Virus record (IMG/VR): IMGVR_UViG_3300023284_001574
Span: 1-37,236 of that record
Origin: a virus
DNA: 37,236 nucleotides
Strand: one strand, 5' to 3'
Both the position numbers and the translations under genes were made by a program. This document shows positions 1 to 37,236 of the stretch, piece after piece. The number at the start of each line of letters is the position of its first letter. Position 1 is the first letter of the stretch. The notes under the pieces were generated by a model. It was not told the DNA's origin, did not search any database, and saw nothing but the letters and a program-made list of their open reading frames with translations.

Positions 1-144
1 CAGCGTCGGCTATATCTAAAGCCTGCTGCTTACTGTCTAAATATGATGCGACCAATGTAAACTCCCTGGTTTTTAAATTTCTTAATCCTACCTCAAATGA
101 AGTCCCCCAGTGTCCGCCCCATTCCGCCACAGTAATGAAGTGAG
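1..144. repeat. Left copy of 144-bp terminal redundancy
   Basis: Bases 1-144 are identical to bases 37093-37236. The repeat lies inside a reading frame that continues correctly across the join. This fits assembly overlap of a circular or circularly permuted (headful-packaged) genome better than a dedicated terminal repeat, though a true direct terminal repeat is not excluded. Confidence 0.95.
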
Positions 145-187
145 ATTTATCCTCACTATGGAATTTTTTAACTGATTCACTACCCAT
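1..187 (-). CDS. Small hypothetical protein, 5' part (gene spans the circle junction)
   Basis: This is the first part of an 85-residue protein whose remainder lies at 37022-37092 once the circle is closed. The ATG at 187 has a good SD (AAAGGAG) 7-8 bases upstream and overlaps the end of the preceding gene, which indicates translational coupling. The product is soluble: a WGGHWGTSFEVGL core, then a helical segment (DSKQQALDIADAV). I do not recognise a family. It belongs to the leftward operon that begins near 1671 and crosses the contig ends. Confidence 0.75.
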   Translation of the reverse strand, partial: MGSESVKKFHSEDKSHFITVAEWGGHWGTSFEVGLRNLKTREFTLVASYLDSKQQALDIADA

Positions 188-341
188 TTTCTTCTCCTTT
201 AGACGCTTCAATCCCACCATCAGCAAACTCAGGACAGTCTTCACAAACAAACCCTAACCTGGGGTGTTTATAAAACGCCATACCCTCCTGAATCTCTTCA
301 TTACAAGACTGACATTTAACTGGAAAATCTTTAACCACCAT
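180..341 (-). CDS. Small Cys4 zinc-binding protein (53 aa)
   Basis: It begins MVVKDFPVKC and contains a CQSC pair near residues 10-13 and a CEDC pair near 33-36, the spacing of a small treble-clef or zinc-ribbon fold. The start at 341 is chosen because its ATG overlaps the upstream TGA (TGATG). A longer frame starting at 389 would overlap the neighbour by about 50 bases. The role is unknown; such mini-proteins are common in phage early operons and are usually thought to bind nucleic acid or a host protein. Confidence 0.75.
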   Translation of the reverse strand: MVVKDFPVKCQSCNEEIQEGMAFYKHPRLGFVCEDCPEFADGGIEASKGEENG

Positions 342-1060
342 CAAAACACATCCCATCCGTGCTTCACAAGCACATGCTCCTTTGACCACCCATAAGACCG
401 GTACAAGTTACCAATCCCATGGGGCCATTTCTTTTTAAATGCTGTGTAAAAATTAGTGTTTGTCTCATCGTGCATCCAAGGGCCTAAAACCTTATTGCAC
501 ATCCAAGCCCTCTTCCACCCATCCTTACTGGCCCCTAGAACTGTGACTCTCTTTTGATTCCCTTCTGCCCACACCAAACCTAATGAACCTGGTTGATGGG
601 TAGCAGCTTGGTAATGCATGGCAATGATGTGGGGGTATCTCCCCAACCAAGACCTCAGTCTCCAACTACCGGGATTCCTATCATTCATGAACCACATGAG
701 TTCAATCCCCTTTGCAACAACTCTTCTAGAAAGTTCTGGATGCAAGCAGTGGGAGGTCAAGGCTAAACCACCGTAGTCTTCATGATTCTGTGGGTTGTAT
801 TCTTTTTTGGGGGTTCTTGAGAATAACCCATAAGATGTTTCAAAGGGACTGTGAGCCTTTAAAATTCTTTGACGTTCAACGGCATATTCTTGGCTGTCTA
901 CTTTCCCCAATAAAAGATCTCTTTTTAATAACCAACTGTAAGGCCCGGTGTCATTGAGTTGATTGCCATAGTTGGAATGGGGTTTACCCACCTGGTCCCC
1001 AATTAAGGAGTATTGTGTTCTGGAATGGAAGGCTGATTCAATGAGGTTCACTTTTGTCAC
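341..1060 (-). CDS. Hypothetical protein rich in Trp, Tyr and His (239 aa)
   Basis: This is the largest product of the leftward operon. It is soluble, has no signal peptide or membrane segment, and is unusually rich in aromatic and His residues (for example DYGGLALTSH near residue 95 and PHIIAMHYQAATHQPGS near 143). That composition would suit an enzyme or carbohydrate-binding fold, but I recognise no catalytic motif and assign no function. The ATG at 1060 lies within the upstream gene's last codons (23-base overlap), as expected for coupled phage genes. Confidence 0.8.
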   Translation of the reverse strand: MTKVNLIESAFHSRTQYSLIGDQVGKPHSNYGNQLNDTGPYSWLLKRDLLLGKVDSQEYAVERQRILKAHSPFETSYGLFSRTPKKEYNPQNHEDYGGLALTSHCLHPELSRRVVAKGIELMWFMNDRNPGSWRLRSWLGRYPHIIAMHYQAATHQPGSLGLVWAEGNQKRVTVLGASKDGWKRAWMCNKVLGPWMHDETNTNFYTAFKKKWPHGIGNLYRSYGWSKEHVLVKHGWDVF

Positions 1061-1253
1061 TCGCTAATCTAATGGATATGGGTGAAATATTAAGAGGACA
1101 TTCTTTAGGGAAGTGAGTTCCTGTATACACATGTGATTTCTCATCAATAGTCATGCACGCATAATTACAGAACGCTGGGCCATTTTGATCACTGGGGCTG
1201 TGGAACGGGCAACTCCTACAACTATCCACTGTGATTCCTTGGAACTTCTTCAA
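1038..1253 (-). CDS. Cys-rich mini-protein (71 aa)
   Basis: Cysteines occur as CRSC (about residues 12-15), FCNYAC (about 29-33) and ECPL (about 52), a probable metal-binding arrangement. The ATG at 1253 overlaps the stop of the upstream DUF2279-like gene (ATGA), so it is translated as part of the same chain. No family is recognised. Confidence 0.75.
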   Translation of the reverse strand: MKKFQGITVDSCRSCPFHSPSDQNGPAFCNYACMTIDEKSHVYTGTHFPKECPLNISPISIRLASDKSEPH

Positions 1254-1585
1254 AAACTAAACACCAACACCCCAACGGTGCTGCCTAATAGGTTGGCTTT
1301 TAAATCTCCCGTAGAAACTCTCTTATCAATCATCATTTCTTTCATAAACCCCAGACTGTTAACTAACAAGAGGGAAATAATCATAGAGTTCAAATGGGTC
1401 TCTTTACCAAACTGTCTGACCATGTGAGCTGTGAGGTAACTGGCTCCTGCTGATCCTAAGACGTGGGCTTGGTGGTCCCACCTCCTAAGATTGAGGTCAT
1501 CTCCTTGCGATGTATTGGGATAACCCGTCCCGAGAAGTAACGCTGCGACACACCCTCCAATTGCCTTAACTTTCTTAATTGCCAT
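1250..1585 (-). CDS. YfiM/DUF2279-like membrane protein (111 aa)
   Basis: The protein has a hydrophobic N-terminus (about residues 8-20), then WDHQAHVLGSAGASY, a second hydrophobic stretch, and KEMMIDKRVSTGDLKANLLG near the C-terminus. This D-x-x-x-H ... K-E-x-x-x-D ... G-D-L-x-A-N-x-x-G pattern matches my recollection of the YfiM/DUF2279 family of small envelope proteins; the match has not been searched. The ATG at 1585 has a strong SD (AAAAAGGAG) at good spacing. The gene begins inside another SD-supported frame (1456-1671). A role in the cell envelope or superinfection is possible but inferred. Confidence 0.7.
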   Translation of the reverse strand: MAIKKVKAIGGCVAALLLGTGYPNTSQGDDLNLRRWDHQAHVLGSAGASYLTAHMVRQFGKETHLNSMIISLLLVNSLGFMKEMMIDKRVSTGDLKANLLGSTVGVLVFSF

Positions 1586-1671
1586 TCTAAACTCCTTTTT
1601 GATCTTGCTATCTTTCTAACAACCCTAGTTAACTTCTCCATGAACTGCCACATGTTATTTCCCCAAGTCAC
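1456..1671 (-). CDS. Small basic protein overlapping the DUF2279-like gene (71 aa)
   Basis: This frame starts at a GTG (1671) preceded by one of the strongest SDs in the window (AAAGGAGGAAGAG). The N-terminal half is amphipathic and basic (MEKLTRVVRKIARSKRSLEW). Its 3' 130 bases overlap the next gene in a different frame. The SD argues that translation really begins here. The product may simply be a leader-type peptide that feeds ribosomes to the downstream gene. Function unknown. Confidence 0.5.
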   Translation of the reverse strand: MTWGNNMWQFMEKLTRVVRKIARSKRSLEWQLRKLRQLEGVSQRYFSGRVIPIHRKEMTSILGGGTTKPTS

Positions 1672-1745
1672 CTCTTCCTCCTTTAGATAAAACTAGACCT
1701 TCCCCCTTACCTTACCGTAGTCCCTTCCTAGGGTCCTATGATATG

Positions 1746-1871
1746 ATGACTGGTGTTCTAGAGATCAGAGAGTTATTTAAATGCCCAGATAAGAAATACC
1801 ACCACCCATACCACCGGCATAGTGATGACTGTATTAATTACTTTAAAAAACAAGATCAACTCTATGTTTAG
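1746..1871 (+). CDS. Possible 41-aa Cys/His-rich peptide
   Basis: This short rightward frame lies in the gap between two leftward gene groups. It encodes LFKCPDKKYHHPYHRHSDDC, a possible C-x(n)-H-H-x(n)-C metal site. An in-frame ATG also occurs at 1743. No convincing SD or promoter is seen, so it may be chance. The rest of the gap 1672-1882 shows no other feature I can support. Confidence 0.25.
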   Translation: MTGVLEIRELFKCPDKKYHHPYHRHSDDCINYFKKQDQLYV

Positions 1872-1882
1872 TTCTGGGCTTA

Positions 1883-2128
1883 TCACTCTCTGTCTCCTGA
1901 CTCTGGCTCGCTCCGTCCTGAAGGGGATAGCTCATACAAACAAGTATTACAAAAGACATAAACTATTTTTCCACCTTCTTCAATTGGGGTATCCCTATTT
2001 GGGGCATCCCTACTAGTGTGGAGATGGATGGGCTTATGTTTATATCTAACCCACCCGGGCCTAGTTAGTTCTTTTGTAAAGACAGTCTGATCACAATATT
2101 CACAATCAGCTATCTCGTATGTTTGCAT
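1883..2128 (-). CDS. Small Cys4 zinc-binding protein (81 aa)
   Basis: The protein contains CEYC near residues 9-12 and CNTC near 60-63, separated by a basic, His-rich middle (YKHKPIHLHTSRD). This is the usual layout of a one-zinc ribbon. The start at 2128 has an SD-like AAGGGA about 8 bases upstream. It is the last gene of the leftward group that starts at 3158. No specific family is recognised. Confidence 0.7.
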   Translation of the reverse strand: MQTYEIADCEYCDQTVFTKELTRPGWVRYKHKPIHLHTSRDAPNRDTPIEEGGKIVYVFCNTCLYELSPSGRSEPESGDRE

Positions 2129-2171
2129 CAGGTATTCCCTTCAAGTTAAGTAACGGGTGGTCTCTTCCCCG

Positions 2172-2471
2172 CTACACCTCGTTCTGCTTACCAGGGTCTG
2201 GGTTAGACAACATCTCTAAACAATCTAAGTACGCCTTGTGTTTACCTTTAAAGAATTCCTTCAGGTCCGAACGCTCTACCTGCAGCAAAGCATCTTCAAG
2301 AACCCGCACTTTAAGTTTGATTGTTGATATTACCTTCCCATCAGTCAATTCATCCATTGGTGAGGCTGTAAGTTCCCCCTGGTTCAAGTGATCAATCAGT
2401 TCGTTTATTTTCATAGCGTGGACGTAATCTAATCCACCGGTAAGAATTTCTATGCTTAACTTCTTAATCAT
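2172..2471 (-). CDS. Hypothetical helical protein (99 aa)
   Basis: The start at 2471 is preferred over an upstream in-frame start at 2546 because AGGAGGAGGG lies just before it. The product (MIKKLSIEILTGGLDYVHA...) looks mainly helical, with a heptad-like stretch in the second half (KVRVLEDALLQVERSDLK) followed by a Lys-rich segment. No family is recognised. The stop codon of the upstream frame (2485-2487) directly abuts this gene's SD. Confidence 0.75.
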   Translation of the reverse strand: MIKKLSIEILTGGLDYVHAMKINELIDHLNQGELTASPMDELTDGKVISTIKLKVRVLEDALLQVERSDLKEFFKGKHKAYLDCLEMLSNPDPGKQNEV

Positions 2472-2484
2472 ATGAACCCTCCTC

Positions 2485-2595
2485 CTAATAGAGCCCTTTC
2501 GGTTTGTAAGCACTCTGATGGGCTTGGAAGAACGGGCGTTTCTCATAGTGAAACCGATAACCGGGGAACCATTGCCTGTACCCGATCCCGTTCAT
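2485..2595 (-). CDS. Aromatic-rich small frame (36 aa or longer), possibly frameshifted
   Basis: From the ATG at 2595 the frame encodes MNGIGYRQWFPGYRFHYEKR and then a Pro/Tyr/Lys tail. The same frame stays open upstream to about 2664 with equally protein-like sequence (VELRQRPHGHWWVL) but has no standard start codon there. The true gene may therefore be longer and reached by a shift from the frame starting at 2732, or its 5' end may be broken. A GGTGGG lies 5 bases before the ATG. Together with a 19-aa frame at 2738-2797 this largely fills the 2472-2826 interval. Confidence 0.45.
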   Translation of the reverse strand: MNGIGYRQWFPGYRFHYEKRPFFQAHQSAYKPKGLY

Positions 2596-2627
2596 CAAAA
2601 CCCACCAATGTCCGTGAGGACGTTGTC

Positions 2628-2712
2628 TTAACTCTACTCCCTTAACACGGGTGGTTAACTGTTCTCTAACCTGTTAGGGTTAGCACTTGCCTGATTTAAA
2701 GTCCTTTCAGGC
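2628..2712. promoter_or_regulatory. Repeated TTAAC motifs and dyad symmetries
   Basis: TTAAC occurs at 2628, 2642 and 2655, with CTAACC at 2666, at 11-14 base intervals. The last forms a perfect dyad CTAACC-N6-GGTTAG (2666-2683). A second dyad, GCCTGA-N12-TCAGGC, lies at 2689-2712. This could be an operator, an iteron-like array or RNA structure within a leftward transcript. The spacing is irregular, and overlapping small frames may explain part of it. Confidence 0.3.
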
Positions 2713-2737
2713 CGATTCCTTTGACTTGACATTAAGG

Positions 2738-2797
2738 TTATCCGTAGACAATTTCTCCAGAATAGGAGATAAGGGCTCCGAATAACCATATCCACAT
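2738..2797 (-). CDS. Possible 19-aa hydrophobic micropeptide
   Basis: The ATG at 2797 is preceded by AAAGGA at 6-base spacing, 30 bases after the stop of the upstream gene. The peptide, MWIWLFGALISYSGEIVYG, is mostly hydrophobic. The case rests on the SD and position alone; at this length chance is a serious alternative. Confidence 0.25.
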   Translation of the reverse strand: MWIWLFGALISYSGEIVYG

Positions 2798-2826
2798 TTA
2801 AATCCTTTCTACCCCTGGATTAAGAC

Positions 2827-3069
2827 TTACACAAGTTTTTTTCTGGGGGTTCTAAGGCGTGGTTCTAAAACGTAATTTAACTTCACTTTTCTCATAGCCC
2901 AATCAGCTCCACGCTTTTCTGCCAGGTCCAAAGCCTTTTCTAAGAAGTCTTCAATATCCCCTGAGTATTCCCCATTGAGCATTTTTTTATTAAGGACTAC
3001 GGCCCAGGCCCTGTTCGGACCAGGTGGCTTCTTCTTGGGTCCCTTGTGTTTATATGCGGTTCTTTCCAT
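2827..3069 (-). CDS. Small basic protein (80 aa)
   Basis: It starts MERTAYKHKGPKKKPPGPNR, then a helical acidic stretch (GDIEDFLEKALDLAEKRGAD), and ends in a Lys/Arg-rich tail. The ATG at 3069 overlaps the stop of a membrane micropeptide frame (TAATG). That coupling is why it is preferred to an upstream GTG at 3165 in the same frame. Strong basic ends suggest nucleic-acid binding, but no family is recognised. Confidence 0.65.
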   Translation of the reverse strand: MERTAYKHKGPKKKPPGPNRAWAVVLNKKMLNGEYSGDIEDFLEKALDLAEKRGADWAMRKVKLNYVLEPRLRTPRKKLV

Positions 3070-3158
3070 TATCCCACCAACCACACAATACCGCCCAATG
3101 AAAAAAAGAGAATCAAAACCCACATTAACAGACAGCGGTAATCTCTCTTGAAAGTCAT
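3069..3158 (-). CDS. Membrane micropeptide (29 aa)
   Basis: This frame encodes a basic start (MTFKRDYR) followed by about 21 uninterrupted hydrophobic residues (LLMWVLILFFSLGGIVWLVG), a clear single transmembrane segment with an N-in orientation by the positive-inside rule. Its TAA overlaps the ATG of the next gene. The SD is weak (GTGGGG). It is the first gene of its leftward group. Function unknown; short phage membrane peptides can target host membrane processes. Confidence 0.5.
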   Translation of the reverse strand: MTFKRDYRCLLMWVLILFFSLGGIVWLVG

Positions 3159-3204
3159 ACCCCACAGGTACAATTTAAAATGCACCCAGTCAATGGGTAA
3201 TACC

Positions 3205-3219
3205 ACCTACAATGTAGGT
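3205..3219. promoter_or_regulatory. 15-bp palindrome at the metallopeptidase start
   Basis: ACCTACA-A-TGTAGGT is a perfect dyad that ends 1 base before the ATG at 3221 and contains its only SD-like bases (TAGG). As DNA it could be an operator over a promoter whose -10 may be TACAAT at 3208-3213. As RNA its base pairing could occlude ribosome binding. Either would make this gene conditionally expressed. Confidence 0.4.
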
Positions 3220-3220
3220 A

Positions 3221-3538
3221 ATGGCTAAACAGGTTTTTATCAAAGGGGCTAAATGGAGATACAAGGCCATCTCCTTGGAGCAATACGTTAACCTCCATGG
3301 GGAAAAGGAGTGGGCCCACAGGGATTGTGAGACAAAAACCATGACGTTTTGTTATGGGAAAATGGACCTAGGTTTGATGCGTCATGAGGTATTTCACTGT
3401 TTCATGAGTGAGTGCTGTTTAAACTCCCTCCCTGAATGTGATCCCCTGGTGGTGGAGGAGATTGCTGCAGAGGTTTTACAGAATCATTGGGATGACATTG
3501 ACCTGAGTGCTAAAAAAATCTTGAAGGACATACAGTAA
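3221..3538 (+). CDS. HExxH zinc metallopeptidase-like protein (105 aa)
   Basis: Residues 54-59 read RHEVFH, matching the HExxH zinc-binding helix of zincins (H55, E56, H59). An acidic helix (VVEEIAAEVLQNH, about residues 86-98) follows and could supply the third ligand and substrate cleft. This short fold is seen in phage and toxin-linked zincins. The gene is the only rightward one in a leftward region and has its own palindrome upstream and a terminator-like hairpin downstream, the layout of a moron. Protease activity is inferred from the motif; the substrate is unknown. Confidence 0.65.
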   Translation: MAKQVFIKGAKWRYKAISLEQYVNLHGEKEWAHRDCETKTMTFCYGKMDLGLMRHEVFHCFMSECCLNSLPECDPLVVEEIAAEVLQNHWDDIDLSAKKILKDIQ

Positions 3539-3567
3539 TTTTTTCTTAAAAGTGTTATGAGTAATTC

Positions 3568-3628
3568 GATTCTTTATAGAATCTCTCACTCTTAGGCCCT
3601 AGCTGCGCTTGTCGTTCTGGGGCCTTTT
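3568..3628 (+). terminator. Terminator region after the metallopeptidase gene
   Basis: Two dyads follow the stop at 3538: GATTCT-TTAT-AGAATC at 3568-3583, and AGGCCC at 3594-3599 pairing with GGGCCT at 3620-3625 and followed by TTTT. The second looks like a rho-independent terminator for the rightward gene, with a rather long loop. It also separates this gene from the convergent leftward gene ending at 3627. Confidence 0.5.
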
Positions 3629-3758
3629 ACTTTTTAGCTTTGCGTTTTAGGAGTGCTCTTGAGAGGCGTTTGCGCTCCTCTTTAGTACTTGAGGCACCTG
3701 TGAACTTTCTAAAGGCTGCTGACACATTCTCTGCTGTAGGTTTTTCTTTCTCTGCCAT
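3627..3758 (-). CDS. Small basic protein (43 aa)
   Basis: The start at 3758 is supported by AAAGGAAC about 8 bases upstream; an in-frame start at 3833 lacks this. The peptide is MAEKEKPTAENVSAAFRKFT followed by a strongly basic C-terminus (KRLSRALLKRKAKK). It could bind nucleic acid. It is convergent with the metallopeptidase gene. No family is recognised. Confidence 0.55.
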   Translation of the reverse strand: MAEKEKPTAENVSAAFRKFTGASSTKEERKRLSRALLKRKAKK

Positions 3759-3875
3759 GACTGTTCCTTTCAACTGGGTGAGATGTATGGAAGAAAAGCT
3801 TGCGCTCAACACCCCACCCAGCGCACCATCCATGAAGGAGGCCGTTAGGCCTTCCTTTAAACTCTAGAACAGATT

Positions 3876-4028
3876 CTATGCAGCGTCTAGGGATTGTCCT
3901 TGGTCCACTGCGTTTATTACCACTGTGGTGGCTGGATCAAACCGCACTTGCTCACAGGCTCGATAGAAATCTGGAGCCATGGCAGTCCTCACCTCACCCC
4001 TGAAACTCTCTAATATGAATACGCACAT
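3876..4028 (-). CDS. Hypothetical protein (50 aa)
   Basis: The ATG at 4028 has a textbook SD (AGGAGGACTT) directly upstream, so the in-frame start at 4073 is rejected. The sequence MCVFILESFRGEVRTAMAPD has a short hydrophobic start but no clear membrane segment. It is divergently oriented to the rightward early operon and may share the control region at 4029-4134. Function unknown. Confidence 0.6.
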   Translation of the reverse strand: MCVFILESFRGEVRTAMAPDFYRACEQVRFDPATTVVINAVDQGQSLDAA

Positions 4029-4050
4029 AAGTCCTCCTGTGTCCATTTGT

Positions 4051-4084
4051 CCACAGTGTAACATAAACCACACAGTGTTAACAC
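4051..4084. promoter_or_regulatory. Operator-like repeats in the divergent early region
   Basis: CACAGTGTAAC (4052-4062) recurs as CACAGTGTTAAC (4071-4082), 19 bases apart, about two helical turns. The second copy includes the perfect palindrome GTGTTAACAC (4075-4084). The repeats lie between the divergent starts at 4028 and 4135, just upstream of the rightward promoter, where a repressor or activator would be expected to bind. The XRE-type protein at 36700-36993 is a candidate binder by inference only. Confidence 0.4.
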
Positions 4085-4099
4085 CTCTTAACAGTATAC

Positions 4100-4128
4100 T
4101 TGACTATAGGTGTCAGATAGGGTATTAT
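4100..4128 (+). promoter_or_regulatory. Sigma70-type promoter for the rightward operon
   Basis: TTGACT (4100-4105), a 17-base spacer and TATTAT (4123-4128) each differ from consensus at one position. The predicted start, 7 bases beyond the -10, falls at about 4135, on the ATG of the first gene. It is the best promoter in the window and drives genes that continue rightward without an obvious strong terminator for more than 12 kb. Confidence 0.75.
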
Positions 4129-4134
4129 AAGAGC

Positions 4135-4389
4135 ATGAAAAGAATGATGTTGATAGCACTTTGTTTGTTGTTTGGAGCCTGCTCAACGGCTCAATACAGG
4201 GCCTTTATGGATGGGTATAAGGAAGGCAGAAGTATGGGTCTGGGGAGGGTGGGCTATCACGCCGCTGGTGGGACTGATGAAGAAACCTCTAAATCCACTC
4301 AGTATACCTCAGACCATCAGAAGGAAAAAAACGCCTGCATGTATGATGCTGCCTCAAAAGGAATTGACTACTCTCACTGTCCATTCTAA
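4135..4389 (+). CDS. Small lipoprotein (84 aa)
   Basis: A signal peptide MKRMMLIALCLLFGAC carries a type II lipobox (LFGAC, Cys16). The mature part is polar (GYKEGRSMGLGRVGYHAAGG) with two further Cys near the end, and is probably anchored in a membrane facing the periplasm. It is the first gene after the strong promoter. There is no SD, and the predicted transcript starts on or beside this ATG, so leaderless initiation, or use of the ATGs at 4144/4147, is likely. A first-expressed phage lipoprotein could act in superinfection exclusion; that is inference. Confidence 0.75.
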   Translation: MKRMMLIALCLLFGACSTAQYRAFMDGYKEGRSMGLGRVGYHAAGGTDEETSKSTQYTSDHQKEKNACMYDAASKGIDYSHCPF

Positions 4390-4398
4390 CCTCTAAAT

Positions 4399-4617
4399 AT
4401 GGCAAGTGATAAACCAGCAGGCAAAGGTCGGTCACCCGGTAAACCCGGAGACAAGAATCTTAGAAAAGCACTAGGGTTCAAATCTTCTGGTCAAAAGAGG
4501 ATCACCCCCAAACGAACCCCTGAAGGGCAAGCAGATGCCCGGTCCTTTAATGGGATCAAAGGGTATCAGAAAGAGGGAGCAGGCACTTCTAATAAAAAGG
4601 GTGAAGACACACAGTAA
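4399..4617 (+). CDS. Basic, disordered hypothetical protein (72 aa)
   Basis: It is low in hydrophobic residues and rich in Lys, Gly and Pro (KPAGKGRSPGKPGDKNLRKA at its start), so probably unstructured and possibly nucleic-acid binding. It starts 9 bases after the lipoprotein stop without a clear SD, and its own stop overlaps the next ATG (TAATG). No family is recognised. Confidence 0.6.
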   Translation: MASDKPAGKGRSPGKPGDKNLRKALGFKSSGQKRITPKRTPEGQADARSFNGIKGYQKEGAGTSNKKGEDTQ

Positions 4618-4910
4618 TGCTTGAACGCAAGCACTCAGATGATGAAATCCGTGCCATGGCCGTTAACATGGTCAATGGTGTCTCTAAGAATTTTGACCTA
4701 GAGGTGGACTGGCCCTCAGTGGCTAAAGCCCTTTATGATGAAGGTCAAGAAGAAGTCTCACAGTACCTAGTGGCATTTGCGGACCGCCTCTCCCCTAAAG
4801 ACAAATTTGCCTTAGCAGTTCACTTGCTAGAATTCGATAAGGATGCTAAGAAAAAACTCAAGAATGGGAGATCAAGAGTCAAAAAACCCTCTAAGGGTAA
4901 GCAGCACTGA
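4617..4910 (+). CDS. Hypothetical protein (97 aa)
   Basis: An acidic, helical N-terminal two-thirds (EVDWPSVAKALYDEGQEEVS, then LSPKDKFALAVHLLEFD) is followed by a strongly basic tail (KKKLKNGRSRVKKPSKGK). It is coupled to the upstream gene by a TAATG overlap. No domain is recognised. Confidence 0.7.
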   Translation: MLERKHSDDEIRAMAVNMVNGVSKNFDLEVDWPSVAKALYDEGQEEVSQYLVAFADRLSPKDKFALAVHLLEFDKDAKKKLKNGRSRVKKPSKGKQH

Positions 4911-5106
4911 GCAGACCATCCACCGTCTTCAAAAGACCGAGGCACGGCTCAGCAAAATAGTCTCCACCCAAGCAGAACAACTCTCAAAAGCCCATGACCA
5001 GTATGAAGTTATGGCCAAACAATCTTACCGTATTGAGGGGGAGAGAAATGCCCTCATTGAGATGGTGAATAAATTATTAGAAATCATTACAGGAGCCAAG
5101 AAATGA
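4843..5106 (+). CDS. Coiled-coil protein (up to 87 aa)
   Basis: After a basic start the sequence is a nearly continuous heptad-rich helix (TIHRLQKTEARLSKIVSTQA, then IEGERNALIEMVNKLLEII). In-frame ATGs occur at 4843 and 4864 and neither has a strong SD, so the start is uncertain. It overlaps the preceding gene by 47-68 bases and the following gene by four. It is a likely oligomeric accessory protein of unknown role. Confidence 0.6.
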   Translation: MLRKNSRMGDQESKNPLRVSSTEQTIHRLQKTEARLSKIVSTQAEQLSKAHDQYEVMAKQSYRIEGERNALIEMVNKLLEIITGAKK

Positions 5107-5438
5107 CCAAGAAAGAATATTTTAAATTCCACCAGGCCTGCACCAAACGAATGACAGACATCACCCGCAAAAAGAACCACGACTACACTGGTGGGTCTGA
5201 TGATCCCTTTGCCAACTTTAAAGGAGTGGAGGCTGTAGGTGTTTGTTCCACTGAAGTGGGCTTCTTAACCCGGATGCATGACAAATATGCCCGGGTCAAT
5301 TCATTTGTGAAAAAAGGGGTTCTCCTGGTGGAGGATGAGTCTGTGCAGGACACACTATTGGATTTGGCAAACTACTGCATTTTGATGGCAGGCTTTATTA
5401 AAAGTAAAAGAAACGAAAAGAAACGGAAAAAGCAATGA
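5103..5438 (+). CDS. Nmad1/DUF1599-family protein (111 aa)
   Basis: The order KKNHDYTG, DPFANFKGVEAVGV, then a Glu-rich helix, LTRMHDKYARVNSFV and QDTLLDLANYCILM matches what I know of the DUF1599 domain, also called nucleotide modification associated domain 1. This helical fold is related in style to MazG-type nucleotide-binding proteins and is frequent in phages with altered DNA bases or altered nucleotide pools. A basic tail (KRNEKKRKKQ) follows. The reaction is not established; a role in nucleotide metabolism or DNA modification is inferred. It overlaps both neighbours by 4 bases. Confidence 0.75.
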   Translation: MTKKEYFKFHQACTKRMTDITRKKNHDYTGGSDDPFANFKGVEAVGVCSTEVGFLTRMHDKYARVNSFVKKGVLLVEDESVQDTLLDLANYCILMAGFIKSKRNEKKRKKQ

Positions 5439-5677
5439 AGTGCCCAGAGTTTGAAGTAGATACCGTGTGGCTGTTTTGGGGGTACGATGGCGACCTTAAA
5501 AGCCCCAAGTTCTGCATTATAACCGATCAAGATTATTTTTATGAATATAGCGGTCCTTACGGTTGTTACGATAATGATGAGGGTGAATGGCAGAATAAAG
5601 ATGGAGAACGGTTAATTCTTTCCTGTGCTCAAGAAGAGTTCAAAAAGGGCCATCTCATCTACATAGGTAAGTTATGA
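5435..5677 (+). CDS. Hypothetical acidic protein (80 aa)
   Basis: It is rich in aromatics and acidic residues (YFYEYSGPYGCYDNDEGEW in the middle), with no membrane segment and no recognised motif. Four-base ATGA overlaps with the genes on both sides support translation. Confidence 0.7.
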   Translation: MKCPEFEVDTVWLFWGYDGDLKSPKFCIITDQDYFYEYSGPYGCYDNDEGEWQNKDGERLILSCAQEEFKKGHLIYIGKL

Positions 5678-5892
5678 AACATCAATGCCATTGGCCTGGG
5701 TGCCCAAAAGAAGTTCCCCCAAAGATGTGGGGATGCAAGGAGCACTGGTTTCGGCTTCCTAAATATCTTAGGGGTAAGATCTGGGCAACATATGTTCCTG
5801 GGCAGGAAATTACTAAGACCCCATCAAAAAGCTATTTACTAGTGGCTGAATATGTCCAAAAATGGATCAACCTAAAAGGTGGGCCGGTATGA
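5674..5892 (+). CDS. Small zinc-binding phage protein (72 aa)
   Basis: The N-terminus has CHWPGC and then MWGCKEHWFRLP, a C-x4-C ... C-x2-H set suited to one zinc. It continues with a helix and a Trp/Tyr-rich segment (GKIWATYVPGQE). I recall this C..C..C..HW..LP layout from uncharacterised phage proteins, with no known function. It is coupled on both sides by ATGA overlaps. Confidence 0.7.
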   Translation: MKHQCHWPGCPKEVPPKMWGCKEHWFRLPKYLRGKIWATYVPGQEITKTPSKSYLLVAEYVQKWINLKGGPV

Positions 5893-6179
5893 CCCTTCCT
5901 AAATGGCTGGCAGATAAGCGGGATGAGTTATGGGCGAATGATGCCCTTAGTGGAAATCATTTAATTGCGGCTAGAGCTGGTTTCAATGCCTGCTATCCGT
6001 TGATGAAAGAGCGGGAGGATAAGCTGGTGGGGGTGTTGAAATACTTAAGGGATGAGGTGGAATATTTGGAGGATGTGGATAAAAAAGTCCGTGAGGTCCT
6101 AAAGGAAGTTGACACTCAACCAATCCCAATGAGTGCCAATATTAAAAAGGAGTTGGGGGATGAGCAAAAAACAAATTGA
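5889..6179 (+). CDS. Hypothetical helical protein (96 aa)
   Basis: The start at 5889 is chosen for its ATGA overlap with the previous stop; an in-frame ATG at 5862 would lie inside that gene. The first half (LADKRDELWANDALSGN) is helical. The second half is a charged heptad-like helix (DEVEYLEDVDKKVREVLKEV). No family is recognised. Confidence 0.7.
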   Translation: MTLPKWLADKRDELWANDALSGNHLIAARAGFNACYPLMKEREDKLVGVLKYLRDEVEYLEDVDKKVREVLKEVDTQPIPMSANIKKELGDEQKTN

Positions 6180-6375
6180 TCACAAAAAACTTTTAGAGAG
6201 TCTTATGGCTAGTCTTACTTTGGCTGATAATCTTGGCGATGTTGCGGAGGATGTTTCTCATGTAGCCAAAAAAATGGGTTTTAAATCCAACATAATGGAC
6301 TGGAATGATTTAACTGAGTTTCAAACGGAATTGTCAGAGCGGGGGATTACGACACTCTATGGGTCAACGGTATGA
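6160..6375 (+). CDS. Hypothetical protein (71 aa)
   Basis: The start MSKKQIDHKK at 6160 follows AAGGAGTTGGGGG, giving an SD at about 7 bases, and overlaps the previous gene by 20 bases. The product is a short helical protein. Its stop overlaps the next ATG at 6372 (ATGA). Function unknown. Confidence 0.65.
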   Translation: MSKKQIDHKKLLESLMASLTLADNLGDVAEDVSHVAKKMGFKSNIMDWNDLTEFQTELSERGITTLYGSTV

Positions 6376-6530
6376 CGAGTAGGTTATTGTGCTGGCTGAA
6401 TTGGCATAAGAAAGTAAAGATTAAGAATAGCGTTACCACACAGAATGCTGCCAATTGTAAGCGGTGTGGTGCCATTATGAAGTGGGATAAGACCCGGTAT
6501 TTTAGGTATGAAAAAAGGATTGAAATGTGA
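6372..6530 (+). CDS. DUF1660-like zinc mini-protein (52 aa)
   Basis: The frame runs MTSRLLCWLNWHKK ... CKRCGAIMKW, with Cys7, His12, Cys29 and Cys32. The L-L-C-x(4)-H start followed by C-K-R-C-G resembles the prophage protein family DUF1660, a small zinc-binding fold of unknown function. It is coupled on both sides: its ATG overlaps the previous TGA, and the next GTG overlaps its own ATG-TGA end. Confidence 0.6.
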   Translation: MTSRLLCWLNWHKKVKIKNSVTTQNAANCKRCGAIMKWDKTRYFRYEKRIEM

Positions 6531-6721
6531 GTAGGTTAGATGAGATCAAAGAGCGCAGCAAAACCGTTCAAGAACACCCAGAAATTAAGGCCGATTGTGA
6601 GGAAGCTGATTGGTACCGTAGTGACATCCCATGGCTTTTGGCTGAAATAGAGAGACTCCACATATTGTTAGAAGATTTGGGTAACCGCGAAAATACAAGG
6701 GAGGAGTATCTTTTTCCATGA
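6527..6721 (+). CDS. Ea22-like short protein (64 aa)
   Basis: A GTG start at 6527 overlaps the upstream stop. The motifs RLDEIKERSK at the start and SDIPWLLAEIERLHILLEDL near the end are those of Ead/Ea22-like phage proteins. The version at 6911 has the same ends and an extra middle. Function in the family is unknown; it is typically made early from accessory operons. Confidence 0.65.
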   Translation: MSRLDEIKERSKTVQEHPEIKADCEEADWYRSDIPWLLAEIERLHILLEDLGNRENTREEYLFP

Positions 6722-6927
6722 ATAAGTTGAGACCTGTTGTGGTGTTCCATTGCGATGGCACCAGCACCACTGGGCGGTTCCATAAATTCACTCAAGGGAA
6801 CATGGCTAATGATGCTGTTATCATTGAGGATGAGTTTGGTAAGGTCTACGTATTAGATATGCATAGAGACCTCATTGAGCCCAAGATAAAGTTTTTAGAT
6901 CGGAGGAAAGATGGGGCGCCTGAGTGA
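6718..6927 (+). CDS. Hypothetical beta-rich protein (69 aa)
   Basis: Alternating hydrophobic strands (LRPVVVFHCDGTSTTGRFH, AVIIEDEFGKVYVLDMHRD) suggest a small SH3-like or other beta-barrel fold, which is speculative. The ATG overlaps the previous stop by 4 bases. It sits between two Ea22-like genes. Confidence 0.65.
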   Translation: MNKLRPVVVFHCDGTSTTGRFHKFTQGNMANDAVIIEDEFGKVYVLDMHRDLIEPKIKFLDRRKDGAPE

Positions 6928-7321
6928 GATCAAGCAGAGGGTGGAGAAGGCAACCAAGGGGCCGTGGGAAACAGAAACAGCAAACCCAGTTACGTTTGTT
7001 AATAGCCCCGGAGGAAAAATCGCCTATGCAACGGTAGATAGGATGGTTAATGCCCAATTCATCGCCCATTCCCGTGAGGATGTCCCATGGCTCATCTTAG
7101 AAGTGGAACGGCTGGAGCTGAAATTTAATAGGCTAATGGAAACGTATGACCGACAGATAACACTCAAAGAGAAATATTACTCTGAAGTAGAGAGGCTTCG
7201 GGGGGTGTTGGATGAAATAGAAAGTAAACTTATGCCCTACTGTAGCTGCGAACCTGAGTCATCAGAGGATATCTCAGACCATGTAATTTTAATGGTCCGT
7301 GAAGCATTGGAGGAGAGGTGA
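6911..7321 (+). CDS. Ead/Ea22-like protein (136 aa)
   Basis: It starts MGRLSEIKQRVEKATKGPWE, then an aromatic/Gly-rich beta part, FIAHSREDVPWLILEVERLE, and a C-terminal coiled helix. The K-A-T-x-G-P-W and F-I-A-x-S-R-x-D-V-P-W-L-x-x-E-V-E-R-L elements are characteristic of Ead/Ea22-like phage proteins, whose role is not established. An upstream paralogue lies at 6527. It overlaps the previous gene by 17 bases. Confidence 0.75.
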   Translation: MGRLSEIKQRVEKATKGPWETETANPVTFVNSPGGKIAYATVDRMVNAQFIAHSREDVPWLILEVERLELKFNRLMETYDRQITLKEKYYSEVERLRGVLDEIESKLMPYCSCEPESSEDISDHVILMVREALEER

Positions 7322-7518
7322 GTAAGGTTTTTGAGCACTATGCTTGCCCTGAGGCCGTTAGAGCAAACCCCTTCATAACAGCCTTAGCCTGTATCTTTGG
7401 GAGTATGTGTGACACCACCGAGACTGTGACCACTGATGATGGTGAAAGACATGTCTTTACTTACACCACAGCCCACTGGAGAGGTAAAGAATATTGGGTA
7501 GGATGGGAGAAGCTATGA
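7318..7518 (+). CDS. Hypothetical protein (66 aa)
   Basis: It begins at a GTG whose SD (GGAGGAGAG) is immediately upstream inside the preceding gene, and the start overlaps that gene's TGA. The sequence is small and soluble with Trp near the end (AHWRGKEYWVGWEKL). No family is recognised. Confidence 0.65.
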   Translation: MSKVFEHYACPEAVRANPFITALACIFGSMCDTTETVTTDDGERHVFTYTTAHWRGKEYWVGWEKL

Positions 7519-7646
7519 CTTCCTGTGATGAGTGTGGTGAGGATTACACTGCACCCCTGTGTGTATCTTGTGAGAGAACTCTTTGTAATGATTGCCAATT
7601 AGATTGTTATGAAACATCCATGAACTGTGAGATTGAGGATGAGTGA
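7515..7646 (+). CDS. Cys-rich mini zinc-finger protein (43 aa)
   Basis: Eight of 43 residues are Cys: CDEC (4-7), CVSC (16-19), CNDCQLDC (24-31) and Cys38. The C-x2-C pairs could hold two zinc ions in a cross-braced, RING- or B-box-like miniature. It overlaps the upstream stop by four bases and its own TGA overlaps the methyltransferase ATG (TGATG), so it is clearly within the operon. Function unknown. Confidence 0.6.
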   Translation: MTSCDECGEDYTAPLCVSCERTLCNDCQLDCYETSMNCEIEDE

Positions 7647-8764
7647 TGAAGATCAGGTGTAAATACGATGAGCTGGTGGATCCGCACTCTCTGAAGCACC
7701 ACCCCAAGAATAGAAACAAACACCCTGATGACCAAATTAAAAGACTGGGTCAGATCTTAGATTACCAAGGGTGGAGATACCCCATTAAAGTATCAAAAGC
7801 CTCAGGTTATGTGACCAGCGGGCATGGCCGGATCCTAGCAGCCATAGACCAAGGATGGGCAGATGTCCCTGTTAATTATCAAGAATATGAATCGGAGGAA
7901 CAAGAGTATGCAGATGTTCAAAGTGACAACGCAATCGCAGCATGGAGTGACCTTGATCTGGCTGGTATCAACAGTGACATTGGTGACCTTGGCCCTGACT
8001 TCGATATTGATCTACTGGGGATTAAAGACTTTGAATTAGACCCAGCCGATAAATACAAGGACAAAGATGATGACGCAGTACCAGATACCGCACCAACCAA
8101 AACCAAACTGGGACAGATCTGGAAGTTGGGTGGGCATAGGTTGATGTGTGGGGATGCTACTAAGGATATTGATACCCTATTAGGTGGTGAAAAGGTGGAC
8201 ATGGTTTATACTGACCCACCATATGGGATTAATGTGACCAAAGGTAGACTTGAAGGGTTAGGGTACTCTGAGATCAAGGGCGATGAAGATACCCAAATAG
8301 CTTGTAATGTATTCACGGTATTACCAAGAGATGTAACAGTGGTTTATTGGGGGGCAAATTACTTCTCTGACTTTTTACCTCCAAGTAAGGCATGGGTTAG
8401 TTGGTCAAAAGAAACGTCTATCCCTGCAATGTCCGATATGGAGTTAGCCTGGACTAATTACGATTGTTTTGCAAAGGAGTTTAGATATAAGTGGGATGGA
8501 CCAAGAAAATCAGATGAGACTGGTCAAAAACGAGTACACCCAACACAAAAGCCTATTGCTTTAGCTGAATGGTGCTTTAAAAACTATGGTGACCCTAAAA
8601 CAGTACTAGACGTATTTGGAGGCTCAGGCTCAACACTCATAGCCTGTGAGAAGACCAATAGAAAATGTTACATGATGGAAATAGAACCCAAATACTGTGA
8701 CATCATCATCAAAAGATGGGAAGACTACATGGGATCTACCGCAGAGCTCCAAAAGGATGTATAA
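7646..8764 (+). CDS. ParB-domain DNA methyltransferase (372 aa)
   Basis: Residues about 10-100 form a ParB/sulfiredoxin-like domain with SGHGR at 58-62. The C-terminal domain is an S-adenosylmethionine-dependent amino-methyltransferase: motif IV TDPPYG at 189-194 and motif I DVFGGSGST at 322-330. This IV-before-I order is that of beta-class N6-adenine or N4-cytosine enzymes. ParB plus methylase fusions are frequent in phages and lie near terminase genes, as here. No cognate restriction nuclease is present, so protection of phage DNA or regulation of packaging is likelier than restriction-modification. ATG 7646 is preferred to GTG 7643 because of the TGATG overlap. Confidence 0.9.
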   Translation: MKIRCKYDELVDPHSLKHHPKNRNKHPDDQIKRLGQILDYQGWRYPIKVSKASGYVTSGHGRILAAIDQGWADVPVNYQEYESEEQEYADVQSDNAIAAWSDLDLAGINSDIGDLGPDFDIDLLGIKDFELDPADKYKDKDDDAVPDTAPTKTKLGQIWKLGGHRLMCGDATKDIDTLLGGEKVDMVYTDPPYGINVTKGRLEGLGYSEIKGDEDTQIACNVFTVLPRDVTVVYWGANYFSDFLPPSKAWVSWSKETSIPAMSDMELAWTNYDCFAKEFRYKWDGPRKSDETGQKRVHPTQKPIALAEWCFKNYGDPKTVLDVFGGSGSTLIACEKTNRKCYMMEIEPKYCDIIIKRWEDYMGSTAELQKDV

Positions 8765-8772
8765 TTAACGCA

Positions 8773-9180
8773 ATGCCAGCAGGAAGACCACCAGCCAATA
8801 TTGATTGGGAACAAGTAGACAGACTCTGCCATATCCAGTGCACAGGACCAGAGATTGCTGCCGTATTAGATCTTGACCGATCCACTCTAGAGAAGAGGTG
8901 CAAGAAGGATCATCGCGTCAATTTATCCGCGTATATAAAAGAGAAGTCTAGTCAGGGAAGAATGTCGTTAAGAAGGTGGCAGTTTGAAGCAGCACGTAAA
9001 GGTAACCCAGCCCTGCTTATATGGTTAGGCAAGCAGTACTTGGAGCAGAGTGATAAACATGAGGTTGACTCTAGACAGACCACAGTGGAGATTAGCTTAA
9101 CACCTGAAGATGTGAGGAAAATCATTGAAGGCGATCCGTTCTATAGAGCCAAAAGAATCCCAGCAACAAGCACTGGCTGA
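8773..9180 (+). CDS. Terminase small subunit (135 aa)
   Basis: The start MPAGRPPANIDWEQVDRLC is followed by a helix-turn-helix (TGPEIAAVLDLDRSTLEKRC, about residues 25-44). RRWQFEAARKGNPALLIWLG follows, a pattern typical of phage small terminases that bind the packaging site and recruit the large subunit. Its position directly before the large terminase supports the call. The start at 8773 is preferred to an in-frame ATG at 8716 inside the methyltransferase gene; its SD is weak (AAGGAT, distant). Confidence 0.85.
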   Translation: MPAGRPPANIDWEQVDRLCHIQCTGPEIAAVLDLDRSTLEKRCKKDHRVNLSAYIKEKSSQGRMSLRRWQFEAARKGNPALLIWLGKQYLEQSDKHEVDSRQTTVEISLTPEDVRKIIEGDPFYRAKRIPATSTG

Positions 9181-10576
9181 TTATGCTAGGTCACTCAAAG
9201 AACTCCATGACAGATGGCAGCCCACCGAATCACAGGCAGATGTTGGAGCAGCATACTTCACAGACCAAATCCTCTCCCTCTTTATTCAGTGTGGAAGAAA
9301 ATGGGGGAAGACCGAGCTGGCGCTTTACTTTCTATGGCGCGTCGCAAAGACATATCCAGGCGTACCTTGCTATTATATTGCTCCGCTCCAGACTCAAGCT
9401 AGAGAGATAGTATGGGCTGACCCACGGGTGCAGAACTTTGGCCCGAGAGACTGGCTTCATCCAGGTTCAGCAGGAATTAATAACTCAGAATCAAGACTCA
9501 ATTTTAAGAACGGCTCCTTCATCAAAGTGGATGGCTCTGACAACTTCGATAAGTATCGGGGTGTCAAATATAAGATCTGTGTCTACGATGAGTACAAGGA
9601 TCACCGTCCTGAATTTAGAAAGGCCATGAGACCCAATGCCTCCGTGCTCCATGGATTGGACATCTTCATGGGCTCACCTCCTGACAGAGAGTGTGACTAC
9701 CTGGTGATTGCCGATGACCACAGGACTGATCCTAAGAAGAGATGGTTTAAAGAACCCACTGACAAGAACCCCTACATTTCAAAACTATGGCTCAAGGAAG
9801 AAGAGCAAGCCCACGTTAAGAGAGGTGAATATGATGAGTATCAAAGAGAGTATCTGGCTGAGTATGTCCCAGGTGGGGTATCAAAGATCTTTCCCATGGT
9901 AACAAGGGACTGCGTCAAGCCTCATGCAGAGGTGATGGCTAGAGTGAAACACAAATGGAAGAGTCTGGAGTGGTGGATGATAGCTGACCCCGCAGCTGCT
10001 TCAACATTCGGTGTGCTGTACCTAGCTTATAATGATTTCAATAAGGATATATTTGTCTTAGATGAAATATATGAATCCAACCAGGCAGAGATGTCAGTGT
10101 CTAAAATAGGACAGCGCATCCTAGAGAAAGGATCAGAGTTAAATCCTAGAGTGGATTGGAGAATGGTGAGTGATGAGGCTGAGACCTGGTTTAAGAATGA
10201 GATGTTAGACAGATTCAGGGTGTACTTTGAACCCACTGAGAAGTCTGCAAGGAAGAAAGAAGAACTCCTCTCCCTAGCAAAGGACACATTTGTTCATAAG
10301 AAGGTCACTATCTCGGATCGGTGTGTCAACTTCTTCCATGAGTTGGACAATTATTACAAGGACAAGAATGGTAAGATACCTAAGAAGGGTGACCACTTGA
10401 TTGATGGGTATAGGTATTTCCTGCAGAAGAGTCACTATTCCTTGACTGCCTCAGTGCCCCATGAAAAAGATGAGTACGATGACTGGAGAGAAAAGAAGAC
10501 CCGCATTCAGGATGACTTCCAAGGTGTGGATGAACTGGGTGGAGCGGTTATCAATGAGTGGGAGAACTTAGAATGA
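9125..10576 (+). CDS. terL: Terminase large subunit (ATPase-nuclease, 483 aa)
   Basis: The N-terminal ATPase has Walker A GRKWGKT at 57-63 and a Walker B ending VYDE at 153-156. The C-terminal RNase H-like nuclease has ADPAAAST near 287-294 and GDHLIDGYRY near 422-431, the acidic residues that hold metal. It cuts and pumps DNA into the prohead through the portal. No ATG lies upstream of the ATPase motifs. The best start is TTG at 9125 with SD GAGGAAA, overlapping the small subunit by 56 bases, which suggests coupled and throttled expression. Confidence 0.93.
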   Translation: MKAIRSIEPKESQQQALADYARSLKELHDRWQPTESQADVGAAYFTDQILSLFIQCGRKWGKTELALYFLWRVAKTYPGVPCYYIAPLQTQAREIVWADPRVQNFGPRDWLHPGSAGINNSESRLNFKNGSFIKVDGSDNFDKYRGVKYKICVYDEYKDHRPEFRKAMRPNASVLHGLDIFMGSPPDRECDYLVIADDHRTDPKKRWFKEPTDKNPYISKLWLKEEEQAHVKRGEYDEYQREYLAEYVPGGVSKIFPMVTRDCVKPHAEVMARVKHKWKSLEWWMIADPAAASTFGVLYLAYNDFNKDIFVLDEIYESNQAEMSVSKIGQRILEKGSELNPRVDWRMVSDEAETWFKNEMLDRFRVYFEPTEKSARKKEELLSLAKDTFVHKKVTISDRCVNFFHELDNYYKDKNGKIPKKGDHLIDGYRYFLQKSHYSLTASVPHEKDEYDDWREKKTRIQDDFQGVDELGGAVINEWENLE

Positions 10577-10803
10577 CAGAGAATGAAGTGGTTGAGAATA
10601 TTAAAGAACTCAAACTTGAGTATGATGATTACCTATTAGTTAAGTTGGATGCTAGGCTAGAGCACATGCAATTTTGGGATGAAAGAAAAAGATTTGAACA
10701 CCAAGTTAAGAGGTGGTTAGGTCCGCACTCAAAGAAGGTTATGTTTTATGTTGGAGAGTTTGAATTCAGCAAAGTGAAACTACCAGAAGGTAATGAGGCA
10801 TGA
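10573..10803 (+). CDS. Hypothetical protein (76 aa)
   Basis: The ATG at 10573 overlaps the terminase stop (ATGA) with GGGAG upstream; an in-frame start at 10558 is less likely. A small, charged, helical product (EYDDYLLVKLDARLEHMQFW) lies between terminase and portal. No family is recognised. Confidence 0.65.
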   Translation: MTENEVVENIKELKLEYDDYLLVKLDARLEHMQFWDERKRFEHQVKRWLGPHSKKVMFYVGEFEFSKVKLPEGNEA

Positions 10804-11009
10804 GTGTTTTAGAGAGACTGAAGGATCATTGGAGAGCAAAAGGATTGAAAGGGTTGGCGGACCACCCAGCAGAAATTGGACCTATGTTGAAGACTCAAAT
10901 GAGTGACATTGTGGCTTTAGCTGAAGCGGTTGATGCCGAGTTAACGCACAAGGAAGACCTAAAACCAGAGAAAGAAATACCAGATGGGTGTTGCCACTAT
11001 GGAACGTAG
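10800..11009 (+). CDS. Hypothetical protein (69 aa)
   Basis: It begins MSVLERLKDHWRAKGLKGLA and has a helical middle and a Cys pair near the end (DGCCHYG). It is coupled to the previous gene by a 4-base overlap, and the next gene starts within its last codons. Function unknown. Confidence 0.6.
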   Translation: MSVLERLKDHWRAKGLKGLADHPAEIGPMLKTQMSDIVALAEAVDAELTHKEDLKPEKEIPDGCCHYGT

Positions 11010-11334
11010 ATCTTTCCTTAAACAACTCTTCACTCTAGCTGTGGCCAGTTATCTGCCATTGAGGTTGTTCATCAATCAGCCTGAGACACTGGAAAAAGTT
11101 GAATACATGGATGCAACAGAGGATTGTGTCGGTATTAATAGGCAGACCTTGGAAGAAGCTAGGCAAGTGATGTTGGATTCATTGAATGAACCCCCTCAAG
11201 AACCATATTTGATAGTCAATCCTAAAACCTACGCCCAAATGAAAAAGCAAATTGTTGGTGGTAGATATGGCGGTACAAAAGTCATTGAAGACAACTGGGT
11301 ACCAAAGGACAAAATTTTTAAGGTGCAAGCATGA
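10999..11334 (+). CDS. Protein with Tat-like leader and capsid-like C-terminus (111 aa)
   Basis: Residues 2-8, ERRSFLK, match the twin-arginine motif (S/T-R-R-x-F-L-K) except for the first position. A moderately hydrophobic stretch (LFTLAVASYLPLRLF) follows. The C-terminus, PYLIVNPKTYAQMKKQIVGG then RYGGTKVIEDNWVPKDKIF, resembles the strand and loop pattern found near the end of HK97-fold capsid proteins. Neither feature proves a function. The start at 10999 is chosen so that the leader begins at MERR; 10984 is an alternative. The next gene overlaps by 4 bases. Confidence 0.6.
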   Translation: MERRSFLKQLFTLAVASYLPLRLFINQPETLEKVEYMDATEDCVGINRQTLEEARQVMLDSLNEPPQEPYLIVNPKTYAQMKKQIVGGRYGGTKVIEDNWVPKDKIFKVQA

Positions 11335-11540
11335 CTGAATGGTTCTACCTCACTCTGGTTATTCTCTATGTCCCCCTCCTCTTGGTGACTGTTCACCTCT
11401 GGGTGGATGTCAAAGCAATGAAGAACTCTACTCATTCAGTACAGTATATGCCCATCGATACCACGGAGAAGAAGTTTGAACCAATTACTGAAGATGTTAA
11501 GAAGGCATTTCAAGATGACGGTTATGGCAGTATAGTATAA
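11331..11540 (+). CDS. Single-span membrane protein (69 aa)
   Basis: An N-terminal transmembrane helix (FYLTLVILYVPLLLVTVHLW, about residues 5-24) is followed by a polar, acidic tail. There is no lipobox or cleavage site, so it is probably a signal-anchored inner-membrane protein. It overlaps the previous gene by 4 bases and lies just before the portal gene. Function unknown. Confidence 0.7.
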   Translation: MTEWFYLTLVILYVPLLLVTVHLWVDVKAMKNSTHSVQYMPIDTTEKKFEPITEDVKKAFQDDGYGSIV

Positions 11541-11581
11541 TTTAACGTAGTCACTCTCAAGGAAGTACCAAAGGACAAAGG

Positions 11582-13798
11582 ATGTCTGATTTTGATACAC
11601 TGATGCATTTTGATGATGGAGCTGCCGTTGCCCGTCCTTCAAAAGCGTTATGGTCAATTGACCTGGATGACCCCAAGAATGATGATAATGTCTTAACCTG
11701 GTTGAATGGTGAGATTGGATTTCTCATTGATGCGGGCAGTGAACGGGGCTCACTGATTAGAAGGAATATCCAGCTATACCGTGGGATTCAATACGATAAC
11801 CAAGATGTAAGACGGGATCTAAGAGACCGCACGGTAGACCGTTCCAGAACAATAAGGAAAATTGTAGTCAATCATCTCTTTGATTTGACTCAAGCTAGAA
11901 TCTCAAGGCTAGTAAAGTTCAGACCTGCTGTAGCCATCCTTCCAACAAACAATGAATTTGAAGACAAGCAGGCAGCCGATTCCACCGACATGCTCTTGAA
12001 GCACCTTTGGTACATCAATGAGTTTGACGCAAAGATCTCCCCAAGAATGGCTAAGATTAAATCCATCATGGGTGAGGCTTACTTATGGATTGATTGGGAT
12101 TCCAACGCTGGGGACATTCATCCTGAGAATCCAAAGAAGGGAACTAAGGTCCCGTTACTGACTGAGAACGGTGAGCAAGAAACCGATGACATGGGTAATA
12201 AGGTCTGGATTGAAAGAGATGTCATGACCGGGGATGTTAGATACCAGGTGGTTGACGCACTGGATGTTTACGTTCAAGACAAGAAGGGCCGGTCAGAGAA
12301 ACCCGATTATTGTTTCAGAAAGAGAATCCTCCCAGTAGAAGAAGCCAGACTCCTATGGCCAAAGGCTGCATCAAAAATTAAATCTACTGAGAGCGCCGAT
12401 GACTTTGACCATGAGAACTTCACCACTCGTAAATTGGTGAATGAAGTGATTGTCTGGGAGTTTTACCACCGTGGAACCATAGGACTGCCCAAAGGAAGAA
12501 AGGTTGTTTTTACCAGAGATGGTCTCTTAGAGAATGGTCCCCATCCCTTCTCCCATAAGAAACTTCCCTATGTGAGACTGACTGACATCGACATACCAGG
12601 TCTGACCTATGGGATGAGCTTCTTTGAGACAGTGAAGGCTTTGACTTCCACTTACAACAACCTGACAAACCTTGTGTTAAGGAATCAGATCCTAGTGAGC
12701 CACCCTAAGTGGATGGTGCCCGCTGGGTCATGTAATCTCGCCCAACTTGGTAATGATGTAACCATTGTTCAATACAAAGGCCCTCAAGCCCCAGTGTTAG
12801 CCCAAGCCAATCCCACTCCAACAGAGACCTTTCAATTCAGAGAGAACCTAAAGGAAGAGTTTCAAACCATTGCTGGTGTTAGATCCACAGGCAGAGCAGA
12901 TCCTCCTGCAGGTATTAAGTCTGGTGTGGCGCTTCAATTCCTAAATGAACAGGAGCAAGAGAGAGCCAATGAAGACATCTTAAAATGGAATGAGTTCATC
13001 AAAGACACTGCCATCATGACCATTGCGGTGGCAGGTGATTTCTATGACACAGCAGACAAAAGACTTTTAAGAGTATTAGGAAAAGATAATGAATGGAAAA
13101 TTAGATTCTTTGACTCGGCCAATCTCAGTAAAGATTACGACATCAGGATACAAAATAGTTCTGCACTGCCCCAATCAAAAGCGGCCCGCACTCAAACCCT
13201 GCTTGATCTCAACCAACAATTTCCAGACATTTTCAGTCCCAACCAAGTGCTCGACATGCTTGACCTTGCGCAAAACGATAAGTTTGTTGACCAAGCAGCC
13301 AATTCAGTCAGAAGTGCCCAAGCAGAAAATGAACTCTTACTCGCAGGGGATAAGACAGCAGGAGTCACAGAGTATGAAGACCATGTAGCGCATTGGAAAG
13401 AACACGTCGCAGCAATCTCTAAGTATTCATTTAAGGAGCTCACTCCACCCAAAGTTCAAAAGGGATTGATTGATCACATCATGGTGCATGAAATGCTGTT
13501 ATGGCAGAAGGCTAAATTGAATCCTGCTATTGCAGAAGTCTTAGTGACAATGCCAAGATTCCCAATCTTTTTTAAAGTTCCAACGCCTGAACCATCAGGG
13601 GACACACCAGCCATGGAGCCACCTCAACCACCTGGAGGACCATTAGCACCTCCTCAAGGGTTACCGGTGAACCCAGCCTTAGGTGATGTCCCTCAACAAC
13701 TAAACCAAGAGAGTGTGCCACCTTTGGAAATAGGAGCGCAAGGGCCGCAGGCATTACCTGCTCCGCCCCCTCCTGTCCCACCGAGTGATGCCATCTAA
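11582..13798 (+). CDS. Portal protein, P22-like (738 aa)
   Basis: Length, position after terminase and sequence character fit a P22-type portal, the dodecameric ring at the packaging vertex. It has an N-terminal helical wing region with IQLYRGIQYD and RTIRKIVVNHLFDLTQARIS, a central beta-rich crown region, and YNNLTNLVLRNQILVSHPKW and GVALQFLNEQEQERANE in the stem and clip part. The last about 100 residues are Pro/Gln-rich and probably disordered. A short gap upstream contains TATAAT at 11536-11541 without a clear -35. Confidence 0.9.
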   Translation: MSDFDTLMHFDDGAAVARPSKALWSIDLDDPKNDDNVLTWLNGEIGFLIDAGSERGSLIRRNIQLYRGIQYDNQDVRRDLRDRTVDRSRTIRKIVVNHLFDLTQARISRLVKFRPAVAILPTNNEFEDKQAADSTDMLLKHLWYINEFDAKISPRMAKIKSIMGEAYLWIDWDSNAGDIHPENPKKGTKVPLLTENGEQETDDMGNKVWIERDVMTGDVRYQVVDALDVYVQDKKGRSEKPDYCFRKRILPVEEARLLWPKAASKIKSTESADDFDHENFTTRKLVNEVIVWEFYHRGTIGLPKGRKVVFTRDGLLENGPHPFSHKKLPYVRLTDIDIPGLTYGMSFFETVKALTSTYNNLTNLVLRNQILVSHPKWMVPAGSCNLAQLGNDVTIVQYKGPQAPVLAQANPTPTETFQFRENLKEEFQTIAGVRSTGRADPPAGIKSGVALQFLNEQEQERANEDILKWNEFIKDTAIMTIAVAGDFYDTADKRLLRVLGKDNEWKIRFFDSANLSKDYDIRIQNSSALPQSKAARTQTLLDLNQQFPDIFSPNQVLDMLDLAQNDKFVDQAANSVRSAQAENELLLAGDKTAGVTEYEDHVAHWKEHVAAISKYSFKELTPPKVQKGLIDHIMVHEMLLWQKAKLNPAIAEVLVTMPRFPIFFKVPTPEPSGDTPAMEPPQPPGGPLAPPQGLPVNPALGDVPQQLNQESVPPLEIGAQGPQALPAPPPPVPPSDAI

Positions 13799-13808
13799 AG
13801 GAGAATAA

Positions 13809-15014
13809 ATGTTAGCAGCAAGCACATCACCATCAGGTGCACAAATAAAGGAGCCAGCCAATGAAGTTATGGGATCGGATATTGTCAGCTTTGATGACCT
13901 GGAGGCCCCTGGCCCGGTTATTCAGGGTGGAGTTGACCGCCACGCAACTGAAACAGAGTCAGGATCTACTAAAACTGATGAGCCGCAAGCCAAAAAAGAA
14001 GAAGGCAAAGAAGAAACCGTGGCTCAAGAAAAAGAAGCGAGTGGGAAAGAAGAAGACTCAACTAAAGAAGAAACAAAAGAAGTAGTTGAAAAAGATTCAG
14101 AGTCAGTTAAACTGATAAAAGTTAGTACAGGTGAAGAAACGGCAGACTTACGCGCCGACTCAACGTTATCTGTCAAAGTAGATGGGACTAGTGAAGAAGT
14201 CTCGCTTCAAGATCTACGTGACAATTACAGCGGGAAGGTAGCCTGGGACCGCAAGAACACAGCGCTAACAAAAGACAAGCAGTCCTTTAAAAGGGACCAG
14301 GACACTTTGCAATCCTATGTAAGCCAACTCCATCAGAAGATTACAGTGGAGAAGGACATCATGGGGACATTTGCTTTACTGGCAGATGCAATGGGGGCTA
14401 ACCCTGTTGAGATACTGACAGAAGTAAATACAGCCATGGCTGCTCAAGCTGCAAAATGGGCAGAGATGGATGAAGGGCAAAGAGTACTGGCCTTAAAAGA
14501 CAAGGAACTTGATCTTTTGAAGAAATCTCAAGAAGTCCAAACCACTCGGCAGTCTGCATCGGATAGCCTCCGAAAAAAGCAGGACCAGAGGCGAGAGGCA
14601 CTTGAGAAAAGTGGGTTAGGGGAAGAGGCTTTTGAGTCTGCCTTTAATCAAGCCAAGACTGCGATAGAAGCGGGTCAGGGTGCTGGTCTAACGGTCGATG
14701 AACTCAGGGACAATCCTGAGATGGTCATTGAGATTCATGACAGGTTAGAAAAGCATAAGGCAATGTCAGCCATGCTAAAGGAAGTAAATCCTGAAGCAGG
14801 TGAAGATGCTGTCTCTTTGTTAACCCAGCAATGGGAACAAAACCCGGACTTCACCGTCGATGACCTGAAAGAAATTGCAGTTGATGCGTTTGGTTCACAG
14901 CAAGCTAAAAACCTCTCCAAAAAAGTAAGAAAATCACAGCCTAGAGGTGTGCAAAATGAAAGTAAGGCTTCACCACAAAATGATGAAGTACTCTTCAGCT
15001 TTGACCAGCTCTAG
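13809..15014 (+). CDS. Scaffold protein (401 aa)
   Basis: The N-terminal third is a low-complexity Glu/Lys/Ser/Thr region, the centre and C-terminus are helical (DKELDLLKKSQEVQTTRQSA), and the end is short and basic-acidic. Together with its position between portal and coat, this is the usual signature of a podovirus scaffold, which co-assembles with coat inside the prohead and then leaves. SD AAAGGAG lies 5 bases before the ATG. Confidence 0.8.
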   Translation: MLAASTSPSGAQIKEPANEVMGSDIVSFDDLEAPGPVIQGGVDRHATETESGSTKTDEPQAKKEEGKEETVAQEKEASGKEEDSTKEETKEVVEKDSESVKLIKVSTGEETADLRADSTLSVKVDGTSEEVSLQDLRDNYSGKVAWDRKNTALTKDKQSFKRDQDTLQSYVSQLHQKITVEKDIMGTFALLADAMGANPVEILTEVNTAMAAQAAKWAEMDEGQRVLALKDKELDLLKKSQEVQTTRQSASDSLRKKQDQRREALEKSGLGEEAFESAFNQAKTAIEAGQGAGLTVDELRDNPEMVIEIHDRLEKHKAMSAMLKEVNPEAGEDAVSLLTQQWEQNPDFTVDDLKEIAVDAFGSQQAKNLSKKVRKSQPRGVQNESKASPQNDEVLFSFDQL

Positions 15015-15033
15015 TCGTTAAGGAGAGTTAGCA

Positions 15034-16248
15034 ATGGCTAATTTTAATTTAACGTCAGCCACTAACCTATTTAAGATTAAATATGGGAAGTTGTCTGACA
15101 ATGTTTACAACTCCGCTAACGTTTTGCTGGCTCGGACTAAGAAATCTTTCGACTTCACCGGTCGTCAAATGTTTATTCCGATCCCTCAAACGTTCAACGG
15201 TGGTGTGGGTTCTGGCTCACTCCCTACCGTGAATACCGCTACCTATGAGGACATGATTCTTATAGCTAAGAAGGTCTATTCACGAGTGGAGATTGACCGA
15301 GAAGCAATCAAAGCGTCTTTGAATGATGAGGGGGCCTTCGTAAGAGGGACCAAGCAAGTTGTTCAAAAGGGTGTCGAATCCTGGATGCGCAATATGTCCC
15401 GAATTCTATTTAACGATGGAACCGGTTCTGTTGCCCGGGGTGATGGATCAACCAACGTTTTAGGAACAGGTACTGGTGGAGACCCGTATGTTGTTGTCCT
15501 AAATGCTGACACCAAAGAAGCCAACATTGAGGAAAAAGACTTTCTCAATTACAATGCTGAGACCACAAATCTTGAGGTGCAGGCTTATGACCCTGCGACC
15601 TTCACCATTGATTTGGTGGGTACTTCAGCAGGCTTGGCAGCTTTGACGGGATCCGGTCCTGTGCCAACCAACGTGTTTCTGCATATGCAGGGTTCAAAGG
15701 ATAATGATCCTACAGGTCTGAAAGGTGTTTTGGATGCCACCAGTGGTACTCAATACACCGTGCCTGTGACACGGAGATGGCAAGCAGGAGCCCAGATTGC
15801 TGCAGGTGGAGCAGGTCTCACGACTGATCTACTTAACCAAGGGATGCTTGAGATTCAACGAAAGTCAGGGAAGGTGCCAAACCTTATTCTGATGTCATTC
15901 GACCAGTACAGAAAACTGTTGAATATCATTGAAGATCAAAAGCAATACATCGTTGAGCCACGGATGCAAGAATTGAAGGGTAAGGTCTCTTTCAGAGGGA
16001 TTGACTTCATGAGTGCAGCTGGTTCAGTGCCAATCCTTCCAGAAAGATTTGTGGAGAATGACAGGGTCTATCTTCTCAATGACAACTGGATTGAGGTTCA
16101 TCACAGACCAGACTTCGGTTGGTTTGAAGATGATGGCACCGTCTTCCTTCGGAAGTCTGATGATGATGCCTATGAGGCCCGATACGGTGGGTACCTTGAA
16201 GCTAGGATAGTACCTAACTTCCATGGAACCATCACAGGTCTTGCATAA
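15034..16248 (+). CDS. Major capsid protein, HK97-type fold (404 aa)
   Basis: Position after the scaffold, length and sequence (TKKSFDFTGRQMFIPIPQT near the start; RVEIDREAIKAS; ESWMRNMSRILFNDGTG; LNDNWIEVHHRPDFGWFEDD near the C-terminus) fit the large group of HK97-fold coat proteins found in marine and soil phages. It would form the icosahedral shell. SD GGAGAG precedes the ATG. A terminator-like hairpin follows, as is common after this highly expressed gene. Confidence 0.88.
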   Translation: MANFNLTSATNLFKIKYGKLSDNVYNSANVLLARTKKSFDFTGRQMFIPIPQTFNGGVGSGSLPTVNTATYEDMILIAKKVYSRVEIDREAIKASLNDEGAFVRGTKQVVQKGVESWMRNMSRILFNDGTGSVARGDGSTNVLGTGTGGDPYVVVLNADTKEANIEEKDFLNYNAETTNLEVQAYDPATFTIDLVGTSAGLAALTGSGPVPTNVFLHMQGSKDNDPTGLKGVLDATSGTQYTVPVTRRWQAGAQIAAGGAGLTTDLLNQGMLEIQRKSGKVPNLILMSFDQYRKLLNIIEDQKQYIVEPRMQELKGKVSFRGIDFMSAAGSVPILPERFVENDRVYLLNDNWIEVHHRPDFGWFEDDGTVFLRKSDDDAYEARYGGYLEARIVPNFHGTITGLA

Positions 16249-16258
16249 TTATAAACTA

Positions 16259-16292
16259 TTAGGGGGAGGCCTAAATTTAGTCTTCCCCCTAA
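16259..16292 (+). terminator. Hairpin after the coat gene
   Basis: TTAGGGGGA (16259-16267) pairs with TCCCCCTAA (16284-16292) around a 16-base loop and is followed by CTTTA. It is a strong stem with a poor U-tract, so partial attenuation or protection of the 3' end of the coat message is more likely than complete termination. The next gene has its own SD 30 bases later. Confidence 0.6.
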
Positions 16293-16331
16293 CTTTACCG
16301 GCCTGGAAGGTCTAAACCAGAGGAGAAAAAC

Positions 16332-16697
16332 ATGGGTGCAAATCAAGGCGCTAGAGGATTATCAAGAAGTGTTCAATCGGGTCAGAGGTTACCGCATTTA
16401 ATCGCGGCCCGGATTGATGGAACAGGAACCGCTGCTATCTTAGAAGGTTCAAATGAAATGACACTAGTGGACAATGGAACAGGGGATTATACCCTAACCT
16501 TTGCCACAGCATATAAAAGGGTACCGTCAGTTGTAGTTACCCCTTTGGGTGCTGCAGGTGATATTGTTGCAACACTGGGAACGGTGTCGGCCACTGCTGT
16601 TCAAATTTTAGGTTGGGATGGAACGGATGGAACTACTCCTAAGGATATGGATTTCCATATGGTAGTAGTAGGATCTGACGCAGAAGACGAAATTTAA
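16332..16697 (+). CDS. Virion beta-domain protein (121 aa), possible decoration or fibre piece
   Basis: The middle reads DNGTGDYTLTFATAYKRVPS and the end has DMDFHMVVVGSD, a beta-sandwich pattern I know from phage fibre C-termini and small head-associated proteins. Placement directly after the coat gene suits a decoration protein. SD AGAGGAG is 6 bases upstream. Exact role uncertain. Confidence 0.65.
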   Translation: MGANQGARGLSRSVQSGQRLPHLIAARIDGTGTAAILEGSNEMTLVDNGTGDYTLTFATAYKRVPSVVVTPLGAAGDIVATLGTVSATAVQILGWDGTDGTTPKDMDFHMVVVGSDAEDEI

Positions 16698-16707
16698 TTA
16701 ACAGGTG

Positions 16708-16727
16708 AGGGGGCTTAACGGCCCCTT
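16708..16727 (+). terminator. G/C-rich hairpin before gene at 16746
   Basis: AGGGGGC (16708-16714) pairs with GCCCCTT (16721-16727; one G-T pair) around a 6-base loop, then TCATCT and the SD AAGGAG of the next gene. There is no U-tract. It may attenuate transcription or act as an mRNA stability or processing element. Confidence 0.5.
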
Positions 16728-16745
16728 TCATCTAAGGAGATTTCC

Positions 16746-17087
16746 ATGGCAAGTTCAGGTCTCAGAAGACTGACGACAAGTGCAGCCCAACCCATCGCAG
16801 CCACGACTACCTTAGCCAAATCAGCAATGCTATTACAGGAGGTGCGAGCCACCTTAATTGTCATAGCCACCAATGAATCCAGTGTCAACCATTCGGTACA
16901 ATTTGAACACAGTCCTGATGGTATTAACTGGGTGAACCTAGGGTCTGCTAAGGTAGTGACCACTGATGGTTTAAGCACACCTGAAGACATTACTGTGAAT
17001 ATAATGCCCAATGTTAGAGCGGTGATCACAGTGACAGCGGGTAGTGCTGATTATGATTTAAGAATCCATTACGATAAAGACAAGTAA
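16746..17087 (+). CDS. Small beta-rich virion protein (113 aa)
   Basis: The sequence HSVQFEHSPDGINWVNLGSA followed by strands ending YDLRIHYDKD resembles a jelly-roll or immunoglobulin-like domain used in phage appendages. The SPD-x-x-x-W-x-x-L element is shared loosely with the protein at 20301, so the two may be distant paralogues. SD AAGGAG precedes the start. Confidence 0.6.
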   Translation: MASSGLRRLTTSAAQPIAATTTLAKSAMLLQEVRATLIVIATNESSVNHSVQFEHSPDGINWVNLGSAKVVTTDGLSTPEDITVNIMPNVRAVITVTAGSADYDLRIHYDKDK

Positions 17088-17435
17088 ATGGCTGGTGCAC
17101 TAAAGGCTTACCAAAACCAGAACAGCCCCTCACCGGATTATAAGGGGGATGTGACCGGGACACCTATCGGTGCGGGTACTGGGAGAAAGAACAGTATCGA
17201 TGTAACCGTTAACCACATGGGGCTTACCTCCATGTTGACGGCCATCGATAGTGGAGACTCAGATCTTCTTTACGTAGGATATTGTTTGCCTGGTGATGTG
17301 GGGAAGACCGGTGAGGAAGTGTGGGCGATTAAAAGAGTGTTGGCCACCTCAGTGCCACAGATCAGATGGGCCGATGGTAGTTTAGAGTTTATTAAAGAAT
17401 GGGATGAAAGAGAAAATTTGGCCTATGAGGTTTAG
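17088..17435 (+). CDS. Small virion-associated protein (115 aa)
   Basis: It begins directly after the previous stop. A glycine-rich start precedes an ordered part containing EEVWAIKRV and LEFIKEWDERENLAYEV. I have seen this W-x-I-K-R ... W-D-x-R-x-x-L-x-Y ending in small proteins of phage fibre gene clusters. No function is known. Confidence 0.6.
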   Translation: MAGALKAYQNQNSPSPDYKGDVTGTPIGAGTGRKNSIDVTVNHMGLTSMLTAIDSGDSDLLYVGYCLPGDVGKTGEEVWAIKRVLATSVPQIRWADGSLEFIKEWDERENLAYEV

Positions 17436-19154
17436 ATGCCTTTTGATTTTGGAACAATATTAGGACACAGGGAGTTATTCCAGCACGATGCATTAGGCAT
17501 TAAATACGATAACACCTCCTCAGGTCTCGCCGCTTTAGAAGTTCAAGCAGCCATTGATGAGATTGTCACTGGTGTGGGTGTAATTGATCATGGCAATCTA
17601 GCCGGGCTTTTAGATGATGATCATACCCAGTATTTACTTATAGACGGCTCCAGGTCAATGACCGGGACACTTCAAACTGCAACACTACTTAATGACATTG
17701 GAACTACAACCCTTCCATTCAGAAGGCATTTTGCAACGGTGCTAGGAGGTTTTTTCTGGGCCAGTACGTTAATCGGATTTCAAGGTAATCAATTCTTTGG
17801 GTTCCCAGCGGGTTGGGATGGAAGTGTGACTACGTTTGGTACCTTGAGAAGCAATAGAGGGTTCACTAACGCCTCTCTTCAAATGATCATTCAAAAAGCC
17901 TCAATTTTAAATACATTTAAGATACAAGCCCAACTCTCTAACAATACCGGTAACGTTGTTTACCTCACTGTTTCAGGAACGGGTAATGCTAGTTGGAGTG
18001 GTGGAACCACAGGAGCCTTTGGAGTCTCCGGTTATCTTACTACTTCTTTTAATGGAATAGCGGGCAATACCATGCTTATAAATGGGCATGATAGTTTAAC
18101 AATATCTAATACTGAACTTAGAGTGAATAACCTTTCAACATTCGGAGAAGATGCCGATGAGGTTGACCGGTTTATTGATAATGTAAACACCGACGGTATT
18201 GTTAATATTAATTCCCAACAGAATAATAAAACGGTAGCGGAGTTTGTAGCAACTCGGATCTGTGCCGATGTAACCGTTCCCGCTGTTATGCATTTACTAA
18301 AAGCCGATGGAACTTTTGCATCACCGGACCCCGTTGCCGACGGTGCGGAGATAGCAGACTTTCGAGCATCCGGATGGGATGGAGTACAATATTCACCCGT
18401 TGGGAATATTTTGTTTTCCGTTTCGGGATCGGTTTCCTCTGGTCGGGTTCCAGGAAAAATGCAAGTCCTACTAAGACGCCCCACTGGGGGCGATAACCGG
18501 GAAATGCTTGCAATGAGTTTCAATGAGGGGATTCGTTTCAACTCCGAACTTGAGAATGTAGATTTCATAGTCGATGGGCAGAGTGCTGATTTAATCTTTG
18601 GTGATGCCAGTGCTGGGAGGGTTGGGATAGCAACAAACACACCGGGTGCGACGTTGGATGTATCCGGGAGCGCCTTAGTGCAATCAGCCCTATCTGTTCA
18701 TGAGGCTCTTTTTAATTACACCTTATCGAGTGTAGTTCAGGTTCCTAAGGTTGTTTCTGTTGATTCATCAGGGAACGCTGCTGATGTGGAACTCGCTTTG
18801 GTTAAATTTTCTACTGTCGATGCGGTAGGTGCCATCTTTGCTATTAACCGAGCCAAGGGAACAAGTGGCGCTCCTGCTGCTGTGGTTGATAATAGTGTTC
18901 TTTGGAATATCCAGGTCAATGGCTACACCAGTGCAAATGAGTTTGTTAATGGAGCTGAATTGGAATTCAGTGTTGACGGGACCGTTGGAGCCACGGCTGT
19001 CCCCACTCAGTTAGATCTAAGGCTCAGTGACCCAGCCGGAGTTTTGCAGGATATTATAACCGCGTCTACCACGCAGAATGTCATTGTCCATGATCGATTG
19101 GATGCTTATGGTAACATTGACGTGGTGGCGTATTCGTTTATGATGGGGGCCTAA
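17436..19154 (+). CDS. Tail fibre or appendage protein (572 aa)
   Basis: Residues about 46-76 contain DHGNLAGLLDDDHTQYLLID and GSRSMTGTLQ, a motif widespread in phage fibre shafts. The rest is Gly/Ser/Thr/Asn-rich beta sequence with repeated VDGTxG-type turns and no Cys clusters, as expected for a trimeric fibre. It probably contacts the host surface or joins a fibre to the virion. It starts immediately after the upstream stop. Confidence 0.75.
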   Translation: MPFDFGTILGHRELFQHDALGIKYDNTSSGLAALEVQAAIDEIVTGVGVIDHGNLAGLLDDDHTQYLLIDGSRSMTGTLQTATLLNDIGTTTLPFRRHFATVLGGFFWASTLIGFQGNQFFGFPAGWDGSVTTFGTLRSNRGFTNASLQMIIQKASILNTFKIQAQLSNNTGNVVYLTVSGTGNASWSGGTTGAFGVSGYLTTSFNGIAGNTMLINGHDSLTISNTELRVNNLSTFGEDADEVDRFIDNVNTDGIVNINSQQNNKTVAEFVATRICADVTVPAVMHLLKADGTFASPDPVADGAEIADFRASGWDGVQYSPVGNILFSVSGSVSSGRVPGKMQVLLRRPTGGDNREMLAMSFNEGIRFNSELENVDFIVDGQSADLIFGDASAGRVGIATNTPGATLDVSGSALVQSALSVHEALFNYTLSSVVQVPKVVSVDSSGNAADVELALVKFSTVDAVGAIFAINRAKGTSGAPAAVVDNSVLWNIQVNGYTSANEFVNGAELEFSVDGTVGATAVPTQLDLRLSDPAGVLQDIITASTTQNVIVHDRLDAYGNIDVVAYSFMMGA

Positions 19155-19489
19155 TGCCATTTGTAACCAAACAACTTGGACAACTAAGACCAGCCAACAC
19201 TACGGCTACCTCTATCTACTCCCCTGGTGCCAATACTAACACTGACATTAAGGGAATACATATTGCCAATACCTCAGGTGCCACAGCAGCATACCGGTTA
19301 TTCCATGATGATAATGGGACCACTTATGATGAAACCACCACCCTAGCCTGGGACGTTTCTCTGGCAGCGGGTGAAACCATTAACATTGATACTTTAATTT
19401 CTATGGATGACTCAACGGGTAACTTAGCGGTAAGGACTGACACCGCTAACGCTTTAACTTTTACGGTATATGGGGCTGAAAGAACCTAA
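19154..19489 (+). CDS. Small beta-rich virion protein (111 aa)
   Basis: TNTDIKGIHIANTSGATAAY and LAAGETINIDTLISM suggest a small beta-sandwich, a type frequent in phage structural clusters where it may cap or link fibres. One-base TAATG overlap with the fibre gene. Confidence 0.6.
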   Translation: MPFVTKQLGQLRPANTTATSIYSPGANTNTDIKGIHIANTSGATAAYRLFHDDNGTTYDETTTLAWDVSLAAGETINIDTLISMDDSTGNLAVRTDTANALTFTVYGAERT

Positions 19490-19989
19490 TGGGAATAACG
19501 AGAACAGGCAGGATAGTAGTGAGAGAGGAGTTAACCCAGGAACTCATTGAGGGTAACGTCTTCACTGCTACAGCACTTAAAACCATTAGTGGTTCAGGCA
19601 CATTTGATGTTACCATTGAGACCCCTGCTGCTCCCACAATATTAGCAATTCAAGACGCTACAATAACGGTAGCAGCAAAAGCAACAGTGCAATTTAGAGA
19701 GGCTGTCACCGCTACCGGTGGTTCCACCATAACTGCTGAAGATGCTAATAGGATATTAGACACAGCAAGTAATGCCACGATAATACAAGACCCCACAGTG
19801 ACAGACACCGGAGACCTACTTGCACAGAGTTTAGTTCCTGGTGGTGAGAAAGATAAAGACTTTGGTGCTGCTATTTCAGGTGATAGAGGGTGGATTCTTG
19901 CAGCAAGTACTAAGTATTTAGTTAGAGTGACTGACACTTCAGCAGGGAGTAATGATTCCAGTATAGCTTTTAGCTTGGTGGAGGTATAG
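19489..19989 (+). CDS. Virion beta-structure protein (166 aa)
   Basis: It is a Thr/Ala/Val-rich protein. After RTGRIVVREELTQELIEG it is mainly strand-forming and ends WILAASTKYLVRVTDTS followed by a last strand, a pattern I associate with small structural proteins found next to fibres in several phage groups. It overlaps the previous stop by one base. Confidence 0.6.
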   Translation: MGITRTGRIVVREELTQELIEGNVFTATALKTISGSGTFDVTIETPAAPTILAIQDATITVAAKATVQFREAVTATGGSTITAEDANRILDTASNATIIQDPTVTDTGDLLAQSLVPGGEKDKDFGAAISGDRGWILAASTKYLVRVTDTSAGSNDSSIAFSLVEV

Positions 19990-20301
19990 ATGGCAGCAAC
20001 ACTTCAAGAAAATAGAGAGCATTATTCATTTGATACCGTTGCTATTACTGAAATTTCGGTAAACTCATCTACCCAACAAATCCTATTTGTCGGGGTGTCT
20101 GATGCACCACAAAAAGTTGTAATTTCCAATGGATCAAATCGGGATCTCTGGATTAAACCCAACGATAATACCACTAATCAAAGAGGTATTTTCCTTCCCA
20201 GGGGTGAATCGTTATCTTATTATGTCCAACAAGCTACCACGGTATATGGAATCATGGATTCAGGTGGCACCAAAACAATTAATGTAACGAGGTTCTCCTA
20301 A
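19990..20301 (+). CDS. Small virion beta protein (103 aa)
   Basis: It has strands QQILFVGVSDAPQKVVISNG and RDLWIKPNDN and a final KTINVTRFS. The size and pattern match the other small beta proteins of this cluster. No specific role is recognised. It directly abuts the previous gene and overlaps the next by one base. Confidence 0.6.
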   Translation: MAATLQENREHYSFDTVAITEISVNSSTQQILFVGVSDAPQKVVISNGSNRDLWIKPNDNTTNQRGIFLPRGESLSYYVQQATTVYGIMDSGGTKTINVTRFS

Positions 20302-20651
20302 TGCCTATAGGAATATCAGAAGCATCAGTAACTGGGTTCGATTGCAATGTTTTAGATGCAACAACCCTAGTCACAGATGAATTTTTAGGAGATACCAAAT
20401 TAAGTGTTTCTGTCACCTTGGTTACGGGGGCATTCGGAGCCACGGTACTGGAACTTCAATGCTCACCAGATAATGTTGATGCGAATTTTCAAACACTAAA
20501 GAAGACAGACCTGGCCACTAATGTGACCTTTTCTACTGCTGGTATCTTTACTGATATAGAAGACTTAAGAACTAAGTTTATTAGAATCAAAACAACCACA
20601 GCAGCAGCTGAGACCTGTACTGTAGATATTACTATACAAGGGAAGGGTTAA
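20301..20651 (+). CDS. Small beta-rich virion protein (116 aa)
   Basis: FGATVLELQCSPDNVDANFQ followed by strands ending CTVDITIQGKG gives a probable beta-sandwich. It shares a loose SPD pattern and domain layout with the product at 16746, which suggests an old duplication within the appendage cluster. Two Cys residues are notable in a cluster otherwise poor in Cys. Confidence 0.6.
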   Translation: MPIGISEASVTGFDCNVLDATTLVTDEFLGDTKLSVSVTLVTGAFGATVLELQCSPDNVDANFQTLKKTDLATNVTFSTAGIFTDIEDLRTKFIRIKTTTAAAETCTVDITIQGKG

Positions 20652-20906
20652 ATGGCTAAAGGTGACCAAGAAGAAAGACGTTCACATAAAAGATGGGCTG
20701 ATGATGACTACTCTAGTTACCATGAACTATATGAGGAGGATTCAAAGGGAGTTCAGATCTTAATTAGAAAAGAACCCGTGCCAGCTATGGACAGGATTCC
20801 TAAAGCATTAGCTTTGAAAAATTTAAACATTATGAAGTTAGACAATCCTAGTCGCACACAGGAACTTGATGATATAGCTTTAGAAATAGAGAACTTAAGA
20901 GTATAG
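20652..20906 (+). CDS. Hypothetical charged protein (84 aa)
   Basis: It is highly charged and helical (KGDQEERRSHKRWADDDYSS; TQELDDIALEIENLRV), unlike the beta-rich neighbours. It follows the previous stop without a gap. It could be an assembly chaperone or a non-structural protein; this is speculation. Confidence 0.6.
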   Translation: MAKGDQEERRSHKRWADDDYSSYHELYEEDSKGVQILIRKEPVPAMDRIPKALALKNLNIMKLDNPSRTQELDDIALEIENLRV

Positions 20907-20915
20907 GAGAAATAA

Positions 20916-21113
20916 ATGGATGATAAACTTTTGAAGGATGCCCGATCTGCCGTGGTGCAATTAAAAACCATTAATATGCATCATTTAACTGGCCCAAGAG
21001 ATGTACACGGCGCATCAGATAAATGTATTCAGCTCTTAGAGGCATTGTTATTTCCCAAGCAAGAGGTTTCGGGCCAAGACGCTAAGAAGGTGTGTACGCT
21101 GCCAAAGAAGTAA
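20916..21113 (+). CDS. Hypothetical protein (65 aa)
   Basis: The helical sequence MDDKLLKDARSAVVQLKTIN and CIQLLEALLFPKQE is of the kind often found as small helical bundles among virion genes. SD TAGGAG lies 6 bases before the ATG. No family is recognised. Confidence 0.6.
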   Translation: MDDKLLKDARSAVVQLKTINMHHLTGPRDVHGASDKCIQLLEALLFPKQEVSGQDAKKVCTLPKK

Positions 21114-21138
21114 TTTATACTGAGAAAAAGGTACAAGG

Positions 21139-22260
21139 ATGTCAAAACCAGTAATCTTTGAAGATAGCTTATTAGCCAAGGTCCTACGTAGGTCATTAAA
21201 TCTCAATGATTTATGCAGTGTGCTGTCTGGTGATGATGACCCCACCTCTGTGGCTAAGACTGCTCCTCAAGGTTCTATTTATATGCGTACAGGCGCGTCA
21301 GGTGGGAATCTTTTTACTAAAGATGATGCGGGGTCTAGTACCAACTGGACTGTGTTATTAAGTTCTGCTGCATCGGTATCTGACCGATTTTTTGCTTTGG
21401 AGGACGTGGGGGTGAGTACCAGTGTGGCCGCATCTGCGCTAACCATCAATACGAAGCGAGCTGATGGAACCACTGATGGTAGTGGTGGTAATCCCATTAG
21501 AGTGCCATTTAGATCAACCACAATTGCAAGTGGGTCTTTCAGTATTCAGCAAATCACAGGAGCCGATAGTATTGTTATCCCATCAGGCGCGACCATGGGT
21601 CACACGTCGGCTGTGGATGAACAACTTTATTTCTATGATACTTACGATGGCACCAATCATGGCAGAGGTGTGTCATCTTCTTATTTCCCAGAGGGCGGGA
21701 TTTACAACACGACGATTTTAGACACATCCTCTGACGCTAAAGGAGTGATCTACACCGCTGTGGCTAGGACGGGTGTGGCCGTTAGATTACTGGCAGTGCT
21801 AAAGAGCAACCAAACGGTGGCGGGCACCTGGGATGCTGTTCCTACAGAAATAGATTTAAGTGGTGAATCTACTGAGGATGTTAATCTTTTGTATCAAAAC
21901 AACGGTGGGGAGGTCATCACAGCAAATGTGACCAATATTACTTGGGCCAACAAAGTAAGAGATAGTCATGACGCCTGGGATGGGACTACTTTTACAGCTC
22001 CAATGCCTGGTATTTACCACGCTGTTGGGCGTACTTTTTGGACTGCTTCGAATTCAGCTAACCATACTTCTTATGTAGATGCTGTAGCACTACGTACTAA
22101 TACCACTGGTTTCGGGGGTAGTTCTACAGTGAGAACATTCACGGATGAAGTACGTTTGGATACAGGAGAGGCCTTAACCTTTCGGTCAACCGGCAGTTTC
22201 ACTTTGGATAGTAATAATCTACATTGGATTGCTATTCACAGAATCGGGGGGCGCAGGTAA
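21139..22260 (+). CDS. Tail fibre with C1q/TNF-like tip (373 aa)
   Basis: The N-terminal part (GSIYMRTGASGGNLFTKDDA) and the middle are fibre-like. The last about 125 residues carry VRDSHDAWDGTTFTAPMPGI followed by YHAVGRTFW and a final HWIAIHRIG, the strand order of C1q/TNF-like jelly-roll domains that trimerise at fibre tips. This tip is a plausible host-receptor binder. SD AAGG is close to the ATG. Confidence 0.75.
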   Translation: MSKPVIFEDSLLAKVLRRSLNLNDLCSVLSGDDDPTSVAKTAPQGSIYMRTGASGGNLFTKDDAGSSTNWTVLLSSAASVSDRFFALEDVGVSTSVAASALTINTKRADGTTDGSGGNPIRVPFRSTTIASGSFSIQQITGADSIVIPSGATMGHTSAVDEQLYFYDTYDGTNHGRGVSSSYFPEGGIYNTTILDTSSDAKGVIYTAVARTGVAVRLLAVLKSNQTVAGTWDAVPTEIDLSGESTEDVNLLYQNNGGEVITANVTNITWANKVRDSHDAWDGTTFTAPMPGIYHAVGRTFWTASNSANHTSYVDAVALRTNTTGFGGSSTVRTFTDEVRLDTGEALTFRSTGSFTLDSNNLHWIAIHRIGGRR

Positions 22261-22784
22261 TGCCTTTTGAAACACTGGCCTTAGGCCTCACATTAACACT
22301 CCCAACAAACGGTACTCGGAACTGGGGGACCACCCTTAAGAACACCACCTGGACAAAAATTAGCGAGCACAGACACACAGGCTCTGGTGATGGCAATCAA
22401 ATCATAACTGCCTCCATAGCGGCTGAAGCTGTCACCGGAGCCAAGCTTGCAAAGAACTGGGGCAAGTTTCAACGTGTGGCTGGTCTTGCTCCGGCAGGAA
22501 CCACACAGACCATTGATTGGGATGATGGGTTGATTCAGAACTTAAGTCTTGCGTCAGCTTCAGGTAATGTGACTTTGACTTTAGATAATCCCCTAACGGG
22601 TGCACTCTACCGGGTACAGATTACCCAAGGTGCCACCCCTCGAACTCTTGTCTGGCCAGCTGCAGTATTATGGCCTCAAGGAGTTGATCCGATTTTAAGT
22701 ACGGGCAATGGGGACGTGGACAGTGTTTGGCTTTATTTTGATGGAACCAGTTATTTTGGTGAGTGGGAATTAGATTACAGCTAG
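22260..22784 (+). CDS. Fibre-associated protein with HTGSGDG motif (174 aa)
   Basis: The start at 22260 is chosen for the TAATG overlap with the fibre gene. Residues near 37-45 read HRHTGSGDGNQI, a metal- or trimer-related motif widespread in phage fibres. A beta domain ends VWLYFDGTSYFGEWELDY. It probably forms a further fibre segment or tip. Confidence 0.7.
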   Translation: MPFETLALGLTLTLPTNGTRNWGTTLKNTTWTKISEHRHTGSGDGNQIITASIAAEAVTGAKLAKNWGKFQRVAGLAPAGTTQTIDWDDGLIQNLSLASASGNVTLTLDNPLTGALYRVQITQGATPRTLVWPAAVLWPQGVDPILSTGNGDVDSVWLYFDGTSYFGEWELDYS

Positions 22785-22793
22785 GAGGAAATC

Positions 22794-23072
22794 ATGGCGG
22801 TAGGACCTTTACCAGGTGGGTCAGGTAGTAAGGCAGTGTCTGGGGCGGCTGCCGGCGGGCCGGTCGGAGCGGCCATTGGGGCAGGAGTTGATATTGTCGG
22901 GGGGATTCTCGGTGGTATTGCTAAGCGTCGCAAAGAGGAAAGGGAAAGAGCTGAACGTCAGCAAGCCCAAGCTTTAGAATTACAGGCCAGAGGAGCCCAG
23001 TCAACAGGTACAGGACAAGCTAGCGGGATCCAAAACATTGTGTCTGCTATTCAAAGGGGGCTCGGTGCCTAA
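22794..23072 (+). CDS. Gly-rich membrane-active small protein (92 aa)
   Basis: The N-terminal half is Gly/Ala-rich and hydrophobic (GAAIGAGVDIVGGILGGIA, a glycine-zipper-like helix). The second half is a charged Arg/Glu/Gln helix (RRKEERERAERQQAQALELQ). This two-part plan resembles small ejection or internal virion proteins. SD AGGAGG precedes the ATG. Confidence 0.65.
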   Translation: MAVGPLPGGSGSKAVSGAAAGGPVGAAIGAGVDIVGGILGGIAKRRKEERERAERQQAQALELQARGAQSTGTGQASGIQNIVSAIQRGLGA

Positions 23073-23238
23073 TTTAAAGGATCTGGTTTTGGCCATAGGA
23101 AGTGGTGGGGGTAAAGCAGAAGTGGATGATGACTCTATGTCCAAAGCTTCTAAGGCCAGCAAAAAGAAACGTGATAGCAAGACCGACCGCAAGCGTTTGG
23201 TTATTGTGCTTCTTAGAAAGAAGAACGGGGGGCAATGA
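23065..23238 (+). CDS. Small basic protein (57 aa)
   Basis: A GTG at 23065 with AAAGGGGG upstream is the best start; a TTG at 23038 in frame is possible. The product has a short hydrophobic start (LVLAIGSGGG), then Ser/Lys-rich basic sequence (SKASKASKKKRDSKTDRKR). It overlaps both neighbours by a few bases. Role unknown. Confidence 0.55.
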   Translation: MPNLKDLVLAIGSGGGKAEVDDDSMSKASKASKKKRDSKTDRKRLVIVLLRKKNGGQ

Positions 23239-24176
23239 GAAATCTATCTTTACTCATCGACCAGGTCAGGAGATCCACGGAGAACGTTGAGGTTTCTGAC
23301 AATTCTGGGATTTCAAGCGATGAGATAATACAATATTTTAATGATGCCCAGGATGAACTCCAGGCAGACATTTCTGTACTCAATCCTCAAATTTTTACAT
23401 CAGAACAAATCCAACTCTCCGTGTCTCAACAAGAAGCCTACAACATTCCAGATGACGCGTTCTTAGGTAACCGAGTTGACCAGGTCGAATATGCAGACCA
23501 GTCTGTGGCCAATAAGTTTTTTAATTTGAAACAAGGAACCCTCCAGGAGCGCCTCAGTGGGGCAATCGACGGTGTCCCAAGCTTCTACATCAGGAGAGGG
23601 GGTCAGATCCTCCTGCAGCCAATCCCGGATACAGCTGGGGAACAAATTCGGATCTCTTACCAGAAAAAACTCCCAAGATTAGATATAAGATCAGGAACGG
23701 TGGCGACGGTGGTTTTGACATCCAACACCATCACTAGTTTGATCTTAGATATTACTGCGGTGCTTGACGCTTCTGCTTTGACTGAAGAGGGATTCATTAC
23801 TGTGGTCACAGAAAATGGAGCCCAGCAGATGCGGCGCATTCCCATTGATGCGGTGGATGATGCCACTGGCGTTGTTACGGTGGAGCCCGGGTTCACCTTT
23901 GCAGCTGGAGAAACCATTGTGGTTGGGGATTTCACTTTAAGAGGAGAAGAGTCCACCACTCATTCTCAAATGCCTGCCAACACTGAAAGATTCCTAGTTG
24001 ATTATGCACGTATGCGGGTCTTACAAAGAGATAGTTCAAATGACGCGGCTGAAGCGGCGGGGATTGTACAAAGCCAAAAAGCCAGTATCATCAGAGCATT
24101 TTCTGAGCCCGATAGGGATGTGGATTATGTCACCATTTTGGATGACCAATACTTGGTAGCCGTGGATGATTTCTAA
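23235..24176 (+). CDS. Head-to-tail connector protein, P22 gp4-like position (313 aa)
   Basis: An N-terminal helical segment (LLIDQVRRSTENVEVSDNSG; DEIIQYFNDAQDELQADI) is typical of adaptor rings that bind under the portal. A beta-rich domain is inserted at about residues 140-240. It is larger than P22 gp4 (166 aa), and I see no evidence for lytic activity. It precedes the gp10-like gene, as in P22. Confidence 0.7.
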   Translation: MRNLSLLIDQVRRSTENVEVSDNSGISSDEIIQYFNDAQDELQADISVLNPQIFTSEQIQLSVSQQEAYNIPDDAFLGNRVDQVEYADQSVANKFFNLKQGTLQERLSGAIDGVPSFYIRRGGQILLQPIPDTAGEQIRISYQKKLPRLDIRSGTVATVVLTSNTITSLILDITAVLDASALTEEGFITVVTENGAQQMRRIPIDAVDDATGVVTVEPGFTFAAGETIVVGDFTLRGEESTTHSQMPANTERFLVDYARMRVLQRDSSNDAAEAAGIVQSQKASIIRAFSEPDRDVDYVTILDDQYLVAVDDF

Positions 24177-26719
24177 TGAGTACTTACATCCTACAGAAAA
24201 GATTTCGGAATTCTTTTGGAATCGATCTGAAGTCATCGGACCTGGACAGACCAGAGCAGTTTGCTTCAGGGTTGAAAAACTCTCAGTATAGAAAGTCTGG
24301 TTCTATTGAGAAAAGAAAAGGTTACCAGGGACATGCAGACAGTAAAGGTGGCCATGGTTTATTCACTTACAATAAAGTTAACCCTACCACTGCAGCTCAA
24401 GAGGCTGAGGTTATTTCCATCTCTGATAAAGGTCATCGATTAGCCACCAGCACTCTAACGGTGACTTACACCGGGGTGGATGCCACGGCCAATATAAGTA
24501 TCTTTTTATCCTCAGTCACTCTCACCTATCACTGTCTCATTACTGAGGGGGTGACTCTATTATTGGATAAGGATTTAGGGGTGGGCTTTGATGAAACCGT
24601 TATTGTATCGATTGATAACTTACGCGTTGATATTGACGCTCTTACTAATTTCACGGCTGTTGTAACGGGTCAGACCACCACTCCGGCAGCGTTCATTCCT
24701 ATCATCCGTGAATTTGATTTGTCTGCATCAGGAGCTCCTTTTGTTGGGAATGCTCAATTCTGGGAGGACATCAACACACCCTTAGCTGCCCCGTTTGCAG
24801 GATCGGAGACCAACAAAAATACCTTAGATTTTGAAAATGTCTCTGCCATTCAAGTCAACAATGTGATGATATTTACCAATGGTTATGACTTCCCTCAAAA
24901 ATACGATGGTCAAAATCTATATCGTTTGGGCTTGCCTGATGTTGCTAGCATTACTTCTGCTCTTGGCGCCGCTGGGGCTATTACTGGTACCGATTATCAA
25001 CATGTTGCGCAATACATTCAAAAGGACGCGGTAGGTAGTTTCATAGAGGGTAATATCCTCAAGACCGATCCTACAGCATTGATCAGTCCCACGGCTCAGA
25101 TGATAGATGTCACAGTGGCAAACATCCAAGATACCACAGGATTTAATACCAATTGTGCGATAGTCGCGGGCGGGCAAGTGACTGTGAATGTCATCACTGT
25201 GGATGATGGGTCTGGTGGTTCTCACACAATGAAGGTGGGTGATACAGCTTTTTTCTTTGATTCTGTCACCGGGGATCACATTGAAAGAAACGTTGATGCT
25301 GTTGGGGCCACGACTATCACCGTCGCAGGTGCTGCTGTCACGGTAGCGGACAATGAAGTGATTTCTAATAACCTAAGAATTGGTATCTTTAGAAATACGA
25401 CAAGCACGGGAGTTCCCACGGTTCATTTCCTAGTGGATGAGATTGCCAACAACTCCTTTACTGCCACTCAGGTGTTCATAGATAACATCGTGGATGCTTC
25501 TCTTGGAGCGCAGCTCATAGAGCCCTTGGTATTACGCAATCTCCCTCCTAATGGTAAATATATCGCACTCTTTAGAAACCAAGCGTTGATCTCTGGAGAC
25601 TTAACTGCTCCAGATAGAGTGCATTTCAGTGATGTGTTATCTCCAGAATTTTGGCCTCCACTTAATAACTTTGATGTAAAGACTGAGTTTGGGGACATTG
25701 TCACCGGTATGGCCCCCAACAATGAACTCTTTGCGGTGTTTAAAACCCGTTCTATCTACATTGTGTCGGGTAATATTGCAGATGGAACCATTAGAATAGA
25801 TCAACTGACCAATGATATTGGTTGTAGTGCCCATGCCAGCATCACGGATGTAAGAGGTGCCCTATATTTTCTCACGGACAGAGGACCCTTTGTCATGACC
25901 GGCGGTCAAGTCCCCGTCCCCCTGGGCGGTAACCGCGTGGAGCCTATTTTTGATGAAGGGTCCCTCCCTGAGGAAGTGAAACTTCTCCTATTTGGTACTC
26001 AAGTGCTCAGTGCAAATGAAACATTCCGTTTGAAGCGTGCTGTGGGATTTAATGACAGAGAGGAGCTGCGTTATCTTCTATTCCTACCCACTGAGACCGA
26101 GACAGGAGGAGTGAGACACGCAAACAACCAGAGTAAAGTACTGGTATTTGATTATGAACGTGAAGCCTTCCTTATATGGGACAATATCAACGCTGCCGGG
26201 GGGTTTACCTCACTGGGGATGGACCTCTATCACCAGGAAAGACGCTTTTCAGGTGTTACCAGTCTTGTGGAGCACATTTTGTACCGTAGGCATTCTTTAG
26301 ATGAAACTTTTGACTATGCAGATAACACTGCAGTAGTGGATTTCAACTATGACTCCCAATGGGACCCCTTAGGTGAGCCCTCTATACTAAAAAGACTCCT
26401 AGCCATTCAACTCTTTGGCTTAGAAGAGATCAAAAATGGATTCTTGAATGTCACCGTTGATGTGGAGACCAATTACACCCGTGAATTAACGGTGAGTACA
26501 GCCGTACTTTCCTTTACGGGGGATGGTTATGGGATAGCGCAGTATGGGCTTGATCCTTACGGTGATCCTCAACAACCTTTTGTGAAATCCAAGTTGTCAT
26601 CAGGGAGACTGCGGGCTGCTCGGTTCAGATTCAAAAACAACACTCTGCATGAGAACGTGATTATCAGTGGATGGGAAGTGGAATACGCCGCACCATACCG
26701 ACCGGAGATGAAGAGCTAA
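24176..26719 (+). CDS. Tail nozzle/stabilisation protein, P22 gp10-like (847 aa)
   Basis: Near the N-terminus it reads KSGSIEKRKGYQG, a KR-G-Y signature of gp10-type hub proteins. Later come NGKYIALFRNQALISGD, MAPNNELFAVFKTRSIYIVS and LYFLTDRGPFVMTGG, the repeated blades expected for a beta-propeller-based nozzle. At 847 residues it is longer than P22 gp10 (about 470), with an inserted beta region around 75-430. It would extend the tail channel below the connector. Confidence 0.78.
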   Translation: MSTYILQKRFRNSFGIDLKSSDLDRPEQFASGLKNSQYRKSGSIEKRKGYQGHADSKGGHGLFTYNKVNPTTAAQEAEVISISDKGHRLATSTLTVTYTGVDATANISIFLSSVTLTYHCLITEGVTLLLDKDLGVGFDETVIVSIDNLRVDIDALTNFTAVVTGQTTTPAAFIPIIREFDLSASGAPFVGNAQFWEDINTPLAAPFAGSETNKNTLDFENVSAIQVNNVMIFTNGYDFPQKYDGQNLYRLGLPDVASITSALGAAGAITGTDYQHVAQYIQKDAVGSFIEGNILKTDPTALISPTAQMIDVTVANIQDTTGFNTNCAIVAGGQVTVNVITVDDGSGGSHTMKVGDTAFFFDSVTGDHIERNVDAVGATTITVAGAAVTVADNEVISNNLRIGIFRNTTSTGVPTVHFLVDEIANNSFTATQVFIDNIVDASLGAQLIEPLVLRNLPPNGKYIALFRNQALISGDLTAPDRVHFSDVLSPEFWPPLNNFDVKTEFGDIVTGMAPNNELFAVFKTRSIYIVSGNIADGTIRIDQLTNDIGCSAHASITDVRGALYFLTDRGPFVMTGGQVPVPLGGNRVEPIFDEGSLPEEVKLLLFGTQVLSANETFRLKRAVGFNDREELRYLLFLPTETETGGVRHANNQSKVLVFDYEREAFLIWDNINAAGGFTSLGMDLYHQERRFSGVTSLVEHILYRRHSLDETFDYADNTAVVDFNYDSQWDPLGEPSILKRLLAIQLFGLEEIKNGFLNVTVDVETNYTRELTVSTAVLSFTGDGYGIAQYGLDPYGDPQQPFVKSKLSSGRLRAARFRFKNNTLHENVIISGWEVEYAAPYRPEMKS

Positions 26720-27093
26720 TGAAGTTTACTTTCTTTAAAGAATTCAGAAGTCTTCTGCCCAATAAATCCATGGAGGAGGTGGTTAAGGATATTTTTGATT
26801 ATCTAAGAAATGATGTCACCAAAACCTACCGAGAATTATCCAATGGCCTAACGCGTCTTTCTTTTGTGGATAACTTTCAAGCTTTTGAGGTGGATGTGAC
26901 CATTCCACCGGCCACCACCCTCCAGGTGCGCAATGAATTAGGAGGGGGCAGAATACCCACACAAATGATAATTGTTAATGGAGATGGAAGAAGTTTTTCC
27001 ACAGATAGGAACACATGGGACCAGAACTTTGTATCAGTGACCAACAACAGCGGGGGCCAGACCAGGTCGGCCACTCTGGTGTACACGATTTAA
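26719..27093 (+). CDS. Small tail or virion protein (124 aa)
   Basis: The N-terminal helical part (SMEEVVKDIFDYLRNDVTKT) is followed by a beta domain ending MIIVNGDGRSFSTD, a W-x-x-N turn, and SATLVYTI. This helix-plus-beta plan is common in small podovirus virion proteins. The ATG at 26719 overlaps the previous stop (TAATG); an in-frame ATG at 26671 is rejected. A gp26-like plug role is possible by position only. Confidence 0.65.
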   Translation: MKFTFFKEFRSLLPNKSMEEVVKDIFDYLRNDVTKTYRELSNGLTRLSFVDNFQAFEVDVTIPPATTLQVRNELGGGRIPTQMIIVNGDGRSFSTDRNTWDQNFVSVTNNSGGQTRSATLVYTI

Positions 27094-27572
27094 AATATGA
27101 GGCCTTAGATCCTGAGGAGCAGGGTCCTGACCTCTATAAGTTTTTGGAGAAGTATTGGCAATTTTGGCTGGAGGTGCAAGGTGAAGATTTATCAATGCTT
27201 GAGGAGTACAATGTTTTTGGCAAGATCGAAAAAGTCCCAAGAATCGAGTCCTATTATTATTATCGTAGGAATGAGGGGGCTAGAGTTCAATTGGTGTGGG
27301 ATAGAGGTGAAATAGTTGGCTTTATGCTTTATTATAATATTTATAACTGCATTCTTGCCATTGATGCGATGTGGGCAGATAAAGACCACATTGCCAGAGG
27401 CTTGGGGAAGAAAATGATTCAATCTCTACATAAACCGATCAAAAGAGTTTTGTATCAAACACGTAAAAAGAATCCCCCGCAAGATATGTTTAAAGTGGTT
27501 AGAAAATACAGCACGTTAGTGCATGAGAAACCAGATCTCCTTGTTTGGGAGATGCCCTGGGAGGTATCGTAA
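27015..27572 (+). CDS. GNAT-type acetyltransferase-like protein (up to 185 aa)
   Basis: RGEIVGFMLYYNIYNCILAI, then AMWADKDHIARGLGKKMIQSL, reproduces the GNAT core: beta-4, a substrate strand, and a pyrophosphate-binding loop of R-G-x-G-K type at helix 3. The C-terminus (VLYQTRKKNPPQDMFKVVRK) has the expected final strands. It would bind acetyl-CoA; the target is unknown. The first available ATG (27015) overlaps the previous gene by 79 bases, and a later non-ATG start is possible. Finding it between tail and ejection genes suggests a virion-linked role. Confidence 0.65.
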   Translation: MGPELCISDQQQRGPDQVGHSGVHDLKYEALDPEEQGPDLYKFLEKYWQFWLEVQGEDLSMLEEYNVFGKIEKVPRIESYYYYRRNEGARVQLVWDRGEIVGFMLYYNIYNCILAIDAMWADKDHIARGLGKKMIQSLHKPIKRVLYQTRKKNPPQDMFKVVRKYSTLVHEKPDLLVWEMPWEVS

Positions 27573-28246
27573 TGGGTGGTGAAAGTGATGAAGACCGAGC
27601 TAAAAAACAAGCTAGGTCACAACAGATTGAACAACAAAGACGGCAGATCCGTGAAACCTCTGTAGAGCGTCAAGGTGAAAGAGAGAGGGTTTTACGTGAA
27701 GAAGACCTACAGCGTGGACGTGAACGTGGTGAGGAAATTTTTGGAGACCTTCCAGCAAGAACACAAGAGGAGCGCACAGCAGGATTCTTGGATGTGCTGG
27801 AAAGACGCAAAGCAGCCCTTGGAGGCCTCACTCCTGAGCAGCAAACCGCATTTCAGTCTCAAGTGCTTGGAGGTATTGGCAGGCAGCAACAAACGCAACA
27901 AAGACAACTTAGAGGATTGCAGGCTGGGGCGGGGGTTCAGGGTGGTCTGGCCGCGCAACAGCAATTAGGTCTAGCGCAACAAGCTCAAGAGCAACAACGT
28001 CAAGCCCAGCAGCAATTATTCATTCAAAACATCGGAAGACAACAAGAAGCGTTAGGAGCATTTGAACAAACCCAACAATTTGAGCAACAAGCAGCTGAAA
28101 GAGCCCGGGCAGGTCAATTGGGAGTTGAGTTTGGCTTTGCAGGATTAGGAGCTCAAGAGCGGGGTGGTTTAAGACAGTTATTGTTAGGTGAACAACAGGC
28201 TGCGACTGCACAAGCGTCAGCTGAAGCCAATCAGGGGAAAAAGTAA
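27572..28246 (+). CDS. Gln-rich internal virion (ejection) protein (224 aa)
   Basis: About a fifth of residues are Gln, in helical blocks (QQTQQRQLRGLQAGAGVQGG; LAQQAQEQQRQAQQQLFIQ). Together with its location before two further internal-protein candidates, it resembles P22 gp7-type ejection proteins that leave the capsid with the DNA. The start at 27572 (TAATG overlap) is preferred to 27545. Confidence 0.7.
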   Translation: MGGESDEDRAKKQARSQQIEQQRRQIRETSVERQGERERVLREEDLQRGRERGEEIFGDLPARTQEERTAGFLDVLERRKAALGGLTPEQQTAFQSQVLGGIGRQQQTQQRQLRGLQAGAGVQGGLAAQQQLGLAQQAQEQQRQAQQQLFIQNIGRQQEALGAFEQTQQFEQQAAERARAGQLGVEFGFAGLGAQERGGLRQLLLGEQQAATAQASAEANQGKK

Positions 28247-29400
28247 TGGCAGATGTCAGAGGAGCCTCCTTAGAAGAGGAAAGACAATTACAACGTGGAG
28301 CACAGGCAGGTAAAGCTTCTGCACAAGCTGCGGCCCCTGTGGCGGTTTCTCAGATTGCTGAAAGAGTGAGGCAACAACAACCTTCTGAAGAAGAAACCTT
28401 ACAAGCGGCCCAAAAGGGTACTGAGATTGCCCAACGGGATCCCGCCGCTGCAGAGCAAGCGGTTCAACAAGTGACTCAAGCTGCCACGGCCAAACTCCCT
28501 CCTGAGGAAAAGGCAGAGGTGGAAGAACAGATTGCTGAAGATCAACAAACCGGTCAGGTATCGGATGTCACCCGGGCAATATTAGGGTTTGTCCCCATTG
28601 CTTTGGGATTTGCTGCTGGGGGTGCAGCGGGTGGAGCTATCGGGGCGGCTGCTGGCCGTAGGGCTCTTCAAACTCTTTCAGATGAGGACCAACGGAGAGT
28701 TTTATTGGCTGGGAAAGAAGCCAAAAGGGAACAGGAATTAAAGTTAAAACAAATCAAAGAAAAAAGTGATACCGAGCGTCGGAAGGATGAGATTGCTTTA
28801 AAACAAACCAACTCACTCGCCCTTTTGGATGCAAGAAGTGCTGACCAAAAAGAACTTGAGGCCTTAAAACAAGCAAATAGATTGGTCACTAAAAAGATCA
28901 CCAAAAAGGAACCTAAGTCCTCTCAATTTGAAGCAGCGTTATTTGGTAGGAGATTAGAACAAGCTGAACAGATTTTTGGAGAGTTAGCTAAAACAAGCGA
29001 TGCCACTGCGATTGATTTTGCAATAGCTAGGAAATTACCTGAGTTTATAAAACCTGAAAATATTAAGAGTCAGGAACAGGCAGAGAGAAACTTTGTCAAT
29101 GCTGTCCTAAGACGTGAATCTGGGGCTGCTATTGCTCCTTCTGAGTTTGAATCAGCCCGTCTTCAATACTTTCCCCAGGTAGGTGATGGTCCCCAAGTCT
29201 TAGCTCAAAAGAGGGCTAACCGGGCTGTGGCTTTTAATGCTTTAAAGGCAGAAGCAGGGGAGGCTTTTGGACAAGTGGAGGGTGGTGGTCCCCCGCCTAC
29301 ACAAATTGACCCCTTGGCAGAACAATTTGCTAAGACACACAAAATTCCAGTGGACCAGGCAGACCGCATTTTAAAAGAACGGAGGGCCGCAGGTGGCTAA
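28246..29400 (+). CDS. Internal virion (ejection) protein (384 aa)
   Basis: An Ala/Gln/Glu-rich helical N-terminus, a glycine-zipper hydrophobic segment (LGFAAGGAAGGAIGAAAG, about residues 118-135) and a charged helix precede a folded C-terminal part. That part contains NAVLRRESGAAIAPSEFESA, RLQYFPQVGDGPQVLAQKR and RANRAVAFNAL. I associate this RRESGAAI ... YFP..GD pattern with phage DNA-transfer proteins. The hydrophobic segment could insert in the host membrane during ejection. Overlaps the previous stop. Confidence 0.75.
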   Translation: MADVRGASLEEERQLQRGAQAGKASAQAAAPVAVSQIAERVRQQQPSEEETLQAAQKGTEIAQRDPAAAEQAVQQVTQAATAKLPPEEKAEVEEQIAEDQQTGQVSDVTRAILGFVPIALGFAAGGAAGGAIGAAAGRRALQTLSDEDQRRVLLAGKEAKREQELKLKQIKEKSDTERRKDEIALKQTNSLALLDARSADQKELEALKQANRLVTKKITKKEPKSSQFEAALFGRRLEQAEQIFGELAKTSDATAIDFAIARKLPEFIKPENIKSQEQAERNFVNAVLRRESGAAIAPSEFESARLQYFPQVGDGPQVLAQKRANRAVAFNALKAEAGEAFGQVEGGGPPPTQIDPLAEQFAKTHKIPVDQADRILKERRAAGG

Positions 29401-31645
29401 GCAACAAGACCTACTCTCAGCCCCGTCAGAAGATGAATTGAAAAGATCTGATGAGGCATTATTAGCAGCCCCCACTCCTCAAGAATTATCTTCAACAGGA
29501 GAGGCGAGTTTTGGGGATGTGGCCGGTGCAGCGGTGCGCGGTATAGGCCGTGGTGTACTTTTTGGTCAAGCTGAGACTGTTGCTCAATTAGCGGGTGAAC
29601 GTATTGAGGGAATAGGTCGGTTAGGTGGGCAAGCTGCTCTTGCTGCTGGTGTGGATCCCGAGACTCTATCACAAGCCAACATTCCATTTGCTTCTGACGT
29701 TGGATTAGAGGCCCAAGGTTTTGACATCGGGCAACAACCCTTTGGAACACAAGTGGCTGGAGGGATTGCAGCTCAAACTGCACTGGATGAAGAGATTGCC
29801 CCCGTTGCCAGTCTTGGTGGGGAAATTGTAGGTAACCTGATTACCGGGGGAGGTTTAGCCGCCGCTGGAAAGGCCGCAATCCGTTCCATCATAGGACAGG
29901 TGGCTCCAGGTCTATTGGCTAAGGCTGAAGTGATTGAAAGAGCAGGCCGAATAGGGTTTAAGGGTGCCAAAAGACTTAATTTAGGAGTAAAGGTGGCATC
30001 AAATGCTGCAGAAGCAGCTGCCCTGACAGCGCTTGAAGCAGGAACGTCAAGCAATGATGTGGCAGGGTCTGCTAAGTTAGCCACAGCCTTTACCGTGGCC
30101 CCAGCCGCTGTGAAAGGACTATTTAAAGCTGGTGCAAAACTAGGCAAGGGTGCCTTTGCTGCAGCGTTTGGTATTAAGGGTCCCGCAGCTAAAAAACTCA
30201 TGGACCGGGCTCAGGAGATACGTAAACTCCCTGATTTTGATGATGTGGTTGAACAGACTGAAAAAGCTGTGGATGAACTCCGTGTCAATGCTGCTAAAAC
30301 TCAAGAAGAAGTAGGGGGGGAATTACTTAATGCTCTGACAGGTATAAAACAACGGGCTGTAGATCTCTCTGCTGAAGCCTTTGGAATACTTGATGAGTCC
30401 ACCAAAAGATTTTCTAAAGTTCAGCTGCTGAGAACTCTCCAAAAAGCTGGTGATGCTGCTCCTGTAGGTACAGCGGGCCGAGGCATGAAGGTCCGAATGA
30501 AACAATTCATCAATGATGTTGATGAGTTTGTACCTGCCGATAAAGACGGGGCTTTAACGGGATCCCAAGTCAAAAAAATCATCCAAGACCTTGATTCAGA
30601 AATTGGAGAAATCAACGCTAAGGCAGGACAGATCTTAACTCCTACAGAAAGGCTCATGACCCAAGCCCGTCGTGCTGTGGATCAGACTCTTAAAAAGAAT
30701 GTCCCTGAATACGCCCAAGCCATGGAAGAGGTGGCCGCTTTAACAACCTTTATTAGTACCGCGTCAAAAAAGTTAGGGGATGTTGATAAAGCAATATCAG
30801 CTTCTCTTAGGGTGGGTGCTCCAGTTGAAAAAGAAGCCACCAAACTGGTTAAGGAATTAGCCAAGCGCAGTAATGTGGACATAGCCCGCTTAAAGACGGC
30901 TCAAGAGACTGCAAACCTTTTTAAATCATGGAACACCTCTAATTTTGATAGAAAGGTGAGGGCTCTTACTCGAGGTCTAAACCCAAATGACAGGGCTCAG
31001 TTAAAAGCCATAGCAAGTGTGTCTGATGATGAGTTTGTCAGAGCAGTGGAAAATCTTCAGATCTCAAATGAGTTTGAGAAAGAATTTTTAAGAGGCTCAA
31101 GGAATGTGAACCTCTGGTCCTTCTTGGGGTTTGGTTTAAGCCAAGGAAATCCCATTGCCCTAGCCGCAGGAGCAGCCTCGGGAGGTTTGATTGATAAGTT
31201 TGGACCCAAGATGGCAAAAAGTGTTTTATTGGCTGTTGGGGAGATTAAGGGTGCCATCACCATTCCTAAAATTAGGAAGATGAACCTCCCTGGTAATGTG
31301 ACAGATTTCCTAGAGGATCAATTCAGAAGAACCATAGTTTTTGCCAACACCGGTAATGATGTCACCATTGATGATGACGCTAAGCAAGGAGTGATGTTAG
31401 ACATTGAGGGATCAAAAGTGCTGACACCGTTGCAAAAAGCAACTATGATCACCCAAATCCAAAGAGATGGGGAGGTTGATGCTAGTCTCTACAAAAAACT
31501 TGTTTCTGGATCTGATAAACCAGACTTTCCACAGCCTAATCTCAGTTTTATCAAGAAGGCTCCAACACGTTCAGCTCCAAACCTGGAAAAGGTCGCAGCT
31601 GGTGTCAGGCCTCTCATCAAAGACCGCAAACCCCCCGACTACTAA
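29393..31645 (+). CDS. Large internal virion (ejection) protein (750 aa)
   Basis: A GTG start with GGAGGG upstream overlaps the preceding gene by 8 bases. The N-terminal 250 residues are Gly/Ala-rich with several amphipathic or hydrophobic helices (GEIVGNLITGGGLAAAGKAA). Long charged helices follow, and a second hydrophobic region appears near residues 580-600 (NPIALAAGAASGGLIDKFG). The composition and position match the large P22 gp16/gp20-type or T7 gp16-like ejection proteins. No lytic transglycosylase motif is evident. Confidence 0.75.
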   Translation: MAKQQDLLSAPSEDELKRSDEALLAAPTPQELSSTGEASFGDVAGAAVRGIGRGVLFGQAETVAQLAGERIEGIGRLGGQAALAAGVDPETLSQANIPFASDVGLEAQGFDIGQQPFGTQVAGGIAAQTALDEEIAPVASLGGEIVGNLITGGGLAAAGKAAIRSIIGQVAPGLLAKAEVIERAGRIGFKGAKRLNLGVKVASNAAEAAALTALEAGTSSNDVAGSAKLATAFTVAPAAVKGLFKAGAKLGKGAFAAAFGIKGPAAKKLMDRAQEIRKLPDFDDVVEQTEKAVDELRVNAAKTQEEVGGELLNALTGIKQRAVDLSAEAFGILDESTKRFSKVQLLRTLQKAGDAAPVGTAGRGMKVRMKQFINDVDEFVPADKDGALTGSQVKKIIQDLDSEIGEINAKAGQILTPTERLMTQARRAVDQTLKKNVPEYAQAMEEVAALTTFISTASKKLGDVDKAISASLRVGAPVEKEATKLVKELAKRSNVDIARLKTAQETANLFKSWNTSNFDRKVRALTRGLNPNDRAQLKAIASVSDDEFVRAVENLQISNEFEKEFLRGSRNVNLWSFLGFGLSQGNPIALAAGAASGGLIDKFGPKMAKSVLLAVGEIKGAITIPKIRKMNLPGNVTDFLEDQFRRTIVFANTGNDVTIDDDAKQGVMLDIEGSKVLTPLQKATMITQIQRDGEVDASLYKKLVSGSDKPDFPQPNLSFIKKAPTRSAPNLEKVAAGVRPLIKDRKPPDY

Positions 31646-31646
31646 A

Positions 31647-32123
31647 ATGGTCCCGACATGTATTACTGTGCACTGCCTGCTGACTCCTAATGGCAAGCCC
31701 GTGGACCCCATGGTTGTACATGAGTGGCATAAGAGCAGGGGGTGGGATCAAGCAGGGTATCATTTTATTATCCAGCCCAGTGGGAGGGTGGAAGAAGGAT
31801 TCCCCTTAAGAAAAATTAACCAAGAGGGTGCACACGTCAAAAAGGCCAACACTCATCTGGGTGGGCTCAACACGGGCATAGCCTTGGCTGGGACCGATAA
31901 ATATACTCGGTTACAATTAGCCGCACTTCATGAATTAACCCACAAGATATTAAGGCGTTATAGTTTGGAGATTCACCAGGTCTATTGCCACAGTGAGTTC
32001 CCCTCTGCCCGCAAGCAGAAGAAAAGCTGTCCTAATATTAGGCCCGTTGATTTGGTGGTGTGGTTAGATGACGCAAGTTGTTCAAGTATGGAGAAATATG
32101 TTTTAACGGAAAAGAATGTATAA
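31647..32123 (+). CDS. N-acetylmuramoyl-L-alanine amidase, T7-lysozyme type (158 aa)
   Basis: The endolysin shares T7 lysozyme landmarks: VHC (His9, zinc ligand), RGWDQAGYHFIIQPSG with Tyr38 in the position of the T7 catalytic Tyr46, a GAH ... NTGIALAG core, YCHSEF (His115) and SCPN (Cys128) as the remaining zinc ligands. It cleaves the amide bond between MurNAc and L-Ala in peptidoglycan. There is no signal peptide, so it needs the holin downstream. The ATG at 31647 lies one base after the preceding stop; an upstream in-frame start at 31467 would overlap that gene by 180 bases and is rejected. Confidence 0.92.
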   Translation: MVPTCITVHCLLTPNGKPVDPMVVHEWHKSRGWDQAGYHFIIQPSGRVEEGFPLRKINQEGAHVKKANTHLGGLNTGIALAGTDKYTRLQLAALHELTHKILRRYSLEIHQVYCHSEFPSARKQKKSCPNIRPVDLVVWLDDASCSSMEKYVLTEKNV

Positions 32124-32124
32124 T
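32119..32124 (+). promoter_or_regulatory. Consensus -10 element before the holin leader
   Basis: A perfect TATAAT overlaps the amidase stop codon. No good -35 lies 16-18 bases upstream. If used, transcription would start at about 32131, the base just before the structured RNA at 32133-32180. This would give the holin and downstream lysis genes a second, local promoter. Confidence 0.4.
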
Positions 32125-32132
32125 ACGCTTCA

Positions 32133-32180
32133 GGCGACAACCATAGGGAAATGGGCGAGGCAAGGATGCTTCTTGTCGCC
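32133..32180 (+). ncRNA. Three-way-junction RNA element in the holin leader
   Basis: GGCGACAA (32133-32140) pairs perfectly with TTGTCGCC (32173-32180). Between them lie two closed hairpins: CCAT-AGGGAA-ATGG (32141-32154) and GAGGCA-AGGA-TGCTTC (32157-32172, one G-T pair). Only two unpaired bases remain at the junction, so the three helices could stack compactly. The holin SD (AAAGGAG) follows 8 bases later. It might regulate holin translation, terminate the amidase message, or be a separate small RNA. No known riboswitch or ribozyme class was recognised. Confidence 0.5.
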
Positions 32181-32201
32181 CTAATTTAAAGGAGAGACAC
32201 C

Positions 32202-32387
32202 ATGTTAGAAAAAACAGTATTGAAATCCAAAACGTTTTATCTTGGCCTAGTCACCGCGTTAGCACCATTACTCCCCGGGGTGGGTGCATGGGTGGCGGAC
32301 AACGTCGCAACAGTGGGGTTAGTTTGGGGTGGGCTGACCGTCCTCTTAAGACTAGTCACCAAAGATAAAGTTACATTAGTGCCATAA
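32202..32387 (+). CDS. Holin (61 aa)
   Basis: There are two hydrophobic segments, about residues 11-30 (FYLGLVTALAPLLPGVGAWV) and 34-51 (VATVGLVWGGLTVLLRLV), with a basic start (KSKT) and a short charged tail (TKDKVTLV). This size and plan, next to the amidase, fits a small two-span phage holin that opens the inner membrane at a set time. SD AAAGGAGAG is strong. Confidence 0.8.
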   Translation: MLEKTVLKSKTFYLGLVTALAPLLPGVGAWVADNVATVGLVWGGLTVLLRLVTKDKVTLVP

Positions 32388-32391
32388 TTTG

Positions 32392-32410
32392 GGGGGGCCA
32401 AGTGCCCCCT
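32392..32410 (+). terminator. G/C-rich hairpin after the holin gene
   Basis: GGGGGGC (32392-32398) pairs with GCCCCCT (32404-32410; one G-T pair) around a five-base loop. There is no U-tract; the SD of the next gene (AAGGAG) follows within 10 bases. It is probably an attenuating or stabilising element. Confidence 0.5.
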
Positions 32411-32425
32411 ATCCAAGGAGTTTAA

Positions 32426-32623
32426 ATGGGTATCGTTAATGGGGTTCTCGCTTTACTTAATAAAGTCTTATCCTTCTTCCATCCTAAGACTGAAGCTGAA
32501 CGGGCAGTGGATAAAGACAAAAGGGAAGTCAGAGACCGTAAGAAAAAGGCTTTAGCAAGAGCCAAGGCCGTGGCCAAAGCAAAGAGGGGAGACACCAGGG
32601 ATGCTGAAAAATATCTTAATTAG
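32426..32623 (+). CDS. Small amphipathic/basic protein in the lysis cassette (65 aa)
   Basis: The N-terminal about 18 residues are hydrophobic (GIVNGVLALLNKVLSFF), followed by a long Lys/Arg/Glu helix (RAVDKDKREVRDRKKKALAR). It precedes and overlaps a lipoprotein gene, as an inner-membrane spanin precedes Rz1, but the hydrophobic part is short for a membrane span. The spanin call is only a possibility. SD AAGGAG is good. Confidence 0.6.
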   Translation: MGIVNGVLALLNKVLSFFHPKTEAERAVDKDKREVRDRKKKALARAKAVAKAKRGDTRDAEKYLN

Positions 32624-32861
32624 AACCGTGCTAATCAGTCTTCTGACAGTGAGTTCCTGTGGGTCCACAAATAAACTTTATAATGTCGATCCAGATAAAG
32701 GGGGCTTAACCCGATTGGATGATGACGTTATTCGTTTTGAGAATATCCGTTGCTTACCGGATCCCGTTGATCCTGATAAGGTTGTCTGCCCATACGCTGC
32801 TTTAACGTGGGAAAGTTGGAACATCGTGCAGGCCAAACTGGATGCCTGTGAAGAAGAGTAG
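32601..32861 (+). CDS. Small lipoprotein, possible o-spanin (86 aa)
   Basis: The signal sequence ILIRTVLISLLTVSSC ends in a lipobox-like VSSC (Cys20). The mature part has two more Cys (RCLPD, VVCPY) and an acidic end. It starts within the previous gene in another frame, which is reminiscent of Rz/Rz1 arrangements. Outer-membrane disruption during lysis is inferred from location, not from sequence similarity. Confidence 0.65.
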   Translation: MLKNILIRTVLISLLTVSSCGSTNKLYNVDPDKGGLTRLDDDVIRFENIRCLPDPVDPDKVVCPYAALTWESWNIVQAKLDACEEE

Positions 32862-32873
32862 TATACTTTTCCT

Positions 32874-33065
32874 ATGGGCGATGAAGAGCACAACGGATGG
32901 AATGAGTGGAAGAACAAAGTTCTCTCTGACCTAAAATATCTCAGAGCCGATATGAAAGAGATGAGAGGCGACATCACTACTCTCAAAGTTAAATCAGGGA
33001 TGTGGGGTGTTGCTGGAGCCTCAATTGCTGTAGCCGCTATGACTCTGATGAAGAAACTTTTTTAA
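32874..33065 (+). CDS. XhlA-like coiled-coil protein with C-terminal anchor (63 aa)
   Basis: A charged helix with heptads (DLKYLRADMKEMRGDITTLK) precedes a C-terminal transmembrane segment (MWGVAGASIAVAAMTLM) and a basic end (KKLF). This is the layout of XhlA-family lysis-associated proteins. It closes the rightward late block; its 3' end overlaps the convergent HNH gene by 29 bases. Confidence 0.65.
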   Translation: MGDEEHNGWNEWKNKVLSDLKYLRADMKEMRGDITTLKVKSGMWGVAGASIAVAAMTLMKKLF

Positions 33066-33315
33066 CATGATAGAACCATTTCCCCATCAATTTCTCCCAC
33101 CCATATTTTCTCATGAACCATTCAGCCAAAGGGTATTTGTCAGTGAAGGTAGTGGCCCCGATATAGTGCCATTCTACATGGTGGGACCTGCACAAGGGCA
33201 TGAGATTCCACTCTGCCTCTAATGGCCCCCCAGCTCCACGGGTTTTGATATGATGCAAATCCACCTCAGAATGACGGCAGACTATGCACCTGCTTTTGTC
33301 TTTGTTTTGTGACAT
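33037..33315 (-). CDS. HNH endonuclease-type protein (92 aa)
   Basis: CIVC (about residues 10-13), VDLHHIKTRGAGG, an EAEWNLMPLCRSHHVEWH segment and a C-terminal aromatic region form an HNH fold with a structural zinc. H-H-I supplies the first His and N-L the Asn. This compact version is common in phages as a free-standing nuclease. It lies last in its leftward operon and starts inside the upstream HNH gene. Targets unknown; help with recombination, packaging or host DNA attack are all possible. Confidence 0.8.
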   Translation of the reverse strand: MSQNKDKSRCIVCRHSEVDLHHIKTRGAGGPLEAEWNLMPLCRSHHVEWHYIGATTFTDKYPLAEWFMRKYGWEKLMGKWFYHVKKVSSSES

Positions 33316-33575
33316 GGCTTACAAAGGACCTGCATTTCCCCATAAAAAAGGTTTTTAATATAATCATTCCAATCATCTGACACACTTCTAATGGGCACGA
33401 TGTGATCCACCTGGATTTCATGTTGCTTAAAGAAGCCTGTGCACCCATTACAAAGATACACCCCCCTCTCCACCCGAGCATTCTTAACCACGTCATATCT
33501 CATGGGAGACCGCAGCCAAACTTTCCTCAGAGCATCAACTAAGCGGGTCTTTAACTTGAATGTCTTTTTTTTCAT
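33282..33575 (-). CDS. Second HNH endonuclease-type protein (97 aa)
   Basis: A basic N-terminus (MKKKTFKLKTRLVDALRKVW) precedes YLCNGC, VDHIVPI and VLCKPCHKTKT, a classic zinc-supported HNH domain (C-x2-C, D-H-I, C-x2-C-H). It differs in sequence from the neighbouring HNH protein, so the pair is not a recent duplication. No SD is visible before the ATG at 33575; it overlaps the upstream lipoprotein gene by 41 bases and may be reached by coupling. Confidence 0.75.
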   Translation of the reverse strand: MKKKTFKLKTRLVDALRKVWLRSPMRYDVVKNARVERGVYLCNGCTGFFKQHEIQVDHIVPIRSVSDDWNDYIKNLFYGEMQVLCKPCHKTKTKAGA

Positions 33576-33735
33576 TCGCAATTGCAAAACAGATTTTAGA
33601 GTCAGTGAGTAATCCCCCTACACTATAAAACGGACAGTTATTCTCATAATTCCTATGTGTGGCGCAGTTAACCCCTGCCATGGACAAAAGTATACTCATC
33701 CATAGCCTGAATAGCGTCTTCCATTTCCTGTTCAT
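33535..33735 (-). CDS. Probable lipoprotein or exported small protein (66 aa)
   Basis: A basic start (MNRKWKTLFR) and a hydrophobic stretch (LWMSILLSMAGVNC) end in a Cys at residue 24 that could be lipidated, although GVNC is not an ideal lipobox. The mature part contains NCPFYSVGGLLTDSKICF with two Cys that could pair. It is embedded between a zinc-ribbon gene and an HNH gene with overlaps on both sides. Confidence 0.55.
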   Translation of the reverse strand: MNRKWKTLFRLWMSILLSMAGVNCATHRNYENNCPFYSVGGLLTDSKICFAIANEKKDIQVKDPLS

Positions 33736-33913
33736 GATTTCTTAAAAACTCTGGTTCATGGGTGGCATCTCCTGAATAAATCACTCCCATTTCACAATCC
33801 ATATTATCACAAGGCCTGATGGTCTTCTTGGGGAATCCTATAGTCAGATTGTCCTCAATAATATCAGTAGTGCCTTTACATCTTGGGCAAACTCTTGGGT
33901 CCCAGCGTTCCAT
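33668..33913 (-). CDS. Zinc-ribbon protein (81 aa)
   Basis: CPRC (residues 9-12) and CDNMDCEMG (35-40) give four Cys for one zinc, in the pattern of small zinc ribbons. The rest is acidic and helical (LRNHEQEMEDAIQAMDEY). Family and role unknown. It directly abuts the upstream coiled-coil gene. Confidence 0.7.
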   Translation of the reverse strand: MERWDPRVCPRCKGTTDIIEDNLTIGFPKKTIRPCDNMDCEMGVIYSGDATHEPEFLRNHEQEMEDAIQAMDEYTFVHGRG

Positions 33914-34123
33914 TTAAGTATCACACCACAGACTCGGTCGTGTTTTAAGTTCTGTAATCATCATTTGTAACGCCGTGATTGTATTTTGTAAGTCTCTGAC
34001 ATCAGCGTAAAACACATCCGTTCTTGTTTGGACTTTTGCGTTCACAAGATCTTTGTATAATTCGGCTGTTGCACCAAATGCGGGTAGTCGAAATATTTTA
34101 CCCTCTATTACTGTCTCAGTCAT
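33914..34123 (-). CDS. Hypothetical protein (69 aa)
   Basis: The start at 34123 is chosen because its ATG overlaps the stop of the 42-residue frame upstream (ATGA). The product has a short N-terminal beta part (VIEGKIFRLPAFG) and a C-terminal helix with heptads (VRDLQNTITALQMMITELKT). No family is recognised. Confidence 0.65.
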   Translation of the reverse strand: MTETVIEGKIFRLPAFGATAELYKDLVNAKVQTRTDVFYADVRDLQNTITALQMMITELKTRPSLWCDT

Positions 34124-34248
34124 AATCGATCCGGCCAGTCTAAATTCCAATGAGGTGCGTGGATATTAGGAGAGTGGAATTGTGCCCACTCCTTCATGGT
34201 CATCACATAATACCTAGACACTCTCTTGGCTAATTCAAAGTAATCCAT
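34120..34248 (-). CDS. Small protein (42 aa)
   Basis: The frame MDYFELAKRVSRYYVMTMKE, then WAQFHSPNIHAPHWNLDW, lies between two genes of the leftward operon. The SD AAGGAG is 5 bases before the ATG at 34248 (an ATG at 34251 is also in frame), and the stop overlaps the next start. Aromatic-rich; function unknown. Confidence 0.6.
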   Translation of the reverse strand: MDYFELAKRVSRYYVMTMKEWAQFHSPNIHAPHWNLDWPDRL

Positions 34249-34257
34249 CATCACTCC

Positions 34258-34617
34258 TTAAAATGGTATATCATCCTCAGTAAATTGAGCAGGCGGCCCG
34301 GGGATCTCTGACGGTGGTCGGGTGTTAGAGCCGCCTGACTCTCTAGCGTATGGAGGTACCCATACAACTGCTTTAGGAAATAGTCCTCCTGTTTTTCTTA
34401 CTCCGTATTTAAACTCGTAATGGCATTTGCAACACTCTAGAGAGTAATAATCATATTTTTGCTGCATGACCTTAAACATGGGTGCCACCTCATCAGAACC
34501 ACAATTACCGCAGTTTCTGGGCATGGTGGCAAAGAAGGAGTATTTTTTAAAGAAATCCAACTCATCCTCTAAGGGCATTCGGATTTCAAATTTAGGTGTG
34601 ACTATTTTAAGTTCCAT
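34258..34617 (-). CDS. Zinc-ribbon protein with SSB-type acidic tail (119 aa)
   Basis: A CGNC pair (36-39) and a CCKC pair (62-65) form a zinc ribbon. After a Gly/Pro-rich linker the protein ends TEDDIPF, nearly the same as the D-D-D-I-P-F tip by which bacterial SSB recruits replication and repair enzymes. It may be a phage ssDNA-binding protein or a mimic that captures host SSB partners. The ATG at 34617 with SD GGAGAG is preferred to 34647. It overlaps the upstream gene by 11 bases, which suggests linked expression. Confidence 0.75.
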   Translation of the reverse strand: MELKIVTPKFEIRMPLEDELDFFKKYSFFATMPRNCGNCGSDEVAPMFKVMQQKYDYYSLECCKCHYEFKYGVRKTGGLFPKAVVWVPPYARESGGSNTRPPSEIPGPPAQFTEDDIPF

Positions 34618-34864
34618 TAGATCTCTCCTGCAATTTTTCCTTAGCATCCAAAACTTTATTTTTCACCAGTGTCTCAACCTGTCCAATAACCCGCAGCCAA
34701 GCCTCATCTGTGGATTCCATCTCTAAAACATCTGAAGACAGGGAGGCGCTGAATGTTACATTTTCATAGGAATGTGTAGAAATCTTCATACTTAAGGAAT
34801 AGTTGATTCGGTCATTATTTACGGGTGGATGATATTTAATGTCTTTAGTGCCAGCAGATTTCAT
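34607..34864 (-). CDS. Hypothetical protein, first gene of leftward operon (85 aa)
   Basis: KISTHSYENVTFSASLSSDV suggests N-terminal beta strands, followed by a helix (VETLVKNKVLDAKEKLQER). Proteins of similar plan precede recombination and replication genes in some phages, but I cannot name a family. It lies just downstream of a candidate promoter and is coupled to the SSB-tail gene. Confidence 0.65.
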   Translation of the reverse strand: MKSAGTKDIKYHPPVNNDRINYSLSMKISTHSYENVTFSASLSSDVLEMESTDEAWLRVIGQVETLVKNKVLDAKEKLQERSNGT

Positions 34865-34885
34865 AGGTTCTCACTCTTAAATCTA

Positions 34886-34914
34886 CCCATACCTACAGTG
34901 TTTTGACCTGTCAA
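34886..34914 (-). promoter_or_regulatory. Candidate leftward promoter
   Basis: On the minus strand a perfect TTGACA (34914-34909), a 17-base spacer and TATGGG (34891-34886) precede the gene starting at 34864. The -35 is ideal and the -10 weak, which is typical of a promoter that needs an activator. Its -35 overlaps the dyad described for the divergent promoter. Confidence 0.5.
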
Positions 34915-34930
34915 GATAATGTGAGACAAT
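34903..34930 (+). promoter_or_regulatory. Candidate rightward promoter with TTGAC-N2-GTCAA dyad
   Basis: TTGACC (34903-34908), a 16-base spacer and GACAAT (34925-34930) would start transcription at about 34937, next to the ATG at 34938. The inverted repeat TTGAC-CT-GTCAA (34903-34914) places the -35 elements of the two divergent promoters back to back, so a single bound protein, or polymerase itself, could make them mutually exclusive. Confidence 0.5.
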
Positions 34931-34937
34931 TTATGGA

Positions 34938-35630
34938 ATGGCTATTGTTATCGTGGTTTCTGATACTCAGGCCCCCTTCCAGCACCCAAAGACGTTGGAA
35001 CACCTCCTGAGAACTCGGGACAAATACGTAAAACTCTATCCTAAGAAGAGGGTGAGATGGGTACACATAGGGGATGAGGTGGACTGGAAGCATCTTAAGT
35101 ATGCCTCTATCAATGACCCCCACACAGCAGAGCAACAACATGAACTCTCCCTTAAGTTTTTACATTCTCTTTACAAAGAAATCCCCATTGCCAGAGTCTG
35201 TCATTCCAACCACGTAATGGACAGGTTTCAATACGCTGCCGAAAAAGGTGCAGTTCCATCCTTCATGTTAAAAACCATCCCTGATATTTTAGAAGCCCCC
35301 ATAGGATGGAGGTGGGCTCATGAGTGGATTATTGACGGGGTTAAATATGTACACGGTCACAAATTCAAAGGAGTGCATCCTTATCATAATGCCTTAAAAG
35401 ATGTGTGGTGTTCTGTGGTGATGGGCCACCATCCTAAATTCGGAGTGGTTTACAAAATGGTTAACGGTCAGATGTTTTTTGGGATGGGGGTTGGGGCGAT
35501 GACAATTTCTGACCGGGCGAAGTCTTTAATGGCTTATGGGATGGCTTACTCTCGGAAGTACTCGGCTGAGATGCCTTTGGGGATCGGCGTTGTCGTGGAC
35601 GGGCGGCGGGCTTATCCTGAGGCTTTGTGA
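34938..35630 (+). CDS. Calcineurin-like metallophosphoesterase (230 aa)
   Basis: The two-metal phosphoesterase motifs appear in order: SDTQ (8-11), GDEVD (45-49), HSNH (89-92; the usual GNHE/D position), HGH (139-141) and GHHP (163-166). Such enzymes hydrolyse phosphoesters in nucleotides, nucleic acids or proteins. The substrate here is unknown; DNA repair or nuclease use is one option. There is no SD before the ATG, and the promoter prediction suggests a leaderless message. Its last 170 bases are overlapped by a convergent gene. Confidence 0.85.
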   Translation: MAIVIVVSDTQAPFQHPKTLEHLLRTRDKYVKLYPKKRVRWVHIGDEVDWKHLKYASINDPHTAEQQHELSLKFLHSLYKEIPIARVCHSNHVMDRFQYAAEKGAVPSFMLKTIPDILEAPIGWRWAHEWIIDGVKYVHGHKFKGVHPYHNALKDVWCSVVMGHHPKFGVVYKMVNGQMFFGMGVGAMTISDRAKSLMAYGMAYSRKYSAEMPLGIGVVVDGRRAYPEAL

Positions 35631-35766
35631 GCTCTTCCAGTGTTGCCTCCATTTCCTCTTTCCATGAAGTGGCTGTTCTATCCCCGGGGTTTACGTTATT
35701 AATTAAGGCATAGACAAACATGTGGAGGGCTTTAGTGTGTTTCTTAAGTAGATCTTTATGGTTCAT
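35461..35766 (-). CDS. Helix plus Pro/Lys/Ser-rich tail protein (101 aa)
   Basis: The first half is a helical domain (MNHKDLLKKHTKALHMFVYA; TSWKEEMEATLEELTK). The second half is low-complexity and basic (RPRQRRSPKASQPSTSESK). The tail is encoded opposite the end of the phosphoesterase gene, so its odd composition may partly reflect that constraint. The ATG at 35766 overlaps the stop of the membrane peptide upstream (ATGA). An in-frame start at 35817 is rejected. Confidence 0.6.
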   Translation of the reverse strand: MNHKDLLKKHTKALHMFVYALINNVNPGDRTATSWKEEMEATLEELTKPQDKPAARPRQRRSPKASQPSTSESKPSHKPLKTSPGQKLSSPQPPSQKTSDR

Positions 35767-35882
35767 CCTAAAATTCCTAACCCATACCCCAGACAAAAAC
35801 AACCTAATCCAAAACAAAGGACCAGGGCGCCCTCAAATAGAAACTCAATAACTGCTTGCAGATCTTTTTGGCCGAGTGGCAT
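35763..35882 (-). CDS. Membrane micropeptide (39 aa)
   Basis: A short polar start (MPLGQKDLQAVIE) leads to a hydrophobic segment of about 26 residues (FLFEGALVLCFGLGCFCLGY and on), with three Cys and many Gly. The ATG at 35882 has an SD (AGGAAG) inside the upstream histone-like gene, and the TGA overlaps the next ATG. Coupling on both sides argues it is translated. Role unknown. Confidence 0.5.
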   Translation of the reverse strand: MPLGQKDLQAVIEFLFEGALVLCFGLGCFCLGYGLGILG

Positions 35883-35967
35883 TGATCTTCCTTCTCTTCC
35901 TCACTGAAGCCTTGGCCACAGCCTTACGGGCACTCTTAGGGGGTTTTTTGGTATTCTTTTTAGGCAT
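35845..35967 (-). CDS. Histone-tail-like basic peptide (40 aa)
   Basis: The sequence MPKKNTKKPPKSARKAVAKA, then SVRKRRKINATRPKRSA, has about 40% Lys/Arg and few hydrophobics, like a histone H1 tail or DNA-condensing peptide. The ATG at 35967 has SD GGGAG at 5 bases. It overlaps the lipoprotein gene upstream and the membrane peptide downstream. DNA or RNA binding is the obvious inference; alternatives include membrane-active peptide. Confidence 0.6.
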   Translation of the reverse strand: MPKKNTKKPPKSARKAVAKASVRKRRKINATRPKRSASSY

Positions 35968-36139
35968 TGGGCTCCCTGTTAATCTCTATTTCTGGCAACA
36001 GTTTTTTGTCCGTTGCGCAAATCATTCTAATCACCTGCAGTCCATGTATAATACCCACACAGTATTGCATCTTTGGTTCTGTGATACTAGGTTTTGCACA
36101 CCCCGTCAGGAATATTGTTATCAGTATGGCCATCTTCAT
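35960..36139 (-). CDS. Small lipoprotein (59 aa)
   Basis: MKMAILITIFLTGC is a compact type II signal peptide with lipobox FLTGC (Cys14). The mature part is short with further Cys (MQYCVGIIHGLQVIRMIC). The ATG at 36139 has GAGGG 7 bases upstream; an ATG at 36145 is too close. It overlaps the end of the upstream gene by 53 bases. A location in the envelope and a role in exclusion or lysis are possible. Confidence 0.7.
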   Translation of the reverse strand: MKMAILITIFLTGCAKPSITEPKMQYCVGIIHGLQVIRMICATDKKLLPEIEINREPNA

Positions 36140-36554
36140 TATCATCCCTCACTGGTTCTATTTTAACGCTGTTAGACCATTCCTGCCATTCTTTATAAAT
36201 CTGCTTCAGATCCTTATCTCTGTACTTGTGTTTAATTGCCCTGTGGATTGCAGAGTTCTCCACCATGCCCTTAAAAAAGGAATCCACGGCTCCTGGTATC
36301 GGATTATTCGGTAAAGCCCGCACGGTGGACCAGAACTCATCCTCATCCCCACCCCAGTCCCACTCTGGGATGTATTTCTTCTCTAAAAACTTCTCCCACT
36401 GGGGGACACCTGAGTATTTATTTGCACCGTACCATTTTTCCATGGCGGGATCCGGTTTGCCCTTCAGACAGGCACACCTAAAGACATAATTTGACGTGTC
36501 GTTTAATTTAGACTTGGCTCTGATCAGTCCTTGGTCTTGACAATAGATACACAT
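36087..36554 (-). CDS. Hypothetical zinc-binding protein (155 aa)
   Basis: An N-terminal CIYC (residues 2-5) and a CAC (27-29) followed by basic residues suggest a zinc site. The centre is Trp/Tyr-rich (VPQWEKFLEKKYIPEWDWGG) and the C-terminus charged and helical. The N-terminal Cys motif plus acidic end is reminiscent of phage replication-accessory proteins, but I cannot assign it. It begins inside the gene at 36524-36703. Confidence 0.65.
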   Translation of the reverse strand: MCIYCQDQGLIRAKSKLNDTSNYVFRCACLKGKPDPAMEKWYGANKYSGVPQWEKFLEKKYIPEWDWGGDEDEFWSTVRALPNNPIPGAVDSFFKGMVENSAIHRAIKHKYRDKDLKQIYKEWQEWSNSVKIEPVRDDNEDGHTDNNIPDGVCKT

Positions 36555-36703
36555 TCTTTTGCCTTTTTTACTTTTTTAGGGGGTTTGTCAAGGCAATTGG
36601 AGCAACGCTTTATCCCACGGTACTGTTTCAGAGAGAGGACCGCATTTGTACAAGAGATGCACAGAAACCTCACAGGACCATTCTGACCATGGTAGTCATT
36701 CAC
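36524..36703 (-). CDS. Zinc-ribbon mini-protein (59 aa)
   Basis: A GTG at 36703 overlaps the regulator's TGA (GTGA). The product contains CISC (15-18) and CSNC (34-37), then a basic tail (KPPKKVKKAKE). It fills an otherwise empty stretch and overlaps the next gene by 31 bases. The C-x2-C ... C-x2-C plan with a basic tail suits nucleic-acid binding. Confidence 0.6.
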   Translation of the reverse strand: MNDYHGQNGPVRFLCISCTNAVLSLKQYRGIKRCSNCLDKPPKKVKKAKECVSIVKTKD

Positions 36704-36993
36704 AGGTCAATGGTATCACCATTTTTAAGAATTACAGTATAAGGTTCAAACTCTGAACATATCCTTTCTACCCAGTAATGTTTTGCAGCAATAAAAAAGA
36801 TACGCCTATGCTCTCTGGGAATATCTAGCGCATCCAAATACCACTCAACCAGGTGTGGGTCTCTAGGGGGGGACAATACCCCGCGCTCTAATCGTGATTG
36901 ATTAGCGGGTTGACATTGATTCTGGCGACAGAATTCTCTCAGGGTTAATCCATGCTTGATTCTTTCTTCCCTGATCATAAATCCAAATTCCAT
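36700..36993 (-). CDS. XRE/Cro-type helix-turn-helix regulator (97 aa)
   Basis: Residues 7-55 show the five-helix XRE pattern: IREERIKHGLTLREFCRQN, then a turn, then QSRLERGVLSPP. A C-terminal segment (FEPYTVILKNGDTIDL) may dimerise. It is probably a DNA-binding regulator of phage early genes. With no integrase or repressor-protease domain seen, a Cro-like or lytic timing role is likelier than a CI-type lysogeny repressor. The ATG at 36993 has GGGAG 8 bases upstream. Confidence 0.75.
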   Translation of the reverse strand: MEFGFMIREERIKHGLTLREFCRQNQCQPANQSRLERGVLSPPRDPHLVEWYLDALDIPREHRRIFFIAAKHYWVERICSEFEPYTVILKNGDTIDL

Positions 36994-37021
36994 TATGCTG
37001 CTCCCAAATTTTTAAACTTAT

Positions 37022-37236
37022 TCACCCGAACAGCCCCGGAAAAATAGAGGCGATTTTTTCCATATCCCATCCATTGTCTAAAAGAATTCTGACAGCGTCG
37101 GCTATATCTAAAGCCTGCTGCTTACTGTCTAAATATGATGCGACCAATGTAAACTCCCTGGTTTTTAAATTTCTTAATCCTACCTCAAATGAAGTCCCCC
37201 AGTGTCCGCCCCATTCCGCCACAGTAATGAAGTGAG
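37022..37236 (-). CDS. Small hypothetical protein, 3' part (gene spans the circle junction)
   Basis: This is the C-terminal portion of the 85-residue protein that starts at 187. In this copy the frame is open to the window edge and stops at 37022. It ends MEKIASIFPGLFG. A GTG at 37222 could look like a start, but joining the ends gives an SD-supported ATG, so the full gene is the wrapped one. Confidence 0.75.
   Translation of the reverse strand, partial: HFITVAEWGGHWGTSFEVGLRNLKTREFTLVASYLDSKQQALDIADAVRILLDNGWDMEKIASIFPGLFG
37093..37236. repeat. Right copy of 144-bp terminal redundancy
   Basis: Identical to bases 1-144. Removing one copy gives a circle of 37,092 bp and restores the wrapped gene described above. 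Confidence 0.95.

Follow-up and report, generated by a model that had tools for sequence, protein, structure and literature searches.

Gene context of the lysis cassette

The DNA analyzed here, called the window below, is an entire IMG/VR virus record of 37,236 bases and derives from a phage with a P22/SU10-like portal and a major head protein. Its lysis genes and the untranslated leader between the first two of them are as follows.

31647-32123, + strand: endolysin of 158 aa, an Amidase_2/T7-lysozyme-like N-acetylmuramoyl-L-alanine amidase (PF01510, 3e-10; phrog_822 amidase, 5e-26)
32124-32201, + strand: untranslated leader of 78 nt, from the amidase stop to the holin start
32202-32387, + strand: holin-like protein of 61 aa with two hydrophobic segments, encoded next after the endolysin; the cassette is syntenic with that of contig L292
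32426-32623, + strand: small charged/amphipathic protein of the lysis cassette
32601-32861, + strand: lipoprotein, candidate for a spanin-like outer subunit (weak match to phrog_3198 Rz-like spanin, E 0.048; homologous to L292:3358-3627, E 4e-4)
32874-33065, + strand: membrane protein of 63 aa, the last of the cassette (weak match in the relative L190, E 5e-4)

The ATG at 31647 was taken as the amidase start within the mechanical ORF 31467-32123. The 61-aa protein matched none of the families in a database search and is a probable holin by its size, hydropathy and place. Because intergenic sequence makes up only 2.8% of the gene block at 3979-33065, a 78-nt leader is unusual in this phage; it is one of seven gaps of at least 40 nt in that block. 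Elsewhere in the genome, an N6/N4 DNA methyltransferase gene (PF01555, 7643-8764), to which some relatives have a longer or split homologue, lies directly ahead of the terminase gene, a DUF1599 ORF (nucleotide modification associated domain 1, E 2e-5) is found in the early region at 5103-5438, and an HNH endonuclease-like ORF (PF01844, E 4e-6) on the minus strand at 33282-33587 adjoins the end of the late operon.

Single-sequence scans with the holin, the amidase and the 750-aa neighbour gave no relatives. Relatives of the major head protein are encoded at 62 loci, and the genomes concerned are syntenic with the window up to the gene at 29393-31645. Their lysis genes are replaced by other endolysins, with holin starts mostly overlapping or close, so that they hold no homologous leader; the leader DNA gave only 19-nt chance matches among them. 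Since synteny ends at 29393-31645 and the lysis genes are swapped, the leader is part of the lysis module and not of the phage backbone. The cassette at 31647-33065 is a swapped module in which relatives with 50-68% identical head proteins differ: they carry lytic-transglycosylase-like, NlpC/P60-like or phage-lysozyme-like genes in the same place, and the amidase cassette recurs in the unrelated L292. The head protein (15034-16248) defines a clade of 62 IMG/VR loci (L122-L183) with only distant relatives among isolates (Arthrobacter phages, 22% identity), seemingly a sizeable group without cultured members. Terminase, capsid and portal relatives among isolates were likewise too distant for the host to be inferred.

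Predicted fold of the leader

The earlier note on this DNA, made from the sequence alone, had described a compact three-way-junction RNA in the holin leader, with an 8-bp outer stem enclosing two hairpins, almost no unpaired bases and the holin Shine-Dalgarno (SD) sequence following. RNA folding reproduced this arrangement, with the elements listed here.

32133-32140, + strand: 5' arm of the outer stem, predicted by RNA folding and not conserved in L292
32141-32154, + strand: hairpin 1, CCAU-[AGGGAA]-AUGG, an ANGGAN hexaloop on a 4-bp stem (GGA 32147-32149 unpaired with p 0.95-0.99)
32157-32172, + strand: hairpin 2, GAGGC-[AAGGAU]-GCUUC, an ANGGAN hexaloop on a 5-bp stem (GGA 32164-32166 unpaired with p 0.96-0.97; CAAGGAU conserved in L292)
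32173-32180, + strand: 3' arm of the outer stem, predicted by RNA folding
32181-32195, + strand: SD region CTAATTTAAAGGAGA, which contains the SD AAGGAG at 32189-32194, whose own GGA at 32191 is the third of the leader; L292 conserves the region in the form CTAATTTTAAGGAGA

The two arms of the outer stem (GGCGACAA/UUGUCGCC) pair as had been described, both hairpins form with 2 nt between them, and the holin ATG follows the SD at 32202. The 48-nt core contains only these 2 linker bases and folds to -20.2 kcal/mol; the fold is both the RNAfold minimum free energy structure and the centroid, and most of its pairs have a probability of at least 0.9. The core alone scored z -4.0, but its borders were picked after the fact, and the whole leader scored only -1.4 to -1.6. 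In a scan of all positions with lengths of 38-60, one flush three-way junction at or below -20.2 kcal/mol was found on the real + strand vs a mean of ∼1.1 per shuffled strand (12 block-shuffled 37-kb genomes gave 0-3 each). The bare three-way junction is thus unremarkable in stability and no more than expected by chance.

ANGGAN loops and a homologous leader in a second phage

The content of the loops had been overlooked in the earlier note. Both are exact ANGGAN hexaloops (AGGGAA and AAGGAU) on stems of 4-5 bp, and ANGGAN recurs in the SD AAGGAG, whose GGA is predicted to be partly unpaired (p 0.22-0.66). CsrA, RsmA and RsmE recognize ANGGAN when a short hairpin displays it in its hexaloop. 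The GGA of most SELEX ligands sits in a loop of six nucleotides, ANGGAN is what RsmE contacts, and a dimer bridges two sites 10-63 nt apart; in glgC, a dimer anchored at an upstream hairpin extends to the SD (PMC7652899). The GGA-to-GGA distances of 17, 27 and 44 nt in the window leader (25 and 23 nt in L292) lie within this bridgeable range. A point against the assignment to CsrA is the stability of hairpin 2, which exceeds that of most SELEX ligands. The statement that the RNA belongs to no known class holds for Rfam, where the leader had no match at the curated threshold or at a relaxed E-value, and fails for the loops, which match the known ANGGAN binding hairpin of CsrA/RsmA.

The rarity of the loop pair was assessed with a definition of the motif taken from the literature, in a test framed after the loops were seen. 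Five ANGGAN hexaloop hairpins with a stem of at least 4 bp occur on the 37-kb + strand; two of them are the arms of the junction, and they form the only pair within 60 nt, with 0.075 pairs expected per shuffled genome. Shuffling of the leader produced two such hairpins in 2 of 20,000 sequences under the strict rule and in 35 of 20,000 under the relaxed rule. Two adjacent ANGGAN-hexaloop hairpins are more than chance. A scan for a pair of ANGGA hairpins together with an SD and an ORF, covering 5,157,698 strand-bases of phage loci that had been fetched for other reasons, gave three matches, namely the window leader (counted through L001), the L292 leader and L100. The L100 match falls within overlapping reading frames of a G+C-rich contig and was judged a chance match. 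As a positive control, the leader of a known target, E. coli glgC, yielded an ACGGAU hairpin in the same scan.

The contig L292 was found through a profile of the amidase and three isolate amidases; it was fetched by amidase homology alone and not chosen for ANGGAN. Its amidase is 39-40% identical to that of the window and is followed by a 70-nt gap, a 67-aa holin-like protein, a small protein, a lipoprotein and a TM protein, the same order as in the window. The lipoproteins are homologous (E 4e-4). The holin-like proteins are only 28% identical, and BLASTP gave no match. When 30 window proteins were compared with the 36-kb L292 contig, the amidase region alone matched; two otherwise different phages therefore share a lysis module.

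The L292 leader reads GCC-[ACGGAA]-GGC and GGGAAC-[AAGGAU]AC-GUUCCC, followed by the SD AAGGAG, and two ANGGA hairpins arose in 9 of 20,000 of its shuffles (relaxed rule). Its hairpin 1 is predicted with p of only 0.39, in competition with an alternative hairpin, and the loop of its hairpin 2 has 8 nt. The stems are rewritten between the two leaders and the loops keep A-N-GGA. Compensatory changes, which the earlier note had proposed to seek in homologues, are present in the two hairpins: in a reading of the two sequences, five of eight comparable stem pairs (three in hairpin 1 and five in hairpin 2) are changed on both sides, one is changed on one side and two are unchanged. They are not demonstrable in the outer stem: nothing in the L292 sequence corresponds to it, several weak alternative pairings are in competition there (p ∼0.1), and we do not claim its conservation. 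A local alignment of the full leaders was matched by 1 of 2000 shuffles; the alignment without the SD end was not significant, nor was the CAAGGAT match outside the SD region by itself. Since the loops are kept and the outer stem is without a counterpart in L292, what evolution has kept is the pair of GGA hairpins with the SD, and in primary sequence CAAGGAT and CTAATTTnAAGGAGA. The structured holin leader is supported and likely to be functional, and the compact junction as a conserved feature is not, its outer stem being absent or uncertain in the sole homologue.

The L292 leader was the only homologue found, so that two leaders in all were compared. The pattern AAGGATN{4,28}CTAATTTNAAGGAG occurred in five stretches of viral contigs, and none of those outside the L292 contig is a comparable holin leader. 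L317, whose amidase is 51% identical to that of L292, was rejected as a further homologue, as its gene order differs and it has no leader.

Proposed control of holin translation by CsrA/RsmA

From the sequence, the predicted structure, the rarity of the motif, its conservation in a second phage and the predicted exposure of the loop GGAs, we propose that the 78-nt leader is a translational control element of the CsrA/RsmA type for the probable holin gene; we put the probability of this reading at roughly 60%. The ligand would be a host protein, since csrA was not found in the phage, in L292 or in 46 relatives, with 48 related or compared records covered in all; some phages do carry csrA, such as Burkholderia phage JC1 (PMC9144972). 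In the proposed mechanism, late mRNA would run through the amidase gene into the leader, with no need for a promoter of its own. The two ANGGAN loops would bind both RNA-binding faces of the host CsrA/RsmA dimer, and a dimer tethered on one hairpin, most likely hairpin 2, would bridge to the GGA of the SD and block the ribosome, so that amidase would accumulate while the putative holin is held back. The outer stem of the window leader may hold both hairpins in a rigid open form. The holin would be released once free CsrA falls, whether titrated by the rising late mRNA, with three sites on each transcript, or lowered by host Csr sRNAs or host physiology. The fuller version, in which the shared lysis-module leader makes holin translation depend on host CsrA/RsmA, titration sets the lysis time and the junction presents both loops to one dimer, is more tentative, and we give it slightly less than an even chance.

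One alternative is a structural spacer. The hairpins could stop upstream sequence from pairing with the ribosome-binding site of the holin gene and make holin translation independent of that of amidase, with the loop content incidental; the SD does lie outside the fold, and the gap is 78 nt here vs holin starts that overlap or lie near the endolysin stop in most of the major-head-protein relatives. This explanation does not account for the presence of ANGGA in all four hairpin loops of the two phages, and we regard it as unlikely. Quite unlikely, too, is ribosome standby or an SD decoy, in which base pairing of the purine loops to the 16S rRNA anti-SD would retain or slow 30S subunits beside the real SD with no protein involved. 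AAGGAU and AGGGAA resemble SD sequences, and the structure stops shortly before the SD, with an open 3' part, but ACGGAA is a poor partner for the anti-SD, the four loops share the invariant pattern A-N-GGA-N while their second base varies (G, A, C, A), and CsrA better fits the loop size and the position in short hairpins.

A chance fold with no function would agree with the expected occurrence of such a junction about once per shuffled strand and with the z of about -1.5 for the full leader; that the loop pair is rare, and that an unrelated phage has it again in its homologous leader, makes this decidedly improbable. The earlier note had also suggested that a perfect TATAAT at 32119-32124 would start a transcript at the outer stem, with a structured leader or a small RNA as the outcome. 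The box is present, 9 nt upstream of the stem, and a pair of GGA loops would suit a CsrA sponge, but as a promoter it is weak: it overlaps the amidase stop codon, has no extended -10 and no TTGACA-like hexamer 16-18 nt upstream (the three possible -35 hexamers match 1 of 6 bases), and is not listed by a consensus scan, which gave no terminator-like site nearby or downstream. With 10 occurrences on the + strand and 9.0 expected, TATAAT is no commoner than by chance, and no perfect TATAAT stands at that place in L292. A small RNA or separate holin transcript from its own promoter is therefore unsupported, and extremely improbable.

The control by CsrA/RsmA proposed here resembles that of known systems. 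In colicin operons, the SD of the lysis gene cel is the point at which CsrA exerts repression and sets the time of release, and the long mRNA of colicin E2/E7 cel helps titrate CsrA, according to the passages of two reports drawn on here (PMC5916893, PMC7055308). As described in those passages, the cel leader shares with the phage leader a lysis gene late in its operon and GGA sites that include the SD; in both, a host RNA-binding protein would delay the lysis protein and be titrated by the mRNA, which is proven for cel and only predicted here. Unlike the phage holin gene, cel belongs to a plasmid toxin operon, and those same passages describe no three-way junction for it. In the E. coli glgC leader, too, the SD is a CsrA site and is preceded at a short distance by a hairpin with an ANGGA loop; this leader differs in having four sites, of which the scan found one hairpin, and in serving a bacterial metabolic gene, and a junction that encloses two site hairpins is present in the phage leader only. 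ANGGA hairpins are also arrayed in the sponge RNAs CsrB and RsmX-Y-Z, which are separate many-site sRNAs with a promoter and a terminator, whereas here two hairpins stand in an mRNA leader.

The usual explanations of holin timing are holin accumulation, antiholins and dual starts, and the Csr system reads carbon and growth state. In the open-access papers that were searched, we found no description of a phage whose holin mRNA is the target of a host RNA-binding protein. If the proposal is true, such a protein would tie lysis to host metabolism, and the late mRNA would have a built-in threshold, because each transcript would soak up its own repressor. The same logic works for a plasmid lysis gene in the case of colicin cel, and the phage may let a host protein time the burst of the cell.
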